From Massilia solisilvae (GTDB taxonomy: Bacteria > Pseudomonadota > Gammaproteobacteria > Burkholderiales > Burkholderiaceae_D): a DNA stretch of 64,000 nucleotides. The stretch spans positions 1,054,001 to 1,118,000 of the forward strand of contig NZ_JANUGV010000001.1 in NCBI RefSeq assembly GCF_024753215.1, in the 5' to 3' direction. The position numbers and the translations under genes are program-made. The notes under the pieces are model-generated. The model worked only from the letters and a program-made list of their open reading frames with translations, was not told where the DNA came from and searched no databases. Below are positions 1-64,000 of this stretch, piece by piece. Positions within the stretch are counted from its first letter, which is position 1, and each line of letters starts with the position of its first letter.

Positions 1-320
1 ACACGGTGTGGGGCATGGTCGGGGTGCTGCGCGGGACCGAACGCTGCCAGGAGTTCGCCCTGCCGGCCACGCCCGGGCCAATGGTCTCGACCGGCTCGCA
101 CGCGCTGCCCGCCGGCGCCATCGACCTGGTCTCGCCCATCGTGGGCGACATCCACCGCGTTTCGAACGCGCTGGCGGACGGCGTGTCGGTCAGTATCCAC
201 GTGTATGGCGCCAATATCGGCGCGGTGGCCCGCCATACCTTCGACCTGGCCAGCGGCGAGCGCAAGCGCTTCGTGTCCGGTTACGAGAACGAGACCGTGC
301 CCAACCTGTGGAGGGTGTGA
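1..320 (+). CDS. Cysteine dioxygenase-family thiol dioxygenase, C-terminal part
   Basis: Only about 105 C-terminal codons are present; the frame (codons from base 3) is open to the window edge, so the start lies upstream. The segments TVWGMVGVLRG and DIHRVSNA followed by SIHVYGANIG are characteristic of the cupin-fold cysteine dioxygenase family, non-haem Fe(II) enzymes that oxidise cysteine or 3-mercaptopropionate to a sulfinate. The His of DIHRVSN, about 50 residues into the visible part, would be the third metal ligand; the HxH pair giving the other two should sit at or just beyond the edge. The substrate cannot be decided from this fragment. Confidence 0.75.
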   Translation, partial: TVWGMVGVLRGTERCQEFALPATPGPMVSTGSHALPAGAIDLVSPIVGDIHRVSNALADGVSVSIHVYGANIGAVARHTFDLASGERKRFVSGYENETVPNLWRV

Positions 321-347
321 CGCCGATGTAATGTTGTTGCGTATAAT
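316..347 (+). promoter_or_regulatory. Probable sigma-70 promoter of the NYN-domain gene
   Basis: A perfect -10 hexamer TATAAT lies at 342-347, 41 bp before the ATG at 389, in the short gap after the dioxygenase gene. The only -35 candidate (TGTGAC, 316-321) is weak and has a long 20-bp spacer, so the assignment rests on the -10 and its position. Confidence 0.45.
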
Positions 348-388
348 CGTCGGGTGGCATTTCGCCCAATATTAGAAAACAACAATTT

Positions 389-1798
389 ATGGCTTCATCC
401 TCAGACAACATCAGCATGGCGGTGTTCTGCGACTTCGAGAACGTCGCGCTCGGCGTTCGCGACGCCAACTACGAGAAATTCGACATCAAGCCCGTGCTGG
501 AACGGCTGCTGCTCAAGGGCAGCATCGTCGTCAAGAAGTCGTACTGCGACTGGGAGCGCTACAAGGGCTTCAAGGCCGGCATGCACGAGGCGAACTTCGA
601 GCTGATCGAGATCCCGCACGTGCGCCAGAGCGGCAAGAACTCGGCCGACATCCGCCTGGTGGTCGATGCGCTCGACCTGTGCTACACCAAGTCGCACGTG
701 AATACCTTCGTCATCATCAGCGGCGACTCGGATTTTTCGCCGCTGGTGTCCAAGCTGCGCGAGAACGCCAAGCAGGTGATCGGCGTGGGCGTCAAGCAAT
801 CCACCTCGGACCTGCTGGTGGCCAACTGCGACGAATTCATTTTCTACGACGACCTGGTGCGCGAAAAGCAGCGCGCCGCCGCCAAGCGCGACGAGCGCAA
901 GTCGCAGCCGCAGGCCAAGCGCCCGAGCGACGACCGCCGCAAGGAAGAACTGGATGCGCGCCGCACCCAGGCGCTGGAAATGGTCGTCGAGACCTTCGAC
1001 GCGCTGGTTTCCGAGCGCGGCGACAGCGGCAAGATCTGGGCCTCGCTGCTCAAGGACACGCTCAAGCGCCGCCGTCCGGATTTTTCCGAGACCTACTATG
1101 GTTTCCGTACCTTCGGCAACCTGCTCGAAGAAGCGCAGACGCGCGGGCTGTTCGAATTCGGGCGCGATGAAAAATCCGGCACCTATGTGTACCGCAGCAG
1201 CGCCGCGCCCGCCGCACCGGCCGTCGAGCCGGTCCAGCCGGCGCCGGAACTGGCGGTGGCCGAGAATCCCGACACCAGCGCGTTGCCGGAATCGCAGCCG
1301 GAACCCAAGCCCGAATCGCGCCGCCGCGGCCGTGGCGCTCGCAAGCAGGCCGGGCGCGAAGAGCAGGAAATGATCGCGCGCGCCGACGAAGCGGTGCAGC
1401 ACCAGGTGGCGCTGGCCCAACCGGTCGCAGCACCGGCGCAGGAGCAGGCCCCGTCGGACGCGGCCGAGGCGCTGGGCGAAGCGGAAGGGCTGTCCGAACG
1501 GATCGAGGCGCCGGTCGAGGAAGCCACGCCGGCCCCGGCCAAGGAGCGCCGCCGCGCGACCCGCAAGCCGAAGGCCGCCCCTGCGGCGCAAGCGGAGCCG
1601 GCACCGATCGTGGAGAGCGCGCCTGCAGCGGAGGTCACGGCCGAAGCTGCCGGCCAGGACGAGACGGCGGGCGAGAGCGCCGAGGCAAAGGCCGCGCGCA
1701 AGAAGACTGCGCGCCCGGCCCACAAGGCCCCGGCACGCAAGAGCGCCCCGCGCAGCCGTCGTCCGGCCAAGCCGAAGACGCCGCCGGAAAGCGCGTAA
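389..1798 (+). CDS. NYN-domain (LabA/DUF88-type) putative ribonuclease with OST-HTH/LOTUS domain
   Basis: 469 aa in three parts. Residues 10-155 form a NYN domain (PIN-like fold) with the acidic residues expected of a metal-dependent nuclease site: D15 in VFCDFENV, D87/D93 in SADIRLVVDA, and D113/D115 in ISGDSDFSPL. Residues about 193-268 (from RTQALEMVVETF to GTYVYR) match the OST-HTH/LOTUS RNA-binding fold. Residues 270-469 are a low-complexity Ala/Pro/Glu/Lys/Arg tail ending in several basic AxKxAxRK-type segments, probably disordered. Family knowledge suggests a role in RNA turnover; the target is unknown. It stands alone between the dioxygenase gene and a small secreted protein. Confidence 0.8.
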   Translation: MASSSDNISMAVFCDFENVALGVRDANYEKFDIKPVLERLLLKGSIVVKKSYCDWERYKGFKAGMHEANFELIEIPHVRQSGKNSADIRLVVDALDLCYTKSHVNTFVIISGDSDFSPLVSKLRENAKQVIGVGVKQSTSDLLVANCDEFIFYDDLVREKQRAAAKRDERKSQPQAKRPSDDRRKEELDARRTQALEMVVETFDALVSERGDSGKIWASLLKDTLKRRRPDFSETYYGFRTFGNLLEEAQTRGLFEFGRDEKSGTYVYRSSAAPAAPAVEPVQPAPELAVAENPDTSALPESQPEPKPESRRRGRGARKQAGREEQEMIARADEAVQHQVALAQPVAAPAQEQAPSDAAEALGEAEGLSERIEAPVEEATPAPAKERRRATRKPKAAPAAQAEPAPIVESAPAAEVTAEAAGQDETAGESAEAKAARKKTARPAHKAPARKSAPRSRRPAKPKTPPESA

Positions 1799-1906
1799 GC
1801 CGAACGGCGCGACGCGAGGGCGTCGCTCTGCTATATTGGCCAAACCGCGCGTTTGCGCGCGGTTCCTGGTCGTTGCCGCAGAACCGTTAGTGCCGAGGAA
1901 GCCGCC

Positions 1907-2338
1907 ATGCGCAAGCTCATCGTTTCGCTGATCCTGCTCGCCGCCGCCATCCACGGCGCCCGCGCCGCGCCGCCCGCGCCGGCGCGCAACCACCCGCTGC
2001 TGGGCATCTGGAAGCTCGACCTGCCGGATGTAGGCTGCTCCGAAACCTATCACTTCCGCAGCGACGGCACCTCGCTCGTGACCAGCGCGGAAGAAGTGTC
2101 CGAGAGCGAGTTCAAGGTGCCGGACAAGCCCAGCGCGAAAGGCTTCTACCGGCTGGAAGACCGGATCGTGAAGGACAACGGCAAGAAAGACTGCGCCGGG
2201 CAAATCACCAAGGTTGGCACGCACGCCACCAACTTCATCATCTTCCACCCGTCCGGGGTGCTGTTCCTGATGTGCGCGGACGAGTCGATGCGGGCGTGCA
2301 TCGGGCCGTTCGAGCGGGTGATGGGGCAGGAGACCTGA
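1907..2338 (+). CDS. Small secreted protein of unknown function
   Basis: 143 aa. The ATG at 1907 is chosen because it opens directly into a signal peptide (MRKLIVSLILLAAAIHGARA), whereas an earlier in-frame start would place 18 polar residues in front of it. The mature part begins NHPLLGIWKLDLPDVGCSETY and has four cysteines (CSETY, DCAG, MCAD, ACIG), suggesting two disulfides and a small lipocalin-like beta fold. No family was recognised. The gap before it holds a TATATT -10-like box (1833-1838) and a 9-bp perfect hairpin with a TTTG loop (1843-1864) but no U-tract. Confidence 0.7.
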   Translation: MRKLIVSLILLAAAIHGARAAPPAPARNHPLLGIWKLDLPDVGCSETYHFRSDGTSLVTSAEEVSESEFKVPDKPSAKGFYRLEDRIVKDNGKKDCAGQITKVGTHATNFIIFHPSGVLFLMCADESMRACIGPFERVMGQET

Positions 2339-2350
2339 GCCAACCGTTAC

Positions 2351-2476
2351 CCTCAACCCGTCGTCGCGGCGAAAGCCGGGACCCATGCTGAGTGTCCGGA
2401 CCGGCGGCCATGGGAAACGCCGCGCAGTTGCAAGCGGGTTATGGGTTCCGGCTTTCGCCGGAACGACGGGTTCAGG
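2351..2476. repeat. Intergenic long inverted repeat, family A copy 1
   Basis: The left arm (2351-2386) and right arm (2441-2476) are 36 bp each and reverse-complementary with four mismatches. The arm carries the core CGGCGAAAGCCGG followed by ACCCAT, and a 54-bp loop starts GCTGAG. The same architecture (CGTCGT, GC-rich core, GGGACCCATGCTGAG) recurs at 15421 and 47267, and a loopless version lies at 54705. There is no U-tract, so it is not a simple terminator. Confidence 0.8.
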
Positions 2477-2589
2477 CTAACAATGGCGCATGCGCCGCTG
2501 CCGCATACATACACCCGCTTCCTCTTCGATTGGCCGCAACCATTGCTTCCGTGTATATTGCTGGGCGATCAACCTAGCAACGGAAACTT

Positions 2590-4059
2590 ATGTCCCCGGC
2601 ACTCCTTTTCTGCATCCTGATCGGCTATTTCGGGCTCCTGATGGCGGTCGCATGGGCCACCGGCCGCAACGCCAACAACGACAGCTTCTTCATCGGTAAC
2701 AAGAGCAGCAACTGGATGCTGGTCGCGTTCGGCATGGTCGGCACCACGCTGTCCGGCGCCACCTTCATCAGCGTGCCGGGCGCGGTGGGCAGCGACGGCT
2801 TCGGCTACGGCCAGATCCTGATCGGCTACGTGATCGGCTACATTGCGGTCGCCTACATCCTGCTGCCGCTGTACTACCGCCTCAAGCTCACTTCGATCTA
2901 CCACTACCTCGACGTGCGCCTGGGCCGCCGCGCCTACCAGAGCGGCGCCGGCTTCTTCATCCTGTCGCGCCTGCTGGGCGCCACGGCCCGGCTCTACCTG
3001 GTGGTCAATATTCTGCAGGCGATTATTCTCGACAGCCTGGGCGTGCCGTTCTGGCTGACGACCTTTGTGGTGCTGGGCATGATCCTGATGTACACCTACC
3101 AGGGCGGCGTGAAGACCATCGTGTGGACCGACACCCTGCAGACCACCTGCATGCTGGCCGGCCTGTTCTTCTGCGTTGGCTTCATGCTGAGCGAACTCGA
3201 CCTTTCGATTCCCGAGAGCCTGGCGCGCATGCACGAACAGGGCCTGTCGCGCGTGTTCACTTTCGATGCCGACAGCCCCAACTTCTGGCTCAAGCAGATC
3301 GTGGCCGGCGCCTTCATCGTGGTCACGATGACCGGCATGGATCAGGAAATGATGCAAAAGACGATCTCGGTGAAGACCGTCGGCGACTCGCAGAAGAACC
3401 TGCTGAGCCTGACCGCCGTGCTGGTGGTCGTGCTGTCGGCCTTCCTGTTCCTGGGCGGGCTGTTGTACCTGTACGCCCCGATCGTCGGCGTCACCGCCAC
3501 CGGCGACAAGATCTTCCCGGCCGTGGTGATGGGCCATTTGCCGGCCACGGTCCAGATCATCTTTCTGGTGGCGCTGATCTCGGCGCTGTTCCCGAGCGCC
3601 GACGGCGCGATCACCGCGCTCACCTCCACCTTCTGCATCGACATCCTGGGCATCCAGCGTCGCAACGACCTGTCGGAAGCGGCCAAGGTGCGCCTGCGCC
3701 GCCACGTGCACCTGGGCTTTGCGTTCCTGTTCCTGGCGCTGGTGCTGGTGTTCAAGTGGGCGGACAATCCGAGCATGATCGGCGTGATCCTGAAACTGGC
3801 CAGCTACACCTACGGCCCGCTGCTGGGCCTGTTTGCGTTCGGCATGCTGACCCGCCGCACCCTGAACGATCGGCTGGTGCCGTTTGTCACGATCGGCGCA
3901 CCGATTCTTTGCGGGCTTCTTGAGGCGAATCAGAAGTATCTGCTTGGAAACTACCGTCTCGGGCTTGAACTGCTCATCGTAAATGGCATATTGGTGTTTG
4001 CTGGTCTGTTTGCCATTTCCCAGCGTGAAAAAGCCGGACCCGCAGCCGTCACCGCTTAA
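2590..4059 (+). CDS. Sodium:solute symporter (SSS family)
   Basis: 489 aa and strongly hydrophobic throughout, with about 13 predicted membrane helices. The N-terminal region ATGRNANNDSFFIGNKSSNWMLVAFGMVGTTLSGATFISVPG is the usual first part of SSS-family Na+/solute symporters (the PutP/SGLT fold), and the GARLY- and DQEMMQKTIS-type segments are also typical. Substrate is not predictable; family members move sugars, proline, pantothenate, acetate or nucleosides. The gene ends 31 bp before sppA on the same strand, so the two may share a transcript. An alternative name would be a proline/pantothenate-type permease, but nothing singles one out. Confidence 0.85.
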   Translation: MSPALLFCILIGYFGLLMAVAWATGRNANNDSFFIGNKSSNWMLVAFGMVGTTLSGATFISVPGAVGSDGFGYGQILIGYVIGYIAVAYILLPLYYRLKLTSIYHYLDVRLGRRAYQSGAGFFILSRLLGATARLYLVVNILQAIILDSLGVPFWLTTFVVLGMILMYTYQGGVKTIVWTDTLQTTCMLAGLFFCVGFMLSELDLSIPESLARMHEQGLSRVFTFDADSPNFWLKQIVAGAFIVVTMTGMDQEMMQKTISVKTVGDSQKNLLSLTAVLVVVLSAFLFLGGLLYLYAPIVGVTATGDKIFPAVVMGHLPATVQIIFLVALISALFPSADGAITALTSTFCIDILGIQRRNDLSEAAKVRLRRHVHLGFAFLFLALVLVFKWADNPSMIGVILKLASYTYGPLLGLFAFGMLTRRTLNDRLVPFVTIGAPILCGLLEANQKYLLGNYRLGLELLIVNGILVFAGLFAISQREKAGPAAVTA

Positions 4060-4090
4060 CTTCCCGCCAACTTTTTTTGCCGGAGTTCCG

Positions 4091-5959
4091 ATGTCCTTCA
4101 AGCCTTTTTCGATGTTGCGCCGGGGTGTAGGCGCGCTGTGGCGCGGCATTGACGCCACCCGCCGCGTGCTGCTCAACCTGTTTTTCCTGATCGTGCTGAT
4201 CGCCTTCCTGTGGGCCTTGTTCGGCGGCGGCGCGCGGCCGCTGGCGCCGAAGACCGCGCTGGTGCTCGAGCTCAAGGGCCAGCTGGTGGAAGAGCACAGC
4301 GGCAGCGTGGCCCAGAGCCTGGCCGAGGGCCTGGGCGGCGAGGTGCGCAAGACGGTGCAGCTGCGCGACCTGCTGACCGTGCTCGATGCCGCCGCCAAGG
4401 ACCCGAACATCAGCAGCGTGCTGGTGTCGCTGGACCAGCTGGACATCAGCGGCATGGCCTCGATGCACGAGTTCGGCGCCGCGCTGGACCGCGTGAAGGC
4501 GGCCGGCAAGCCGGTGGTGGCGTGGGGCGGCAGCTACGACCAGAAGCGCTACCTGGTCGCATCGCACGCCAACGAGGTGTATGTGCACCCGATGGGCATG
4601 GTGCTGATCCAGGGCTTCGGCCACTACCGCAACTACTACCGCGACGCGCTCGACAAGCTGGGCGTGACGGTCAACCTGATGAAGGTGGGCACCTACAAGA
4701 GTTTTGCCGAGCCGTTCATCGGCAACGGCCCGTCGCAGGCGGCGGTGGAGGCGGACACCTACCTGTACAACGGCCTGTGGGGCAGCTACACGGCCGAGGT
4801 GGAGAAGAACCGCAAGCTCGCCGCCGGCACGCTCAACGCCGACATCGAGCAGCTGCCACAGAAGATGGCGGCGGCCGGCGGGGACGCGGCCAAGGTGGCG
4901 CTGGCCGCCGGGCTGGTGGACGGCATCAAGAACAAGGACGAGGTGCGCGCGCTGCTGGTCAAGCGTGGCGCCTACGACGAGCGCATCAAGAGCTTCCGCC
5001 AGGTGTCGTTCGACGACTATCTGGCGCGCCATCCGCAAAAGCTGCTGGGCGACGCGGTCGGCGTGGTGGTGGCCGAGGGCGATATCACCGAAGGCACCAG
5101 CGCGCCGGGCACGGTGGGCGGCATCTCCACCGCCAACCTGATCCGCAAGGCGCGCGAGGACGACCAGGTCAAGGCGGTGGTGCTGCGCGTGAATTCGCCG
5201 GGCGGCAGCGCCTACGGCTCCGAGCTGATCCGGCGCGAGCTGGAGCTCACGCGCGCCGCCGGCAAGCCGGTGGTGGTGTCGATGGGCGACGTGGCGGCCT
5301 CGGGCGGCTACTGGGTGTCGATGGCGTCGGACGAGGTGATTGCCGACCCCGGCACGATCACCGGCTCGATCGGCGTGTTTGCGATCATCCCGACCGCCGA
5401 CAAGGTGGGCGACAAGCTCGGCATCCATACGGCCGGCGTGACCACCACCTGGCTGGCCGACCCCTACAACCCGCTGCGCCCGCTCGATCCGCGCTTTGGC
5501 CAGCTGGTGCAGTCGAGCATCAACCACATCTACAGCGAGTTCACCGGCAAGGCCGCGCTGGCGCGCAAGACCACCGCCGCCAAGATCGACGAGGTCGGCC
5601 AGGGCCGCGTGTGGACCGGCGTGCAGGCCAAAGAGCGCGGGCTGGTCGATACCCTGGGCAGCTACCAGGATGCGCTCAAGTCGGCCGCGCGCCGCGCCAA
5701 GCTGGGCGAGGATTTCCGCGTGGCGTATGTCGAGCGGCCGGTGTCGCCGTTCGAACGCTTCCTGCAGAAGGTGGGCGTATCGTCGGACCAATTTATCAAG
5801 GTGCAGGTGAAGCTTGGCCTGCTGCCGGAAGGGCTGGAATCGGCGCTGCCGGCGGCCGCGTCCAGCGGCGTGATGAAGGACCTGGGCTGGCTGGCCGGCG
5901 TGGCCGATGGCAGGAAGCCGTTCTCGGCGGTAACGCACTGCCTGTGCCAGGTGCCGTGA
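4091..5959 (+). CDS. sppA: Signal peptide peptidase SppA, 67K type
   Basis: 622 aa, matching the long SppA form of E. coli (618 aa), which degrades signal peptides left in the inner membrane. One N-terminal membrane segment (about residues 25-45) is followed by two tandem S49 domains. The catalytic lysine is K203 in GTYKSFAEPF (first domain) and the nucleophile is S404 in DVAASGGYW (second domain), the two-domain Ser/Lys dyad of the family. The ATG at 4091 is preferred over an earlier in-frame start because GGAG precedes it and the protein then begins with a typical cytoplasmic tail before the helix. A terminator follows. Confidence 0.93.
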   Translation: MSFKPFSMLRRGVGALWRGIDATRRVLLNLFFLIVLIAFLWALFGGGARPLAPKTALVLELKGQLVEEHSGSVAQSLAEGLGGEVRKTVQLRDLLTVLDAAAKDPNISSVLVSLDQLDISGMASMHEFGAALDRVKAAGKPVVAWGGSYDQKRYLVASHANEVYVHPMGMVLIQGFGHYRNYYRDALDKLGVTVNLMKVGTYKSFAEPFIGNGPSQAAVEADTYLYNGLWGSYTAEVEKNRKLAAGTLNADIEQLPQKMAAAGGDAAKVALAAGLVDGIKNKDEVRALLVKRGAYDERIKSFRQVSFDDYLARHPQKLLGDAVGVVVAEGDITEGTSAPGTVGGISTANLIRKAREDDQVKAVVLRVNSPGGSAYGSELIRRELELTRAAGKPVVVSMGDVAASGGYWVSMASDEVIADPGTITGSIGVFAIIPTADKVGDKLGIHTAGVTTTWLADPYNPLRPLDPRFGQLVQSSINHIYSEFTGKAALARKTTAAKIDEVGQGRVWTGVQAKERGLVDTLGSYQDALKSAARRAKLGEDFRVAYVERPVSPFERFLQKVGVSSDQFIKVQVKLGLLPEGLESALPAAASSGVMKDLGWLAGVADGRKPFSAVTHCLCQVP

Positions 5960-6013
5960 ATGTAGCGAGTTTGTAACGGCAAGTAGCGCTGATACATTCA
6001 GCAGGGCCCCAAG

Positions 6014-6044
6014 GGCGCGGCACCCAGCCGCGCCTTTTTTCTTT
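6014..6044 (+). terminator. Rho-independent terminator after sppA
   Basis: The stem GGCGCGGC/GCCGCGCC (6014-6021 and 6027-6034, loop ACCCA) is followed by TTTTTTCTTTT. It closes the symporter-sppA unit and insulates the efflux operon. Confidence 0.9.
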
Positions 6045-6161
6045 TCTGAACAGGAAACGGAAGGGCTCGCGCTATGTACGATGCGAAACATATCGTCGTG
6101 GGTCTCCGTGCTAAAGTCAGTCGGTCAACAGCTTCGCGCTCCCGCCCGGGAGCAGAACAGG

Positions 6162-7556
6162 ATGAGCATGGATTCGACCGTCACCCCCGACAAACCCGCC
6201 ACCACCACGCCCCGCACCCGCCGCTCGCGCGTGATCGGCGCCATCATCGCCGTGCTGGCCATGATCGGCCTGGCGGCGCTGGCCTGGCACCTGACGCACC
6301 AGGCGCCGGCGGCCGGGGCGGGGCCGGGCACGGGCGGCGGCCGGGCGGCCGGAGGCGCCCCGGGCGCACGCGCTGGCGGCGGGCCGGGAGGGCGCGGCAT
6401 GCCGGCGACCACCGTGGGGTTGGCCACGGCCGAACGCACGGACATTCCGGTGTACCTCGACGCTTTGGGCACGGTGACGGCCACCGCCACAGCCACCGTG
6501 CGCGCGCAGGTGGCGGGCGTGCTCCAGAAGATCAACTTCACCGAGGGCCAGCTGGTGCGGCAGGGACAGGTGCTGGCCACCATCGACCCGCGCTCGTTCC
6601 AGATCTCGCTGCAGCAGGCCACCGGCCAGCGCATGCGCGACGAGGCCCAGCTCGAGAGCGCGCGCGTGACGCTGTCGCGCTACCGCACGCTGCTGGAACA
6701 GGATTCGATCGCGCGCCAGGACGTGGACACGCAGGCGGCGCTGGTCAAGCAGCTGGAGGGCACGGTCACGGCCGACCGCGCGGCCGAGAACATGGCCAAG
6801 CTCAATCTCGGCTACACCGAGGTGAAGGCGCCGATCGCCGGGCGCGTGGGCCTGCGCACCGTGGACGTGGGCAACCTGGTAAGCACGGGCGACGCCAACG
6901 GCGTGGCCGTCATCACCCAGCTCACGCCGATCGACGTGCAGTTTTCGGTGCCGCAGGACCAGCTGCAGGAGCTGCAGGCGCGCATGCGCGAAGGCGCGCG
7001 CCTGCCCGCCACGGCGCTGGACCGTACCCGTACCCAGACGCTGGCGCAGGGGCGCTTCATGGCGCTGGACAACCAGGTCGACGTGCAGACCGGCACCGTG
7101 CGCGCCAAGGCGCGCTTCGAGAACGCGGACAGCAAGCTGTTCCCCAGCCAGTTCGTCAACCTGCGGCTGCAGGTGCGCACCATCGGCAACGCGGTGGTGG
7201 TGCCGGTGACGGCGCTGCGCCACGGGGCGGACGGCGATTTCGTGTATGTACTCAATGCGGCCGAACGCACCGTCGCGCTGCGTCCGGTCACGCGTGGCGA
7301 ATCGACCGTGGACAAGGTGGAGATCCGTAGCGGGCTGCAGGCCGGCGAGCAGGTGATCACCGAGGGCGCGGACCGCCTCAAGGACGGCGCCAGGGTGGTG
7401 CTGCCGGGCGACCGGCCGGCCATGGGCGGCGCCGGCGGCGGGCGCGGCGGGCGGCGTGGCCAGGCAGGACAGGGCGCCGATTCGCAGGCGCCTGGCGCCG
7501 GTGGACCTGGCGCCGCCAATCCGGGCCGGCAGCGCCGCGACAGTGCGCAGCAGTGA
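6162..7556 (+). CDS. mdtA: RND efflux periplasmic adaptor subunit, MdtA type
   Basis: 464 aa membrane-fusion protein. The ATG at 6162 has GGGAG 9 bp upstream; an earlier in-frame start adds 27 unlikely residues. One N-terminal membrane anchor (RVIGAIIAVLAMIGLAALAW) is followed by a Gly/Ala-rich linker (about 45-75), then a barrel-sandwich/lipoyl half motif (GTVTATATATVRAQVAGVL), an alpha-helical hairpin, the returning lipoyl half (YTEVKAPIAGRVG) and beta-barrel and membrane-proximal domains. The C-terminal 45 residues are again Gly/Arg-rich. It bridges the MdtB/MdtC pump and the outer-membrane channel and is the first gene of the four-gene operon. Confidence 0.92.
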   Translation: MSMDSTVTPDKPATTTPRTRRSRVIGAIIAVLAMIGLAALAWHLTHQAPAAGAGPGTGGGRAAGGAPGARAGGGPGGRGMPATTVGLATAERTDIPVYLDALGTVTATATATVRAQVAGVLQKINFTEGQLVRQGQVLATIDPRSFQISLQQATGQRMRDEAQLESARVTLSRYRTLLEQDSIARQDVDTQAALVKQLEGTVTADRAAENMAKLNLGYTEVKAPIAGRVGLRTVDVGNLVSTGDANGVAVITQLTPIDVQFSVPQDQLQELQARMREGARLPATALDRTRTQTLAQGRFMALDNQVDVQTGTVRAKARFENADSKLFPSQFVNLRLQVRTIGNAVVVPVTALRHGADGDFVYVLNAAERTVALRPVTRGESTVDKVEIRSGLQAGEQVITEGADRLKDGARVVLPGDRPAMGGAGGGRGGRRGQAGQGADSQAPGAGGPGAANPGRQRRDSAQQ

Positions 7557-7568
7557 GCGGGCCGTAGC

Positions 7569-10500
7569 ATGAGTCCATCCGGTCCGTTCATTCGCCGCCC
7601 GGTCGCCACGGCGCTGCTGATGGTGGCGATCGTGCTTGCAGGCCTGGTCGGCTACAAGTTCCTGCCGCTGTCGGCGCTGCCGCAGGTCGACTTCCCGACC
7701 ATCCAGGTGCAAACGCTATACCCCGGCGGCAGCCCCGAGGTGATGGCGCGCACCGTCACCGCGCCCCTGGAGCGCAACTTCGGCCAGATGACGGGCCTGT
7801 CGCGCATGAGTTCCACCAGCGCCGCCGGCGTCTCGGTGATCACGCTGCAGTTCGGCCTGGGCCAGACGCTGGACGTGGCCGAGCAGGAGGTGCAGGCCGC
7901 GATCAACGCCAGCAGCACGCTGCTGCCGACCGACCTGCCGGCGCCGCCCGTGTACGCCAAGGTCAACCCGGCGGACGCGCCGGTGCTCACGCTCGCGATC
8001 ACGTCCGACACCATGCCGCTGACCGAGGTGCAGAACCTGGTCAACACCCGGCTGGCGCTCAAGATCAGCCAGGTCTCGGGCGTGGGCCTGGTCACGCTGC
8101 AGGGCGGGCAAAAGCCGGCGTTGCGCATCCAGGCCAACACCGAGCAGCTGGCGTCCTACGGCCTGGGGCTGGACACGCTGCGCAGCGCCATCACCGCGGC
8201 CAATGCCAACAGCGCCAAGGGCAGCTTCGACGGCCCGTCGCGCGCCTACACCATCAATGCCAACGACCAGCTGGTGGCGGTGCCGGACTACCAGAACCTG
8301 ATCATCGCGTATCGCAACGGTGCCCCGGTGCGCCTGTCCGCGGTGGCGCGCGTGGTCAACAGCGCAGAAAACGTCAAGCTCGGCGCCTGGGCCAACATGA
8401 AGCCGGCGATCATCCTGAACGTGCAACGCCAGCCGGGCGCCAACGTGATTGCGACCGTGGACGCGATCAAGCAGCGCCTGCCCGAGCTGCAGGCCAGCCT
8501 GCCGCAGGCGGTGCAGCTGACCGTGCTGTCGGACCGCACCGCCGGCATCCGCGCCTCGGTCGAGCACGTGCAGTTCGAGCTGGTGCTGGCCGTGCTGCTG
8601 GTGGTGCTGGTGATCTTCGCCTTTTTGCACAGCGTGCGCGCCACCGTCATCGCCAGCCTGGCGGTGCCGATCTCGCTCATCGGCACCTTTGGCGCGATGT
8701 ACCTGCTCGGCTACAGCCTGAACAACCTGTCGCTGATGGCGCTGACCATCGCCACCGGCTTCGTGGTGGACGACGCGATCGTCATGATCGAGAACATCGC
8801 GCGCTACATCGAGGAGGGCGACAAGCCGATGGCCGCGGCGATCAAGGGCGCCACGCAGATCGGTTTCACCATCATTTCGCTGACCGTGTCGCTGATCGCG
8901 GTCTTGATCCCGCTGCTGTTCATGGGTGACGTGGTCGGCCGCCTGTTCCGCGAATTCGCCGTGACGCTGGCCATCACCATCCTGATCTCGGCGGTGGTAT
9001 CGCTCACGCTGGTGCCGATGATGTCCGCGCGCTGGCTGCGCAGCACGGCCGAGGAAAAGCCGAACCGCGTGGCGCAGCGCTTCCACGCCTTCTTCGACCG
9101 CGTGATCCACCGCTACGACCATGCGCTGGCCTGGGTGCTCGACCGCCAGCCAATGACGCTGCTGGTGGCGCTGGGCACGCTGCTGCTGACCGTGCTGCTG
9201 TACGTGTTCATTCCCAAGGGCCTGTTCCCGACGCAGGACACCGGCCAGCTGCAGGCCAGGGTCGAGGCGCGCGAAGGCATTTCGTACGAGCGCATGGCCG
9301 AGCTGCAGCAAGCCGCCGCGCGCGAAATACTGGCCGACCCGGACGTGCAGTCGCTCAGCTCGACGGTTGGCGTGGACGCGGCCAACAACACGATGCTCAA
9401 CGCCGGCAGCATGCTGATCAACCTGAAGGATGGCCACCGCAACCAGGGCGACATCATGGAGCGCCTGCGCCGCCGCGTGGGGCACGTGGCGGGCCTGGCC
9501 CTGTATGTGCAGCCGGTGCAGGACCTGACCATCGACGCCGAGACCGGCCCGACACAGTACCGCCTGTCGATCGAGGGTGCCGACAACGCCACCGTGACGC
9601 AATGGGCGAACCGCCTTGCGCAGCGCATGCGCCAGCAGAGCCAGCTGCGCAACGTGACCACCGACGCCGGAGCCACTGGCGCGGCGGCGTTCGTCAATAT
9701 CGACCGCGACAGCGCATCGCGGCTGTCGATCACCGCGTCCAACGTCGACGATGCGCTCTACAGCGCCTTTGGCCAGCGCATCGTGTCCACCATCTTCACC
9801 GAGACCAACCAATACCGCGTGATTTTGGAAGCGCAGCAAGGCGAACAGATGTCGCTCGATGCCTTGAACCGGCTGCAGCTGCGCACCGGCTCCGGCCAGC
9901 CGACGCCGCTGTCCGCGATCGCGACCGTCAACGAACAACCGGCGCCGCTGCAGATTACGCACGTGGCGCAGTACCCGGCCACCACGGTCGGCTTCGATAC
10001 GGCGCCCGGGGTCAAGCTCGGCCAGGCCGTGGACGCGGTGCGCGCGGCTGCGCTCGATGTCAAGCTGCCGCCGTCGGTCACGCTGACCTTCCTGGGCGCG
10101 TCCGGCGCCTACCAGGCCTCGCTCACCAACCAGCTGTGGCTGATTTTGGCCGCCGTGGTCTGCGTGTACATCGTGCTGGGCGTGCTGTACGAGAGTTACA
10201 TCCACCCGCTCACGATCCTGTCCACGCTGCCCTCGGCCGGCGTCGGCGCTCTGCTGGCGCTGATGGTCACCGGGCAGGGACTGGGCGTGATCGGCATCAT
10301 CGGCATCATCCTCCTGATCGGCATCGTCAAAAAGAACGCGATCATGATGATCGACTTCGCCATCGAGGCCGAGCGTGACGAGGGCAAGGCTCCGCGCGAG
10401 GCGATCCACCAGGCCGCAATGCTGCGCTTCCGCCCGATCCTGATGACCACGCTGGCCGCGCTGTTTGCCGCCATTCCGCTGATGCTGGGCTGGGGGCAGG

Positions 10501-10664
10501 GCGCCGAACTGCGCCGCCCCCTGGGCCTGGCGATCTTCGGTGGCCTGATCGTGAGCCAGCTGCTCACCTTGTTCACCACGCCGGTGATCTACCTGGCGTT
10601 CGACCGGCTGGCGCGCCGCTGGAGCGGCCGCGCGCCGGCCAAGCCGCGCGAGGTTGACGCATGA
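7569..10664 (+). CDS. mdtB: RND multidrug efflux permease, MdtB type
   Basis: 1031 aa, close to E. coli MdtB (1040). It has the usual RND layout: TM1 ([25 protein letters not shown]), a first large periplasmic loop, a TM2-6 block, a second periplasmic loop from about residue 560 ([17 protein letters not shown]) and a TM8-12 block. The TM4 stretch [21 protein letters not shown] carries the paired Asp of the proton relay. In the Mdt system MdtB and MdtC form a mixed trimer (known for E. coli, exporting bile salts and novobiocin). It starts 12 bp after mdtA and overlaps mdtC by 4 bp (ATGA). Confidence 0.92.
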
Positions 10665-13600
10665 ACCTGTCGCACTGGTTCGTCCGGCGCCCGATCGGCA
10701 CCGCGCTGCTCACGCTCGGGCTGGCGCTGGCCGGCATTGCGGCGTTCTTCGTGCTGCCGGTGGCGCCGCTGCCGCAGGTGGACTTCCCGGTGATCTCGGT
10801 GAGCGCCAGCCTGCCCGGTGCCAGTCCCGATACCATGGCCACCAGCGTGGCCACGCCGCTGGAACGGCGGCTGGGCGTGATCGCGGGCGTGAACGAGATG
10901 ACCTCGAACAGCGGCAACGGCTCCACGCGCATCAGCCTGCAGTTCGACCTGAACCGCAAGATCGACTCTGCCGCGCGCGAGGTGCAGGCTGCCATCAACG
11001 CCTCGCGCGCCGACCTGCCGGCCACGCTGCGCAGCAACCCCACCTACCGCAAGGCCAACCCGTCCGATGCGCCGGTGCTGATCCTGGCGCTCACCTCGCG
11101 CACGCGCACCCCGGGCCAGATCTACGATGAAGTGTCCAACCTGGTGCAGCAGCAGATCGCGCAGGTGCAGGGTGTGGGCGACGTGGAGATCGGCGGTGGT
11201 TCGCTGCCGGCGGTGCGGGTGGACCTGAACCCCTACCAGCTCAACCACTACGGCGTGGCAGCCGAAGACGTGCGCGCCGCGCTCCAGGCCAGCAACCCGA
11301 ACCGGCCCAAGGGCGCGGTGGAGGCCAACGGTACCCGGCTGCAGATCTACTCGCAGGCCAACACCATCAGCGGCGGGCGCTTTGCCGCCGACTACCGCGG
11401 CATGATCGTCGCGTGGCGCAACGGGGCGCCGATCCGGCTGCAGGACGTGGCCAACGTGTACGACGGCGTCGAGAACGTCAATACCCTGGGTCTCTTCAAC
11501 GGCAAGCCGGCCGTGATCGTGCTGGTGACGCTGCAGCCGGGCGCGAACGTGATCCAGACGGTGGATGGCGTACGCGCGCTGCTGCCCACGCTGCAGGCCC
11601 AGTTGCCGGGCGACGTGACGCTGCAGGTGGCATCGGACCGCACCAACTCGATCCGCGCCTCGCTGCACGAAATCGAGATGACTCTGATGATCTCGGTGCT
11701 GCTGGTCGTGGTGGTGGTCAGCGTTTTCCTGCGCAGCGTACGGGCGACGGTGGTGCCGGCGGTGGCGACGGTGGTGTCCTTGCTGGGCACCTTCGGCGTG
11801 ATGTACGCGCTGGGCTTTTCGCTGAACAACCTGTCGCTGATGGCGCTCACCGTGGCCACCGGCTTCGTGGTCGATGACGCCATCGTGGTGCTGGAAAACA
11901 CCAGCCGCCACATCGAGCGCGGCATGGATCGCATGAAGGCGGCCTTGCTGGGCGCGCGCGAGGTGGGCTTTACCGTGCTGTCGATCAGCCTGTCGCTGGT
12001 GGCGGTGTTCATTCCGCTGCTGTTCATGGGCGGGCAGGTGGGGCGCCTGTTCCGCGAGTTTGCGGTGACGCTGTCGGCCGCGGTGCTGATCTCGCTCGTC
12101 ATTTCGCTGACGACCACGCCGATGATGTGCGCATGGCTGCTCAAGAAGAGCATCATCGAACGCAAGCCCAACCGCCTTGCGCGCGCCGCCGAGCGCGGCT
12201 TTGCGCGGGTGCTGCGCGTGTACGAGCACGCGCTCGACTGGGCGCTGGACAGCAAGCTCTTGGTGATGGCGATCCTGCTGTTCGTCGTTGGCCTGAACGT
12301 GTACCTGTACGCGGCGGCCCCCAAGGGCTTTTTCCCGACCCAGGACACCGGCCAGATCAACGGCGGCCTGCGCGCCGACCAGAGCATCTCGTTCCAGGCC
12401 ATGCAGGGCAAGCTGCGCCAGCTCGTGGGCATCATCAAGAGCGACCCGGCGGTGGACACCGTGGTCGGCTTCACCGGCGGCTCGCGCGCCGGCGGCGGCT
12501 TCATGTTCGTGAACCTCAAGCCGGCCTCGCAGCGCAAGGAAGGCGGGCAGGAAGTGATCGCCCGACTGCGCCCCAAGCTGGCGCGCGTGACCGGCGTGAC
12601 GCTGTTCCTGAACCCGGTGCAGGACCTGCGCATGGGTGGACGGCAGAGCAATTCGGCCTACCAGTACACGCTCAAGAGCGACAACCGTGCCGACCTTCGG
12701 CTGTGGGCCACGCGCCTGGCCGACGCGATGAAGCGGCAGCCGGCGCTGGTGGACGTGGACACCGACCAGGCAGAGAACGGCGTGGAGAGCTACCTGAACA
12801 TCGACAAGGAGAGTGCGTCGCGGCTTGGCATCAGCACGCGCGACATCGACAACGCGCTCTACGACGCCTTCGGCCAGCGGCAGGTGGCCAACATCTACTC
12901 CGAGCTGAACCAGTACCACGTGATCATGGGCGTGGCACAGCAGTACGCACAGTCGCCGCTGTCGCTGGAGGATATCTACGTCCCGGCAAAGAATACGGCA
13001 GCCGCAAGCGCGCTGCGCACCAGCACCAGCCCGTCCAGCGCTGCTTCCGGCACCGCCACGTCCGCCGGCGGCGCGGCCCTGAATCTCGTGAGCGGCATCG
13101 CGTCCTCGGCGGCCAGCGGCACCCCTTCGGCGCCAGCCAACCTGACGGCGGCGCGTGATCCGGCCAGCGGCCAGGCCATCTCGGGCTCGATGTCCACCAT
13201 GGTGCCGCTGTCGGCGATCGCCCGATTCAGTGAGCGCTCCACGCCCAGCTCCGTCAATCACCAGGATGGCGAGCTGGCAACCACCGTGTCGTTCAACCTG
13301 GCGCAAGGCTACAACCTGTCCGATGGCCAGGCCGCGGTGCGCCAGGCCGAGGCGGACATCGGCATGCCCAACAACGTGCGCGGCAGCTTCCAGGGCACGG
13401 CGCGGGCGGCGCAGGAATCGAACCAGCAGCAGCCGCTCCTGATCGCGGCAGCGCTGGTGGTGATCTACATCGTGCTGGGCATTCTGTACGAAAGCCTGGT
13501 GCACCCGGTGACGGTGCTGACCACGCTGCCATCGGCCGGCGTGGGCGCCGTGCTGGCCCTGCTGCTGTTCAAGATGGAGTTCTCGATCATCGCGCTGATC

Positions 13601-13984
13601 GGCATTTTCCTGTTGATCGGCATCGTGAAGAAGAACGCGATCCTCATCATCGACTTTGCGCTCGAGTCTGAACGGGCGCGCGGATTGACCGCCGCCGAGG
13701 CGGTGCGCGAAGCCTGCCTGCTGCGCTTTCGCCCGATCCTGATGACGACCCTCGCCGCCGCGCTTGGCGCCTTGCCGCTGGCGATCGGCTTTGGCGAGGG
13801 CTCGGAGCTGCGCCGCCCGCTTGGCATTGCCATCATCGGGGGCCTGATCGCCAGCCAGCTGCTCACGCTCCTGACCACGCCGGTGGTGTACGTCCTGCTC
13901 GACAAGCTGCGCCGCAGGAACGAATCCGAACGCGAGCTGGTGCGCCACCCGCTCGACGACGAAGTCCAGTCCACCCCACCATGA
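10661..13984 (+). CDS. mdtC: RND multidrug efflux permease, MdtC type, with an extra periplasmic insertion
   Basis: 1107 aa, about 80 longer than E. coli MdtC (1025). The N-terminal block ([24 protein letters not shown]), the TM4 Asp pair ([21 protein letters not shown]) and the C-terminal TM block are standard. The extra length lies at about residues 775-846 (12984-13197): an Ala/Ser/Thr/Gly-rich segment between [10 protein letters not shown]-like and [10 protein letters not shown], in the second porter/docking loop where homologues have only a short turn. The frame is continuous and codon bias unchanged, so it is not a frameshift. Translationally coupled by 4-bp overlaps to mdtB upstream and to the outer-membrane factor downstream. 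Confidence 0.92.
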
Positions 13985-15393
13985 GTGACCGTATGCGAAA
14001 CATGAAGCCGCTCCGCCCGCACCTGCTTGCGCTTGCTGCCTGCCTTGTGGCCGGCTGCTCCGTCGCGCCCACGTACCACGTTCCCACAAGCCCCGCGCCG
14101 GCCCAGTTCAAGGAGGCCCAGGGCTGGGTCCCTGCGGCCCCTGGCGATGCTCTCGAGCGCGGCGCGTGGTGGCAACTGTTCAGCGATCCGGTGCTGGACC
14201 AGCTGGCGGCGAGCGTGGAGGTCTCGAACCAGAACGTGGCGGCGGCGATCGCGGCCTTCGACCAGGCGCGGGCGGCAGTGCAGGTGCAGCGTTCTTCGCT
14301 GTTCCCTTCGGTGGACCTGACCAGCAGTGCCGACCGCGGCGGCGGCGCAAACGTGAGCCCATCCAACCGCTACCGCCTGGATCTCGGCGCAAGCTGGGAA
14401 CTCGATGTGTGGGGACGGCTGCGTGCCAACGTATCGGCTGCCACCGCCAACGCACAGGCATCCGCGGCCGATCTGGCCTCCGCGCGCCTGTCCGCGCAAG
14501 GGTTGCTGGCGACCGACTACTTTGCGCTGCGCGCCACGGACGCGGCGCTGGACATCATCGCCACCACCATCGACGCCTATCAGCGCGTGCTGCAGATCAC
14601 GCAGAACCGCTTCAAGGCCGGCATCGCCGCGCATTCGGACGTGCTGCAGGCGCAAACGCAACTGGCCAATGCGCAGGCCGACCAGCAAGGCCTGCTGCGC
14701 CAGCGCGCGCAGCTCGAGCATGCGATCGCGATCCTGGTCGGCAAGGCGCCTGCCGAGTTCTCGCTGGCGGCCACGCCTTCGTGGCAAGTGGTGGTGCCCG
14801 AGGTACCGGTGGGCGTGCCGTCGACGCTGCTGCAGCGCCGGCCCGACATCGCGGCGGCCGAGCGGCGGGTGGCAGCGGCTAACGCGCAAATCGGGGTGGC
14901 ACGCTCGGCCTATTTCCCCAGCCTTGGCCTGTCGGCCAACTACGGCACGGCGTCCACGACGCGCTTTGCGGACCTGTTCTCGGCGTCGAACGCGGCGTGG
15001 TCGTTCGGGCTGTCGGCGGCGCAGAGCATCTTCAACGCCGGGGCGACCAGCGCCAACGTCGCCGGGGCCGAGGCGGCGCATCGCGAGGCCGTTGCGCGCT
15101 ACCGCCAGACCGTGCTGACCGCATTTGGCAACGTGGAGGACCAGCTGGCGGCGTCGCGCGTGCTGGCGAACCAGCAGGACCGGCGGCGCGAGGCGTCGCA
15201 AGCGGCGGACCTGGTCGAGCAGCAGATGCTCAACCGGTACAAGGCGGGGCAGGTGAGTTATACCGAGGTGGTGACCGCGCAGGTGACGGCGCTGAACGCG
15301 CGCAGGAACCTGGTGCAGGTGCAGGCGGACCGGCAGAACGCGGCGGTGGCGCTGATCCAGGCGCTCGGCGGCGGCTGGCACGTGCCGCAGTAG
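13981..15393 (+). CDS. NodT-family outer-membrane efflux lipoprotein
   Basis: 470 aa TolC-like outer-membrane factor. The N-terminus has a lipoprotein signal with lipobox LVAGC (Cys26), followed by APTYHVP, typical of the NodT/OprM branch. Two OEP repeats follow, each with long helices (for example NQNVAAAIAAFDQARAAVQVQRSSLFPSVDL and the corresponding AVARYRQTVLTAFGNVEDQLAASRVL). It overlaps mdtC by 4 bp and provides the exit duct of the tripartite pump. E. coli mdtABC lacks its own channel gene and uses TolC, so a dedicated factor here makes the operon self-sufficient. Confidence 0.9.
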   Translation: MSDRMRNMKPLRPHLLALAACLVAGCSVAPTYHVPTSPAPAQFKEAQGWVPAAPGDALERGAWWQLFSDPVLDQLAASVEVSNQNVAAAIAAFDQARAAVQVQRSSLFPSVDLTSSADRGGGANVSPSNRYRLDLGASWELDVWGRLRANVSAATANAQASAADLASARLSAQGLLATDYFALRATDAALDIIATTIDAYQRVLQITQNRFKAGIAAHSDVLQAQTQLANAQADQQGLLRQRAQLEHAIAILVGKAPAEFSLAATPSWQVVVPEVPVGVPSTLLQRRPDIAAAERRVAAANAQIGVARSAYFPSLGLSANYGTASTTRFADLFSASNAAWSFGLSAAQSIFNAGATSANVAGAEAAHREAVARYRQTVLTAFGNVEDQLAASRVLANQQDRRREASQAADLVEQQMLNRYKAGQVSYTEVVTAQVTALNARRNLVQVQADRQNAAVALIQALGGGWHVPQ

Positions 15394-15420
15394 CCAATTT
15401 TCCGGCCACTACTTCAAGCA

Positions 15421-15522
15421 CGTCGTCCCCGCGGAGGCGGGGACCCATGCTGAGCTTAACGAAGTCGCAGGCGCTGCAACTGCTCAAGCGGTCTATGGGT
15501 CCCCGCCTCCGCGGGGACGACG
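15421..15522. repeat. Intergenic long inverted repeat, family A copy 2
   Basis: The 28-bp arms at 15421-15448 and 15495-15522 are perfect reverse complements (core CCCCGCGGAGGCGGGG then ACCCAT) with a 46-bp loop beginning GCTGAGC. It fills the junction between two convergent genes. No U-tract follows, but such a stem could still end or protect both transcripts. Confidence 0.88.
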
Positions 15523-15531
15523 TATCAAAAG

Positions 15532-16590
15532 CTAGTTGGCCAGCAGCTCCCGCAGGTACTGCTCCCACAACTTGGCAATCGTATGGCTGCCATGCCCGCG
15601 CGTGTCGGGCGTGAGCGGCAGCACCACCGCCTTGCCGTGCGTGACGCGCTTGATCTCGCGCTCCAGGATGCCCAGCTCCGGCGGGTTGATCAGGTCATCG
15701 GCGGTGTTGACGGCGATGAGCGGCGCCTGGATTTTTTCCAGCTGAGGCCTGGGATCGTAGTCCTGCGACGCCTCCAGCTGGTACAGCAAATCGTTCGCAT
15801 CGGTGGTCTTCATCGCGGCGGCCACGTAGGCATCGAGCGCCTTGTCGGTCTCGGCCAGCGTCGGCGTCTGTTCCTGCCGCAGCACCGGATTGCTGCTCAT
15901 GAAGTACAACATCTGCGTGGCCGTGCGCAGGCTTTGCGGCTGAACCTTGTATTCGCCACCCTGCCACTGCGGGTCGTTGCGGATCGCGTCGATCACCGTG
16001 CGGCGCCATACGCGGTTGCGTCCAGAGATCTGGTCCGGCAGGCTGGCCAGCGGCATCAGGGCATCCATGAAGCCAGGATAGCGTTCTCCCCAAACCCAGG
16101 TCTGCATGCCGCCCATCGAGGTGCCCATCACCAGCCGCAGGTGGTTCACGCCCAGCGCTTCCGTCAGCAAGCGGTACTGCGCGTCCACCATGTCGTTGTA
16201 GCCGTAGTGCGGAAAGCGCGCGTGCAGGCCGTCGCTCGGCTTGGACGACTGGCCGTGGCCGATGCCGTCGGTGAGGATGGTGTAGTAGCGCGACGCATCG
16301 AGCACGCCACCGGGGCGGAACAGTTCGCCCGAAAATTCGGGCCGCACGAACTGCGCGCCGGTGCCGCCGGTGCCGTGCGTGACCAGCACCGCGTTGGTGA
16401 CCTTGCCATGCGCGTCGCGCTGCGGCTTGCCGAAAGTGCGGTAGTGGATCTTCAGCGCCGGCAGCGATTCGCCTGACTTGAAGCGGAAATCCTTGAGGAC
16501 GGCATCGCCTTCGTTTGGTGCCGGAACGTCGGCCGCCTGGACGGCGCTGGCGCAGATGCAGAGGAGCAGGGACGCGAGAAGCTTGGACAT
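15532..16590 (-). CDS. Exported alpha/beta-hydrolase of the homoserine O-acetyltransferase fold
   Basis: 352 aa. The start at 16590 opens into a signal peptide (MSKLLASLLLCICASAVQA), so the protein is secreted or periplasmic, unlike cytosolic MetX. The fold is MetX-like: oxyanion region THGTGGTG, nucleophile S158 in MGTSMGGMQTW, an acid in NTADDLINPPE and a catalytic His in RGHGSHT near the end. The reaction is probably ester or amide hydrolysis; the export signal argues against methionine biosynthesis. On the minus strand a TATAGT -10-like box lies at 16624-16629. It is divergent from the M28 peptidase gene. Confidence 0.8.
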   Translation of the reverse strand: MSKLLASLLLCICASAVQAADVPAPNEGDAVLKDFRFKSGESLPALKIHYRTFGKPQRDAHGKVTNAVLVTHGTGGTGAQFVRPEFSGELFRPGGVLDASRYYTILTDGIGHGQSSKPSDGLHARFPHYGYNDMVDAQYRLLTEALGVNHLRLVMGTSMGGMQTWVWGERYPGFMDALMPLASLPDQISGRNRVWRRTVIDAIRNDPQWQGGEYKVQPQSLRTATQMLYFMSSNPVLRQEQTPTLAETDKALDAYVAAAMKTTDANDLLYQLEASQDYDPRPQLEKIQAPLIAVNTADDLINPPELGILEREIKRVTHGKAVVLPLTPDTRGHGSHTIAKLWEQYLRELLAN

Positions 16591-16654
16591 GTTCGTTTTC
16601 AAAAAGCCATTGCAGGGGCTGGTTACTATAGTCCAGTTTCCGACGCGTGTACGT

Positions 16655-16683
16655 TTGACACTGGAAATTTTTCCGCAGATACT
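16655..16683 (+). promoter_or_regulatory. Sigma-70 promoter of the M28 peptidase gene
   Basis: TTGACA (16655-16660), a 17-bp spacer and GATACT (16678-16683) form a near-consensus promoter about 70 bp before the GTG start at 16754, inside the 163-bp divergent intergenic region. Confidence 0.75.
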
Positions 16684-16753
16684 TTTCCCGCTCTTTGCTG
16701 AGTTTCCCCGTGTATTTACGGGCTTCCTTGATCCCATCCAGCGAGATTGTTGC

Positions 16754-18403
16754 GTGAAAAAGAAAACCCTAGTTCTGGCCCTGTTGGCGGCGGCCTCCGC
16801 CCAGGCGGCAACACCCCCGAAATTTGATCCCCACCGCATCATCCAGGACGTGAAGGTCCTGGCATCCGATGAATTCGAAGGCCGCGGCCCGGGCACCGCC
16901 GGCGAAGTGAAGACGGTGGACTACCTGGTCAAGCAGTTCAAGGCGGCCGGCCTGCAGCCGGGCGGCGACCTGGTGAACGGCAAGCGCAGCTGGACCCAGG
17001 ACGTGCCGCTTGGCCGGTTCGAGATCAAGGGCCCGGTCCAGGTCAGCGTGAGCGACGGCAAGCAGACCATGGCCCTGACCCAGGGCGAGGAGATTGCGAT
17101 CCGTCCGGCCGAAAACGGGCAGGCGCAAGTGGATATCGCGAACGCGCCGCTGGTCTTCGTCGGCTACGGCGTGAGCGCTCCGGAGCGCAACTGGGACGAC
17201 TTCAAGGGCATGGACCTGAAGGGCAAGCTGGCCGTGGTTCTGATCAACGACCCGGACTTCGAAACCGGGCAGGGCGACTTTGGCGGCAAGGCGATGACCT
17301 ACTACGGCCGCTGGAGCTACAAGTACGAAGAGATGGCGCGCCGCGGCGCGCTGGGCACGCTGATCGTGCACGAGAGCGCGCCGGCCTCGTATGGCTGGCC
17401 GACCGTGAAGAACTCGAACACCATCGTCCAGTACGACATCGTGCGCAAGGACCCGGCCAAGGACCACGCGCCGGTCGAATCGTGGATCCAGCGCGACCTG
17501 GCGGTTGACCTGTTCAAGCGCGCCGGCCTGGATTTCGAGGCTGCCAAGAAGCAGGCGCAAAGCCGCGACTTCAAGCCGGTGGAACTGGCCGGCATCACGC
17601 TGTCGGCACACTTTGCGGTGGACGCGCAGGTGATCAAGTCGAAGAACGTGGTGGCGATCAAGGAAGGCAGCAAGCGCCCGAACGAGTATGTGATCTACAC
17701 CGCGCACTGGGACCACCTGGGCGTGGGGCTGGCCAACGGCAAGGGCGACAAGGTGTACAACGGCGCGCTGGACAATGCGAGCGGCACGGCGGCGCTGCTG
17801 GAACTGGCGCGCGCCTACGGCAAGCAGCCCAGGCCGGCGCGCAGTGTGGTGTTCCTGTCGGTGACTGCGGAAGAGAAGGGCCTGCTCGGCTCCGAGTACT
17901 ACGCGGCCAATCCGCTGTACCCGCTGGCCAGGACCGCCGGCGTGATCAACATGGACGGCATGGCGCCGAACGGTCCGGCACGCGACTTTTCGATCTCGGG
18001 CGTGGCCAAGCTCGACCTGCTCGACCGCCTGAGCGCGCAGGCACGCAAGTGGAACCGCACCTATTCGCCGGACCCGAATCCGGAAGCGGGCTACTTCTAC
18101 CGTTCCGACCACTTCTCGTTCGCCAAGCGCGGCGTGCCGGCAATCTCGTATCGCGGCGGCCAGGACTGGGAAAGCGGCGGGCTGGCGGCGGGCAAGGGCA
18201 ATGCCGAGGCCTATCGCGTGAACGACTACCACCAGGCGTCGGACGAGTTCAAGCCGGAGTGGACCTTCCAGGGGGCGGCGCACGACCTGGAACTGATCTA
18301 CGCAACCGGCCGCGAGCTGGCCGATTCGGGCGCCTGGCCGAACTGGTCGCAGGACTCGGAGTTCCGCGCAGCGCGTGACGAGAGCGCGGCGCAGCGCAAG
18401 TAG
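16754..18403 (+). CDS. Secreted M28-family metallopeptidase with PA domain
   Basis: 549 aa. The GTG at 16754 is chosen because it begins the signal peptide (VKKKTLVLALLAAASAQA); an in-frame extension upstream would bury it and cross the promoter. A protease-associated insert spans about residues 130-290. The co-catalytic zinc ligands are all present: H318 (YTAHWDH), D340 (ALDNASG), E373/E374 (TAEEKG), D401 (NMDGM) and H453 (RSDHFSF). It should act as an exported aminopeptidase or glutaminyl-cyclase-like enzyme on peptides. Its TAG stop is the first three bases of a REP-like repeat. Confidence 0.9.
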   Translation: MKKKTLVLALLAAASAQAATPPKFDPHRIIQDVKVLASDEFEGRGPGTAGEVKTVDYLVKQFKAAGLQPGGDLVNGKRSWTQDVPLGRFEIKGPVQVSVSDGKQTMALTQGEEIAIRPAENGQAQVDIANAPLVFVGYGVSAPERNWDDFKGMDLKGKLAVVLINDPDFETGQGDFGGKAMTYYGRWSYKYEEMARRGALGTLIVHESAPASYGWPTVKNSNTIVQYDIVRKDPAKDHAPVESWIQRDLAVDLFKRAGLDFEAAKKQAQSRDFKPVELAGITLSAHFAVDAQVIKSKNVVAIKEGSKRPNEYVIYTAHWDHLGVGLANGKGDKVYNGALDNASGTAALLELARAYGKQPRPARSVVFLSVTAEEKGLLGSEYYAANPLYPLARTAGVINMDGMAPNGPARDFSISGVAKLDLLDRLSAQARKWNRTYSPDPNPEAGYFYRSDHFSFAKRGVPAISYRGGQDWESGGLAAGKGNAEAYRVNDYHQASDEFKPEWTFQGAAHDLELIYATGRELADSGAWPNWSQDSEFRAARDESAAQRK

Positions 18404-18481
18404 GGTGGGCGGATTCCGCCCACGCGTTCAACCGCAGCATGCACTCCCGAACGCGTGGGCAGGAGGACCTGCCCACCCTAC
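18401..18481. repeat. REP-like bipartite palindrome, family B copy 1
   Basis: Two inverted modules: GTAGGGTGGGCGGATTCCGC-type (18400-18430) and its reverse ending GCCCACCCTAC (about 18450-18481). Each module is itself a short hairpin (GTGGGC...GCCCAC), so the unit resembles a BIME. It lies between convergent genes and supplies the TAG stop of both. Confidence 0.85.
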
Positions 18482-19482
18482 GGTGTCTGGCTGTCCGGCC
18501 TGCGTGCCAGGCGGCCGGCGAGCACCGCGCACACCATCAGCTGCAGCTGGTGAAACAGCATCAGCGGCAGGATGATCATCCCCAGCGCGCTTGGCGCGAA
18601 CAGCACCTTCGCCATCGGCACGCCGCTGGCCAGGCTCTTCTTCGAGCCGCAGAACACGATCGTGATCTCGTCTTCCTTGCTGAACCCCAGCCGCCTGCTG
18701 GCAAGCGTGGCCGCGCCGAGCATCACGGCGAGTATCAGCGCGCTGATCACGAGTATGCCGATGAGCGTGGACAGCGAGACCTTTTGCCACAAGCCTTCGT
18801 TCACGGAGTCGCTGAACGCGGTATAAACCACCAGCAGGATCGAGCCCTGGTCGAAGAATTTGAGAACCGGCTTGTGGCGGTCCACCCATGCGCCAATCAG
18901 GGGGCGCAGCAACTGCCCGGCGATGAAGGGCAGCAGCAACTGCTCGACGATGGTGAGCACCGAATCCAGTGGCGAGCCGCCGGCCGCGCCGCGCGCGATC
19001 AGCACGCTTACCAGCAGCGGCGTGATGAAGATGCCAAGGAAGTTCGAGGCCGAGGCGCTGCACACTGCCGCCGCCACGTTCCCGCGCGCCAGCGCCGTGA
19101 ACGCAATCGATGACTGCACTGTCGAGGGCAGCGCACACAGGAACAGCACTCCCAGGTACAGGTCCGGCGTGAGCAGGGCCAGGGCAAGCGGCTTGATCGC
19201 CAGGCCCAGCAGCGGGAACAGGACGAAGGTGCTGGCCAACACCAGCAGGTGCAGCCGCCAGTGGGTCAGGCCCGACACCAGCGCCTCGCGCGACAGCTTG
19301 GCGCCGTGCAGGAAGAACAGCATGCCGATCGCGAGCGTGGTGATATGGCCGAAAGCGACCGCAACCTGGCCGCTGGCCGGGAACAGGCTGGCCAGCGCGA
19401 CCACGACCATGAGCAGCACCGTGAACGGATCGAGCGCGAGCCGGCGCATCAGGCCGGAAAACAGGTTGTCAATACGAGGCAT
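18478..19482 (-). CDS. Bile acid:sodium symporter-family transporter (SBF-like)
   Basis: 334 aa with about ten hydrophobic helices and no signal peptide. The segments LAIGMLFFLHGAKLSREAL, ALPSTVQSSIAFTALARGNVAAAVCSASASNFLGIFITP and FCGSKKSLASGVPMAKVLF are characteristic of the SBF-like branch of the bile-acid/sodium (BASS-type) family, whose bacterial substrates are mostly unknown. The start at 19482 (MPRIDNL) is preferred over an in-frame ATG 13 codons upstream by similarity of length to family members; the upstream one remains possible. It converges on the M28 gene and its stop lies in the REP-like repeat. Confidence 0.85.
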   Translation of the reverse strand: MPRIDNLFSGLMRRLALDPFTVLLMVVVALASLFPASGQVAVAFGHITTLAIGMLFFLHGAKLSREALVSGLTHWRLHLLVLASTFVLFPLLGLAIKPLALALLTPDLYLGVLFLCALPSTVQSSIAFTALARGNVAAAVCSASASNFLGIFITPLLVSVLIARGAAGGSPLDSVLTIVEQLLLPFIAGQLLRPLIGAWVDRHKPVLKFFDQGSILLVVYTAFSDSVNEGLWQKVSLSTLIGILVISALILAVMLGAATLASRRLGFSKEDEITIVFCGSKKSLASGVPMAKVLFAPSALGMIILPLMLFHQLQLMVCAVLAGRLARRPDSQTP

Positions 19483-19575
19483 GCGATTCCAGGGCAGATC
19501 CCGTTGGGAGGAGCGTGCCATTTTAGCGGCATCGCCACAGTATCGCTGCGGTGGGCGGGGAAAGCCTGAAAATCG

Positions 19576-19604
19576 TTTTCACTATTTGGCAACACAGCTA
19601 TACT
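19576..19604 (+). promoter_or_regulatory. Sigma-70 promoter of the S46 peptidase gene
   Basis: TTTTCA (19576-19581), a 17-bp spacer and TATACT (19599-19604), 72 bp before the TTG start at 19677. Confidence 0.6.
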
Positions 19605-19676
19605 CGGCGATTGTCTTGCATCGTGCGCCGCGGCCTCCCGGCGCGGTGATCAATATTTTTTGACCTGAGGTCCAAC

Positions 19677-21815
19677 TTGTTCAAATCTCTTGTCCTGCCA
19701 GTCGCCCTGCTGGGCGCCGCGGCCGCCGCGAATGCCGACGAAGGCCAGTGGCAGCCGCACCAGCTCCCACAGCTCAAGTCGGAGCTCAAGCGCATCGGCA
19801 TCACCATTCCGGCCGAAAGCCTGGCCGACCTGTCGAAGCACCCGATGAGCGCGATCGTCTCGCTGGGCGGCTGCTCGGCCTCGTTCGTGTCGCCCGATGG
19901 CCTGGTGGTCACCAACCACCACTGCGGTTACTCGGCGATCCAGCGCAACTCGACCCCCGAGCACAACTACATCGCCAACGGCTTTTTGGCCAAGACCCGC
20001 GCGCAGGAACTGCCGGGCGGCCCGAACACGCTGGTGTACGTGACCGAGAAGGTCGAGAACGTGACCGACCGCGTGCTCAAGGGCCTGTCGCCCAACTTGT
20101 CGGGCAAGGAGCGCCACGAACAGGTCGAGAGCCGCATCAAGGCATTGATCGCCGAGTGCGAGTCGGACAAGGCCTATCGCTGCTCGGTGCCGGCCTTCCA
20201 CCGCGGGCTGGAGTACTACCGCATCAAGCAGTTGATGATCCGCGACGTGCGCCTGGTGTATGCGCCGTCCAACCACATCGGCGACTTCGGCGGCGACATC
20301 GACAACTACGAGTGGCCGCGCCAGGTGGGCGACTTCTCGTTCCTGCGCGCTTACGTGGGCAAGGATGGCCGTCCGGCCGACCCGTCGCCGGACAACGTGC
20401 CGTACAAGTCGAAGGACTTCCTGGTCGTCTCGGCCGAAGGGCTGAAGAACGGCGACCCGATCCTCCTGGCCGGCTACCCGGGCCGCACCAGCCGCTACAA
20501 GCTGCCCAGCGAGATCCGCTTTGCGCGCGACGTGGACTACCCGGCCAAGGTGGGCTCGATCACGGCCGACCTGTCGGTCATCGCCGCCGCCACCATGGGC
20601 AACCCGAACTACAACGTGCGCTACGCCAGCGTGGTCAAGAGCGCCAACAACGTGCTCAAGAAAACCCAGGGCCTGCTGGACGGGTTCGCGCGCAAGGACA
20701 TCGCCGCGATCAAGGACATCCAGGACGCCGAGTTCCGCAACTGGTACAAGCAGCACGGCAGCGGCTCCAAGACGCTGCTGGCGGACCTGGACGCGGTGAT
20801 CGGCGCCGACATGGCCGTGTCGCGCCAGGAGTTCGCGCTGAACGAGGCGACCCACAGCGACCTGCTCAAGAGCGCGCGCACGCTGTACAAGCTGGCGATC
20901 GAGCGGCAGAAGCCCGATGCGCAGCGTGAGGCGGGCTACCAGGAGCGCGACGTTTCGTTCATCAAGGCGCGCCTGACGCGCCTGGAGCAGTCGTTCGTGC
21001 CGAGCGTGGACCAGGCCCGCTACGCCGCCGCGCTCACCCGTTACGCCAAGCTCGATGCGAAGATCCATCCGGCCGGCGTGGATGCGCTGTTGCCGGCGCC
21101 GGACGCGCTCGATGCCCTGTACAAGAACACCCAGCTGGCCGACACCGCGAAGCGGCTGGCCTGGATCGGCAAGGACCCTGACGCCTTCCGCAAATCGGAT
21201 GACCCCTTCATCCAACTGGCGGTGCGCATGTACGACGCGGCCAATGCGGTGGACGAGCGCCGCAAGGAAGTCGATGGCAACCTCGAACGCGTGATCCCGC
21301 AGTACATGGCAGCCGTGATCGCCTGGAAGAAGTCGCTCGGCAAGCCGGTGTACCCGGACGCCAACTCGACGCTGCGCGTGACCTTCGGCACCGTGTCGCC
21401 GTACTCGCCGCGGGACGGCATCACCAAGGGCCCGTTCACGACCGTCGAGGGCATCCTCGAGAAGGCCACCGGCAAGGAGCCATTCATCGCCCCGGCCTCG
21501 CTGTCGGACGCGATCAAGGCCAAGCGCTACGATGTGTTCAAGGACCCGGTGCTGGGAACGGTTCCGGTGAACTTCCTGTCCTCGGCCGACACCACCGGCG
21601 GCAACTCGGGTTCGGCGGTGATGAACAAGCGCGGTCAGCTGGTGGGCCTGAACTTCGATTCGACCTACGAGTCGATCACGAAGGACTGGTACTTCGACAG
21701 CGCGATCACGCGCGCCATTCATGTGGACATCCGCTACATGCTGTGGGTGATGAAGGAAGTCGATCACGCCGACAACCTGCTCAAGGAAATGACGATCAAG
21801 TATCCGAAGAAGTGA
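19677..21815 (+). CDS. S46-family dipeptidyl-peptidase (DPP7/DPP11 type)
   Basis: 712 aa exported serine exopeptidase that removes dipeptides from peptide N-termini. The start is TTG at 19677, supported by GAGG 6 bp upstream and by a signal peptide (MFKSLVLPVALLGAAAAANA). The chymotrypsin-like triad is visible: His82 in VTNHHCGYSAI, Asp in GDIDNYEWPR (206-215) and Ser644 in TGGNSGSAV. The position that in Porphyromonas enzymes is Gly (DPP7) or Arg (DPP11) aligns with Ser662 (NFDSTYES), which favours uncharged P1 residues (inference). Promoter and terminator both lie close, so it is probably monocistronic. Confidence 0.93.
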   Translation: MFKSLVLPVALLGAAAAANADEGQWQPHQLPQLKSELKRIGITIPAESLADLSKHPMSAIVSLGGCSASFVSPDGLVVTNHHCGYSAIQRNSTPEHNYIANGFLAKTRAQELPGGPNTLVYVTEKVENVTDRVLKGLSPNLSGKERHEQVESRIKALIAECESDKAYRCSVPAFHRGLEYYRIKQLMIRDVRLVYAPSNHIGDFGGDIDNYEWPRQVGDFSFLRAYVGKDGRPADPSPDNVPYKSKDFLVVSAEGLKNGDPILLAGYPGRTSRYKLPSEIRFARDVDYPAKVGSITADLSVIAAATMGNPNYNVRYASVVKSANNVLKKTQGLLDGFARKDIAAIKDIQDAEFRNWYKQHGSGSKTLLADLDAVIGADMAVSRQEFALNEATHSDLLKSARTLYKLAIERQKPDAQREAGYQERDVSFIKARLTRLEQSFVPSVDQARYAAALTRYAKLDAKIHPAGVDALLPAPDALDALYKNTQLADTAKRLAWIGKDPDAFRKSDDPFIQLAVRMYDAANAVDERRKEVDGNLERVIPQYMAAVIAWKKSLGKPVYPDANSTLRVTFGTVSPYSPRDGITKGPFTTVEGILEKATGKEPFIAPASLSDAIKAKRYDVFKDPVLGTVPVNFLSSADTTGGNSGSAVMNKRGQLVGLNFDSTYESITKDWYFDSAITRAIHVDIRYMLWVMKEVDHADNLLKEMTIKYPKK

Positions 21816-21834
21816 TCGTCCGGCGATGACAAGA

Positions 21835-21868
21835 ACGGCCGCGTTGGTTGATCCACGTGGCCGTTTTT
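21835..21868 (+). terminator. Rho-independent terminator after the S46 gene
   Basis: ACGGCC (21835-21840) pairs with GGCCGT (21859-21864), the inner bases pair partly, and TTTTT follows directly. It is 20 bp past the stop codon. Confidence 0.7.
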
Positions 21869-21874
21869 ACTTGG

Positions 21875-21910
21875 GTTGAACGCGTGGGCGGAAAAACCTG
21901 CCCACCCTAC
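21875..21910. repeat. REP-like palindrome, family B copy 2 (single module)
   Basis: GTTGAACGCGTGGGCGG through GCCCACCCTAC: one module only of the bipartite element seen at 18401, 27568, 35676 and 42790. It lies between the S46 terminator and the stop of the convergent S9 gene. Confidence 0.8.
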
Positions 21911-21930
21911 GCACTGCCGACGATGCCTGG

Positions 21931-23874
21931 CTATTTTCCGATGTGCCTGGCCAGGAACGCCTCGAGCTTCTGGTAGAAGGCGGTCAGGTTGGCCGTGTCA
22001 TAAAAGCCGTGGCCCTCGGCGGGCGCCAGCAACCATTCCGGCGCATTGCCGGCCTTGGCCAGTGCGTCGCGCATCGCTTCGGCTTGTTCCACCGGCGCCC
22101 GCTTGTCCTTGCCGCCGTGGACCAGGAGCACCGGCAGTTTGATCTGCGACGCATAGTTCACTGGCGAGTATCTGTCGAGCTCCTGCTTGTCCGTGCCAAT
22201 GTAGCGCTTGAGGATGTTGGTGAAACGCTTGTCGTGCTGCGCCTCGTCCGACTTGTACATCAGACCCAGGTCGTACACGCCCGCATAGCCGACCGCGCAC
22301 TTGAACAAGGACGGTTCGCGCGCGGCGAGCATCAGGGCCGAGTAGCCGCCAAAGCTGCCGCCGTACACGCACACCCGGGCGCCATCGACTTCGCCCTGCG
22401 CGATCGTGGCCTTCAGGCCGTCGACCAGGTCGTCCTGGATCTTGCCGCCCCACTGGTGGTAGCCGGCGTACTCGAAGTTCAAGCCACGCCCGCCTGAACC
22501 ACGGTAGTTGACCTGAAGGACGGCGTAGCCACGGCTGGCCAGGAACTGCGCGTCAGTGTCGAAATACCAGCTGTCGTAGATGTTGTGCGGGCCCCCATGC
22601 GGCATCAGCACCAGCGGCACCTTGGCGCCCGCGGGGTGGGGCGGCATGGTCAGGAAGCCGTAGAGCGCAGCCCCGTCGCGCGCGGTGAAGCTGATCGGCT
22701 GGCGCGGCGCCATGTCGTCCGGATTGATCGCTTCCATCGCCGAGAACAGCAGGTCGGCCTTGCCGGTGGCGCGGTTGAACAAGTAGTACGAGCCTGGATC
22801 GCGGTCGCTGGAGGCGCCGAACAGCAGCAGGTTGCCATCGGCGCTGAAGTCGACGAACGAGACCACGCTGCCCGGGAACTGCTGGCTCAGCAGCTTATGC
22901 AGTTTGGCGTCTGCATGGTTCTCATCAAAATAGCGCATCGACGGCACGCCGACCGAGGACGAGGCCGCGAAGGGAAGGTCGTCCGCGCCGAACTGCAACC
23001 CGGTGACGCTGCCGTTCGGGCTTTCGAAGAGCGTGGTGCGCGTGCCGTCGCTGGCGTGTTCGCGCACCAGCGTGTCCGGGCCGCCGTTGGCCGAGTAGCG
23101 CGCGATAAAGCTCTTGTCGCCGGCGTCGAACATCATCGGCACGTAGCGGCGTCCCAGATTGTCCAGCTTTGTCCAGGCATTGCCCGTGTCATCGTGCCGG
23201 AACATCACGGCATACCCGTCCTCGCCCGTGCCATACGCGAAGCGCGGCTTGCCGTCGCGCTGCATCACAAATCCGAGGTCGGGCATCGCCAGGTCGGCAA
23301 CCAGCTTGCGGGTTGCGCTGGTGGTGTCGATGTCGTACAGCAGGCTGTGGCTGCTGCGCCAGAGATGCGAGTCCACGAACAGGTGGCCGTTGCGTTCCTG
23401 CGGTACCCCGACGATCTCTCCGTAGCCGTAGTCGTCGCCGTAGCGGTCGCCCCGGCGCGAGGACCTGAACATATCGTAGCCGTACAGGTATTCCTGTTGG
23501 CTGCCGTCGAAGTTCACGGCCAGCACTTCGCCGGTGAGCACCGGCTGCTCGCGCGAGCCGAGCTCCTTGGCCTTGGTGATCGCCAGCCGGGTGTTGCTGA
23601 CCCACAGATAATTGGCCGGCATCTCGAAGGCGGGCATACGGATCGCCCCGGTTATCTTCAGCTCGGGCAGGGTATAGATCATCACGATGGGAACTGTGCG
23701 CCCGCCCGAGGGGATGCGGGCGGTGACGGCGATATGCTTGCCGTCCGGCGCCAGGCGCGGCTTCGAATAGGTGTCATCCTGGACGAATGCGGACAGCGGA
23801 ACCTTGGGTGCGGCGCTGGCGTGGCCGTATGGCGCCAGCAGCGCGGCGCAGAGCAGGGCGGGACGAAGACGCAT
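21931..23874 (-). CDS. Secreted S9-family (prolyl oligopeptidase-like) peptidase
   Basis: 647 aa. The ATG at 23874 is preceded by AGGAG and starts a signal peptide (MRLRPALLCAALLAPYGHASA). Residues about 30-400 form a beta-propeller-like region; the C-terminal alpha/beta-hydrolase domain carries S507 (GGSFGGYSAL), D590 (HGGKDKRAP) and H622 (EGHGF), the order found in the S9 family (acylaminoacyl-/dipeptidyl-peptidase-like). Probably an exported oligo- or dipeptidyl-peptidase working beside the convergent S46 enzyme and the nearby M28 enzyme. Confidence 0.9.
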   Translation of the reverse strand: MRLRPALLCAALLAPYGHASAAPKVPLSAFVQDDTYSKPRLAPDGKHIAVTARIPSGGRTVPIVMIYTLPELKITGAIRMPAFEMPANYLWVSNTRLAITKAKELGSREQPVLTGEVLAVNFDGSQQEYLYGYDMFRSSRRGDRYGDDYGYGEIVGVPQERNGHLFVDSHLWRSSHSLLYDIDTTSATRKLVADLAMPDLGFVMQRDGKPRFAYGTGEDGYAVMFRHDDTGNAWTKLDNLGRRYVPMMFDAGDKSFIARYSANGGPDTLVREHASDGTRTTLFESPNGSVTGLQFGADDLPFAASSSVGVPSMRYFDENHADAKLHKLLSQQFPGSVVSFVDFSADGNLLLFGASSDRDPGSYYLFNRATGKADLLFSAMEAINPDDMAPRQPISFTARDGAALYGFLTMPPHPAGAKVPLVLMPHGGPHNIYDSWYFDTDAQFLASRGYAVLQVNYRGSGGRGLNFEYAGYHQWGGKIQDDLVDGLKATIAQGEVDGARVCVYGGSFGGYSALMLAAREPSLFKCAVGYAGVYDLGLMYKSDEAQHDKRFTNILKRYIGTDKQELDRYSPVNYASQIKLPVLLVHGGKDKRAPVEQAEAMRDALAKAGNAPEWLLAPAEGHGFYDTANLTAFYQKLEAFLARHIGK

Positions 23875-24064
23875 GGGACTCCTTCTGGTCGCGGACACGG
23901 GGACGTGATGGAGCTGTCGAGTATATCGGTCCACCCGGACAGTACCATGCGATTTTTAACCAGATGTTTTATTCGCACAACGACGCTGCGCGCCTTGCCT
24001 GCCTGCTTACCAATGCCGCATAATCCGCCAGTTCGGCGCCGCTGCGCCGCCTTCCCGCCCGCGA

Positions 24065-24658
24065 ATGAACGATACACTCACCCTTGCCGGTTTCAGCACC
24101 TCCCCGCTGGAGCTGACCGGTTTTCTCCTGTCCGTGATCATGGTGCTGTTGAACATTCGACAGAACCACTGGGGCTGGCTGTTCGGGATCGTCTCGTCGG
24201 CCACCTACGGCATCGTGTTCTTCAACGCGCGCTTGTACGGCGACGCCTCGCTGCAGCTGGTCTTCATTGCCAGCGCGCTGTGGGGCTGGTACCAGTGGCT
24301 GCGCGGCGCGGGCGAGAGCACGCTCGTGGTCACCCGCCTGCAAGGCGCGGGCTGGGCGTGGTCGGCCGCCGGGTGGGCGCTCGGTTTCGTGGCGCTGGCC
24401 GCGTTCCTGCATGCCTTCACCAACACCGACGTGCCGCGCGCGGACGGCTTCCTCACCGCGGGCAGCCTGCTGGGCACGGTGCTCCTGGCGCGCAAGAAGG
24501 TCGAGAACTGGCACGTGTGGATCGCCGTGGACGTGCTGTACGTGGGCCTGTACCTGTACAAGGGCCTCATGCTCACCGCGATCCTGTACGCCGTGTTCGT
24601 GGCGATGGCGGTGGCCGGCCTGCGCGCGTGGGCCAACATCGCAAGCGCGAGGGCATGA
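24065..24658 (+). CDS. pnuC: PnuC-family vitamin transporter (nicotinamide riboside or thiamin)
   Basis: 197 aa with about seven membrane helices. The segments LLNIRQNHWGWLFGIVSSATYGIVFFNARLYGDASLQLVF and ALWGWYQWLRG (the Trp-rich binding-site signature) mark the PnuC family of facilitators that move a vitamin later trapped by phosphorylation. PnuC itself carries nicotinamide riboside; PnuT relatives carry thiamin. The coupled kinase gene overlaps by 4 bp (ATGA). A TPP-riboswitch-controlled receptor converges from the other side, so a thiamin role is a real alternative. No riboswitch is visible in front of this gene. Confidence 0.85.
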   Translation: MNDTLTLAGFSTSPLELTGFLLSVIMVLLNIRQNHWGWLFGIVSSATYGIVFFNARLYGDASLQLVFIASALWGWYQWLRGAGESTLVVTRLQGAGWAWSAAGWALGFVALAAFLHAFTNTDVPRADGFLTAGSLLGTVLLARKKVENWHVWIAVDVLYVGLYLYKGLMLTAILYAVFVAMAVAGLRAWANIASARA

Positions 24659-25170
24659 TGGCCGGCCCGGCCCGCATCGTCATCCTTGGCGCCGAATCGT
24701 CCGGCAAGTCCACGCTGGCCGAGGCGCTTGCCGCGCACTACGGCACCGTGTGGGTGCCGGAGTACCTGCGCGAGTTCGTCGAAACGCGCGGCCGCGTGCC
24801 GTTCGAGGAGGACCAGTTCGGGATCGCGCGCACGCAACGGGAGCGCGAGAACGCGCTGGCCGAGCGCGCCAGCCGCTTCCTCTTTTGCGACACGTCGCCG
24901 CTGATGACGGCGATCTACAGCCGCGCATACTGGAACCGGGTGGATGCGCAGCTGGCAGCGCTCGCGTCCGCGCACGACTATGCGCTCACGCTGGTGGCAG
25001 CGCCCGACGTGCCGTGGGAGCCGGACGGCCTGCAGCGGGACGGGATCGAAAGGCGGCAGGAAGTGCACCGCATGGTGATCGAGACGCTGGACGAACGGCG
25101 CATACCCTTCGTCCAGGTGGGAGGAGACCTGCCGCAGCGGCTGCGGCAGGTGCGGGGACTGCTGGGTTAG
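24655..25170 (+). CDS. Stand-alone NadR-type P-loop kinase (ribosylnicotinamide-kinase-like)
   Basis: 171 aa. Walker A GAESSGKST lies at residues 12-20, followed by VPEYLREFVETRG, FGIARTQRERENALAERASRFLFCDTSPLMTAIYS and a C-terminal ERRQEVHRM segment, the pattern of the kinase domain of NadR. The NMN-adenylyltransferase and DNA-binding parts of E. coli NadR are absent, so this is the kinase module alone. It probably phosphorylates the vitamin brought in by the preceding PnuC protein. The first ATG (24655) overlaps the pnuC stop; a second ATG follows at 24658. Its stop overlaps that of the convergent receptor gene by 4 bp. Confidence 0.82.
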   Translation: MMAGPARIVILGAESSGKSTLAEALAAHYGTVWVPEYLREFVETRGRVPFEEDQFGIARTQRERENALAERASRFLFCDTSPLMTAIYSRAYWNRVDAQLAALASAHDYALTLVAAPDVPWEPDGLQRDGIERRQEVHRMVIETLDERRIPFVQVGGDLPQRLRQVRGLLG

Positions 25171-27287
25171 AAGTCCAGCTGGGCCGACACGCGGAAGGTG
25201 CGCGGCGCGCCTGCGTACAGGTAGCCGCCCAGCGCCGGGGTCACGTCGCGCCAGTAGAACTTGTCGAACAGGTTGTCCACGCGCGCGCGCACGACCACAT
25301 TGTTGGCGCCGGCCTTGAACGCGTATGCGCCGCCCACGCCGAACACGCTGTAGCTGGGCACGAACACCGTGTTGGTCACGTCGAACGCCTTGCGGCTCGC
25401 ATACTGCCAGGTGCCGTCGATCTTCAGCCCCGGAACCTGCGGCACCGAGTAGGCCAGCATGGCGATCGACTTGAAGTTCGGGACGTCGGTCACGCGCTTG
25501 CCGTCGATGGTGGGGTCGCCGGTGCCTTCCTGCTTGGTGTTCAGCGCGGTCAGCGACACGCTGTATTCCAGGTTGGCAGCTGGCTTGCCCTGCGCCGCCA
25601 GTTCCAGGCCACGGTGGGTCTCCTGGCCGTTGCGCACAAAGGTGTTGGCGGCGTTGGTGTACTCCAGGCCGCGGCGGATCTGGAACAGGGCAGCCGACAG
25701 CTGCAGCGCGGCGTTGACGTTGCCTTTAACGCCGAATTCAACCTGGTGCGACCGGTTCGGGCCCAGGCCCTGCAGCTCGTTGGTGGTCTGCATCGGCGCA
25801 AACCCGCCCGGCTCCACGCCGTGGCTCAGCGCGCCGTACACGTTCCACTGCGGCGTGAATGCGTACACCAGCGCCACGTTCGGCAGCAGGAACGAGTCGT
25901 CGCTCTTCTCGTGCGGGGTGGCCGCGTCGACGAACTGGTCGCGCTTGAAGTTCACGTAGCGCACGCCGGCGTGCAGCGTGGTTTGCGGCGCGAGCTTGAC
26001 GATATCCTGCGCGAACAGGCTGCTTTCCTTGTCGGTCAGGCGCTCGAACACGGGGCCGGTCACGCGGTCCGGGCCGACCGGCGGCACGATGCGGTTCTTC
26101 CAGATGTTGCTGGAGCCGACGAAGTCGTAGATGTAGTCGCCAAACGCGTTGTGGCGCTCGTTGTACGAGGCGCCGACGGTGAGCGCGTGCGAGATTTCGC
26201 CGGTGGCGAATTTGCCCTGCACCATGGCCTGCGCACCCCACGGGGTCTTGCGCTCGCCGATGCTGCGGTAGTCGTACACGTCATAGTCGCCATTGGTGCA
26301 GTAGCCCGGGTAGAAGCCCGCGCCTTCGTTGGAGCAGCCATACGGGAAGGCGGTAAAGTCGTCGCGCTTGAACCAGTGCTTGTTGGCGTTGACGGTGGCA
26401 ACCCAGTCCGGCGCCAGCTTGTATTCGAAGCGCAGGCCCAGGTTGGTGCTCTTGGTGTCCACCGGCTTGGCCCACGGCTGGTCGTTCAGGAACATCTTGG
26501 CCGACACGCCGGTCGGCAGCACTTCACCGCGGATCAGCTGGAAGCCAGGTTGGGTCAGTTGCGCCTTGTGCTGGTAATCGAAGTCCAGTTGCAGCAGGGC
26601 GTCCGGGCTGATCTGCCAATCGAAGGCGCCCGAGACGAATTCGCGCTCGCCGTTCGCGCCGCGCACGTAGGGGTGCAGCGATGCGGCGGCGGCGTTGATG
26701 CGGTAGCCGAAGCGGCGGTCGTCAAAGCGGCCGCCCAGGTCCACGGCGCCGTACACGGTGCCGCGCTCGCTGTATTCGACCGTGGCCGAACGCAGCGGAT
26801 TGGCGGTCGGGCGCTTGGTCACGTAGTTGATGATGCCGCCCGGCGCCGACACGCCTGCCTGCAGGCCAGACAGGCCCTTGAGGATCTCGATGCGTTCCTT
26901 GTTCTCGAGCGGGATCTGGGTGTCGTTCGGGATGGCGATGCCGTCCTTGCGGTAGCTGGTGTCGTTGTTCAGGTTAAAGCCACGGATCGAGAACTGCTCG
27001 GCGTAGCCGACCGCGTTGTAGGCGTCGCTGACGGAGGCGTCGTATTTGGTCGCTTCGGTGGTCGAGCGGATCGACAGGTCCTGCATGCGGCCACTGTCGA
27101 TGGTGGTGATCGAAGCCGGGGTATCGACCACCGCGGTGTTGCCGAAACCGCCAACGGCGGCGATGCCGCCTGCTTGCTTGGTGCCGGTGACGACGACTTC
27201 AGGGACCGACTGCTGCGCGTGCGCGACGCTGGAGAAGGCCTGCACGACGGCGCAGGCGATGATGGTTTGTTTCAGGTTGGTTTTCAT
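25167..27287 (-). CDS. TonB-dependent outer-membrane receptor under TPP-riboswitch control (probable thiamin receptor)
   Basis: 706 aa. The ATG at 27287 opens a signal peptide (MKTNLKQTIIACAVVQAFSSVAHA); a TonB-box-like PEVVVTG follows, then a plug domain (about 45-170, with the NKERIEILKGLSGLQAGVSAPGGIINYVTKRP core) and a beta-barrel ending in the terminal Phe of FRVSAQLDF. By sequence alone it would be named a siderophore-type receptor. However, a TPP riboswitch lies 105 bp upstream on the same strand, which points to thiamin or a thiamin derivative as substrate, as in the TPP-regulated receptors described for other proteobacteria and Bacteroidetes. Confidence 0.92.
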   Translation of the reverse strand: MKTNLKQTIIACAVVQAFSSVAHAQQSVPEVVVTGTKQAGGIAAVGGFGNTAVVDTPASITTIDSGRMQDLSIRSTTEATKYDASVSDAYNAVGYAEQFSIRGFNLNNDTSYRKDGIAIPNDTQIPLENKERIEILKGLSGLQAGVSAPGGIINYVTKRPTANPLRSATVEYSERGTVYGAVDLGGRFDDRRFGYRINAAAASLHPYVRGANGEREFVSGAFDWQISPDALLQLDFDYQHKAQLTQPGFQLIRGEVLPTGVSAKMFLNDQPWAKPVDTKSTNLGLRFEYKLAPDWVATVNANKHWFKRDDFTAFPYGCSNEGAGFYPGYCTNGDYDVYDYRSIGERKTPWGAQAMVQGKFATGEISHALTVGASYNERHNAFGDYIYDFVGSSNIWKNRIVPPVGPDRVTGPVFERLTDKESSLFAQDIVKLAPQTTLHAGVRYVNFKRDQFVDAATPHEKSDDSFLLPNVALVYAFTPQWNVYGALSHGVEPGGFAPMQTTNELQGLGPNRSHQVEFGVKGNVNAALQLSAALFQIRRGLEYTNAANTFVRNGQETHRGLELAAQGKPAANLEYSVSLTALNTKQEGTGDPTIDGKRVTDVPNFKSIAMLAYSVPQVPGLKIDGTWQYASRKAFDVTNTVFVPSYSVFGVGGAYAFKAGANNVVVRARVDNLFDKFYWRDVTPALGGYLYAGAPRTFRVSAQLDF

Positions 27288-27392
27288 TGTGTTTGCTCGT
27301 TTTCGCGCGCCGCCGCTGGCTGCGCGCTGCTTTTTACAAAAGCCGGAGCCAACGTGGGGGAAGGGCAAACAAGATAGACCACAACTGCTTTG

Positions 27393-27472
27393 CGCTTTCC
27401 TTCGCTGGCATTATCCAGATCAGGTACGGAGGGTATCTCTCACCCGGAAGCAAAGCCCCAGGACCCCTAGCG
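27393..27472 (-). ncRNA. TPP riboswitch (THI element)
   Basis: Read on the minus strand, the segment contains CTAGGGGTCC, GGGTGAGAGATACCC (the CTGAGA/ACCC core variant) and CTGATCTGGATAATGCCAG followed by CGAAGG, essentially the textbook TPP aptamer. A P1 stem CGCT/AGCG closes it (27469-27472 with 27393-27396). About 105 nt separate it from the receptor ATG, room for an expression platform. Ligand-bound RNA would be expected to repress the receptor gene. Confidence 0.95.
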
Positions 27473-27567
27473 AGCCGCGAGTGTATCACGAACCTGGGCG
27501 GTTCGTGGTGTGTCTGCTAATTCAAGATTGGGATGTGTTGTTAAAGCTGCGTCTTTGCTGGCTTGGC

Positions 27568-27652
27568 GTGAACGCGTGGGCAGCCAAGCTGCCCACCCTA
27601 CGCGAAATCGCGCCGGGTAGGGTGGGCAGGTTTTCCTGCCCACGGGTTCAGC
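27568..27652. repeat. REP-like bipartite palindrome, family B copy 3 (reversed order)
   Basis: Module 1 is 27568-27601 (GTGAACGCGTGGGCAG to GCCCACCCTAC) and module 2 is 27617-27652 (GTAGGGTGGGCAGG to CCCACGGGTTCAGC). The order of the two modules is opposite to the other bipartite copies. It sits between the end of the dehydrogenase gene and the leader of the receptor gene; nothing else is visible between it and the riboswitch. Confidence 0.85.
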
Positions 27653-27662
27653 TACGGCCGGA

Positions 27663-28820
27663 TCAGAGGCAAAGCTCCAGCACCTTGCGGCTGATCTCGA
27701 GGTTGACGTCGCGCTTTTCGCCCAGCTTGACCATGCGATGCGCTTCGAGTGCATTGAGCACCGGCTCGATCACTTCGCGGCCCAGCTGGTAGTCGGGCAG
27801 GCGCGTGCCCACGCCCACGTCGCGGAAGAAGGCTTCGGTGCGCGCGATCGCCTGCTCGATGCGGTCATTCTCGCTGCCTTCGGTGATGTGCCACACGCGC
27901 TCGGCGTATTGCAGCAGCTTGGCGCGCTTGGCCTCGCGCCGCACGCGCAGCATCGCCGGCAGCACCACCGCCAGCGTCTGCGCGTGGTCGAGCCCGTAGA
28001 GCGCGGTCAGCTCGTGGCCGACCATGTGGGTCGCCCAGTCCTGCGGCACGCCCGCGCCGATCAGGCCATTCAAGGCCAGCGTGGCAGTCCACATCAGGTT
28101 TGCGCGCACGTCGTAGTCGTGCGGCTCGGCCAGGGCCCTGGGTCCTTCCTCGATCAGGGTGAGCAGCAGGCCCTCGGCAAAGCGGTCCTGTACCTTGGCG
28201 TTCACCGGGTAGGTCAGGTACTGCTCCATGGTATGAACGAACGCGTCCACGATGCCGTTGCCGACCTGGCGCGGCGGCAGCGTGTAGGTGGTGGTCGGGT
28301 CGAGCACCGAGAATTTCGGGAAGACGAGCGGCGTGCCGAACGCGAATTTCTCGTGCGTGGCCTTGCGCGTGATGACGCCGCCGGAATTCATTTCCGAGCC
28401 GGTCGCCGGCAGCGTCAGCACGGCGCCGAACGGCAGCGCGGCCTGCACGTTGGCGGCGCGCTTTTCGAAGATGGTCCAGGGATCGTCATCCATGGTCGCG
28501 CCGGCGGCCACGAACTTGGTGCCGTCGATGACCGAGCCGCCGCCCACGGCGAGCAGGAAGTCGATGCGCTCGGCCTTGACCAGCGCGATCGCCTTCATCA
28601 GGGTTTCGTAGGTGGGATTCGGTTCGATGCCGCCGAATTCAAAGACCGTGTGCTGCGCCAGCGCCGCCTTGACCTGGTCGTACACGCCGTTGGCGCGGAT
28701 GCTGCCGCCGCCGTACAGCACCAGCACCCGGGCTTGCTGCGGCACCAGGTCGCGCAGCTTGGCGATCTGGCCTTCGCCAAAGACGATGCGGGTGGGATTG
28801 TAGAAATCGAAGTTGAGCAT
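27663..28820 (-). CDS. yqhD: Iron-containing alcohol dehydrogenase, YqhD/BdhA type
   Basis: 385 aa (E. coli YqhD 387). Opens with the family signature FDFYNPTRIVFGEGQI; GGGSVID (93-99) binds the NADPH diphosphate. The metal ligands D192, H196, H265 and H279 (VDAFVH, DWATHMVGHELTALYGLDH) keep the same spacing as YqhD D194/H198/H267/H281. Expected role: NADPH-dependent reduction of short-chain or toxic aldehydes to alcohols in the cytosol. It lies upstream of the receptor gene on the same strand but is separated from it by a repeat and the riboswitch. Confidence 0.93.
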   Translation of the reverse strand: MLNFDFYNPTRIVFGEGQIAKLRDLVPQQARVLVLYGGGSIRANGVYDQVKAALAQHTVFEFGGIEPNPTYETLMKAIALVKAERIDFLLAVGGGSVIDGTKFVAAGATMDDDPWTIFEKRAANVQAALPFGAVLTLPATGSEMNSGGVITRKATHEKFAFGTPLVFPKFSVLDPTTTYTLPPRQVGNGIVDAFVHTMEQYLTYPVNAKVQDRFAEGLLLTLIEEGPRALAEPHDYDVRANLMWTATLALNGLIGAGVPQDWATHMVGHELTALYGLDHAQTLAVVLPAMLRVRREAKRAKLLQYAERVWHITEGSENDRIEQAIARTEAFFRDVGVGTRLPDYQLGREVIEPVLNALEAHRMVKLGEKRDVNLEISRKVLELCL

Positions 28821-28884
28821 CTGGCCCCCTTTTGTTGCCGAACAAAAGAGGGATTATCGCGCATGCGGGCGCTTTGCGCCGGGC

Positions 28885-29844
28885 TCAGGCCTCGGCCGGT
28901 TCGCGCACCGGCGCGGCGTGCTCCTGGTGGGCGCGCGCGTGCAGCAGGTGGCGCTGCAGCGTGCCGCGCGCGGACTCGCCGATCACGCGCCAGTGTTCGC
29001 GCCGCTGCGCCGCGCGCTTGCGGTGCTTGGACGGCATGTCGGCCAGCGGCTTGAGGTAGAACGGCAGCGCGATCAGCCAGGTGTTGCCCGGCATTTCAAC
29101 GCCCCCGAGGATCTTCCAGAAGCCGTCGTAGGCGTTGGCGAAGTGCTTGACCTCATCGGGGTCGTAGGCGATGTGGGCGGTGCACTTGATCGCCACCACC
29201 TGGTCCATGCCGACCGCCTGGGCCACGCCCTGCATCGCCGCAAAGCAGAAGAAGCTGGGCGAGTTGTTGGGGAAGACCTGCTCGAAGGCTTCGAACGCCT
29301 CGCCCGAGTCGGTCCAGCGCCCCTGGTTGCGCGCAATGAAGGGCACCAGCGGCGCCTGTACGCCGGCCATTGCGCCATCCATCCAGCTGAACGACAGCCG
29401 GTGCAGGCACTTGCCGTCGGCCACCAGCGAGAGCGTGAGGTCGCCCTCGGCATTGGCGCGCGAGGCCATGTCGAGCCGGATCAGGAAGCGGTGGTCTTCG
29501 TGCTGATGCTCCCACAGCACCAGCCCGCCGTCGCAGTACACCGCCTGCTTGTAGGCAGCGTTGAAGGTGGTTTCCTCGAAGTTGTAGTGGGCCAGCGCGC
29601 ATTGCACCCGCTGGCGCGGCGACAGGCCCTTGACCAGGTAGTCGCGGTGGCTCAGGTGGTGGAACAGGTCGTCGTTGGGCGGCAGGGCGACATAATTGCG
29701 CACCACGTCGAGCTGGCACAGCGCCTGGTGGTCGCGGTAATACATCAGCACGCGCGACGTGCGCAGGATGCACAAGATCCAGGACGTCAGGCTGTACTGG
29801 CTGCGGCGGGCCAGCCAATGCTGTTTCAGGTGGGCGAAAATCAT
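28885..29844 (-). CDS. DUF535 (VirK/YbjX family) protein
   Basis: 319 aa, soluble, with no signal peptide. The protein has the DUF535 hallmarks: LSPRQRVQCALAHYNFEE, GDLTLSLVADGKCLHRLSFSW, FFCFAAMQGVAQAVGMDQV, and the basic MPSKHRKRAAQRREHW near the C-terminus. VirK/YbjX-type proteins are linked to virulence or antimicrobial-peptide tolerance in enterobacteria, but their biochemistry is not established. It stands 64 bp upstream of the dehydrogenase gene on the same strand and could be co-transcribed. The 231-bp AT-richer gap beyond its start, up to the GST gene, holds nothing else recognisable. Confidence 0.8.
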   Translation of the reverse strand: MIFAHLKQHWLARRSQYSLTSWILCILRTSRVLMYYRDHQALCQLDVVRNYVALPPNDDLFHHLSHRDYLVKGLSPRQRVQCALAHYNFEETTFNAAYKQAVYCDGGLVLWEHQHEDHRFLIRLDMASRANAEGDLTLSLVADGKCLHRLSFSWMDGAMAGVQAPLVPFIARNQGRWTDSGEAFEAFEQVFPNNSPSFFCFAAMQGVAQAVGMDQVVAIKCTAHIAYDPDEVKHFANAYDGFWKILGGVEMPGNTWLIALPFYLKPLADMPSKHRKRAAQRREHWRVIGESARGTLQRHLLHARAHQEHAAPVREPAEA

Positions 29845-30075
29845 CGCGCGCTCCGTGGTCGCAACTGGTTGTCAGGCGTTTCTATCTTGTCTTAGCTTCA
29901 GGCCGACAAAAATGAGATTGCTCAAAAGAAACAAATTCTACATTGCAACGGTCGTGCCGTGTCGTTTTTTCCAGTGTGCTGAGCCCGGCGCGGCAACACT
30001 AGCATGATTGGCGCGCCGTCCGCGGCGGTCCCTGCTCGATAATTGCGCCAAACCGAACGAAACCGGAGGTGGCCC

Positions 30076-30777
30076 GTGACCTATGAACTTTTTTATTGGC
30101 CGTCGATCCAAGGGCGCGGCGAATTCGTCCGCCTGGCGCTGGAGGAAGCGGGGGCGCCGTACGTGGACGTGGCGCGCGAATCAGGCGGCATGGAGCGGAT
30201 GATGGAACTGCTAAACGGCGCCCGGCGCCCGCCGTTTGCGCCGCCGTTCCTGAAGGCCGGCGAACTGCTGATCGGGCAGACCGCCAATATCCTGCTCTTC
30301 ATCGGGCAGCACCACGGGCTGGCGCCGCTGGACGAAGCCGATGGCTTGTGGACGCACCAGCTGCAGCTGACCATCGCCGACCTGGTGGCCGAGGCGCACG
30401 ACACGCACCATCCGATCGCCGGGTCGCTGTACTACGAGGACCAGAAGGACGAAGCGAAGCGCCGCGCGGCCGACTTTGTCGCCAACCGCATTCCCAAGTT
30501 CTTCGGCTATTTCGAGCGGGTGCTGGGCGAGCGTGAGTTCCTGGTGGGCGATCACCTGACTTATGCCGACCTGTCGCTGTTCCAGGTGATCGAGGGACTG
30601 CACTATGCCTTCCCGCGTGCGCTTGCGCGCTGCGGCGGCGACTACCCGGGCATTTTCGGGCTGCGCGAGCGCATCGCGGCCCGGCCGCGCATCGCCGCCT
30701 ACCTCGCATCGGGGCGGCGCCTGCCGTTCAGCGAGGAGGGCATCTTCCGCCATTACGCGCAGCTGGACCCGGCTTAA
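30076..30777 (+). CDS. Glutathione S-transferase
   Basis: 233 aa. The start is GTG at 30076: a strong GGAGG (30065-30069) sits 6 bp upstream, and an earlier in-frame ATG lacks one. The N-terminal thioredoxin-like domain begins YELFYWPSIQGRGEFVRLALEEAG, with Tyr near the N-terminus and a QTANILLFIG glutathione-binding segment (the usual QS replaced by QT). The C-terminal helical domain includes HLTYADLSLFQVIEGL. The layout resembles sigma/alpha-like bacterial GSTs. Its stop overlaps the convergent reductase stop by 4 bp. Confidence 0.88.
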   Translation: MTYELFYWPSIQGRGEFVRLALEEAGAPYVDVARESGGMERMMELLNGARRPPFAPPFLKAGELLIGQTANILLFIGQHHGLAPLDEADGLWTHQLQLTIADLVAEAHDTHHPIAGSLYYEDQKDEAKRRAADFVANRIPKFFGYFERVLGEREFLVGDHLTYADLSLFQVIEGLHYAFPRALARCGGDYPGIFGLRERIAARPRIAAYLASGRRLPFSEEGIFRHYAQLDPA

Positions 30778-31577
30778 TCCCAGCGCGGCGCAAACTCGGG
30801 GGTGGCGATGCGTTCGCCGGCATCGAGCGCATCGATTGCTGCAAGGTCGGCCGGCGCCAGTTGAACGCGGGTGGCGGCCAGGTTCTGCTCCAGGTGTTCG
30901 CGGCGCGTGGACGACGGAATCACCACATGGCCGCGCGCCAGCAGCCATGCCAGCGTCACCTGTGCCGGCGTGGCCTGGAGGCGCTGCGCGATGCCCTGGA
31001 TGACCGGATGCGCGACCGCCTTGCCCACCGCGAGCGGCATATAGGCGGTCACGCGGATTCCCGCCTCGCGCGTGAAGCCGGCGGCTGCCCGGTTCTGCAG
31101 GAACGGATGCAGCTCGATCTGGTTGGTGGCGATGTTCGGGGCGCCGACGGCGGCGATTGCCGTGCGCAGGTGCGCAATGGTGAAGTTGGAGACGCCGATC
31201 GCGCGCGTGAGGCCCAGTTCGCGGGCCTGCAGCAAGGCCTGCATCGACTCATCCAGCGGCACCTCGTCGCCCGGCGATGGCCAGTGGATCAGCGCCAGGT
31301 CGAGCTGTTCGAGCCGCAGCTTGCGCAGGCTCTCCTTGATGCTATCGACGAGCGCACCGGCGCGCAGGTGCTCGGTCCAGACCTTGGTGGTGACGAACAC
31401 CTGTTCGCGCGGGATGCCGCTGGCGGCGAGCGCCGCGCCTACCTCCGCTTCGTTGGCGTAGATCTGCGCGGTGTCGATGTGGCGGTAGCCGGCCACAAGG
31501 CCGTTGGCGACCGCGTCGTAAGCCTGCTGGCCCTGCAGGCGAAAGGTGCCAAGGCCGATATCGGGGATGCGTGTCAT
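30774..31577 (-). CDS. dkgB: Aldo/keto reductase, 2,5-diketo-D-gluconate reductase B type
   Basis: 267 aa, the same length as E. coli DkgB. The AKR tetrad is present: D35 and Y40 (YRHIDTAQIY), K65 (FVTTKVW) and H98 (LALIHWP). SNFTIAHL and VVIPSSTRREHLEQNL are the later family blocks, the latter contacting NADPH. Likely reduces methylglyoxal, 2,5-diketogluconate or similar carbonyls. The ATG at 31577 has AAAGGA upstream. It follows the MFS gene by 26 bp on the same strand and forms a unit with it. Confidence 0.9.
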   Translation of the reverse strand: MTRIPDIGLGTFRLQGQQAYDAVANGLVAGYRHIDTAQIYANEAEVGAALAASGIPREQVFVTTKVWTEHLRAGALVDSIKESLRKLRLEQLDLALIHWPSPGDEVPLDESMQALLQARELGLTRAIGVSNFTIAHLRTAIAAVGAPNIATNQIELHPFLQNRAAAGFTREAGIRVTAYMPLAVGKAVAHPVIQGIAQRLQATPAQVTLAWLLARGHVVIPSSTRREHLEQNLAATRVQLAPADLAAIDALDAGERIATPEFAPRWD

Positions 31578-31603
31578 GTAGTTGTTCCTTTCATTGGTAA
31601 GAA

Positions 31604-32800
31604 TCATTCGACGGCCGCCAGTGCCGGTGCTGCCGCGGGCTGTTCGCGGCGGTCGAGCGCGCGCGCCAGCGACGTGAGGAGAAAAGCGCCGACAACGACC
31701 AGGGCGCCGATCTTTGGCGTGGCCATCAGGCCCAGATGCGCGACGATGATGCCGCCGCCCCACGCGCCCAGCGCAATGCCGACGTTGAACGCGGCGATGT
31801 TCAGGCCCGAGGCCACGTCCACGGCGTGCGGCGCGTCGCGTTCGGCGCGCCGGACCACGTACACCTGCAGTGCCGGCACGTTGCCGAATGCGACCGCGCC
31901 CCAGGCCAGCACCGTGGCCAGCACGGCGAGTTTGTGCGGCGCCGTGAAGACGAGCGCCAGCAGCACCGCTGCCAGCAGGGCAAACACGATCTGCAGCGCG
32001 GGCAGCGGCCCATGGCGGTCGGCCAGCTTGCCGCCCCAGATGTTCCCTGCCGCGACCGATGCGCCATACAGCAGCATCACCAGGCTGACCGAGGATGCCG
32101 AAAAGCCGGACACCTGCTGCAGGATCGGCGCGAGGAAGGTGAAGGCGACGAACGAGCCGCCGTAGCCGAGCGTGGTCATGGCGTACACCAGCAGCAGCCG
32201 CGGCTTGTGCAGCACCGCCAGCTGGGTCGCCAGTCCCGCCGGGCGGGTGCTTGCGATATTGGCGGGCACCAGCAGCGCGCTGCCGACGATTGCGATCACG
32301 CCCAGCAGCGACACGGCCAAAAAGGTCGCCTGCCAGCCGAAGTGCTGGCCGATGAAGGTCCCGAGCGGCACGCCGGTGACCAGCGCCACCGTCAGGCCGG
32401 TGAACATCAGCGCGATCGCACTGGCCGCTTTCTCCTTCGGCACCAGGCCGGTAGCGATGGTCGAGCCGATCGAAAAGAACACGCCGTGGGCCAGGCCCGT
32501 GATGACGCGCGCGGCCATCAGGGCCGGGTAGCCGGGCGCCATCCACGCAAGCAGGTTCCCGGCCGTGAACAGCGCCATCAGCGCCAGCAGCAAGCGCTTG
32601 CGCCCAACCCGCTTGGTGAGCGCGGTCAGCACCGGCGCTCCGACGGCGACGCCCAGTGCATACAGGCTGACCAGCAGGCCCGCCGACGGCAGCGAGACCG
32701 TGAGGCTGGCGGCGATGGTCGGGATCAGGCCGACGATGACGAATTCGGTCGTCCCGATGGCGAATGCGCTCAGGGTGAGCGCCCACAGTGCAAGTGGCAT
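31604..32800 (-). CDS. MFS transporter, DHA1-type drug/sugar exporter
   Basis: 398 aa with twelve predicted helices. The start (LALWALTLSAFAIGTTEFVIVGLIPTIAASL) and the signature ITGLAHGVFFSIGSTIATGLVPKEKAASAIALMFTG are typical of the AraJ/YdhP-like DHA1 exporters. The loop 2-3 motif is KRVGRKRLL. GGAGG precedes the ATG at 32800. The gene is divergent from a LysR regulator across a 97-bp gap and is followed by dkgB, a common arrangement in which the regulator controls the divergent pair. Confidence 0.88.
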   Translation of the reverse strand: MPLALWALTLSAFAIGTTEFVIVGLIPTIAASLTVSLPSAGLLVSLYALGVAVGAPVLTALTKRVGRKRLLLALMALFTAGNLLAWMAPGYPALMAARVITGLAHGVFFSIGSTIATGLVPKEKAASAIALMFTGLTVALVTGVPLGTFIGQHFGWQATFLAVSLLGVIAIVGSALLVPANIASTRPAGLATQLAVLHKPRLLLVYAMTTLGYGGSFVAFTFLAPILQQVSGFSASSVSLVMLLYGASVAAGNIWGGKLADRHGPLPALQIVFALLAAVLLALVFTAPHKLAVLATVLAWGAVAFGNVPALQVYVVRRAERDAPHAVDVASGLNIAAFNVGIALGAWGGGIIVAHLGLMATPKIGALVVVGAFLLTSLARALDRREQPAAAPALAAVE

Positions 32801-32897
32801 GTTGCCTCCAGTTGGTTGCGAAGGCGTGCAGTGTGCGCTGGCGGAAGGCAAAGAAAAATCGGTCGCCGTACAATAGACTTTTGATTTGGAGTCACAA

Positions 32898-33794
32898 ATG
32901 CTCGATGTAGAGGCCTTGATTGCCTTTATCGCCGTCATTGATGCCGGGTCGTTCTCGGCTGCCGCCGCGCGGCTGGGACAGACCCCGTCGGGCGTGTCGC
33001 GCACCATCGCGCGGCTGGAACACCAGCTTGGCCTGACGCTGATCCAGCGCACCACGCGGCGCCTGCACCTGACCGAGGAAGGCGAATGGCTGCTGGGCCG
33101 GGCGCGCGCGCTTCTGGACGACCTGTCGAACACCGAGGCCGAGGCGGCGGCACGGCGCTCGCAGCCTGCGGGGCTGGTGCGCGTGAACGCGGCCACGCCT
33201 GCGCTGGACCACCTGCTCGCGCCGCAGGTGGCCGATTTCCTGGACGCGTATCCGCTGGTGCAGCTGGAGCTGGCGAGCGGCGAGACCGTGGTCGATCTCA
33301 TCGAGGAGCGCGCCGACCTGGCGATCCGCATTGGCAGCCTGCCCGATTCGACGCTCAACGCACGGTTGCTGGGCAGCAGCCGGCTGCGCGTGCTGGCCGC
33401 GCCCGGCTACCTTGCGCGGCATCGCGCACCGCAAGCGGTGGAGGACCTGGCGCGTCATCGCCTGCTGGGCTTCACCGAGCCGGCCACGCTCAACACATGG
33501 CCGCTGGCGCATGCGGGCGGGGAGGGCTTCACCGTGTCGCCGGCGGTGTGGGCGTCGAGCGGCGAAACGGTGCGCCACCTTGCCTTGTGCGGCGCGGGCA
33601 TCGCCTGCCTGTCCGATTTCCTGACCCGTGGCGACATTGCGGCCGGTCGCCTGGTGCCGGTGCTGGAAGCGCACACGCTGCCATGGACCCAGCCGATCTG
33701 GGCGGTGTTCTACAAGCAGGGCGCTCTGGCGCCGCGGGTGGCGGCGCTGGTCGATTTCCTGGCGCAGCGGCTGGCCGGCACGCTTGAGCGATGA
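32898..33794 (+). CDS. LysR-family transcriptional regulator
   Basis: 298 aa. The N-terminal winged HTH (FIAVIDAGSFSAAAARLGQTPSGVSRTIARLEHQLGLTLIQRTTRRLHLTEEG) is followed by a periplasmic-binding-like effector domain (about 90-295). The ATG at 32898 has GGAG 6 bp upstream; a TTG 12 bp earlier is in frame but less likely. It is divergent from the MFS-dkgB pair and is the obvious candidate regulator of both. The effector is unknown. Confidence 0.92.
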   Translation: MLDVEALIAFIAVIDAGSFSAAAARLGQTPSGVSRTIARLEHQLGLTLIQRTTRRLHLTEEGEWLLGRARALLDDLSNTEAEAAARRSQPAGLVRVNAATPALDHLLAPQVADFLDAYPLVQLELASGETVVDLIEERADLAIRIGSLPDSTLNARLLGSSRLRVLAAPGYLARHRAPQAVEDLARHRLLGFTEPATLNTWPLAHAGGEGFTVSPAVWASSGETVRHLALCGAGIACLSDFLTRGDIAAGRLVPVLEAHTLPWTQPIWAVFYKQGALAPRVAALVDFLAQRLAGTLER

Positions 33795-33864
33795 GCGTTG
33801 TCTTGCCAATTGGAATTGGGTAGCATCGACCACGTTTGTCCGTCCATCCATTTCCAGAGGCACC

Positions 33865-35655
33865 ATGACACAACGCCGCAAGTTCCTCATCAACGCCCCG
33901 CTTGGCCTGCTGGCCGCTACCACCGCCGTGCGCAACGACGCGCTCGCGCAGGACACGCCGCCGCCCGGCGCGCCGCCGACCTTCGGCGCCACGCCCGCGG
34001 TCGGTCCCGAGGTAAGCCCGGCTACCTTCGCCGAGGCCGAAAAGCTGATGCAGATGAAGATGACGCCTGCCCAGCGCGAGATGGCCTCAAGCAGCTGGCG
34101 CGTGTCGCTGTCGTCCACCATGGAGCGGCGCACCGGACCGCGCAAGGTGATGCTGGAACCGGAGCTGGCGCCGGCCACGGTGTGGCATCCGCAAGCGGTG
34201 GCCGGTGCCGCCGCTGGCAAGGGCCGCTTCGTGCGCAGCCGCGCTGGCGCGAGCGCGCTGCCCGCGCGCGACGAGGACATCGCTTACGCCACCGTGGCCC
34301 AACTGTCGCGCTGGATCGAAGCGCGCAAGCTCACCTCCGAACGGCTCACGCGGATCTACATCGACCGCATCGAGCGCCATGACGGCAAGCTGCGCAGCGT
34401 GATCACGCCCACCTTCGAGCACGCGCTGGCACAGGCGCGCCAGGCCGACCGCGAGATCGCCGCCGGCCGCTACCGCGGGCCGCTGCACGGCATTCCGTAC
34501 GGGGTCAAGGACCTGCTCGACACCGCCGGCATCCGCACCACCTGGGGCGCCGAGCCGTTCCGCGATCGGGTGCCTGCCAAGGACTCGGCCGTGGTCGCGC
34601 GCCTGAACGCGGCCGGGGCGGTGCTGGTCGCCAAACTGAGCCTGGGTGCGTTCGCGCTCAACGACATCTGGTTCGGCGGGCAGACCATGAACCCGTGGCT
34701 GCTGGAAGAGGGCGCGTCCGGATCGAGCGCGGGGCCGGGCGCGGCCACGGCGGCCGGCCTGGTGGCGTTCTCGGTCGGCAGCGAGACCGGCGGCAGCATC
34801 GTCAGCCCGTCGATGCGCTGCGGCGTGACCGGCCTGCGCCCCACCTATGGCCGGGTGCCGCGTACCGGCGCCATGACGCTGTGCTGGTCGCTCGACAAGC
34901 TGGGCCCGATGACGCGCAGCGTCGAGGATGCGATGCTGGTGCTGGATGCGATCTCCGGCCTTGATGCGGGCGATGTGGCGAGCGTGCAGTCCAGGCTCGA
35001 TTTCGACGCCGGCGCCGGCGTGCGCGGCCTGAAGGTCGGCTACTTCCCGGGCTGGATGAACGAGGCGCCGGCCACCGACGTGGACCGCGCGGCGCTGGAG
35101 CGCGTGAAGAAGCTCGGCATGACGGCGGTGCCGGTGTCGTTGCCGGACTGGCCGTACCAGTCGCTCAACACGGTGCTGTTCGCGGAGGCGGCCGCCGCGT
35201 TCGAAGAGATCACGCTCGACGGGCGCATCGACCAGCTGCGCGAGCAGGTGCCGGACGCGTGGCCGAACCTGTTCCGCGAGTCGCGCTTCCTGTCGGCGGT
35301 GGATTTCGTGCAGGCCGACCGGCTGCGCCGCAAGGTGGCGCTTGAAATGGCGCGCATCTTCCGCGAAGTGGACCTTCTGCTGGTGCCGTCGCTGCGCGAC
35401 GAGATGCTGACGATTTCGAACTTCACCGGCCACCCGTCGCTGACGCTCAGGACCGGTTTCGTGCAGGTGGGGCAGGCGCGCAGCGACTGGGCGCCCAACC
35501 CGGCCCGGCCGCTTCCCACGTTCACGCCGCCGCGCCGCGTGCCGCATGGCGTGACGCTGATCGGGCGGCTGTTCGACGAAGGCACCATTGCGCGCGCCGG
35601 CATGGCGCTGGAAAAGGATGCCGGCGTGGCCGGCGAGCGCCCGCCAGGGTTCTGA
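33865..35655 (+). CDS. Tat-exported amidase (amidase-signature family)
   Basis: 596 aa. The N-terminus TQRRKFLINAPLGLLAATTAV reads as a twin-arginine signal (RRKFL plus hydrophobic stretch), so the enzyme probably works in the periplasm. After a Pro-rich linker and about 100 extra residues, the amidase-signature domain starts near residue 140. The Ser-cisSer-Lys triad is K215 (YGVKDLLD), S287/S288 (GASGSSAGPG) and S311 (GSETGGSIV). The usual GGSSGGS is modified to GSSAGPG. It cleaves an unknown amide; annotation as a Glu-tRNA amidotransferase subunit would be wrong given the export signal. AGAGG precedes the ATG. Confidence 0.88.
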   Translation: MTQRRKFLINAPLGLLAATTAVRNDALAQDTPPPGAPPTFGATPAVGPEVSPATFAEAEKLMQMKMTPAQREMASSSWRVSLSSTMERRTGPRKVMLEPELAPATVWHPQAVAGAAAGKGRFVRSRAGASALPARDEDIAYATVAQLSRWIEARKLTSERLTRIYIDRIERHDGKLRSVITPTFEHALAQARQADREIAAGRYRGPLHGIPYGVKDLLDTAGIRTTWGAEPFRDRVPAKDSAVVARLNAAGAVLVAKLSLGAFALNDIWFGGQTMNPWLLEEGASGSSAGPGAATAAGLVAFSVGSETGGSIVSPSMRCGVTGLRPTYGRVPRTGAMTLCWSLDKLGPMTRSVEDAMLVLDAISGLDAGDVASVQSRLDFDAGAGVRGLKVGYFPGWMNEAPATDVDRAALERVKKLGMTAVPVSLPDWPYQSLNTVLFAEAAAAFEEITLDGRIDQLREQVPDAWPNLFRESRFLSAVDFVQADRLRRKVALEMARIFREVDLLLVPSLRDEMLTISNFTGHPSLTLRTGFVQVGQARSDWAPNPARPLPTFTPPRRVPHGVTLIGRLFDEGTIARAGMALEKDAGVAGERPPGF

Positions 35656-35675
35656 TCAGCACCACAAAGGCCAAC

Positions 35676-35816
35676 GTAGGGTGGGCAGATTCTGCCCACG
35701 CGTTCAGCGCTATGAAGAATAGCCGGGCGGCGAACTCCAGGCGAGCGCTGCACGGCGGACCGCGCGGCCATGCCAGCCCCTGCTGGACGCGTGGGCGGAC
35801 AAGCCGCCCACCCTAC
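35676..35816. repeat. REP-like bipartite palindrome, family B copy 4
   Basis: Module 1 is 35676-35708 (GTAGGGTGGGCAGATTCTGC to ACGCGTTCAGC); the inverted module 2 is 35783-35816 (GGACGCGTGGGCGG to CCGCCCACCCTAC). They are 74 bp apart, the widest spacing of the family here. It lies between the convergent amidase and SdpI genes. Confidence 0.85.
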
Positions 35817-35837
35817 CGTAACGCGGGTGCCGTAAGC

Positions 35838-36485
35838 TCAGGCGTGCAGCCCGCCTTCGCGTTCGAGCCGCTTGTAGTACACCAGCGAGTACACCGCCGG
35901 CGCCAGCGGCCCGGCCATCAGCAGCGCCACCGCTGCGACCGGCTGGTTGGCCAGCGCGGCAACCAGTCCCAGCACGCCGCTGCCCACCATGGTCTTGGCC
36001 GCCAGCCGATGCGTTGCGTACCACACGCGCTCGTTGGCCAGCGTCCACGGCGTGCGCACGCCGATCCAGAAGTTGCTGCGCACCTTGCCCATCACATTGC
36101 CCAGCAGGGCGAAGAACACCGCGAGCCCGGCCAGCATGTGGTGGGTGGTCGCAGCCGAACCGGTGCTGGCGCCCCACAGCACCAGCGCCTGCGCATAGCC
36201 CAGCATGGCCTCCACCAGCAAGGCGCAGTACCAGTAGGTGTCGGTGAATGCGTCGACCGAGAAGCGCGCCGGCGAAATCTTCGGCAGCACCGCGAACAGC
36301 AGCAGGCTGCCGGCCATGATGCCCGGCATGAGCCAGGCGGTGGCGCGCGCGCCGTAGCGGTCCACCTCGCCGTGGATATTCCAGTGCACGGGCATGCGGT
36401 CCGGCAGCGCGCCGTACAGGGCCAGGGTGGCGCCGGCGACAGCCAGCACCAGCAGGATCGATAACAGCAGGTAGCGGTTCTTCAT
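35838..36485 (-). CDS. sdpI: SdpI-family membrane protein (DUF1648)
   Basis: 215 aa with six hydrophobic segments. The N-terminal half contains YGALPDRMPVHWNIHGEVDRYG, the DUF1648 signature; the C-terminal half contains NFWIGVRTPWTLANERVWYATHRLA, the SdpI signature. In Bacillus subtilis SdpI gives immunity to the SdpC toxin and sequesters the SdpR repressor. No sdpC-like toxin gene is visible here, so immunity is not implied. It overlaps the upstream repressor gene by 4 bp. Confidence 0.88.
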   Translation of the reverse strand: MKNRYLLLSILLVLAVAGATLALYGALPDRMPVHWNIHGEVDRYGARATAWLMPGIMAGSLLLFAVLPKISPARFSVDAFTDTYWYCALLVEAMLGYAQALVLWGASTGSAATTHHMLAGLAVFFALLGNVMGKVRSNFWIGVRTPWTLANERVWYATHRLAAKTMVGSGVLGLVAALANQPVAAVALLMAGPLAPAVYSLVYYKRLEREGGLHA

Positions 36486-36769
36486 TGTTTTTCTCCTTTG
36501 GCGCCGCGCGCCAGGTCCATCGTCCATGCCAGGATGTCCTCCAGCACGGTTGTGTTGAGCGCGTACCAGATCGTCTGGCCTTCGCGCCGGCTGGTCACCA
36601 GCCCCGCCTCCTTGAGCACCGCAAAATGATGAGACAGGGTAGGCTTGCTCATGTCGAACCGCCCGGCCAGGTCGCCAGCCGTCATCTCCTCCTTGCGCAG
36701 CAGGTGCAAAATGGCGCGGCGGGTCGGGTCGGCGAGGGCCTTGAAGATCGAATTGCTGGCGTCCGACAT
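36482..36769 (-). CDS. sdpR: ArsR/SdpR-family winged-helix repressor
   Basis: 95 aa. IFKALADPTRRAILHLLRKEEMTAGDLAGRFDMSKPTLSHHFAVLKEAGLVTSRREGQ is a compact ArsR-type winged HTH; no metal-binding CxC motif is present, consistent with the SdpR rather than metal-sensing branch. It overlaps sdpI by 4 bp. Two identical 11-bp repeats lie directly in front of its start codon, so it very likely represses itself and sdpI. No Shine-Dalgarno sequence is visible in front of the ATG. Confidence 0.92.
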   Translation of the reverse strand: MSDASNSIFKALADPTRRAILHLLRKEEMTAGDLAGRFDMSKPTLSHHFAVLKEAGLVTSRREGQTIWYALNTTVLEDILAWTMDLARGAKGEKQ

Positions 36770-36796
36770 AATTAGAAATTCATTTAATTAGAAATT
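36770..36796 (-). promoter_or_regulatory. Probable SdpR operator: two 11-bp direct repeats
   Basis: AATTAGAAATT occurs at 36770-36780 and again at 36786-36796, a 16-bp period, in an AT-rich island within GC-rich DNA. It abuts the sdpR start codon. Each unit is nearly palindromic (AATT-AGA-AATT), as expected for a dimeric winged-helix repressor. Confidence 0.7.
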
Positions 36797-36922
36797 GATC
36801 GAAATACTAGGCAGGTCTTGGCGCAATGTCAAGCACCCGGCATTTGGGGTGAATCTTCCGGTTTCGCGTTGGTCGATTCGCACGGGTATGTCCTGGATAG
36901 TTCAACCGCAAAGGAGAGCGCA

Positions 36923-37390
36923 ATGAGCACAAGCGATGTCAAGCCGGTTCCGGAAGGGATGCACACCATTACCCCGCACCTTGTCTGCGCCGGCGCGGCA
37001 GATGCGATCGAGTTCTACAAGAAGGCGTTCGGCGCCGAGGAAGTCATGCGGCTGCCCGGGCCCGACGGCAAGCTGGGCCACGCCATGCTGCGCATCGGCG
37101 ATTCGCTGCTGATGCTGGCCGACGAGTTCCCGCAGTGGGAGTCGTTCGGGCCGCTGTCGCTGAAGGGCTCGCCGGTCACGCTGCACCTGTCGGTGGCCGA
37201 CGTGGACAAGGCGTTCGAGCGCGCGCTGGCCGCCGGCGCCGCCGTGCGCATGCCGCTGGCCGACATGTTCTGGGGCGACCGCTACGGCATCGTGGAAGAC
37301 CCGTTCGGCCACCGCTGGTCGCTGGCCACCCACATCCGCGACGTGTCGGCCGAGGAGATGGCGGCCGAGATGGCCAAGGCCTGCGCCTGA
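36923..37390 (+). CDS. VOC-superfamily protein, PhnB/glyoxalase-like
   Basis: 155 aa. The ATG at 36923 has AGGAG at 36912-36916. PEGMHTITPHLVCAGAADAIEFYKKAFGAEEVMRLPGPDGKLGHAMLRIGDSLLMLADEFP followed by a second beta-alpha-beta-beta-beta unit (VTLHLSVADVDKAFERALAAGAAVRMPLADMFWGDRYGIVEDPFGHRWSLATH) is a clear VOC fold of the PhnB-like branch. Function ranges from antibiotic binding to glyoxalase-like or isomerase chemistry; it cannot be narrowed. It is the first of three short plus-strand genes followed by DinB and PhzF proteins. Confidence 0.88.
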   Translation: MSTSDVKPVPEGMHTITPHLVCAGAADAIEFYKKAFGAEEVMRLPGPDGKLGHAMLRIGDSLLMLADEFPQWESFGPLSLKGSPVTLHLSVADVDKAFERALAAGAAVRMPLADMFWGDRYGIVEDPFGHRWSLATHIRDVSAEEMAAEMAKACA

Positions 37391-37452
37391 GCCAATCCGG
37401 CAGGCGGGCGCAGGCGGCAGTATCATGTCGGCTTTTCCACGCCAGCGAGGAG

Positions 37453-37998
37453 ATGCCCTTGAACCTGACCAGCTACGTGCGCCAGATGGCGGCCTACAAC
37501 CAGTGGATGAACGAGCGCCTGTACGCGGCGGCCGCCACGCTGCCCGATGCAGAGCTTGCGGCAGACCGCAAGGCCTTCTTCGGCTCGATCCTCGGCACGC
37601 TCAACCACGTGGTCAATGGCGACATCATCTGGCTCAAGCGGTTTGCCGCGCACCCGTCCAACTGCCCGGCGCTGGCGCCGGTGGCGCCGCTGCCGCTGCC
37701 GGCCGGGCTGAACGAGCCGCGCGCCGCCACCCTGGCCGAGCTGGCCGTGCTGCGCCGCCAGCTCGACGGCGTGATCGTGGGCTTTGCCGGCGAGGTGCTT
37801 GACCAGGACCTGGACACGGTGCTCAGCTGGACCAACAGCCGCGGGCAAACCTGGCACAGGCAGTTCGGCGGCGTGCTGCAGCACTTCTTCAACCACCAGA
37901 CCCACCACCGGGGCCAGGCCACCACCTTGCTGTCGCAGCAGGGCGTGGATGTCGGCGCCACCGACCTGCTGCTCCTGCTGCCCGAGGTGGCCGCATGA
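37453..37998 (+). CDS. DinB-family protein
   Basis: About 181 aa, a four-helix-bundle protein of the DinB/YfiT type. The three metal-binding His are H in LNHVVNGD and the two in HFFNHQTHHRGQ, the family pattern. The function is probably thiol-dependent transferase or damage-response related, unproven. The start is ambiguous: GAGGAG (37447-37452) abuts the ATG at 37453 with no spacer but is 6 bp from an in-frame TTG at 37459, which may be the real start. It overlaps the PhzF gene by 4 bp. Confidence 0.87.
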   Translation: MPLNLTSYVRQMAAYNQWMNERLYAAAATLPDAELAADRKAFFGSILGTLNHVVNGDIIWLKRFAAHPSNCPALAPVAPLPLPAGLNEPRAATLAELAVLRRQLDGVIVGFAGEVLDQDLDTVLSWTNSRGQTWHRQFGGVLQHFFNHQTHHRGQATTLLSQQGVDVGATDLLLLLPEVAA

Positions 37999-38855
37999 CG
38001 CCGGACGAGATCCTGCGCATCGCCGCGTTCGCGGACGGCGACGCGGGCGGCAACCCGGCCGGCGTGTGGCTGGGCGGGGCGCTGCCCGATGCGGCCACCA
38101 TGCAGCGGCTGGCGGCCGACATCGGCTTTTCCGAGACGGTGTTCGCGGCGCCGCAGGGGGAGCTCTGGCGCGCGCGCTACTTCTCGCCCGAGGCCGAGGT
38201 GCCGTTCTGCGGCCACGCCACCATCGCGCTCGGCGCCGCGCTGGCCAGGCAGCATGGCGATGGCGTATATCGCCTCGCGCTCAACAACGCGCAGATGACG
38301 GTGGAGGGCCGGAAGCAGGGCGCGCAGGTGCAGGCGGCGCTGCAGTCGCCGCCCACCCGCAGCCAGGCCGCGCCCGACGCGCTGGCCGATGCCGCGCTGG
38401 CGCTGTTCGGCTACAGCCGCGCCGACCTGGATCCGCGCATCCCGCCGGCGCTGGCGCACGGCGGCGCCGACCACCTGGTGCTGGCGCTGGCCAGCCGCGA
38501 ACTGCTGGCCGCGATGCGCTACGAGCTGGCGGCGGGCCGCACCCTGATGAACGCGCATGGCCTGGTGACGGTGGTGCTGGCCTGGGCCGAGACGCCGCAG
38601 CGTTTCCACACCCGTAACCCGTTCGCGGCCGGCGGCGTGTACGAGGACCCGGCCACCGGCGCCGGCACCGCCGCGCTGGCGGGCTACCTGCGCGACCTTG
38701 GCTGGCCGCACGGCGGCCACATCGAGGTGGTGCAGGGCGAGGACATGGGCATGCGCTCGCGCCTGTTCGCCGACATCGGCCCCCAGCCCGGCGGCTCGAT
38801 CCGCGTGTCCGGCGTCGCTCGCTTCATGAGCGCTGGCAATGATAAAAATATGTGA
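37995..38855 (+). CDS. PhzF-family isomerase/epimerase
   Basis: 286 aa. The family's start region (LRIAAFADGDAGGNPAGVWL), the catalytic Glu in GFSETVF (E47, equivalent to E45 of PhzF), FCGHATIALGAALA, and ATGAGTAALAGYL are all present. The PhzF fold is a duplicated diaminopimelate-epimerase-like barrel. No other phenazine genes are nearby, so phenazine synthesis is unlikely and the substrate is unknown. It is translationally coupled to the DinB gene. Confidence 0.9.
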   Translation: MTPDEILRIAAFADGDAGGNPAGVWLGGALPDAATMQRLAADIGFSETVFAAPQGELWRARYFSPEAEVPFCGHATIALGAALARQHGDGVYRLALNNAQMTVEGRKQGAQVQAALQSPPTRSQAAPDALADAALALFGYSRADLDPRIPPALAHGGADHLVLALASRELLAAMRYELAAGRTLMNAHGLVTVVLAWAETPQRFHTRNPFAAGGVYEDPATGAGTAALAGYLRDLGWPHGGHIEVVQGEDMGMRSRLFADIGPQPGGSIRVSGVARFMSAGNDKNM

Positions 38856-38959
38856 AATAAATTAAGGCTTAAAAGCAGGCTTGCTCCAAAGATTGACGAA
38901 GTGACAAAGGCCGATAATGAAAAAATTAACTTTTTTTCACATCGTAACCAGGAGTCGTC

Positions 38960-39733
38960 ATGGAGCAGCACCAGCAACCGTTCAACCCGTCCCGCGCCAT
39001 CCACGCCGTCGGTCCCGCCAGCGTTTCGGTTGCCACCGAGCGCCTGCCTTTCACCATTCGCCGCGTGGACGACAGCGATGCGCTGCGCAAGGCGGTGCAG
39101 GTCCGCCACGCCGCCTACGCGCGCCATGTGCCCGAGTTCGCGCGCACGCTGGTGTTGCCGGAAGATGCAGACTACGAACAGGATAGCGCGGTGCTGCTGG
39201 CCGAGTCGCGGCTGGATGGCTCGCCGCTGGGGACCGTGCGCATCCAGACCAACATGTTCCAGCCGCTGCGCATCGAGGAATCGGTGGTGCTGCCGGCCTG
39301 GCTGCAGGGGCAGCGGCTGGCCGAGGTGACGCGCCTGGGCGTGGGCGAAGGGCGCATCGGGCGTGTGGTCAAGCTGGCCCTGATCAAGGCCTGCTTCGAA
39401 TACTGCGAGCGCAACGCGATCGACTGGGCAATCGTGACCGGCCGCGCGCCGATCGATCGCCAGTACCAGCAGTTGCTGTTCGAAGACGTGTTCGAGGGTG
39501 GCCAGATGGTGCCGCTGCGCCACGTGGGCAACATCCCGCACCGCGTCATGGCGTTCGAGATCGCCACCGGCGAAGAGCGCTGGCGCGAGGCCGGCCATCC
39601 GCTGCTCGGGTTCTTCCGTCACACGCGCCATCCGGACATCGACATCGGTCCGCTGGACGAATCGCGCGGCATTGCGCTGCGCCAGTTTGCCCGGATGCGT
39701 CAATACAACCGTCTCGCCGAACTTGCCGCCTGA
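38960..39733 (+). CDS. FeeM-like N-acyl amino acid synthase (GNAT fold)
   Basis: 257 aa. The FeeM-type features are present: VRHAAYARHVPEF, LLAESRLDGSPLGTVRIQTN, RLAEVTRLGVGEG and NAIDWAIVTGRAPIDRQYQQLLFEDVF. FeeM-type enzymes join a fatty acyl group from acyl-carrier protein to an amino acid, a fold related to LuxI-type autoinducer synthases. CAGGAG precedes the ATG. The 104-bp AT-rich leader contains TTGACG (38893-38898) and GATAAT (38913-38918), but the 14-bp spacer is short. The next gene, 83 bp on, is a c-di-GMP protein. Confidence 0.75.
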   Translation: MEQHQQPFNPSRAIHAVGPASVSVATERLPFTIRRVDDSDALRKAVQVRHAAYARHVPEFARTLVLPEDADYEQDSAVLLAESRLDGSPLGTVRIQTNMFQPLRIEESVVLPAWLQGQRLAEVTRLGVGEGRIGRVVKLALIKACFEYCERNAIDWAIVTGRAPIDRQYQQLLFEDVFEGGQMVPLRHVGNIPHRVMAFEIATGEERWREAGHPLLGFFRHTRHPDIDIGPLDESRGIALRQFARMRQYNRLAELAA

Positions 39734-39816
39734 AAAACAATTGCAATAGAGCAAGAACAGGTTGTATCCTTGCGCCCTGACGCTGCCGGCCCGGTTGCCG
39801 GTGCCAGTGAACCCGC

Positions 39817-42771
39817 ATGAGCCAGCCTATGTCCTATTCGCCGACACCGCCGCGCAGCACGCCCTCCGGACCCGTCAACCGGGCGCTGGAAGCCGTGCTG
39901 CGCCTGTTCTCGGTGTACCTGGTCCCGCTGGGGATTGCGCTGTTTTCGCTGGTCGCGCTGCTGTTCTGGAACAGCCACTACGTCGCCAGCGGCGACCAGC
40001 CGGTGGCGCTGCGCCTGCTGGTGGAGCAGGAGGCCGCGCTGGCGCCCGAGGCGGCGCTGCGCCAGCTGGCGCAAGTGAGCGCCATCGACCATTACGACAG
40101 CCGGCTGTCCGAGGCGCCGGTGTGGTTTGCCTTCACCACCCGGGGCGCGCCGGGCGACGCCGACATGGTCGAGTTCCCGTCGCCGCACATGGTGGCGATC
40201 ACCTGCTGGGATCCGTACAGCATGCAGCAGCTGGGCCAGGCCCGGCGCGGCAGCGCCGAGGGCGCGCTGTCGCAGGTCAAGGCCGGCTTTGCGCTGCGCC
40301 TGTGGAATACCCCGGCCGAGGTGCTGTGCCGCGCCAGCTTCATCGGGCCGGCGCGCTTGAGCGCGGTGCAGTGGCCGGTGGACCAGATGACGTTGTCGAT
40401 CCAGCAGTTCCACCGCAAGTCGGGCCTGCTCGACGGCGGCATGATCGTGCTGACCCTGTTCATCCTGATTACTGCCGCGATCAACCGGCAGACGCTGTAC
40501 CTGCAGTTCGCGGGCTGGCTGATCCTGAACCTGCGCGTGGGCGCGCTGTCGGCCGGCTGGGACGTGCAGTGGCTTGGCCAGGCCATTCCGGCCGAGTGGC
40601 TGCTACCGGTGCGCAAGGCCACGATTGCGCTGTACGCGATGTCCACGCTGACCCTGTACCACACGCTGTTTGGCAGCTACCTCAGCCGCACCCGCTTTGC
40701 GCCGCCGCTGCGCGTGCTGCAGTGGCTGTGCGTGCCGCTGCTGGCCTGCGCCTTCGTGCTGCCTTACCGTAGCTTCTTGCCGATCATGTGGACGGTCACC
40801 GGCGCCGGCCTGGTCCTGATGACGCTGGGGCTGGTGAGCGTGATCGCGCGCAGCCAGGCCCGGGTGGCGCTGTGGTTTGCCGCCTCGTTCGCGGTGACCT
40901 TCCTGTCCGGGCTGGCCGAGGTGGTGTCGGCCGCGCTCAACGTGCGCGAGCTCACCGGCGTTGCCAACAGCGTCACCGCGGCGCTGGCCTCGAGCCTGCT
41001 GGCCGCGCTCGCGGTGGCCGAGCAGATGCGGCTGGAGACCGAACAGCGCATCGCCGCGCAGGCCGAGCTGGAACACGCCTACGAGGCGATGCCGCTGGGC
41101 CTGTTCACGCTCGACCTGTACGGTAACTTCCTGTCGACCAATCCGGCGCTGGCCGGCATGCTGGGCGACCCACGCATGGTGCCGGGGCGCACGCGCTGGC
41201 AGCAGTTCTTCCCCGAAGGTGTGCTCGGCCAGCTGCAGGAGCTGGTGCACCGCCAGCAGAATGCCGAGCTGGAAATCGCTTCGCGCGACGGCGAGCGCCG
41301 CTTCCTGGTGCGCGCGACGCTGGCGCGCGGCCGCATCGAGGGCGTGCTGGAGGACATCACCGAAAAGACCAAGGCCACCGAGCAGCTGCGCTTCATGGCC
41401 AACCACGACCCGCTGACCAAGGTGTACAACCGGCGCGGGATCGAGAAGGCGTTCGAGCTGGCCGCCGCGTCGCTGGCCGCCGGCAAGCCGCTGGCGCTGG
41501 CCTACGTGGACCTGGACCGCTTCAAGCTGATCAACGATTTGTTCGGCCACGCCGCCGGCGACGAGGTGCTCAGGCAGGTGTGCGGCCGCATGGGGATGAT
41601 GCTGGGCGGCGAACAGCAGATCGGCCGCGTCGGTGGCGACGAATTCGTGATCGTCATGCCCGACACCCCGGTGCGGCTGGCCGCGCTGGTCTGCCGCGGC
41701 ATCGTCGACCGCCTGGTCGGCGAGCCGTACCAGGTCGGCGACAAGGCGTTCCATGTGCGCGGTTCGATCGGGCTGATCGAGGTGTCGCTCGGGATGGCGA
41801 TGAAGGACGCGGTCTCGGCCGCCGACCGCGCCTGCCGCGAGGCCAAGGCCAATGTGCACGAAGGGCTGGCGGTGTACGAACGCGATTCGGCCGCCTTCCA
41901 CGAGCGCGAGGCCGAGCTGAACCTGGTCGCGCGCCTGTCCGGGCCGCACCCGACCGCGGGCCTGTTCCTTGAAATGCAGCCGATCATGTCGCTCAGGAGC
42001 CCGAACGCCTCGCTCAATTTCGAGGTGCTGCTGCGCATGCGCGAGCCGGACGGGCGCGTGATGCCGGCCGGCCCGCTGATCGAGGCAGCGGAGAAGTGCG
42101 GCCAGGCCGGCGTGATCGACCGCTGGGTGCTGGCCACCACGCTGGACTGGATCGCGCAGCATGCGGAGCAGCTGCCCAACACGCGTTTCGTGTGCATGAA
42201 CCTGTCCGGCGCCTCGCTCAACGATGAACGCTTCGTGCAGGACACGCTGGAGATCCTGGGGCGGCGCGCGGCGGTGGCGCACCGGCTGTGCATGGAGATC
42301 ACCGAGAGCGTGGCCCTGCACGACCTGGACAACACGCGCCGCTTCATCGAACAGGTGCGCGCGTTCGGCGTGAAGGTGGCGCTGGACGACTTTGGGGCCG
42401 GCTACACCTCGTTCTCGTACCTGAAGGAGCTGCCGGCCGACGTGCTCAAGATCGACGGCAATTTCGTCGTCAACATCAACGCGCACCCGGCCAACGTGGC
42501 CATCGTCGAGGCCATCGTCAACCTGGCGGTCAACCTGGGCATGAAGACCATCGCCGAATGGGCCGAGGACGCGGCCACCGTGCGTACGCTGGCCGAGATC
42601 GGCGTGGACTACGTGCAGGGCTGGGCGGTGGCGCGTTCGCAAGCGCCCGAGCGGCTGCTGGAGGCACGGTCGTCGGCCAGCTTCATCACCGACGGCCAGG
42701 TCGCGCAGCTGGTGCGCTGCCTGGACGCGGGCGTGGACATCGAGCAGGAACTGTTCGCGGGCCTGAACTGA
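39817..42771 (+). CDS. Membrane-bound PAS-GGDEF-EAL c-di-GMP signalling protein
   Basis: 984 aa. A TM helix at about 30-52 and a periplasmic loop to about 205 are followed by seven or so helices to about 395 (a 7TM-type sensor), a PAS domain at 415-530, GGDEF at 535-690 and EAL at about 710-960. The cyclase motif GGDEF is intact at 606-610; no RxxD inhibitory site is visible five residues upstream. The phosphodiesterase motif is EVL at 736-738, but the later EAL motifs (EITES, DDFGAGYTSFSYLKELPADVLKIDG) look complete. Both activities are therefore possible. It follows the FeeM-like gene on the same strand. Confidence 0.93.
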   Translation: MSQPMSYSPTPPRSTPSGPVNRALEAVLRLFSVYLVPLGIALFSLVALLFWNSHYVASGDQPVALRLLVEQEAALAPEAALRQLAQVSAIDHYDSRLSEAPVWFAFTTRGAPGDADMVEFPSPHMVAITCWDPYSMQQLGQARRGSAEGALSQVKAGFALRLWNTPAEVLCRASFIGPARLSAVQWPVDQMTLSIQQFHRKSGLLDGGMIVLTLFILITAAINRQTLYLQFAGWLILNLRVGALSAGWDVQWLGQAIPAEWLLPVRKATIALYAMSTLTLYHTLFGSYLSRTRFAPPLRVLQWLCVPLLACAFVLPYRSFLPIMWTVTGAGLVLMTLGLVSVIARSQARVALWFAASFAVTFLSGLAEVVSAALNVRELTGVANSVTAALASSLLAALAVAEQMRLETEQRIAAQAELEHAYEAMPLGLFTLDLYGNFLSTNPALAGMLGDPRMVPGRTRWQQFFPEGVLGQLQELVHRQQNAELEIASRDGERRFLVRATLARGRIEGVLEDITEKTKATEQLRFMANHDPLTKVYNRRGIEKAFELAAASLAAGKPLALAYVDLDRFKLINDLFGHAAGDEVLRQVCGRMGMMLGGEQQIGRVGGDEFVIVMPDTPVRLAALVCRGIVDRLVGEPYQVGDKAFHVRGSIGLIEVSLGMAMKDAVSAADRACREAKANVHEGLAVYERDSAAFHEREAELNLVARLSGPHPTAGLFLEMQPIMSLRSPNASLNFEVLLRMREPDGRVMPAGPLIEAAEKCGQAGVIDRWVLATTLDWIAQHAEQLPNTRFVCMNLSGASLNDERFVQDTLEILGRRAAVAHRLCMEITESVALHDLDNTRRFIEQVRAFGVKVALDDFGAGYTSFSYLKELPADVLKIDGNFVVNINAHPANVAIVEAIVNLAVNLGMKTIAEWAEDAATVRTLAEIGVDYVQGWAVARSQAPERLLEARSSASFITDGQVAQLVRCLDAGVDIEQELFAGLN

Positions 42772-42789
42772 GCCGGGCCGTGGGTTTTG

Positions 42790-42870
42790 GTAGGGTGGGC
42801 AGGTCTCCTGCCCACGCGTGCAGCTGACGCCAGCTGGTTGAACGCGTGGGCAGAAACCTGGCCACCCTAC
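42790..42870. repeat. REP-like bipartite palindrome, family B copy 5
   Basis: Module 1 is 42790-42823 (GTAGGGTGGGCAGG to CCCACGCGTGCAG); the inverted module 2 is 42837-42870 (GTTGAACGCGTGGGCAG to GGCCACCCTAC). Spacer 13 bp. It lies between the convergent GGDEF-EAL and DUF4124 genes. Confidence 0.85.
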
Positions 42871-42892
42871 GATGAATGGCCACGGCGCGCGC

Positions 42893-43282
42893 TCAACGCT
42901 GGCCGTTTTCCTTCACCATCAGTTGCGTGCGCGCCGCCTTGAGCGTGGCCGCGTCACGCGACAGCTGCGCTTCCTTTGCCGCGGGCGGCTTCCATTTGCC
43001 GCGCGGGGGCAGCGGCGCCGGCGCCGGATAGCGCGCGGCGGCCGGCACCGCGGCCGGCAGCTCGTCGCCGCCCGCGCCGGTGCTGCCGGCACTGCCCGAG
43101 CCACCGAACGAGCTGTCCTGGATCACCAGGCGCTGCCCGGCCGTGCCCGGCGGGCAGGGCTGGTCGGTGAGCGTGACGTGGCCAGTGCGGTCGACGCACT
43201 TGAGGATGTCGCCGGCCAGCGCGGCCGGCGCCGCGGTGGCCGCGGCCAGGATCAGGCAGAGTTGGCAGGTGTGGCGCTTCAT
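42893..43282 (-). CDS. DUF4124-domain exported protein
   Basis: 129 aa. The ATG at 43282 begins a signal peptide (MKRHTCQLCLILAAATAAPAALA). GDILKCVDRTGHVTLTDQPCPPGTAGQRLV is the DUF4124 signature (GxxYKCxDxxGxxxYTDxPC pattern), common in beta- and gamma-proteobacterial periplasmic proteins of unknown role. The C-terminal half is Gly/Pro/Ala-rich with a basic tail. It stands alone between a repeat and the GMC operon, which is divergent. Confidence 0.82.
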   Translation of the reverse strand: MKRHTCQLCLILAAATAAPAALAGDILKCVDRTGHVTLTDQPCPPGTAGQRLVIQDSSFGGSGSAGSTGAGGDELPAAVPAAARYPAPAPLPPRGKWKPPAAKEAQLSRDAATLKAARTQLMVKENGQR

Positions 43283-43470
43283 CGCGGCTCCCGGGTGGAA
43301 ACGAATGCATCCATTCTTTCGCGCGCCCGGCCGTGGGTCTGTTCGGTGCCGAACCCTGTCCACAATCTCCGTTTGCCACGCGAACCAGAACAGCAGGCCG
43401 CACTCTAACGCTGCACACGGGCCGCGCCCGCCCATCGCCCGCTCGACCAAAAACAACCGGAGAAAAACAG

Positions 43471-44283
43471 ATGGAGAAGCTGTCGCGACGATCGTTCTTC
43501 AAAGCAGCGGGCGCCACCGCCGCGGCCATTGCCGGCAAGGCACACGCGCTACCCCACGACGCAGCGGCGCACCAGCACGCGCCAGGCCAGCGGGCCGGCA
43601 CCACAGCCGCGCCAGTCACCTACACCTTCTTCCGGCCCGACGAGGCGCGCTTCATCGAAGCCGCGTGCGCCCGCCTGATCCCGGCCGACGCCAATGGCCC
43701 CGGCGCAATCGAGGCGGGCGTGCCCAACTACATCGACAAGCAGCTCGGCGGAGCCTGGGGCGCGGGCGAGCGGCTGTACCGCAGTGGGCCGTGGCAGCAG
43801 GGGCTGCCGGGGCAGGGCTACCAGCTGCCCTTCACCCCCGCCGAGTTGTTCCACAACGCGCTGCGCGCCATCAACGAAGACATCCGGCGCCGGCGCGGCA
43901 CCACCTTCGACCAGTTGCCCGGCGCCGAGCAGGACGCTTACCTGCAGTCGCTGCAGACCGGCCAGCAGAGCCTGAACGGGGTGCCGGCGCACACGTTCTT
44001 CGAGTCGCTGCTGGGCCTGACCATCGAAGGCTTCTTCAGCGACCCGATCTACGGTGGCAACAAGGACATGGTGGCGTGGAAAATGATCGGCTTTCCGGGC
44101 GCCTACGCCAGCTTCTACGACCTGGTGGACCAGCACGGCATGCTGTACACGCGCGCGCCGATGTCGATCGGCGAAGACGCGCGCGGCATGATCATGATCG
44201 CGCCGGTCAGCCCGCCCGCGCATGCCCCGTCGGCCGAGGCGCCGCGCACCCCGACGCCGGTGCGCCGGAAAGGGGGCAAGTGA
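43471..44283 (+). CDS. Gluconate 2-dehydrogenase subunit 3-family protein with Tat signal
   Basis: 270 aa. KLSRRSFFKAAGATAAAIAGKAHA is a clear twin-arginine signal (SRRSFFK). The mature part (TFFRPDEARFIEAACARLIPADANGPGAIEAGVPNYIDKQL) matches the small gamma subunit of three-component membrane dehydrogenases. In such systems the small subunit carries the Tat signal and brings the folded GMC flavoprotein across. The stop TGA shares its A with the ATG of the next gene (TGATG), so the two are tightly coupled. Confidence 0.9.
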   Translation: MEKLSRRSFFKAAGATAAAIAGKAHALPHDAAAHQHAPGQRAGTTAAPVTYTFFRPDEARFIEAACARLIPADANGPGAIEAGVPNYIDKQLGGAWGAGERLYRSGPWQQGLPGQGYQLPFTPAELFHNALRAINEDIRRRRGTTFDQLPGAEQDAYLQSLQTGQQSLNGVPAHTFFESLLGLTIEGFFSDPIYGGNKDMVAWKMIGFPGAYASFYDLVDQHGMLYTRAPMSIGEDARGMIMIAPVSPPAHAPSAEAPRTPTPVRRKGGK

Positions 44284-46052
44284 TGGCTACCCGAATGAAG
44301 GAATGCGACGCCGTGCTGATCGGCGTGGGGCTGGTGGGCACGATGCTCGGGCGCGAGCTGACCCGCGCGGGGCTGAAGGTGGTCGGGCTGGAACGGGGCA
44401 ATCCGCAGTTCACGGTGCCCGACTTCCAGGGGCCGCAGATGCACGACGAGCTGCGCTATTCGGTGCGCAAGGGCTTCATGCAGGACAACACCAAGGAAGC
44501 GATGACCTTCCGCAACAACATCAACCAGGTGGCGCTGCCGATCCGGCGTTGGGAAAGCTTTTTGCCCGGAACCGGCCTGGGCGGCGCGGCGGTGCACTGG
44601 AACGGCCAGACCTACCGCTTCCAGGATGACGAACTGCGGCTGCGCAGCCACATCGAGCAACGCTACGGCAAGAATTTCATCGACCCGGACCTGACCATCC
44701 AGGACTGGGGCGTGACCGCCGCCGACCTCGAGCCGCACTACGACCGCTTCGAATACCTGCTGGGCACGAGCGGGGAGGCTGGCAACGTCAAGGGTCGGAA
44801 GATCGCGGGCGGCAACCCGTTCGAGGATCCGCGCTCGCGCGGCTACCCGACCCCGCCGATGAAGGAGCCGTACGGGTCGGCCATTTTCCGCAAGGCTGCC
44901 GCCAGCCTGGGCTACCACCCGTTCCCGCAGCCGTCGTCCAACCTGTCGCAGCCGTACACCAATCCGGAAGGCATGACGCTCGGCACTTGCATGTTCTGCG
45001 GCTATTGCGAGCGCTTCGCCTGCGAGCATTTCGCCAAGTCCTCGCCGCAGACGGTCCTGCTGCCGGTGCTGCTCAAGGACAGGAACTTCACCTTGCGCAC
45101 CCAGTCGCACGTGCTGCGCATCAATTTGTCAAAGGACAGAAAGCGCGCCACCGGCGTCACCTACGTGGACGCGGCCGGGCGCGAGTTCGAGCAGCCGGCG
45201 AAGATGGTCATCCTGTGCTCGTTCTCGCTGAACAACGTGCGCATGCTGCTGCTGTCGCGCATTGGCGAGCCGTACGACCCCAGGACCGGGCGCGGCAACG
45301 TCGGCCGCAACTACGCGTACCAGACGATGAGCGCGGTGCAGGTGTTCTTTGACGAGTCGGTCAACATCAACCCGTTCATGCGTTCGGGCGCCAACGGCAC
45401 CCTGATTGCCGATTTCGTGGCCGACAACTTCGACCACGGGCCGCACAAGTTCATCGGCGGCGCCTACTTCGGCGACGTGATGACCAACGGGCGCCCGATC
45501 GAATTTCATCCCACGCCGCCGGGCACGCCGGCCTGGGGCGCGGCGTGGAAGGCGGCGGTGGTCAAGCACTACAACCACACCTCGGTGCTCAACGTGCACG
45601 GCAGTTCGATGTCGGCCAAGGGCAACTACCTCGATCTCGATCCGACTTACAAGGATGCCTGGGGCTTGCCGCTGTTGCGCATCACCTTCGACTTTCCGCC
45701 CAATGACTTGCGCATGTCGGCCTATGTCACCGCCAAGGCGGCCGAAATCGGGCGCGCGATGGGCGGGCGGCAGGTGGCCGGGGCCGGGCGCAAGGGGCCG
45801 TACGTGATCACCCAGTACCAGACCACGCACAACACCGGCGGCACCATCATGGGCCTGGACCGCGGCAGCAGCGTGGTCAACCGCTACCTGCAAAGCTGGG
45901 ATGTGCCCAACCTGTTCATCATCGGCGCCTCCAACTTTCCGCAGAACGCGACCTACAACCCGACGGACACGGTCGGCGCGCTGGCCTACTGGTCGGCCGA
46001 CGCGATCGTCCACCGCTACCTGAAGTCCCCCGGACCCTTGGTGCAAGCATGA
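44283..46052 (+). CDS. GMC-family FAD dehydrogenase, large subunit
   Basis: 589 aa with no signal peptide of its own. The Rossmann motif AVLIGVGLVGTMLGRELTRAGLKVVGLERG is at 10-40; FLPGTGLGGAAVHWNGQTYR is the GMC signature. CMFCGYCERFACE (cysteine-rich, about 238-250) and the C-terminal QTTHNTGGTIMG plus NATYNPTDTVGALAYW give the catalytic His/Asn region. It resembles gluconate 2-dehydrogenase and related sugar/polyol dehydrogenases of the periplasm. It would travel with the Tat-signalled small subunit and pass electrons to the cytochrome encoded next (4-bp overlap). Confidence 0.92.
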   Translation: MATRMKECDAVLIGVGLVGTMLGRELTRAGLKVVGLERGNPQFTVPDFQGPQMHDELRYSVRKGFMQDNTKEAMTFRNNINQVALPIRRWESFLPGTGLGGAAVHWNGQTYRFQDDELRLRSHIEQRYGKNFIDPDLTIQDWGVTAADLEPHYDRFEYLLGTSGEAGNVKGRKIAGGNPFEDPRSRGYPTPPMKEPYGSAIFRKAAASLGYHPFPQPSSNLSQPYTNPEGMTLGTCMFCGYCERFACEHFAKSSPQTVLLPVLLKDRNFTLRTQSHVLRINLSKDRKRATGVTYVDAAGREFEQPAKMVILCSFSLNNVRMLLLSRIGEPYDPRTGRGNVGRNYAYQTMSAVQVFFDESVNINPFMRSGANGTLIADFVADNFDHGPHKFIGGAYFGDVMTNGRPIEFHPTPPGTPAWGAAWKAAVVKHYNHTSVLNVHGSSMSAKGNYLDLDPTYKDAWGLPLLRITFDFPPNDLRMSAYVTAKAAEIGRAMGGRQVAGAGRKGPYVITQYQTTHNTGGTIMGLDRGSSVVNRYLQSWDVPNLFIIGASNFPQNATYNPTDTVGALAYWSADAIVHRYLKSPGPLVQA

Positions 46053-47101
46053 AGACATCGATCATTTGTCCCGTCACGCTGGCCGTGCTGGCGCTGGCAG
46101 GCTGCGCGGGCCGGGGCGGTGGCGCGCAAGACGGTGCACGGCAGCCCGATGCAGCCCAGGGCCCGGCTGTTGCGCAGCCGGGGGCGCAGGAGAGCCAGGC
46201 CGGGGTGATGGAAGAACAGCAGGCGCAGGCCGGCCAGGCGCTTGCGCTCGCCCAGCCCGGCGCGGCCGCCGCGCAGGCGTTCGGCCCGCCCAACCTGCAG
46301 CTTGGCCAGCGCATCGCCACCCAGGGCGCGCCCAACGGCGTGGCCGCATGCGTGAGTTGCCACGGCGCGCAGGGCGAGGGCAACCCCGCCAGCGGCTTCC
46401 CGCGCATTGCCGGACAATCGGCCTACTACATGGGCAAGCAGCTGGCGGCCTACGCCAACGGCGCGCGCGTCAGCAACCCGATCATGCTGGCGATTGCCAA
46501 GGGCATGAGCGCCGAGCAGATCCGCGACGTGAGCGCCTATTACGCGACGCTGGGTGGGGCGCCGCCGGGCGCCGCCGCCGCGGGCGCGGGCACAACGGCG
46601 GCGTCCGGGCGTGGCGCGCAGTTGTCCATGGCGGGCGACGAGAGCAAGCGTGTGCAGGCCTGCGCCAACTGCCACGGCCCCGGCGGGGCGGGCGAGCCGC
46701 CGATTTATCCGTACCTTGCCGGGCAGAACAGCAGTTACCTGACGGCGGCCATGCAGGCCTGGAAAAACGGCTCGCGCAAGACCGACCTGTCGGGCCAGAT
46801 GGTGCAGATCGCGCGCGCCTTGTCCGACGCCGACATTGCCGCGCTGGCAGCGTACTTCAGCGCCGAGCCGGCGCCGCCGCCCTCGGCCACGCGGGTGAAC
46901 ATTGCAGCCGGCTCGAGCGCGCGGCCGGCGGTGGCTGCGGCGGCCGGCGCGCCCGGGCCGCGCACACCGGGCGCGGCGGCGGCGGGCGTGACCGGCTCGG
47001 GCAGTGAGCAGGGTTCGCCGGTGACGGGCGGCGGGCAGGGGCCGGGCGGTGGCGGCGGCACCCAGGGCACCAAGCCGCCCGAGCCGCCGATCCGGCGTTG
47101 A
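46049..47101 (+). CDS. Dihaem c-type cytochrome lipoprotein (c4-like), electron acceptor of the GMC dehydrogenase
   Basis: 350 aa. The lipobox LALAGC (Cys19) indicates a lipid anchor. Two c-haem sites occur, CVSCH (101-105) and CANCH (205-209), each in a c4-type domain with a candidate axial Met (M146 and M251). Long Ala/Gly/Pro-rich low-complexity stretches precede the first domain, link the two and make up the last 70 residues. Known gluconate-type dehydrogenases have a three-haem membrane cytochrome; this one has two haems and a lipid anchor. It overlaps the GMC gene by 4 bp. Confidence 0.88.
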   Translation: MKTSIICPVTLAVLALAGCAGRGGGAQDGARQPDAAQGPAVAQPGAQESQAGVMEEQQAQAGQALALAQPGAAAAQAFGPPNLQLGQRIATQGAPNGVAACVSCHGAQGEGNPASGFPRIAGQSAYYMGKQLAAYANGARVSNPIMLAIAKGMSAEQIRDVSAYYATLGGAPPGAAAAGAGTTAASGRGAQLSMAGDESKRVQACANCHGPGGAGEPPIYPYLAGQNSSYLTAAMQAWKNGSRKTDLSGQMVQIARALSDADIAALAAYFSAEPAPPPSATRVNIAAGSSARPAVAAAAGAPGPRTPGAAAAGVTGSGSEQGSPVTGGGQGPGGGGGTQGTKPPEPPIRR

Positions 47102-47110
47102 CGTGCCCCT

Positions 47111-47220
47111 GCGCAAAGGCGGGCAGGGTGGGCTCCCGCACCCACGCGCGAACACGCTGCGCCGAACAAGGCATTCACAGCGCGCGTGGTGGCCGAGTGG
47201 GCACAAGTGCCCAACCTGCG
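47111..47220. repeat. Degenerate REP-like palindrome, family B copy 6
   Basis: GGGCAGGGTGGGCTCCCGC to CCCACGCGCGAAC (about 47120-47153) and GTGGCCGAGTGGGCAC to GTGCCCAACCTGCG (about 47187-47220) keep the module pattern with several changes. Together with the next two features it fills the 376-bp gap between the cytochrome and YXWGXW genes; no gene is visible in it. Confidence 0.55.
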
Positions 47221-47266
47221 ACGCCAACGAAAAAGGCGCTGTCTGGATTAAGTGTTGACACTAATA

Positions 47267-47372
47267 CGTCCTTCCCGCGGAGGCGGGAGCCCATGCTGAG
47301 TTCGCGTCCTTGCGGCGCGCGAGCGTGCCGCGTGCCGGGGTGCTCAGGATGGGGCCCCGCCAAGGCGGACGG
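47267..47372. repeat. Degenerate inverted repeat, family A copy 3
   Basis: The left arm GGCGGGAGCCCATGCTGAG (about 47282-47300) is matched by TGCTCAGGATGGGGCCCCGCC (about 47341-47361) with a few mismatches. It keeps the ACCCAT/GCTGAG landmarks of copies at 2351 and 15421 but has decayed arms. Confidence 0.6.
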
Positions 47373-47419
47373 CGAGTCCGGGGAACGTGCTCAGGTCCAC
47401 ACTTAACGCCGACGGCGCC

Positions 47420-47452
47420 AAAAAAAGCCGAACCGCAAGGACGCGGTTCGGC
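47420..47452 (-). terminator. Rho-independent terminator of the YXWGXW gene
   Basis: A 10-bp perfect stem GCCGAACCGC/GCGGTTCGGC (47427-47436 and 47443-47452). On the minus strand it is followed by a run of seven T (the A-tract at 47420-47426), 26 bp past the stop of the minus-strand gene. Confidence 0.9.
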
Positions 47453-47477
47453 CTTCTGGCCATTCGCCGGCGATGGG

Positions 47478-47846
47478 TCAGCCGCGGTTCGGATTGTTCG
47501 GATGCTCGTCGAAGCGGTTCGGCACGCCGTCGCCGTCGCGGTCACGCATGCCGCGTTCCCAGCCGCCGCGCTTCATCACCCACTGGCCGTCGCGCTCTTC
47601 CCACGCCGGCGCGCGGTAGCTGTAGCCGTGGCGTGCGCGCAGCCACTGGCCACGTACCCACACATAGCGGTGATGGCGATACTCGTAATGGCCCGGCGCC
47701 CACACGTAGCCGCGCCTTTCGTGCGGCACCGCTTCGTTGCGCGGCGGCGGCGGCGCTTCGCGCACGATAATGGTCTGGGCCTGGGCGGCGGCGGTGATGC
47801 CGCCAAGCGAACTTGCGAGCAATGCGGCAATAAGCAGTTTTTTCAT
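47478..47846 (-). CDS. YXWGXW-repeat exported protein with calcium-binding-like tail
   Basis: 122 aa. A signal peptide (MKKLLIAALLASSLGGITAAAQA) precedes Trp/Tyr-rich repeats (YVWAPGHYEY, YVWVRGQWL, WEERDGQWVMKRGGW), the pattern of the YXWGXW family. The last 22 residues DRDGDGVPNRFDEHPNNP match a thrombospondin type-3/calcium-loop motif. Likely periplasmic or outer-membrane associated; function unknown. Monocistronic, ending at a strong terminator. Confidence 0.85.
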   Translation of the reverse strand: MKKLLIAALLASSLGGITAAAQAQTIIVREAPPPPRNEAVPHERRGYVWAPGHYEYRHHRYVWVRGQWLRARHGYSYRAPAWEERDGQWVMKRGGWERGMRDRDGDGVPNRFDEHPNNPNRG

Positions 47847-47995
47847 GGTTGCGTCCTCCTTGAGTAGCCGTGTGATGTTCCACAGTTATAGCCCTCAGGA
47901 TAGGCGCGCGACCGTGCGCTTGCACGCATTGGCGTGTAAAAAGTGTTACGAGGAATTGCGGCGGGAACGATCGGTGACTGGCGGCAATCCCAGAC

Positions 47996-48373
47996 CTACT
48001 GCGGCCGCTGCGCCACCAGTTGCACCTCGACCAGGAAGCCGTAGTGCAGCGCCGGCACCGGCACCACCGTGCGCGCCGGCTTGTGGGCGCCGAACACGCG
48101 CGCATACGCGGCGTTGAACGCAGGCCAGTTCTCCACGCCCACGATGTAAGCCGTGCACTGGACCACGTCCGCAACGCCGCAGCCGGCCGCGCGCAGCACC
48201 TTGCCGCACTGTTCGAATACCGAGCCGCACTGGGCCTCGAACCCCGCTACGGCCGGGTCCACCTCGGCGGAGGAGGGCAGGATGCCCGACAGGAACACCA
48301 GCCCGCCGGCCGCCACCGCCTGCGAATAATGCCCGGCGGGCGCCGGCAGCTCGTGCGACTGGATCAGCTCCAT
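47996..48373 (-). CDS. ridA: RidA-family enamine/imine deaminase
   Basis: 125 aa. YSQAVAAGGLVFLSGILP, ADVVQCTAYIVGVENWPAFNAAYARVFG, and PARTVVPVPALHYGFLVEVQLVA are the three RidA blocks; the conserved Arg of PARTVVPV and Glu of VEVQ are present. RidA hydrolyses reactive 2-aminoacrylate and iminobutyrate released by PLP dehydratases. Its ATG overlaps the stop of the dehydratase gene (TGATG), giving a direct functional link. Membership in the RidA subgroup, not one of the Rid2-7 groups, is not certain. Confidence 0.88.
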   Translation of the reverse strand: MELIQSHELPAPAGHYSQAVAAGGLVFLSGILPSSAEVDPAVAGFEAQCGSVFEQCGKVLRAAGCGVADVVQCTAYIVGVENWPAFNAAYARVFGAHKPARTVVPVPALHYGFLVEVQLVAQRPQ

Positions 48374-49341
48374 CAACCGGCCACCAGCTGCGCAAAGCGC
48401 GCCAGGTCGACGTTGCCGCCGCTGATCAGGATGCCGACCCGCTTGCCCGCCACCGGCACCACGCCATGCAGCGCGGCCGCGGCAGCCAGGCACCCGGTCG
48501 GCTCGACCACGATTTTCATGCGCTCGGCAAAAAAGCGCATGGTCGCCTTGAGCTGTTCGTCGCTGACGGTCACGATGTCGTCGACAAAGCGCTGGATCAC
48601 CGCAAAGTTGTGCTGCCCCAGGTGCGTGGTCTGGGCCCCGTCCGCGATCGTCTGCGGCACCGGGATGTCCACGATCTGGCCGCTGCGCAGCGACTGCTGG
48701 CCGTCGTTGCCGGCTTCCGGCTCCACGCCGATCACTTTGCAGGAAGGCGACAGCGTGGCCGCCGCCAGCGCGCAGCCGGCCAGCAGACCCCCGCCGCCGA
48801 GCGGCACCAGCAGCAGATCGAGCTGCCCGGCATCCTCGATCAGTTCCTTGGCCGCCGTGCCCTGGCCGCAGATCACGTCCGGATGGTCGTAAGGCGGGAT
48901 CAGCGTCATGCCGCGCTCCTTGGCCAGGCGTGCGCCGATCTCCTCGCGGTTTTCCTTGTAGCGGTCGTACAGGATCACTTCGCCGCCATAACCCTTGGTG
49001 GCGCGCACCTTCAGCTCCGGCGCGTCCTGCGGCATGATGATCGCGGCCTTGATGCCCATCAGGCTGGCCGACAAAGCGATCGCCTGCGCGTGGTTGCCCG
49101 ACGAGTAGGTCAGCACGCCGGCACGCTTCTGCTCGTCGGTAAAGCGGGCGATGGCGTTGCAGGCGCCGCGGAACTTGAATGCGCCCATGCGCTGCAGGTT
49201 CTCGGCCTTGAAGAACAGCTCGGCGCCGGCCATGGCATTGGCGGTGCGCGAGGTCAGCACCGGGGTGCGGTGCGCCGCGCCCTTGATGCGCGCGGCGGCC
49301 TGCTCGATGTCGCTGTATTGCAGTTGAGCGGTCTCGGTCAT
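48373..49341 (-). CDS. PLP-dependent threonine/serine dehydratase (fold type II)
   Basis: 322 aa, the short catabolic form without a regulatory ACT domain. The PLP lysine is K56 in AFKFRGACNAI; SSGNHAQAIALSA binds the substrate carboxylate and PLGGGGLLAG the cofactor phosphate. It could be a threonine ammonia-lyase, serine dehydratase or hydroxyaspartate dehydratase; a serine-racemase-like activity cannot be excluded. Its partner ridA starts at its stop codon. The upstream gene on the same strand is envZ, 28 bp away. Confidence 0.87.
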   Translation of the reverse strand: MTETAQLQYSDIEQAAARIKGAAHRTPVLTSRTANAMAGAELFFKAENLQRMGAFKFRGACNAIARFTDEQKRAGVLTYSSGNHAQAIALSASLMGIKAAIIMPQDAPELKVRATKGYGGEVILYDRYKENREEIGARLAKERGMTLIPPYDHPDVICGQGTAAKELIEDAGQLDLLLVPLGGGGLLAGCALAAATLSPSCKVIGVEPEAGNDGQQSLRSGQIVDIPVPQTIADGAQTTHLGQHNFAVIQRFVDDIVTVSDEQLKATMRFFAERMKIVVEPTGCLAAAAALHGVVPVAGKRVGILISGGNVDLARFAQLVAG

Positions 49342-49369
49342 GTCGTTCTTGGTTGGTATGGAATGGATT

Positions 49370-50743
49370 TCAGGCCGCCAGCGGCAGCGCCAGCTGGACG
49401 ACCAGCCCGCCGCCTTCGCGGTTGCGCAGGCTCAGCTGCGCGTTGTGGCGGGTCAGCACGCGTTCGACGATCGCCAGGCCCAGGCCGGCGCCGTTGGCCT
49501 GCCCGCGCGCCGTGTCCAGCCGCGTGAACGGCTTGAGCAGCTGGGCGATCTGGTCTTCGGGCACGCCCGGGCCGTGGTCGGCCAGCGTGATCACCGCGCG
49601 CCGCCCGTGACCGGTGGACTTGACGTGGCAAGCGATGTCGATCTCCGTATGATCTTCGCCCGGCGTGCGCGCGTAGCGGCGCGCGTTCTCGATCACGTTG
49701 TTGATCACGCGCCGCAGGTCGATCGCGTTGCCCAGCACCTGCACGTTCGGTTCGATCTCGCAATGCACGCGCATGTTGGGGATGCGCCCCGCCTCGCGCC
49801 CGATCTCGGCCAGCATCTCGGACATGTCCACCGCCGTGAAAGTGGCCGACTCGGTCGGCTTGGCGTAGTCGAGGAACTGGCCGATGATCGCGTCCATCTG
49901 CGCAATGTCCGACTGCATGCCCTCGCGCGCGTCCTGCGACAGGTTGGCCATCTCCACTTCCAGCTGCATGCGCGCCAGCGGGGTACGCAGGTCGTGCGAA
50001 ATGCCGGCCAGGATCACCGCGCGGTCCTTCTCGACCTGCGCCAGGTCCTCCACCATCTGGTTGAAGCTGCGGTTGGCCTGGATGATCTCCTTCGATCCCT
50101 TTTCCGGTAGCGGGGCAGGGCGCTCGCCCTGCGCGATCGCGCGCGCAGCCGCGGTCAGGCGCGCCAGCGGCAGGTTGACCAGGCTCGAAATGAGCGCCGC
50201 GCCCAGCACCGACAACACGCCCACCACGCTGGCCCAGCCGATCCACTGCACCCGCGTCAGGCCCATCAGGCGGTCGCGTTCGAGCATCAGCCAGTACTTG
50301 TCGCCGTCGATGTTAAAGCTGATCCAGAAGCCGGCCACGCCGTTCACGCGGCGTGAAAAGCGCGTGTCCTCGCCCAGCTTCTCGCGCACCAGCGCCGCGA
50401 TCTCGGCCATGTTGGGGGTGGACGGCGGCGGCTCGATCTTGTCGTCCGGCTCGAGCGGCAAAATCCGGATGCCTTCGTTCGACACCAGCTCGAACAGCAG
50501 CTCGCGCCGCAATTCCGGCGCCGAGTGCGTGAGCGCGGCCTTGGTGATGGTAACAACCGACACCACCAGTTCGGCCGTCTGCTGCACCTGCGGCCCGCGC
50601 TGGACCATGTTGATCATGCCGATCCACGATGCCATCGACAGCGTGGTCAGCACCGACAGCAGGAAGAACGTTCGCCAGAACAGGCCGCTCCTGAACCAGC
50701 CAAGGCGCAGGAAGCGCGGCGCACCCGAATAAAAGGCTGACAC
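49370..50743 (-). CDS. envZ: EnvZ-type sensor histidine kinase
   Basis: 457 aa. Start is GTG at 50743, sharing one base with the ompR stop (TAGTG). TM1 is at about 22-45, a periplasmic sensor loop at 50-165, TM2 at 168-188 and HAMP at 190-240. The phosphorylated His is H250 in AGISHDLRTPLARMQLEVEM, the EnvZ-type H-box. The N-box (VINNVIENARRYA), DHGPGV and GAGLGLAI complete the ATPase domain. It would phosphorylate the OmpR protein encoded just upstream in response to osmotic or envelope signals. Confidence 0.93.
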   Translation of the reverse strand: MSAFYSGAPRFLRLGWFRSGLFWRTFFLLSVLTTLSMASWIGMINMVQRGPQVQQTAELVVSVVTITKAALTHSAPELRRELLFELVSNEGIRILPLEPDDKIEPPPSTPNMAEIAALVREKLGEDTRFSRRVNGVAGFWISFNIDGDKYWLMLERDRLMGLTRVQWIGWASVVGVLSVLGAALISSLVNLPLARLTAAARAIAQGERPAPLPEKGSKEIIQANRSFNQMVEDLAQVEKDRAVILAGISHDLRTPLARMQLEVEMANLSQDAREGMQSDIAQMDAIIGQFLDYAKPTESATFTAVDMSEMLAEIGREAGRIPNMRVHCEIEPNVQVLGNAIDLRRVINNVIENARRYARTPGEDHTEIDIACHVKSTGHGRRAVITLADHGPGVPEDQIAQLLKPFTRLDTARGQANGAGLGLAIVERVLTRHNAQLSLRNREGGGLVVQLALPLAA

Positions 50744-51504
50744 TAGCGCGGCTGTCCTTCAGGGATGAACACGTAGCCCAGGCCCCACACGGTCTGGATG
50801 TACAGCGGGCTGGAAGGATCGGGTTCGATGAGCTTGCGCAAGCGCGAGATCTGCACGTCCAGCGAACGGTCGAACACCTCGTACTCGCGGCCGCGCGCCA
50901 GTTCCATCAGCTTTTCGCGCGACAGCGGCTGGCGCGCATGGCGCGCGAACACCTTGAGCACCGAGAATTCGCCGGTGGTCAGCGGCACCGTCTCGCCGTT
51001 TTTCTTGAGCGTGCGCGTGCCCAGGTCGAGCACGAAGTCGCCGAATTCGAAGGTTTGCGGGGTTTCGGACGGCGCGCCCGGGATTTCGTCCGGGCCCTTG
51101 CGGCGGAGCACCGCGCCGATGCGCGCGACCAGTTCGCGCGGGTTGAACGGCTTGGGCAGGTAGTCGTCGGCGCCCATTTCCAGGCCGACGATGCGGTCCA
51201 CGTCCTCGCCCTTGGCGGTCAGCATGATGATCGGGGTCTGGTCGCCGGCCCCGCGCAGGCGGCGGCAGATCGACAGGCCGTCTTCGCCAGGCAGCATCAG
51301 GTCCAGCACCAGCAGGTCGTAGCGCTCGCGCAGCCACAGCTTGTTCATGGCGGTCGCGTTTTCGGCGGTGACGACGGTGAAGCCCTGTTCGGTCAGGTAG
51401 CGGCGCAGCAGGTCGCGCAGGCGCACGTCGTCGTCCACGACCATGATCTTGGCCGAGTGGCCGCCGGAGTGGTTGCCGGAATTCGTTTGGGTGGGTGAAT
51501 TCAT
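50743..51504 (-). CDS. ompR: OmpR-family response regulator
   Basis: 253 aa. The receiver domain has acidic residues (VVDDD), phospho-acceptor D68 (LVLDLMLPG), T in MLTAKG and K in LPKPF. The winged-helix DNA-binding domain (about 140-250) ends RSLDVQISRLRKLIEPDPSSPLYIQTVWGLGYVF, the OmpR signature. A low-complexity Asn/Ser/Gly N-terminus of 17 residues precedes the receiver. The 196-bp gap to the next gene (plus strand) should hold divergent promoters; none is confidently assigned. Confidence 0.94.
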   Translation of the reverse strand: MNSPTQTNSGNHSGGHSAKIMVVDDDVRLRDLLRRYLTEQGFTVVTAENATAMNKLWLRERYDLLVLDLMLPGEDGLSICRRLRGAGDQTPIIMLTAKGEDVDRIVGLEMGADDYLPKPFNPRELVARIGAVLRRKGPDEIPGAPSETPQTFEFGDFVLDLGTRTLKKNGETVPLTTGEFSVLKVFARHARQPLSREKLMELARGREYEVFDRSLDVQISRLRKLIEPDPSSPLYIQTVWGLGYVFIPEGQPR

Positions 51505-51700
51505 AGTCTGTCCGGTTTGTCAGAATTATGTCGCTATGGTAACTTCTCTCGCCGATGCGTGCCGGGCTTCCTAACCCGGCATTACATTGTGTTACAAACT
51601 TTACCCATTTGGTCTTATGCCCCTCTGGCTTTATGCATACACTGGGTACAGGTCGCAACAAAGATTATCTGTTTATACGGCATCGCGGAAGAGGAACACC

Positions 51701-52096
51701 ATGAAACACGTGCCCATCCCAACCAGTGTATCGCCCGCCACCTTTGGCGGCATCCGGTTGGCGCGCGTGCTGTGCGCGGCGGCCGCCGCGCTGGCCGTGG
51801 TGGCCACTCCCGCAATGGCGCAGCGCCAGGACCGCGGTGCCGACCCGCGCATGCAGGACATGCGCGGCCAGCAGGAGCAACCGCGTCCGATGCCGCAGGC
51901 CGAGCACGGCCAGCGCTTCGACCCGCGCACCTTCGATTCGCGCGAGTTCGACGAGCGCCGCATGCAGCAAGAGGCCGCCGCGCGCAGCCAGGAAGCGCGT
52001 CGCAGCGGCCGCCTGACCCCGGACGAGCGGCGCGACCTGCGCCGCCAGATCAACGAGGCAGGCATGGACCTGTATTCACGACCGCAACACCGCTGA
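51701..52096 (+). CDS. Small secreted basic protein, family common beside OmpR genes in related bacteria
   Basis: 131 aa. The ATG at 51701 has GAAGAGG about 6 bp upstream and starts a signal-like segment (VLCAAAAALAVVATPAMA, cleavage after about residue 40). The mature part is highly charged and ends RSGRLTPDERRDLRRQINEAGMDLYSRPQHR, a helix-forming LxPxERRxLRRxIxxAGxDLY motif seen in small Oxalobacteraceae proteins by recollection. Function unknown. It is divergent from ompR. Confidence 0.75.
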   Translation: MKHVPIPTSVSPATFGGIRLARVLCAAAAALAVVATPAMAQRQDRGADPRMQDMRGQQEQPRPMPQAEHGQRFDPRTFDSREFDERRMQQEAAARSQEARRSGRLTPDERRDLRRQINEAGMDLYSRPQHR

Positions 52097-52222
52097 CGCG
52101 CTTTCCCCCATTTCTGGGGGTAACTTGTTGACGGACATTTATTTTCTGTTGACACCATGTTACGCTTGTCCGGTCACCCGTTGTGCATTGTAAATATGCG
52201 GGGTTAACCAGACGACCGGAGC

Positions 52223-54121
52223 GTGAACGTGTCGAACATGCCTGCTGCTACAACCAACGATGGATCGCCCGCGGGCGGTGCGGCCAGCATGCCGGAATAC
52301 GGCGTGGTGCAGCGCGAGGACGGCGTGTTCCTCGACCCGTCGCTGCCGCGCGCCGGCCTGATGGCCGCGATCGACAACATCTTCGCCGCCAACAACTATT
52401 TCGCCGGGCTCGATTACGCGGTGCTGTTGCGTGCGCTGTACGGCGTGGGCGCGCCATTGCCGCTCAATCCCCATGGCGACGGCTGGGTGCGGTTTGCCTC
52501 CGGCATCGTGCCGTTCGACCGGGCGCGCCGCCAGTTGTACCGCGCTGTCAAGCTGGACAAGGGCATGGCCGAATACTATTTCGAGCCGGTGTACCTGGAC
52601 GACCCGGGCGACCCTGGCGGCAGCGGCGTGCCGGCCCGCCTGGACCTGGACGAATTTGTCGCCGACCTGTGGACCAAGGGTATCCGCTTCGGGATCGACC
52701 TGGACGCCGTGCGCGCCGCGATCGCGTCCAGCCAGTCGGGGCGGCTGGTGGTCGCCCGCAAGCTCGACGCGCTGCCCGGCCAGGACGCGCGCGTGATCGA
52801 GGTCTCGGACGACATCCACCGCAACGACGCGCCGCGCCAGCTCGCCAACGGCAAGCTCGACCTGAACTCGTTCCAGAACCGCTTCCCGCAGATCAAGGAG
52901 GGCGTGCGGCTGCTGAAGAAGCTGCCGCGTGTGCCCGGCACCGCTGGCTATGAACTGAACGGCAACGTGATCGAACCGGCGGTTCCCGCCGACCTCGACC
53001 TGCAAGCCTATTGCGGCCTGGGCACGGTGGTGCAGCGCACGCCGGATGGCGAGTTCCTGGTGTCGCAGCAGGCCGGTTTCCTGACGGTGGACCGCAAGAC
53101 CAGCCAGATCTCGGTGGGCGGCAAGATCGTCAGCCACGACGGTGTCAGCGTCAAGACCACCGGCAACCTGCAGCTGTCCGGCGATTACGAGGAATTCGGC
53201 GAGATCCAGGAAAAGCGCGTGATCGAGGGCGACAGCATCACCGTCCATGCCGACGTGTTCGGCACCGTGGTCTCGCGCGGCGGTGCCGTCGTGCTCAACC
53301 GCAACCTGGTCGGCGGCACCGCGATCAACAAGCAGGGCAGCATCACGGTGCGCGGCATGGTCTCGGGCGCCACCATCCAGGCCAGTGGCGGCGACGTGGA
53401 GCTGCAGCGTGCCGAGAACTCGGTGATCTCCGGGCGTGCGGTGCGCATCGAGCACGCGATCAACTGCGAGATCGTGGGCGAGACGGTGGAAGTGGGGCAG
53501 GCCGAAGGCTGCGCCATCGCCGGGCGTACGCTCGCGATCGAAACCGCCGCGCCGCGCCGCCAGAGCGAAATGGTGGTGTTCGTCCAGGTCCCCGACAGCG
53601 CGCGCATCAACAGCGTGCTGGCCGCGACCGCCGTGCGCGCCGAGCAGCTGGAGCAAGCTGCCGCGCGCTACAAGGCCGAGGTGGACCGGCTGGCCGGGCA
53701 GCCCGACGTGCGCAAGTACATGCGCCTGGCCGCGAGCGTGCGCAAGAACGAGATCACGCTCACGCCGGAACAGGTGCCGGCGTTCCAGCGCATGGCCAAG
53801 GCGGTGGGGCCGGTGCTCAAGGAGATCGGCAAGGCGTCCGACGCGCAGAAAGCCGCCGAGCTCGAGCTGCAGCAGAGCCGCGAGCTGGTCGCGCAGCTGG
53901 AGCGCCAGCGCGACGGCGCCGGCGTCTCGCGGGTAGCGGTGCGCTCGGTGCAGGGCGACATCCAGGTGCGCGCGCTGAAATACGACCCCGACGACGGCAG
54001 CAGCTGGGACCTGCCGGCACGCGACATCAAGGCTCGCCTGCGTGGCAACACTGCGGGCGCGCCGCTGTTTTCCGGCAGCGCCGGCGCCTTCGAGTGGGAC
54101 AGCGAGCACGCCCGCGCCTGA
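52223..54121 (+). CDS. FapA-like protein (DUF342 family)
   Basis: 632 aa. Residues 1-235 form an N-terminal domain. From about 245 (LNGNVIEPAVPADLDLQAYCG) a series of short glycine-containing repeats (ISVGGKIVSHDGVSVKTTGNLQLSGDYEEFG, GSITVRGMVSGATIQASGGDVELQ) builds a right-handed beta-helix of the FapA/polymer-forming type, and 480-600 is coiled coil. Members are linked to flagellar assembly or surface polymer organisation, without a proven reaction. The start is a GTG at 52223; CGGAG (52216-52220) is only 2 bp away, so the in-frame GTG at 52229 (8-bp spacing) may be the true one. Confidence 0.85.
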   Translation: MNVSNMPAATTNDGSPAGGAASMPEYGVVQREDGVFLDPSLPRAGLMAAIDNIFAANNYFAGLDYAVLLRALYGVGAPLPLNPHGDGWVRFASGIVPFDRARRQLYRAVKLDKGMAEYYFEPVYLDDPGDPGGSGVPARLDLDEFVADLWTKGIRFGIDLDAVRAAIASSQSGRLVVARKLDALPGQDARVIEVSDDIHRNDAPRQLANGKLDLNSFQNRFPQIKEGVRLLKKLPRVPGTAGYELNGNVIEPAVPADLDLQAYCGLGTVVQRTPDGEFLVSQQAGFLTVDRKTSQISVGGKIVSHDGVSVKTTGNLQLSGDYEEFGEIQEKRVIEGDSITVHADVFGTVVSRGGAVVLNRNLVGGTAINKQGSITVRGMVSGATIQASGGDVELQRAENSVISGRAVRIEHAINCEIVGETVEVGQAEGCAIAGRTLAIETAAPRRQSEMVVFVQVPDSARINSVLAATAVRAEQLEQAAARYKAEVDRLAGQPDVRKYMRLAASVRKNEITLTPEQVPAFQRMAKAVGPVLKEIGKASDAQKAAELELQQSRELVAQLERQRDGAGVSRVAVRSVQGDIQVRALKYDPDDGSSWDLPARDIKARLRGNTAGAPLFSGSAGAFEWDSEHARA

Positions 54122-54214
54122 GTTTTTGATGTCTCAGCAGAAATATTGACAGCAGTCAACTGACTCTGCGCCACGAGCCCGTACGATAGAGCCGCTAACC
54201 AGTGGGGGCGGGCC

Positions 54215-54694
54215 ATGCAGAACGACACCAGCGGCGTTTCTCAGCAAATCAAGTTCCTCAGCTTCACGCTCGGCGGGCTGGAGTATGGGCTCGACTTCGG
54301 CAAGGTGCAGGAACTGCGCGTGCTCAAATCGCTCGAGCGCTTCGCCGCCGATGGCGAGATCATCAGCGGGGTGGCGGTGTCGCGCGGGATCATCATGCCG
54401 ATCGTGGACATGCGCGCCGCGTTCTCGGTACGGCCGGCGCAGCCACCGAGCCCGCTCACCGATGTCATCATCCTCAAGCTCTCGTCCGGAACCATCGGGA
54501 TGGTGGTGGACGGGGTGTCCGGGGTGGTGAGCTTTGCGGCTGAGCAGATCACGCCGATTCCGGGCGCGAACGGGCAGGTCGAGTACCTGCTGGGACTGGG
54601 GCGGATCGAGGGACGGCGCCTGATTCTGGTGGACATCGACCGGCTGATGTCGATCCACCGCGCGGCAAAGCAGGCGGAGAAGGTGGTGGCGTAA
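54215..54694 (+). CDS. cheW: CheW-type chemotaxis scaffold protein
   Basis: 159 aa, a single CheW domain. FLSFTLGGLEYGLDFGKVQELRVL, SGVAVSRGIIMPIVDMRAAF, TDVIILKLSSGTIGMVVDGVSGVVSFAAEQI, and LLGLGRIEGRRLILVDIDRLM are the family blocks; the middle of the first loop is slightly short. CheW couples receptors to CheA, but no cheA or receptor gene is nearby, so this may be an accessory CheW. It is 93 bp downstream of fapA on the same strand and could share its transcript. Confidence 0.92.
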   Translation: MQNDTSGVSQQIKFLSFTLGGLEYGLDFGKVQELRVLKSLERFAADGEIISGVAVSRGIIMPIVDMRAAFSVRPAQPPSPLTDVIILKLSSGTIGMVVDGVSGVVSFAAEQITPIPGANGQVEYLLGLGRIEGRRLILVDIDRLMSIHRAAKQAEKVVA

Positions 54695-54704
54695 GACACG
54701 CGGA

Positions 54705-54732
54705 CGTCGTCCCGGCGCAGGCCGGGACGACG
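54705..54732. repeat. Perfect 12-bp inverted repeat, family A mini-form
   Basis: CGTCGTCCCGGC (54705-54716) and GCCGGGACGACG (54721-54732) with a GCAG loop. It matches the outer CGTCGT/core part of family A without the ACCCAT extension. It ends 1 bp before the stop of the convergent ABC-F gene. Confidence 0.85.
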
Positions 54733-54733
54733 G

Positions 54734-56704
54734 TCAGGCAGCCAGGCCTTCGAGCTGCTCCTGCAGTTCGAGCCACTCGCCTTCGAGCTGCTCCAGGTCG
54801 CGGCTGCAGAACGCCTGGTCGGCCACCAGGTTCTTCAGTTCGTCTTTCTTGTCCGCTTCGTAGATACCCGGGTCGAGCAGCTTCGCATCGACTTCGGCCT
54901 TCTTCGCATTGAGCTTGGCCATCTGCTCTTCCAGCCGCTTGATGCGCGACTCGATCGGCTTCTTCAATGCCGACAGGCGCTGGCGCTCCTCGGCTTCGAG
55001 CCGCTTCTGCTCCTTGCGGTCCACCGCCGGCGCCGGCGTTGGCTCTGCCTTCGCGCTTGCGGTCGGCAAAGGCACGGCTTCCGCCTTGCCCAGCTTGGTC
55101 TGGAACAGCCACTCCTTGTAGTCGTCCAGGTCGCCGTCGAAGGGCTGCAGGCGGCCGTCGGCCACGATCAGGAACTGGTCGGTGGTGGCGCGCAGCAGGT
55201 GGCGGTCGTGCGAGACCAGCACCAGCGTGCCCTCGAACTGCGCCAGCGCCAGCGTCAGCGCCTCGCGCGTTTCCAGGTCCAGGTGGTTGGTCGGCTCGTC
55301 CAGCAGCAGCAGGTTGGGGCGCTGCCACACGATCAGCGCCAGCGCCAGGCGCGCCTTCTCGCCGCCGGAGAACGGCGCGATCGGGCTGGTGACCATATCG
55401 CCCGGGAAGTTGAAGCCCCCGAGGAAGTTGCGCAGCTCCTGTTCGCGCGTGGTCGGCGCGATCTTCATCAGGTGCCACAGCGGCGATTCGTCATGCCGCA
55501 GCATCTCCACCTGGTGCTGCGCAAAATAACCGATCGACAGGCCCTTGCCCAGCGTGGCCGTGCCCGACAGCGGCGCCAGCTCGCCGGCGATGGTCTTGAT
55601 GAGGGTCGATTTGCCCGCACCATTCACGCCCAACAGGCCGATGCGCTGGCCGATCTGCAGCGAGAAGTTCACGCGGTGGACGATCGCCTTGCCGCCCACC
55701 TTGTCGCCATGCGCGTCCAGGATCGGGTAACCGGCTTCCACGTCCTCCATCACCAGCAGAGGATTGGGCGCGGACAGCGGCTCGCGGAACTCGAACGAGA
55801 ACTCGGCGGCCGCGCGCAGCGGCGCCAGCTCCTCCATCTTGGCCAGCGCCTTCATGCGGCTTTGCGCCTGGCGCGCCTTGGTGGCCTTGGCCTTGAAGCG
55901 GTTGATGAATGATTCCAGGTGCGCCTTGGTGCGCTGCTGCTTTTCGTACGCGGCCTGCGCCAGCACCAGGTGCGCGGCGCGCTGGCGTTCGAAGTCGCTG
56001 TAGTTGCCCGAGTAGCGCTTGAGCTTGCGCTCGTCGATGTGCACCACCACGTTCACGATCCCGTCCAGAAAGTCGCGGTCGTGCGAGATGATGATCAAAG
56101 TGCCGGGGTAGCGCTTGAGCCAGTCCTCGAGCCAGATGATCGCGTCCAGGTCCAGGTGGTTGGTCGGTTCGTCCAGCAGCAGCAGGTCGGAAGGGCACAT
56201 CAGCGCCTGCGCCAGGTTCAGGCGCATGCGCCAGCCGCCGGAAAAACTCGCCACCGGCTGCTGCATCTGTTCGAGCGTGAAGCCAAGGCCCAGCAGCAGC
56301 TGCTCGGCGCGCGACTGCACGGTGTAGGCGTCGGCGTCGGCCAGTGCGCTGTGGACCTCGCCCATCGCAATGCCGTTTTCCTGCGTGTGCGGCGCGGCCT
56401 CGAGCCGTTCGAGCTCGGCTTGCAGCCGGCGCAGGGTCACGTCGCCGTCGATCGCGTATTCAAGCGCGGGACGGGCCAGCGCGGGCGTCTCCTGCGCCAC
56501 GTAGGCCATGCGCCACTTGGCGGGAAAATCGATCTGGCCCTGGTCCGGATGCAGCTCGTTGCGCAGCATCGCGAACAGGCTCGATTTGCCGGCGCCGTTG
56601 GCGCCGACCAGGCCAATCTTGTCGCCCGGGTTGAGCGTGAGGTCGGCATCCTCGAGCAGCGGCTTGGTGCCGCGCATGAGGCTGACGTTCTGGAATCGGA
56701 TCAT
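54734..56704 (-). CDS. ABC-F family ATPase (YheS/Uup type)
   Basis: 656 aa with two nucleotide-binding domains and no membrane segments. The first Walker A is GANGAGKSS, the second GVNGAGKST; signature motifs SFSGGWRMR and APFSGGEKAR; both Walker B ends read LLLDEPTNHLDL. An Arm-like linker between the two domains is rich in Lys/Gln/Ala (KAKATKARQAQSRMKALAKMEEL). The C-terminal 110 residues form a charged coiled coil. ABC-F proteins act on translating ribosomes (translation factors or antibiotic-target protection). It is the last gene of the minus-strand run, 6 bp after prmB. Confidence 0.9.
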   Translation of the reverse strand: MIRFQNVSLMRGTKPLLEDADLTLNPGDKIGLVGANGAGKSSLFAMLRNELHPDQGQIDFPAKWRMAYVAQETPALARPALEYAIDGDVTLRRLQAELERLEAAPHTQENGIAMGEVHSALADADAYTVQSRAEQLLLGLGFTLEQMQQPVASFSGGWRMRLNLAQALMCPSDLLLLDEPTNHLDLDAIIWLEDWLKRYPGTLIIISHDRDFLDGIVNVVVHIDERKLKRYSGNYSDFERQRAAHLVLAQAAYEKQQRTKAHLESFINRFKAKATKARQAQSRMKALAKMEELAPLRAAAEFSFEFREPLSAPNPLLVMEDVEAGYPILDAHGDKVGGKAIVHRVNFSLQIGQRIGLLGVNGAGKSTLIKTIAGELAPLSGTATLGKGLSIGYFAQHQVEMLRHDESPLWHLMKIAPTTREQELRNFLGGFNFPGDMVTSPIAPFSGGEKARLALALIVWQRPNLLLLDEPTNHLDLETREALTLALAQFEGTLVLVSHDRHLLRATTDQFLIVADGRLQPFDGDLDDYKEWLFQTKLGKAEAVPLPTASAKAEPTPAPAVDRKEQKRLEAEERQRLSALKKPIESRIKRLEEQMAKLNAKKAEVDAKLLDPGIYEADKKDELKNLVADQAFCSRDLEQLEGEWLELQEQLEGLAA

Positions 56705-56710
56705 CGTGCG

Positions 56711-57601
56711 TTACTGGAGCTGGTCGGCGGTGAGCAGGAACACCTGGTCCTCGCCCGCGCTGGTGGAGAGCCACGTCAGGCCGAGGTGGCCGAATGCGGC
56801 TTCGGCGAATTCGCGCTCGTTGCCGATCTCGACCACCAGCACGCCGTCCGGGGTGAGCCGTTCGGCGGCGCCGGCGACGATCTTGCGCACCAGGTCCATG
56901 CCGTCGGCGCCGCCGGCCAGCGCGATCTGCGGCTCGCGCAGGTACTCGGGCGGCAGCTTCTTCATCGACTCGGCGTTCACGTACGGCGGATTGGTCACGA
57001 TCAGGTTGTACTTCTTGAACGGCACGTTTTCGTACAGGTCCGACTCGATCGGGTTGACCCGGCCTTCCAGCTTGTAGTCGCGGATGTTGCGCTCGGCGAC
57101 CGCCAGCGCGTCCTTCGAAATGTCCACCGCATCGACCACCGCGTTGGGGAAGGCGTCGGCCAGCATGATGGCCAGGCACCCGGAACCGGTGCACAGTTCG
57201 AGCACGTTTTCCACCGTATCCGGATCGTTGACCCAGGGGCTGAACTGGTTGGGGATCAGCTCGGCGATGAAGGAGCGCGGCACCAGCACGCGTTCGTCGA
57301 CGTAGAAGTTGTAGCTGCCCAGCCAGGCCTCGTTGGTGATGTAGGCGGCCGGCACGCGCTCGGTAACGCGGCGCTCGATCACGGCCAGCACCGCCAGCAC
57401 CTCGTCGTGCAGCAGCTTCGCGTCCAGGAACGGCTCGAGCTTGTCGAGCGGGAGCTTGAGCGTGTGCAGGACCAGGTAGGCCGCCTCGTCGAAGGCCTCG
57501 GCGCTGCCGTGGCCGAAGAACAGCTTGGCGGCGTTGAAGCGGGTGACGGCATAGCGCAGCAGGTCGCGCGGCGTGGTGAAGGAGTCGGTAGTCATGGCCA
57601 T
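56711..57601 (-). CDS. prmB: 50S ribosomal protein L3 N5-glutamine methyltransferase PrmB
   Basis: 296 aa. The SAM-binding motif is VLELCTGSGC (133-142) and the catalytic NPPY is at 204-207, which marks N5-glutamine methyltransferases. The N-terminal helical domain (RDLLRYAVTRFNAAKLFFGHGSAEAFDEAAYLVLHTLKL) is that of PrmB, not PrmC/HemK. It methylates a glutamine of ribosomal protein L3. The start may be the ATG at 57601 or the next in-frame ATG at 57595. It is 9 bp after dapE. Confidence 0.92.
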   Translation of the reverse strand: MAMTTDSFTTPRDLLRYAVTRFNAAKLFFGHGSAEAFDEAAYLVLHTLKLPLDKLEPFLDAKLLHDEVLAVLAVIERRVTERVPAAYITNEAWLGSYNFYVDERVLVPRSFIAELIPNQFSPWVNDPDTVENVLELCTGSGCLAIMLADAFPNAVVDAVDISKDALAVAERNIRDYKLEGRVNPIESDLYENVPFKKYNLIVTNPPYVNAESMKKLPPEYLREPQIALAGGADGMDLVRKIVAGAAERLTPDGVLVVEIGNEREFAEAAFGHLGLTWLSTSAGEDQVFLLTADQLQ

Positions 57602-57610
57602 GTTCTCGTG

Positions 57611-59112
<1,502 letters not shown>

Positions 59113-59276
59113 GGGCAGGAATGGCTGTGCTGCCGGGGCGTGCGGGCGCGCCGGCGCGCTTGATTTGGGAAGCCGCGAGGATAGCACAGCTGCCTGTTTG
59201 CCAACGGATGCTTGTCATTGGGCGGACACATCTGTAGCCTATCGTACCTCCCACCCTTGTTCTCCTGTCAATACAC

Positions 59277-60941
59277 ATGTCCCGTCCCGCACCGCTCCTC
59301 CGCCTGCTCGCGCTCACCGCGCTGGCCGGCTCCGCTGTCACGTCCGCCTGTGCAGCCGCTCCCGTCAAGTACGAGCAACCCAAGCTCGTGGTGGTCATGG
59401 TCGTGGATGGCCTGCCCAACGAACAGGTGATGCGCTACCGCGACCAGTTCGGGCAGGGCGGCTTTCGCCGGCTGATGGAGCAGGGCGCGTGGTTCACCAA
59501 CGCCTTCCAGGCGCACGGGGTGACGGTGACCGCGGTGGGACACACCGCTGTTTCTACCGGCGCCTACCCGTACCGCCACGGCATCATCAATAACTACTGG
59601 TACGACGCCAACGGCAAGAAGGTGTACTGCACCGAGGACGGCCGCTACCACTACCTGGGCGACGGTGAACAGACCCAGGAGCACGACGGCACCTCGCCCG
59701 CAAACCTGCGCGTGGACACCATCGGCGACCAGCTGCGCTATGCGACCGGCAACCAGTCCAAGGTGGTCACCGTGTCGGGCAAGGACCGCGGCGCGATCCT
59801 GCTCGCCGGGAAGACCGGCACCGCCTACATGTACATGGAGAAAACCGGCTCGTTCGCGACCAGCACCTTTTACATGAACGCGTATCCCGCCTGGGCCGAA
59901 CACTTCCGCGCCGCGCATCCGCAAGACCGCTACTACGGCCAGTCGTGGACAAAACTGCTGCCCGACGCCGCCTACGCGGGCGACGCGCCGTATGTCGAAC
60001 TAGCCAACGGCAAGCAGAGCCGGTTCCCGTTCGTGTTCAAGAGCGACAGCGGCAAGCCGGACGCGAAGTACTACGAAAGCCTGAAGGGCTCGCCGGCGGT
60101 GGACGAGCTGACGCTGGAATTTGCGCGCGCCGCCATCGAGGGCGAGAACCTGGGCCGCAACCCGGCCGGCGTGCCGGACCTGCTGGGCGTGAGCCTGTCC
60201 GCGCACGACATCATCAACCACTCCTTCGGGCCGGAGAGTGCGATGTCGCACGACCACCTGCAGCGGCTGGACCGCATGCTGGCGAACTTCTTCGGCTACC
60301 TCGACAAGCGCATCGGCCTGTCCAACGTGCTGGTGGTGCTGACCGCGGACCACGGCTTCACCAACTCGCCGGCGTTCTCGCAGGCGCGCCACATCGACGC
60401 GTTGCGGATCGATCCGGACAAGCTGGTCTCGGGTCTGGACAAGACGCTGGCCGACGCGTACCACGTGAACAAGCTGGTCAAGAGCTCGATGCTGCCGGAA
60501 ATCTGGCTCGATGATGGGCTGGTCGAGAAGAACGGCCTGTCGCGCGCGGACGTGGAGGCGCGCGCAGCGCGCTACCTGCTGGCACAGCCCGGCATCGCGC
60601 AGGTGTACACGCGCACCCAGTTCGAGAACGGCGGCGTGGGCCCGACGCGCCTGGGCCTGCTGATGCAGCGCGCCTGGAACCGCCAGCTCTCGGGCGACCT
60701 GATGGTGGTGCCGCAGCCGTATTCGCTGTTCACCAAGTCGCTCACCAACGCCTCGCACGGCGCACCGTACAACTACGACGCCAATGTGCCGCTCTTGATC
60801 ATGGGCAGCCGCTGGATCAAGCCGGGCACGTATGCGGGCTACACCGAAGTCGTGGACATCGCCCCCACGCTTGCGCACCTGCTGCGTGTGCGTCCGCCCG
60901 CCGCTGCGGAAGGGCGCGTGCTCGAGCAGGTGCTGCGCTGA
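59277..60941 (+). CDS. PafA-type alkaline phosphatase family phosphomonoesterase (exported)
   Basis: 554 aa. A signal peptide covers about residues 1-27. Metal ligands include D44 (VVDGLP) and the C-terminal DIINHSFG, TADHGFT and HG regions. The nucleophile is T85 in VTAVGHTAVSTG. N105/N106 and K169/R171 (SGKDRGAIL) match the Asn/Lys/Arg set of PafA by spacing (T79, N100, K162, R164). PafA enzymes hydrolyse phosphate monoesters without strong product inhibition. A Mg-independent two-zinc active site is therefore expected. It stands alone; the gap before it is 164 bp. Possible weak terminator at about 60949-60978. Confidence 0.85.
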   Translation: MSRPAPLLRLLALTALAGSAVTSACAAAPVKYEQPKLVVVMVVDGLPNEQVMRYRDQFGQGGFRRLMEQGAWFTNAFQAHGVTVTAVGHTAVSTGAYPYRHGIINNYWYDANGKKVYCTEDGRYHYLGDGEQTQEHDGTSPANLRVDTIGDQLRYATGNQSKVVTVSGKDRGAILLAGKTGTAYMYMEKTGSFATSTFYMNAYPAWAEHFRAAHPQDRYYGQSWTKLLPDAAYAGDAPYVELANGKQSRFPFVFKSDSGKPDAKYYESLKGSPAVDELTLEFARAAIEGENLGRNPAGVPDLLGVSLSAHDIINHSFGPESAMSHDHLQRLDRMLANFFGYLDKRIGLSNVLVVLTADHGFTNSPAFSQARHIDALRIDPDKLVSGLDKTLADAYHVNKLVKSSMLPEIWLDDGLVEKNGLSRADVEARAARYLLAQPGIAQVYTRTQFENGGVGPTRLGLLMQRAWNRQLSGDLMVVPQPYSLFTKSLTNASHGAPYNYDANVPLLIMGSRWIKPGTYAGYTEVVDIAPTLAHLLRVRPPAAAEGRVLEQVLR

Positions 60942-60982
60942 CCACCCCAAAGGGGCCCAAGGTCCGGGCTCTCTTTTCCGTG

Positions 60983-61267
60983 GAACGCGCGGTTTCGTAC
61001 GATTCCGTCCGATTTCGCTCGATAGCGCCACGAAAGCGCCCGATTTGCGCGCGAAATCGTACGTTTTGACGCCGAAACCAGCCGATTTCATCACGAATTC
61101 GCGCGATATTCATGAGCTCATAGCGGTTATATCCGTTTGGATATCGTTCAATTTCGGATTGCTTTCGCGCGCTTTCGGGCTGAAAGCGTGCGGTTTCGCG
61201 GCCAAATCGGGCGGCTTCGTACGCCTATCGGACGAAATCGTCTGAAATCGCGCGTTATCGGGCGATT
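60983..61267. repeat. Large imperfect inverted repeat of 21-bp units
   Basis: The 374-bp gap between the phosphatase and HD-GYP genes (60942-61315) holds this element. It is centred at about 61125: position p matches the complement of 122250-p. Over 61000-61059 the match is 45 of 60 bases, and similarity runs outwards to about 60983 and 61267. Each arm is built of 21-bp units, with CGA/TTTCG landmarks every 10-11 bp. Read outwards from the centre, the arms encode heptads such as RFRAQIG (minus strand, from ATG at 61113) and RFRGQIG (plus strand, from TTG at 61137). No Shine-Dalgarno site precedes either start. It is not annotated as coding. No known element recognised. Confidence 0.75.
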
Positions 61268-61315
61268 CGGAGAAATCGCAGGCCCGCACCCTGCAGGCCT
61301 GGTGACGGGGTGCTC

Positions 61316-63670
61316 TCAGTCGATCGCGAGGATGTGCGGCACGAAATCGCCGCGCTTGAGCACTGCGGTGCACGCCGCCACAACGGCCGGGTCGAGCTTG
61401 GTGCCGCTCATCTTGGCGATTTCGCTGGCCGCTTGCTCGATCCCCAGGGCAGGCCGATAGGGGCGGTCGGACGACATCGACTCCACGATGTCGGCCACGG
61501 TCAGGATGCGCGATTCGAGCAGGATCTGGTCGCCGCGCAGGCCACGCGGATAGCCTGAACCATCCAGGTACTCGTGGTGCTGGCGGATGATCTCCGCGAT
61601 CGGCCACGGGAAGGTGATCTTCTTGAGCACGTTGTAGCCGGCCTCGGGATGCTGCTTGATGAGGGCAAATTCGGCAGCGTTCAGTCGCGCCGGCTTGGAC
61701 AAGATCTCCGTGGGTACCTGAATCTTGCCGATGTCATGCACGATCGCACTCAGATACAAGGCGCGGATGCGTTGTTCGTCGAGGTGCATTTCCTTCGCGA
61801 TCATCACTGCCAGCTCCGCCACGTGCTGCTGGTGGCCGGCCGTGTAAGGATCGCGCTGTTCCAGCACGGCGCCGATGCCGGCAAGCGACTCCTCCAAAGC
61901 CCGTTCCAGCTTGTTGGCCTGGACGGCGACGTCTCGCAACGACTGGTCGTACGCTGTCTGCGTGCGGCGGGCCTGTACGCCGTAGGCGATCGAGTCGGCC
62001 AGTTCTTCGAACAGGCGCGTCTCTTCGGCGCCGAAGGCTTCCTCGTCACCGGAATAGATCGTGAGCGCGCCGACCGTTTCCCCATCCATTTTCAGCGGGA
62101 TGGCCGCCGACGAATGGATGCCGAATCCTGCCGCGCGCTCGCGCCACGGCGCAAAGGCAGGCCGGGCCCGCACATGATTGGCGATCTGCGTGGTCCCGGT
62201 CTGAAAGGCGATACCGGTCGGCCCATTGCCGTATGGCCCCGGCGCCCAGGTGACGACGAGGCCTTCGGCGTAGGGCGACGCCACGCCTGCGGTGGCGACG
62301 ATTTGCACCGAGTGTGCTTCGTCATGCACTTTCCATCCGATCCAGCTCAGGAGGTAGCGCGACTCGGAGGTGATGGCTTCGCAGACCGCCTGCAGCATCT
62401 CCTGCTCGCTTTTGGCATAGACCATGGCCTTGTCACTCAGGCTAATCGCGCGCAATGCCCAGTTGAGCTGCTTCGTTTCTTCGAGCAGGCGCCGTTGTTC
62501 GGTGATGTCGGCGTAGATGCCGACCACCCCTTCGACATTGCCGTCGGCATCGATCACCGGGGCCTTGGTGGTTTGCACCCAGCTCTGCTTCCCACACGGT
62601 GACACGTACGGTTCTTCCATCGTGATCGACGTCTTCTCGTCCATCACCTTGCGGTCCGCGTTGCGATAGCTTTCAGCAAGCTCTTTCGGGAAGAAATCCA
62701 GGTCCGTCTTGCCGTGGACATCCTCAGGGGTCACGCCGATGTCGGCGGCAAAGTTGGCATTGCACGCGACAAACACGGACTTCGCATCCTTGATGAAGAT
62801 CCGTTGAGGCAGATGGTTGACCAGCGCGTAGAACTTGTTCTCGTTCAGCTCTTTGGACTGCGCCACGATGACGGTCCGGAGCATGCGGATGTACTCGCCC
62901 TCGTAGTGGCGCACCAGCTCGTCCTCGCCAAAGACACCCACCAGCTCGCCCAGGCTGCCGAGGATGGGAATGATGGCCAGGCCAGGTTCGAGCAAGAGGC
63001 GCGCGGCTTCCGCGGACGATGCGCTCTCGCGCAGGGTAGCGCTGCAGGGGTGCATGAGATCGGCGATGCCCAGGCCAGTTTCGCCGCGGCCAATGGTGCG
63101 CACGACATCCTTCTCGGTGATGATGCCTGCCGGAGTGTCGCCATCGACCACGATCAGGTAGCGCTCGCCGCTGGTGGCCATTTGCTTCAACGCGTCCTCC
63201 AGCGTCGAGGTTGGCGGCAAGCGGCCGAAGCGGGTTTTCATCAAATCTCCGACGGTGGCCATCCCCAACAGGCCGGCAACGCCGTCGATCTTGCGGAAGT
63301 CCGATTCGCTCAGCATGCCGGCCGGCCGCCCGTGCTCATCCACAACGGGCAGGTGGTGAATGCCGTGTGCGAGCATCAGCTGGAATGCCTCGTGGACCTC
63401 AGCGTTTGCCGCGACCGACATCACCTGCCCACTCATCAGCTCGGCCACCGCCTGCTGCGGGGCGATGCCTTTTGCAAGCTGGCGCACCAGGTCGTGCTCG
63501 GTCAGGATGCCGGCCACATCCTCGCCGCGCATCACCAGGGCACTCGAGGCGCCGGCAGCGGTCATCCTGGACGCCGCGTCGGCGAGGGTGGTGGTGTCGT
63601 TGACGATCACAAAGTCATCGCTCATCAGCGATGCGACCTGGTGTTCGGTAAATTTTTCCGAGAGCTTCAT
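61316..63670 (-). CDS. CBS-PAS-GAF-HD-GYP protein (putative c-di-GMP phosphodiesterase)
   Basis: 784 aa, cytoplasmic, with no membrane segments. Order: four CBS motifs in two pairs (about 8-135 and 150-275), a PAS domain (about 295-410, ending in VVGIYADITEQRRLLEE), a GAF domain (about 430-570) and HD-GYP (about 600-784). HDIGKIQVP and HHEYLDGSGYPRGL are the metal-site and GYP motifs, so c-di-GMP hydrolysis is expected. CBS pairs usually bind adenosyl nucleotides, adding an energy or nucleotide input (inference). The ATG at 63670 overlaps the stop of the upstream HD-GYP gene by 4 bp. Confidence 0.9.
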   Translation of the reverse strand: MKLSEKFTEHQVASLMSDDFVIVNDTTTLADAASRMTAAGASSALVMRGEDVAGILTEHDLVRQLAKGIAPQQAVAELMSGQVMSVAANAEVHEAFQLMLAHGIHHLPVVDEHGRPAGMLSESDFRKIDGVAGLLGMATVGDLMKTRFGRLPPTSTLEDALKQMATSGERYLIVVDGDTPAGIITEKDVVRTIGRGETGLGIADLMHPCSATLRESASSAEAARLLLEPGLAIIPILGSLGELVGVFGEDELVRHYEGEYIRMLRTVIVAQSKELNENKFYALVNHLPQRIFIKDAKSVFVACNANFAADIGVTPEDVHGKTDLDFFPKELAESYRNADRKVMDEKTSITMEEPYVSPCGKQSWVQTTKAPVIDADGNVEGVVGIYADITEQRRLLEETKQLNWALRAISLSDKAMVYAKSEQEMLQAVCEAITSESRYLLSWIGWKVHDEAHSVQIVATAGVASPYAEGLVVTWAPGPYGNGPTGIAFQTGTTQIANHVRARPAFAPWRERAAGFGIHSSAAIPLKMDGETVGALTIYSGDEEAFGAEETRLFEELADSIAYGVQARRTQTAYDQSLRDVAVQANKLERALEESLAGIGAVLEQRDPYTAGHQQHVAELAVMIAKEMHLDEQRIRALYLSAIVHDIGKIQVPTEILSKPARLNAAEFALIKQHPEAGYNVLKKITFPWPIAEIIRQHHEYLDGSGYPRGLRGDQILLESRILTVADIVESMSSDRPYRPALGIEQAASEIAKMSGTKLDPAVVAACTAVLKRGDFVPHILAID

Positions 63671-64000
63671 GCGTGAGCCAAATGTTTTTCGCCGGCCCCG
63701 GCCGGACGGGCCAGCCACTGCCAGTCGCGCTCGATGAGCCTGATGCAGGCGTTGACGACATCCGCGTCGTATTGCTGGCCCCTGCCGGCGTTCAGTTGTG
63801 CGATCACGCTGTCGATGCTGGCGGCGCGCCGGAAGGGCCGGTGCGACAGCATCGCTTCCACGCTGTCGGCCACGCGAATGATCTTTGCCTCGGGCAGGAT
63901 CTGGTCTCCCACCAGCCCGCGCGGATAGCCTGTTCCGTCCACGTTCTCATGGTGCTGGAACACGATTTCGGCTATCGGCCAGGGAAACTGGATGTCGCGC
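63667..64000 (-). CDS. HD-GYP-domain protein, C-terminal part
   Basis: Only the last 110 or so codons are visible; the frame is open to the window edge and the start lies beyond. The text IQFPWPIAEIVFQHHENVDGTGYPRGLVGDQILPEAKIIRVADSVEAMLSHRP closely matches the same region of the downstream HD-GYP gene, including HHENVDGTGYPRG. A second c-di-GMP phosphodiesterase domain is therefore expected. It is translationally coupled (ATGA) to the CBS-PAS-GAF-HD-GYP gene. Confidence 0.88.
   Translation of the reverse strand, partial: RDIQFPWPIAEIVFQHHENVDGTGYPRGLVGDQILPEAKIIRVADSVEAMLSHRPFRRAASIDSVIAQLNAGRGQQYDADVVNACIRLIERDWQWLARPAGAGEKHLAHA

Follow-up and report, generated by a model that had tools for sequence, protein, structure and literature searches.

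A phased, inverted repeat array in Massilia solisilvae: a probable orphan of a predicted RHH-RAMA autoregulator

Closest described systems and how the locus compares

In the ParR-parC partition systems, as the cited accounts describe them, a ribbon-helix-helix (RHH) repressor binds 10-11-bp repeats arranged in two groups that flank its own promoter, and repression is brought about by looping (PMC5016525; PMC9426499). The RHH protein Omega (ParB) of pSM19035 is described as binding cooperatively to the contiguous short repeats of parS, which overlap promoters and are present as several sites per replicon (PMC9499535). CdbA from Myxococcus xanthus, also of the RHH family, is proposed in the source cited to be nucleoid-associated (PMC7156744). 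The RAMA domains of MPND and CcrM are reported to contact the DNA backbone, with no contact being base-specific, and a preference of MPND for 6mA was not confirmed in that account (PMC9963953). Among the papers listed in searches of open-licence PMC, no RAMA domain fused to an RHH domain was found, and neither was a description of the family or of the arrays discussed here.

The locus compared with these systems lies in the window, by which is meant the whole stretch of 64,000 nucleotides of Massilia solisilvae DNA that was analysed. Some 285-290 bp of this window are probably an orphan copy of the phased, inverted protein-binding array of a predicted RHH-RAMA autoregulator, left behind by the loss of the gene. 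The gene-linked arrays resemble the ParR-parC system of plasmid R1 (type II partition), as described, in that phased repeats stand on both sides of a promoter, here one predicted from sequence, in about half of the family. Unlike the repeats of that system as portrayed in the cited work, which are direct, the two groups found here are inverted relative to each other. The RHH-RAMA gene also differs in being chromosomal and solitary, with a product in which RHH is apparently fused to a RAMA-like domain, and in leaving orphan arrays. Nor is there a recurrent partner gene: no neighbouring gene family extends beyond 5 of the 30 clusters of family members, the commonest being a generic-looking ABC ATPase, and no motor of the ParM, ParA or TubZ kind emerged from these neighbours, which were compared among themselves and not with motor models. 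The inverted arms and the lack of a recurrent partner both speak against counting the RHH-RAMA arrays among the partition systems.

Omega/parS, in the cited account, is built on 7-bp heptads, whereas half-units of 10-11 bp are found here, and no ParA partner was noticed. CdbA is one of the proteins that the N-terminal model of the family matches in fold; it is described, however, as a protein of many sites and moderate specificity, in contrast to the long palindromic arrays seen here. The likeness to MPND and CcrM lies in their RAMA domains, which give the best fold matches of the C-terminal domain.

Architecture and copies of the window array

The array occupies an intergenic gap of 374 bp between a phosphatase gene (ending at 60941) and a convergent HD-GYP gene (ending at 61316; Table 1), the product of which we take to include CBS, PAS and GAF parts. 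A reading of the sequence alone, made before this analysis (the sequence-only reading), had described an imperfect palindrome centred near 61125, and this is borne out. The axis falls exactly at that position and, without any gap, 96 of 149 positions are paired, against 48% and 47% at the runner-up centres; the palindrome score is 55.4, whereas 300 dinucleotide shuffles average 11.5 and never exceed 19.6. No other palindrome in the 64-kb window is as strong; the best unrelated ones score 33.6 and 29.2 and look REP-like. Short inverted pairs of the GTCGTCCCCGCGGAGGCGGGGACCCATG type at window positions 2413, 15471 and 47321 likewise look like ordinary REP repeats.

Table 1. Features of the window array and its surroundings (positions are those of the window)
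Feature	Position	Strand	Remarks
Left neighbour, PafA-type phosphatase (name from the sequence-only reading)	59277..60941	+	Ends 39 bp before the array; orthologue adjoins the M. agilis array
Left arm, six 21-bp units	60981..61106	-	Outward consensus TCGNGCGNTTTCGNGCNSAWA; 93.5 bits with model R1 in the own genome, the model being built from the window array and three other loci
Centre, 37 bp, axis 61125	61107..61143	.	Promoter-like sequence sits here in gene-linked relatives
Right arm, six 21-bp units	61144..61269	+	92.5 bits with the same model R1 in the own genome
TTGAAC, -35-like hexamer common to the gene-linked form	61146..61151	-	By-eye comparison with the L009/L046 alignment
Right neighbour, HD-GYP protein (name from the sequence-only reading), convergent	61316..63718	-	ORF; orthologue in M. 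agilis

The tandem 21-bp units with landmarks every 10-11 bp that had been proposed are present, six to an arm, although the true unit is smaller: the basic repeat measures 10 or 11 bp, and each 21-bp "heptad" consists of two such half-units. Autocorrelation of the array at lags 10, 21 and 42 is 0.41, 0.45 and 0.38, where shuffles give means of 0.25 and maxima of 0.34-0.35, and the value at lag 10 thus nearly matches that at lag 21. Across 32 units from four loci, two of which are orthologous, one C and one CG step are invariant and one further G varies once, within the consensus TCGNGCGNTTTCGNGCNSAWA. Left and right units of equal rank match at 0.674 in the window array, compared with 0.593 for units of other ranks, and 5 of 120 permutations are as good; for the copy on contig C34 of genome G050, 1 of 120 is as good. 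Since this excess is modest, the palindrome arises mainly from a single unit that both inverted arms repeat. No TCTAA partner of the TTGAAC hexamer was seen at the usual distance, and for this reason the promoter of the window array looks decayed. Judged by the strand of the hexamer, a gene lost from this site would probably have been directed leftwards.

Plain blastn recovered few copies, namely the M. agilis orthologue, parts of a copy on contig C12 of the own genome and one piece in G050, and an arm model, R1, was therefore needed. It was built from four loci (the window array, M. agilis C1, own-genome C12 and G050 C34), whose matches to it are therefore built in. With a threshold of 35 bits, R1 detects 14 loci, spread over 6 of the 62 genomes of the genus; 11 of these loci have both arms, oriented outwards. 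The gap between the arms measures 37-48 bp in the 9 loci whose arm matches both start at model position 1 or 2; the two other two-arm loci (G011 C32 and G058 C4) have partial arm matches and did not contribute to this range. Matches below about 25 bits across the genus are probably due to chance. Homologous copies therefore exist, on C12 of the own genome and in other genomes of the genus. The statement of the sequence-only reading that it knew of no described element of such form agrees with the open-licence PMC papers that were listed.

Within the own genome (G000), R1 finds two full arrays and one half-array of 48.8 bits, after which scores drop to 18.2 bits. The second full array, on C12, adjoins an intact family gene and lies directly upstream of it; blastn pieces shared by this copy and the window array are 68-76% identical. 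In each of the six array-bearing genomes there is a close family gene, whole or as a remnant. Orphans with no trace of a family gene, as at the window array, occur on G050 C34 and G011 C32, and these two seem to share one flanking MFS gene.

Further arrays were noted in passing. The half-array of the own genome (C29; L045 3634-3714; 48.8 bits) is of the window type and lies just downstream of an ORF. Contig C26 of the same genome (L165 1502-1688) carries an orphan palindromic array of the L068 type, that of a different paralogue, with a score of 44.8; its centre is without a promoter and it adjoins a LysR-type gene. M. terrae (G058) has palindromic arrays at about 4058 of L054 and about 4057 of L055; their motif (GATTCG, ATCGAGC) is related yet distinct, and neither stretch yielded a family gene.

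The orthologous array of M. agilis (G001) occupies the same gene junction, with the orthologues of both neighbours alongside, and in an empty-site comparison the junction was seen in no other genome. Window and M. agilis arrays share 226 identities over 281 bp with no gap, a divergence of 19.6% against 13.1% and 14.0% at the four-fold sites of the neighbouring genes. The unit phases that carry invariant bases are unchanged between the two (10 of 10 each; 60 of 60 over six unchanged phases), but these six phases were picked after inspection of the same sequences and the argument from landmark conservation is accordingly partly circular. Of the C12 gene of M. agilis, just about the first 25 codons are left while its array is kept, so that M. 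agilis retains both arrays, the window-type site and C12, despite the gene stub. This shows how an orphan arises. Because the window array has diverged faster than four-fold sites and M. agilis keeps its arrays without an intact C12 gene, it is doubtful that the window site still has a function.

The associated gene family and its predicted protein

The gene that begins beside several of the arrays encodes a protein of about 140-165 amino acids. Of the 62 genomes of the genus, 8 contain the family by tblastn (G000, G001, G006, G011, G045, G046, G050 and G058), a set that includes all six array-bearing genomes; G006 and G046 have distant members only. A scan of 84,980 species, represented by one genome each, returned 326 relatives. 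Among the best 80 of these, 73 belong to Oxalobacteraceae, namely Massilia, Duganella, Pseudoduganella, Rugamonas, Janthinobacterium, Undibacterium and one further member of that family, and the other seven to Nitrosospira, Stenotrophobium and five metagenome-assembled genomes. The family is patchy, as it was found in 5 of 300 genomes of an order-wide sample, with the own genome counted. Phages yielded no member and plasmids a single weak match from Rhizobium. Members searched singly matched nothing at E 1 in Pfam and NCBIfam (three members) or in PHROGs and PADLOC (four members), and a sequence search of the PDB with the family protein gave two matches, the best at E 1.

Arrays are a frequent feature upstream of these genes. 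The comparison took in 79 members, that is, the best 80 of the 326 relatives less L096, which is without the motif, and these include many mutual orthologues (30 clusters at 60% identity). A palindrome scoring at least 20 lies upstream of 39 of the 79 family genes but of just 8 among 262 neighbouring genes, which leaves 40 family genes without one; at an earlier cut, the same threshold gave 38 of 80 upstream and 0 downstream, where downstream sequence was available for 79 of the 80. L086 from M. terrae, a close and intact relative (60% identical to P0001), has an upstream palindrome of just 10.4, and R1 finds a single weak arm of 21.1 bits beside it. Mean autocorrelation at lags 10 and 20 over 78 loci is 0.335 and 0.306 upstream compared with 0.263 and 0.264 downstream. 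The motifs differ among subfamilies (GAGCA, CGAGACA, TCGTGCG and TAGAGCG among others) and the form is alike.

The motif TTGA[AC][ACT] is found near the axis of 19 of 38 strong arrays, where 200 letter shuffles give 3.1 on average and 7 at most, and is followed, as judged by eye, by TCTAA in many of these 19. To judge by the sequence, the two together look like a promoter. The distance from axis to start codon is fixed within a subfamily, for example at -52.5 or -59. Array similarity is correlated with protein similarity over 75 loci (Mantel r 0.26 when N-terminal parts are compared and 0.28 with C-terminal parts; P 0.005, 199 permutations), and since both partial coefficients remain (0.18 and 0.21), the array-reading domain is indistinguishable by this test. 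At L075 (1100-1330), a long GGGCAGC/GGCGGCA microsatellite lies directly upstream of the family gene and array; the best palindrome of that locus was rejected as its array, being this GGGCAGC microsatellite.

The family protein is likely to consist of an N-terminal RHH domain and a C-terminal RAMA-like domain, as indicated by structural models. In the AlphaFold2 model of L087 (pLDDT 85), residues 64-142 align with MPND (7ydw, Z 7.9, rmsd 2.3 Å over 72 aligned residues; 7ydt, Z 7.7) and with CcrM (6pbd, Z 7.5, 75 aligned), and the matched parts of both proteins are described as RAMA domains (PMC9963953). Residues 4-54 of the same model match NikR with Z 5.4. A monomer model of just the N-terminal part of a second member (pLDDT 83.7) displays the helices of an RHH fold but not its beta strand; its fold matches include NikR, ORF56, SvtR, CdbA and CopG at Z 3.6-4.5, and of the 11 fold-match rows obtained in all (Z 3.3-4.5), 10 are RHH proteins. 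Two sequence models, made with 47 members and 35 N-terminal parts, were compared with Pfam. Three of the 35 N-terminal parts hit RHH_1, at best with E 0.0011, and the majority of members are without a match to any Pfam RHH model; the Pfam RAMA model is absent from the 12 families listed for the 47 members, and DUF2924 appears in 2 of the 47 (best E 0.075). Foldseek alone returned nothing at E 0.001 for either the L087 or the N-terminal model. With this null result and Z values below 8, the RHH and RAMA-like assignments are to be regarded as likely, not proven. A subfamily made up of L062, L068, L074, L075 and L078 bears a conserved, helical-looking C-terminal extension (...CMSETL..ALALV...ERR...RR) that is absent from the short members.

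Competing explanations of the array

The sequence-only reading had offered three explanations, of which a phased binding array is the sole survivor, with binding as a prediction. On the likeness to ParR-parC, the array would be a cooperative, centromere-like operator through which the RHH-RAMA autoregulator represses itself. Dimers of the protein would bind next to one another on each arm, all on the same face of the double helix, and the bound arms would fold the promoter between them, leading to repression of the protein's own gene. The RAMA-like domain could serve to hold the backbone or a modified base, or to link the arms. The window copy, which has neither a gene nor a recognisable promoter, would most likely be a remnant of gene loss of the kind seen at M. 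agilis C12, and the intact C12 protein of the own genome may still bind it as a distant site. If this is true, an unexplained repeat becomes tied to an undescribed and repeatedly duplicated family of predicted DNA-binding proteins, and a bacterial setting is gained for learning the function of the RAMA domain. With a series of paralogues, many of which have their own array, one could test directly how an RHH protein and a multi-site DNA target co-evolve.

The alternative that survives best, quite possible though short of probable, is that the array is a decaying remnant that persists by inertia after loss of its gene and has no present function. This would agree with the decayed promoter, with the process displayed at M. 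agilis C12, with a divergence (19.6%) above that of the neighbours' four-fold sites, and with the lack of any family-gene trace adjoining the window array, the best tblastn match (E 0.55) being elsewhere in the window. Such decay is harder to reconcile with 281 bp free of indels and with unchanged landmark bases, the choice of which was partly circular, or with the strong symmetry (score 44.8) of the C26 orphan, an array of another type.

A more far-reaching proposal is that RHH-RAMA proteins, each with an inverted array of its own, make up a motor-less, centromere-like system of the chromosome. It would involve a paralogue-specific repeat code and the coating of DNA by a helical filament, with orphans serving as further anchoring sites for chromosome organisation or for the reading of DNA modification. 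This proposal is advanced tentatively and seems rather doubtful.

Greater doubt attaches to an array that is transcribed and whose long stem is the functional object, be it a leader RNA, an antitoxin RNA or a bidirectional terminator, and this is improbable. Both strands of the window array do fold far more stably than shuffles (z -8.4 and -8.0), and gene-linked arrays extend to the region of the start codon. The compensatory changes that such a stem should display are, however, nearly absent: of the 96 Watson-Crick pairs of the window array, 76 are unchanged in M. agilis, 19 are broken by one change (G·U being counted as broken) and 1 is compensated, or 1 in 20 of the changed pairs. Were an RNA stem under selection, G·U mismatches should be favoured, yet the gene-sense strand of 38 related arrays, those of the 80 relatives with a palindrome score of at least 20, has 171 G·U against 167 A·C in 2800 positions, which is to say equal numbers. 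This lack of strand asymmetry also separates the arrays from type III toxin-antitoxin systems, in which a tandem repeat upstream of the toxin gene is selected as RNA. The C12 copy, taken with its flanks (501 nt), folds no better than shuffles (z +1.35), and Rfam gave nothing at the gathering score for the window array, its single match reaching 18.1 bits against a cut-off of 70. The hairpin at a convergent junction that had been suggested is thus not upheld, and the convergent position is itself not general, as gene-linked copies sit upstream of a gene.

Less probable still is a REP- or MITE-like mobile repeat that spreads palindromic copies. Genomes do differ in where their arrays are located, but the copies per genome are few (two full ones in the own genome, five loci in G050), those of the own genome are merely 68-76% identical in blastn pieces, and array types track subfamilies of a gene that has no transposase similarity in the libraries searched.

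The last of the alternatives concerns coding. The outward heptads and the ATG and TTG start codons of the sequence-only reading do exist in the window, and both frames are open over five heptads and still open across the compared stretch of M. agilis. In the M. agilis orthologue, however, the ATG is replaced by CTG and the TTG by TCG, both putative starts are gone, and no conserved reading frame with start codons is found. Synonymous changes, expected of coding sequence, are the minority, with 10 of the 42 changed codons synonymous and 32 non-synonymous, and codon position 2 changes fastest (9, 23 and 15 changes at positions 1, 2 and 3; 23 of 47). In the C12 copy, a stop codon interrupts the heptad frame within the first unit of both arms, and further out the frame is open. 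Since the starts are lost, most changed codons are non-synonymous and position 2 is the fastest, the window array is taken as not coding, and an inverted duplication that made two tiny, divergent genes for coiled-coil peptides can be set aside. The 21-bp period follows from two half-units of 10.5 bp, and heptad peptides predicted in intergenic DNA can be shadows of 10.5-bp DNA phasing.
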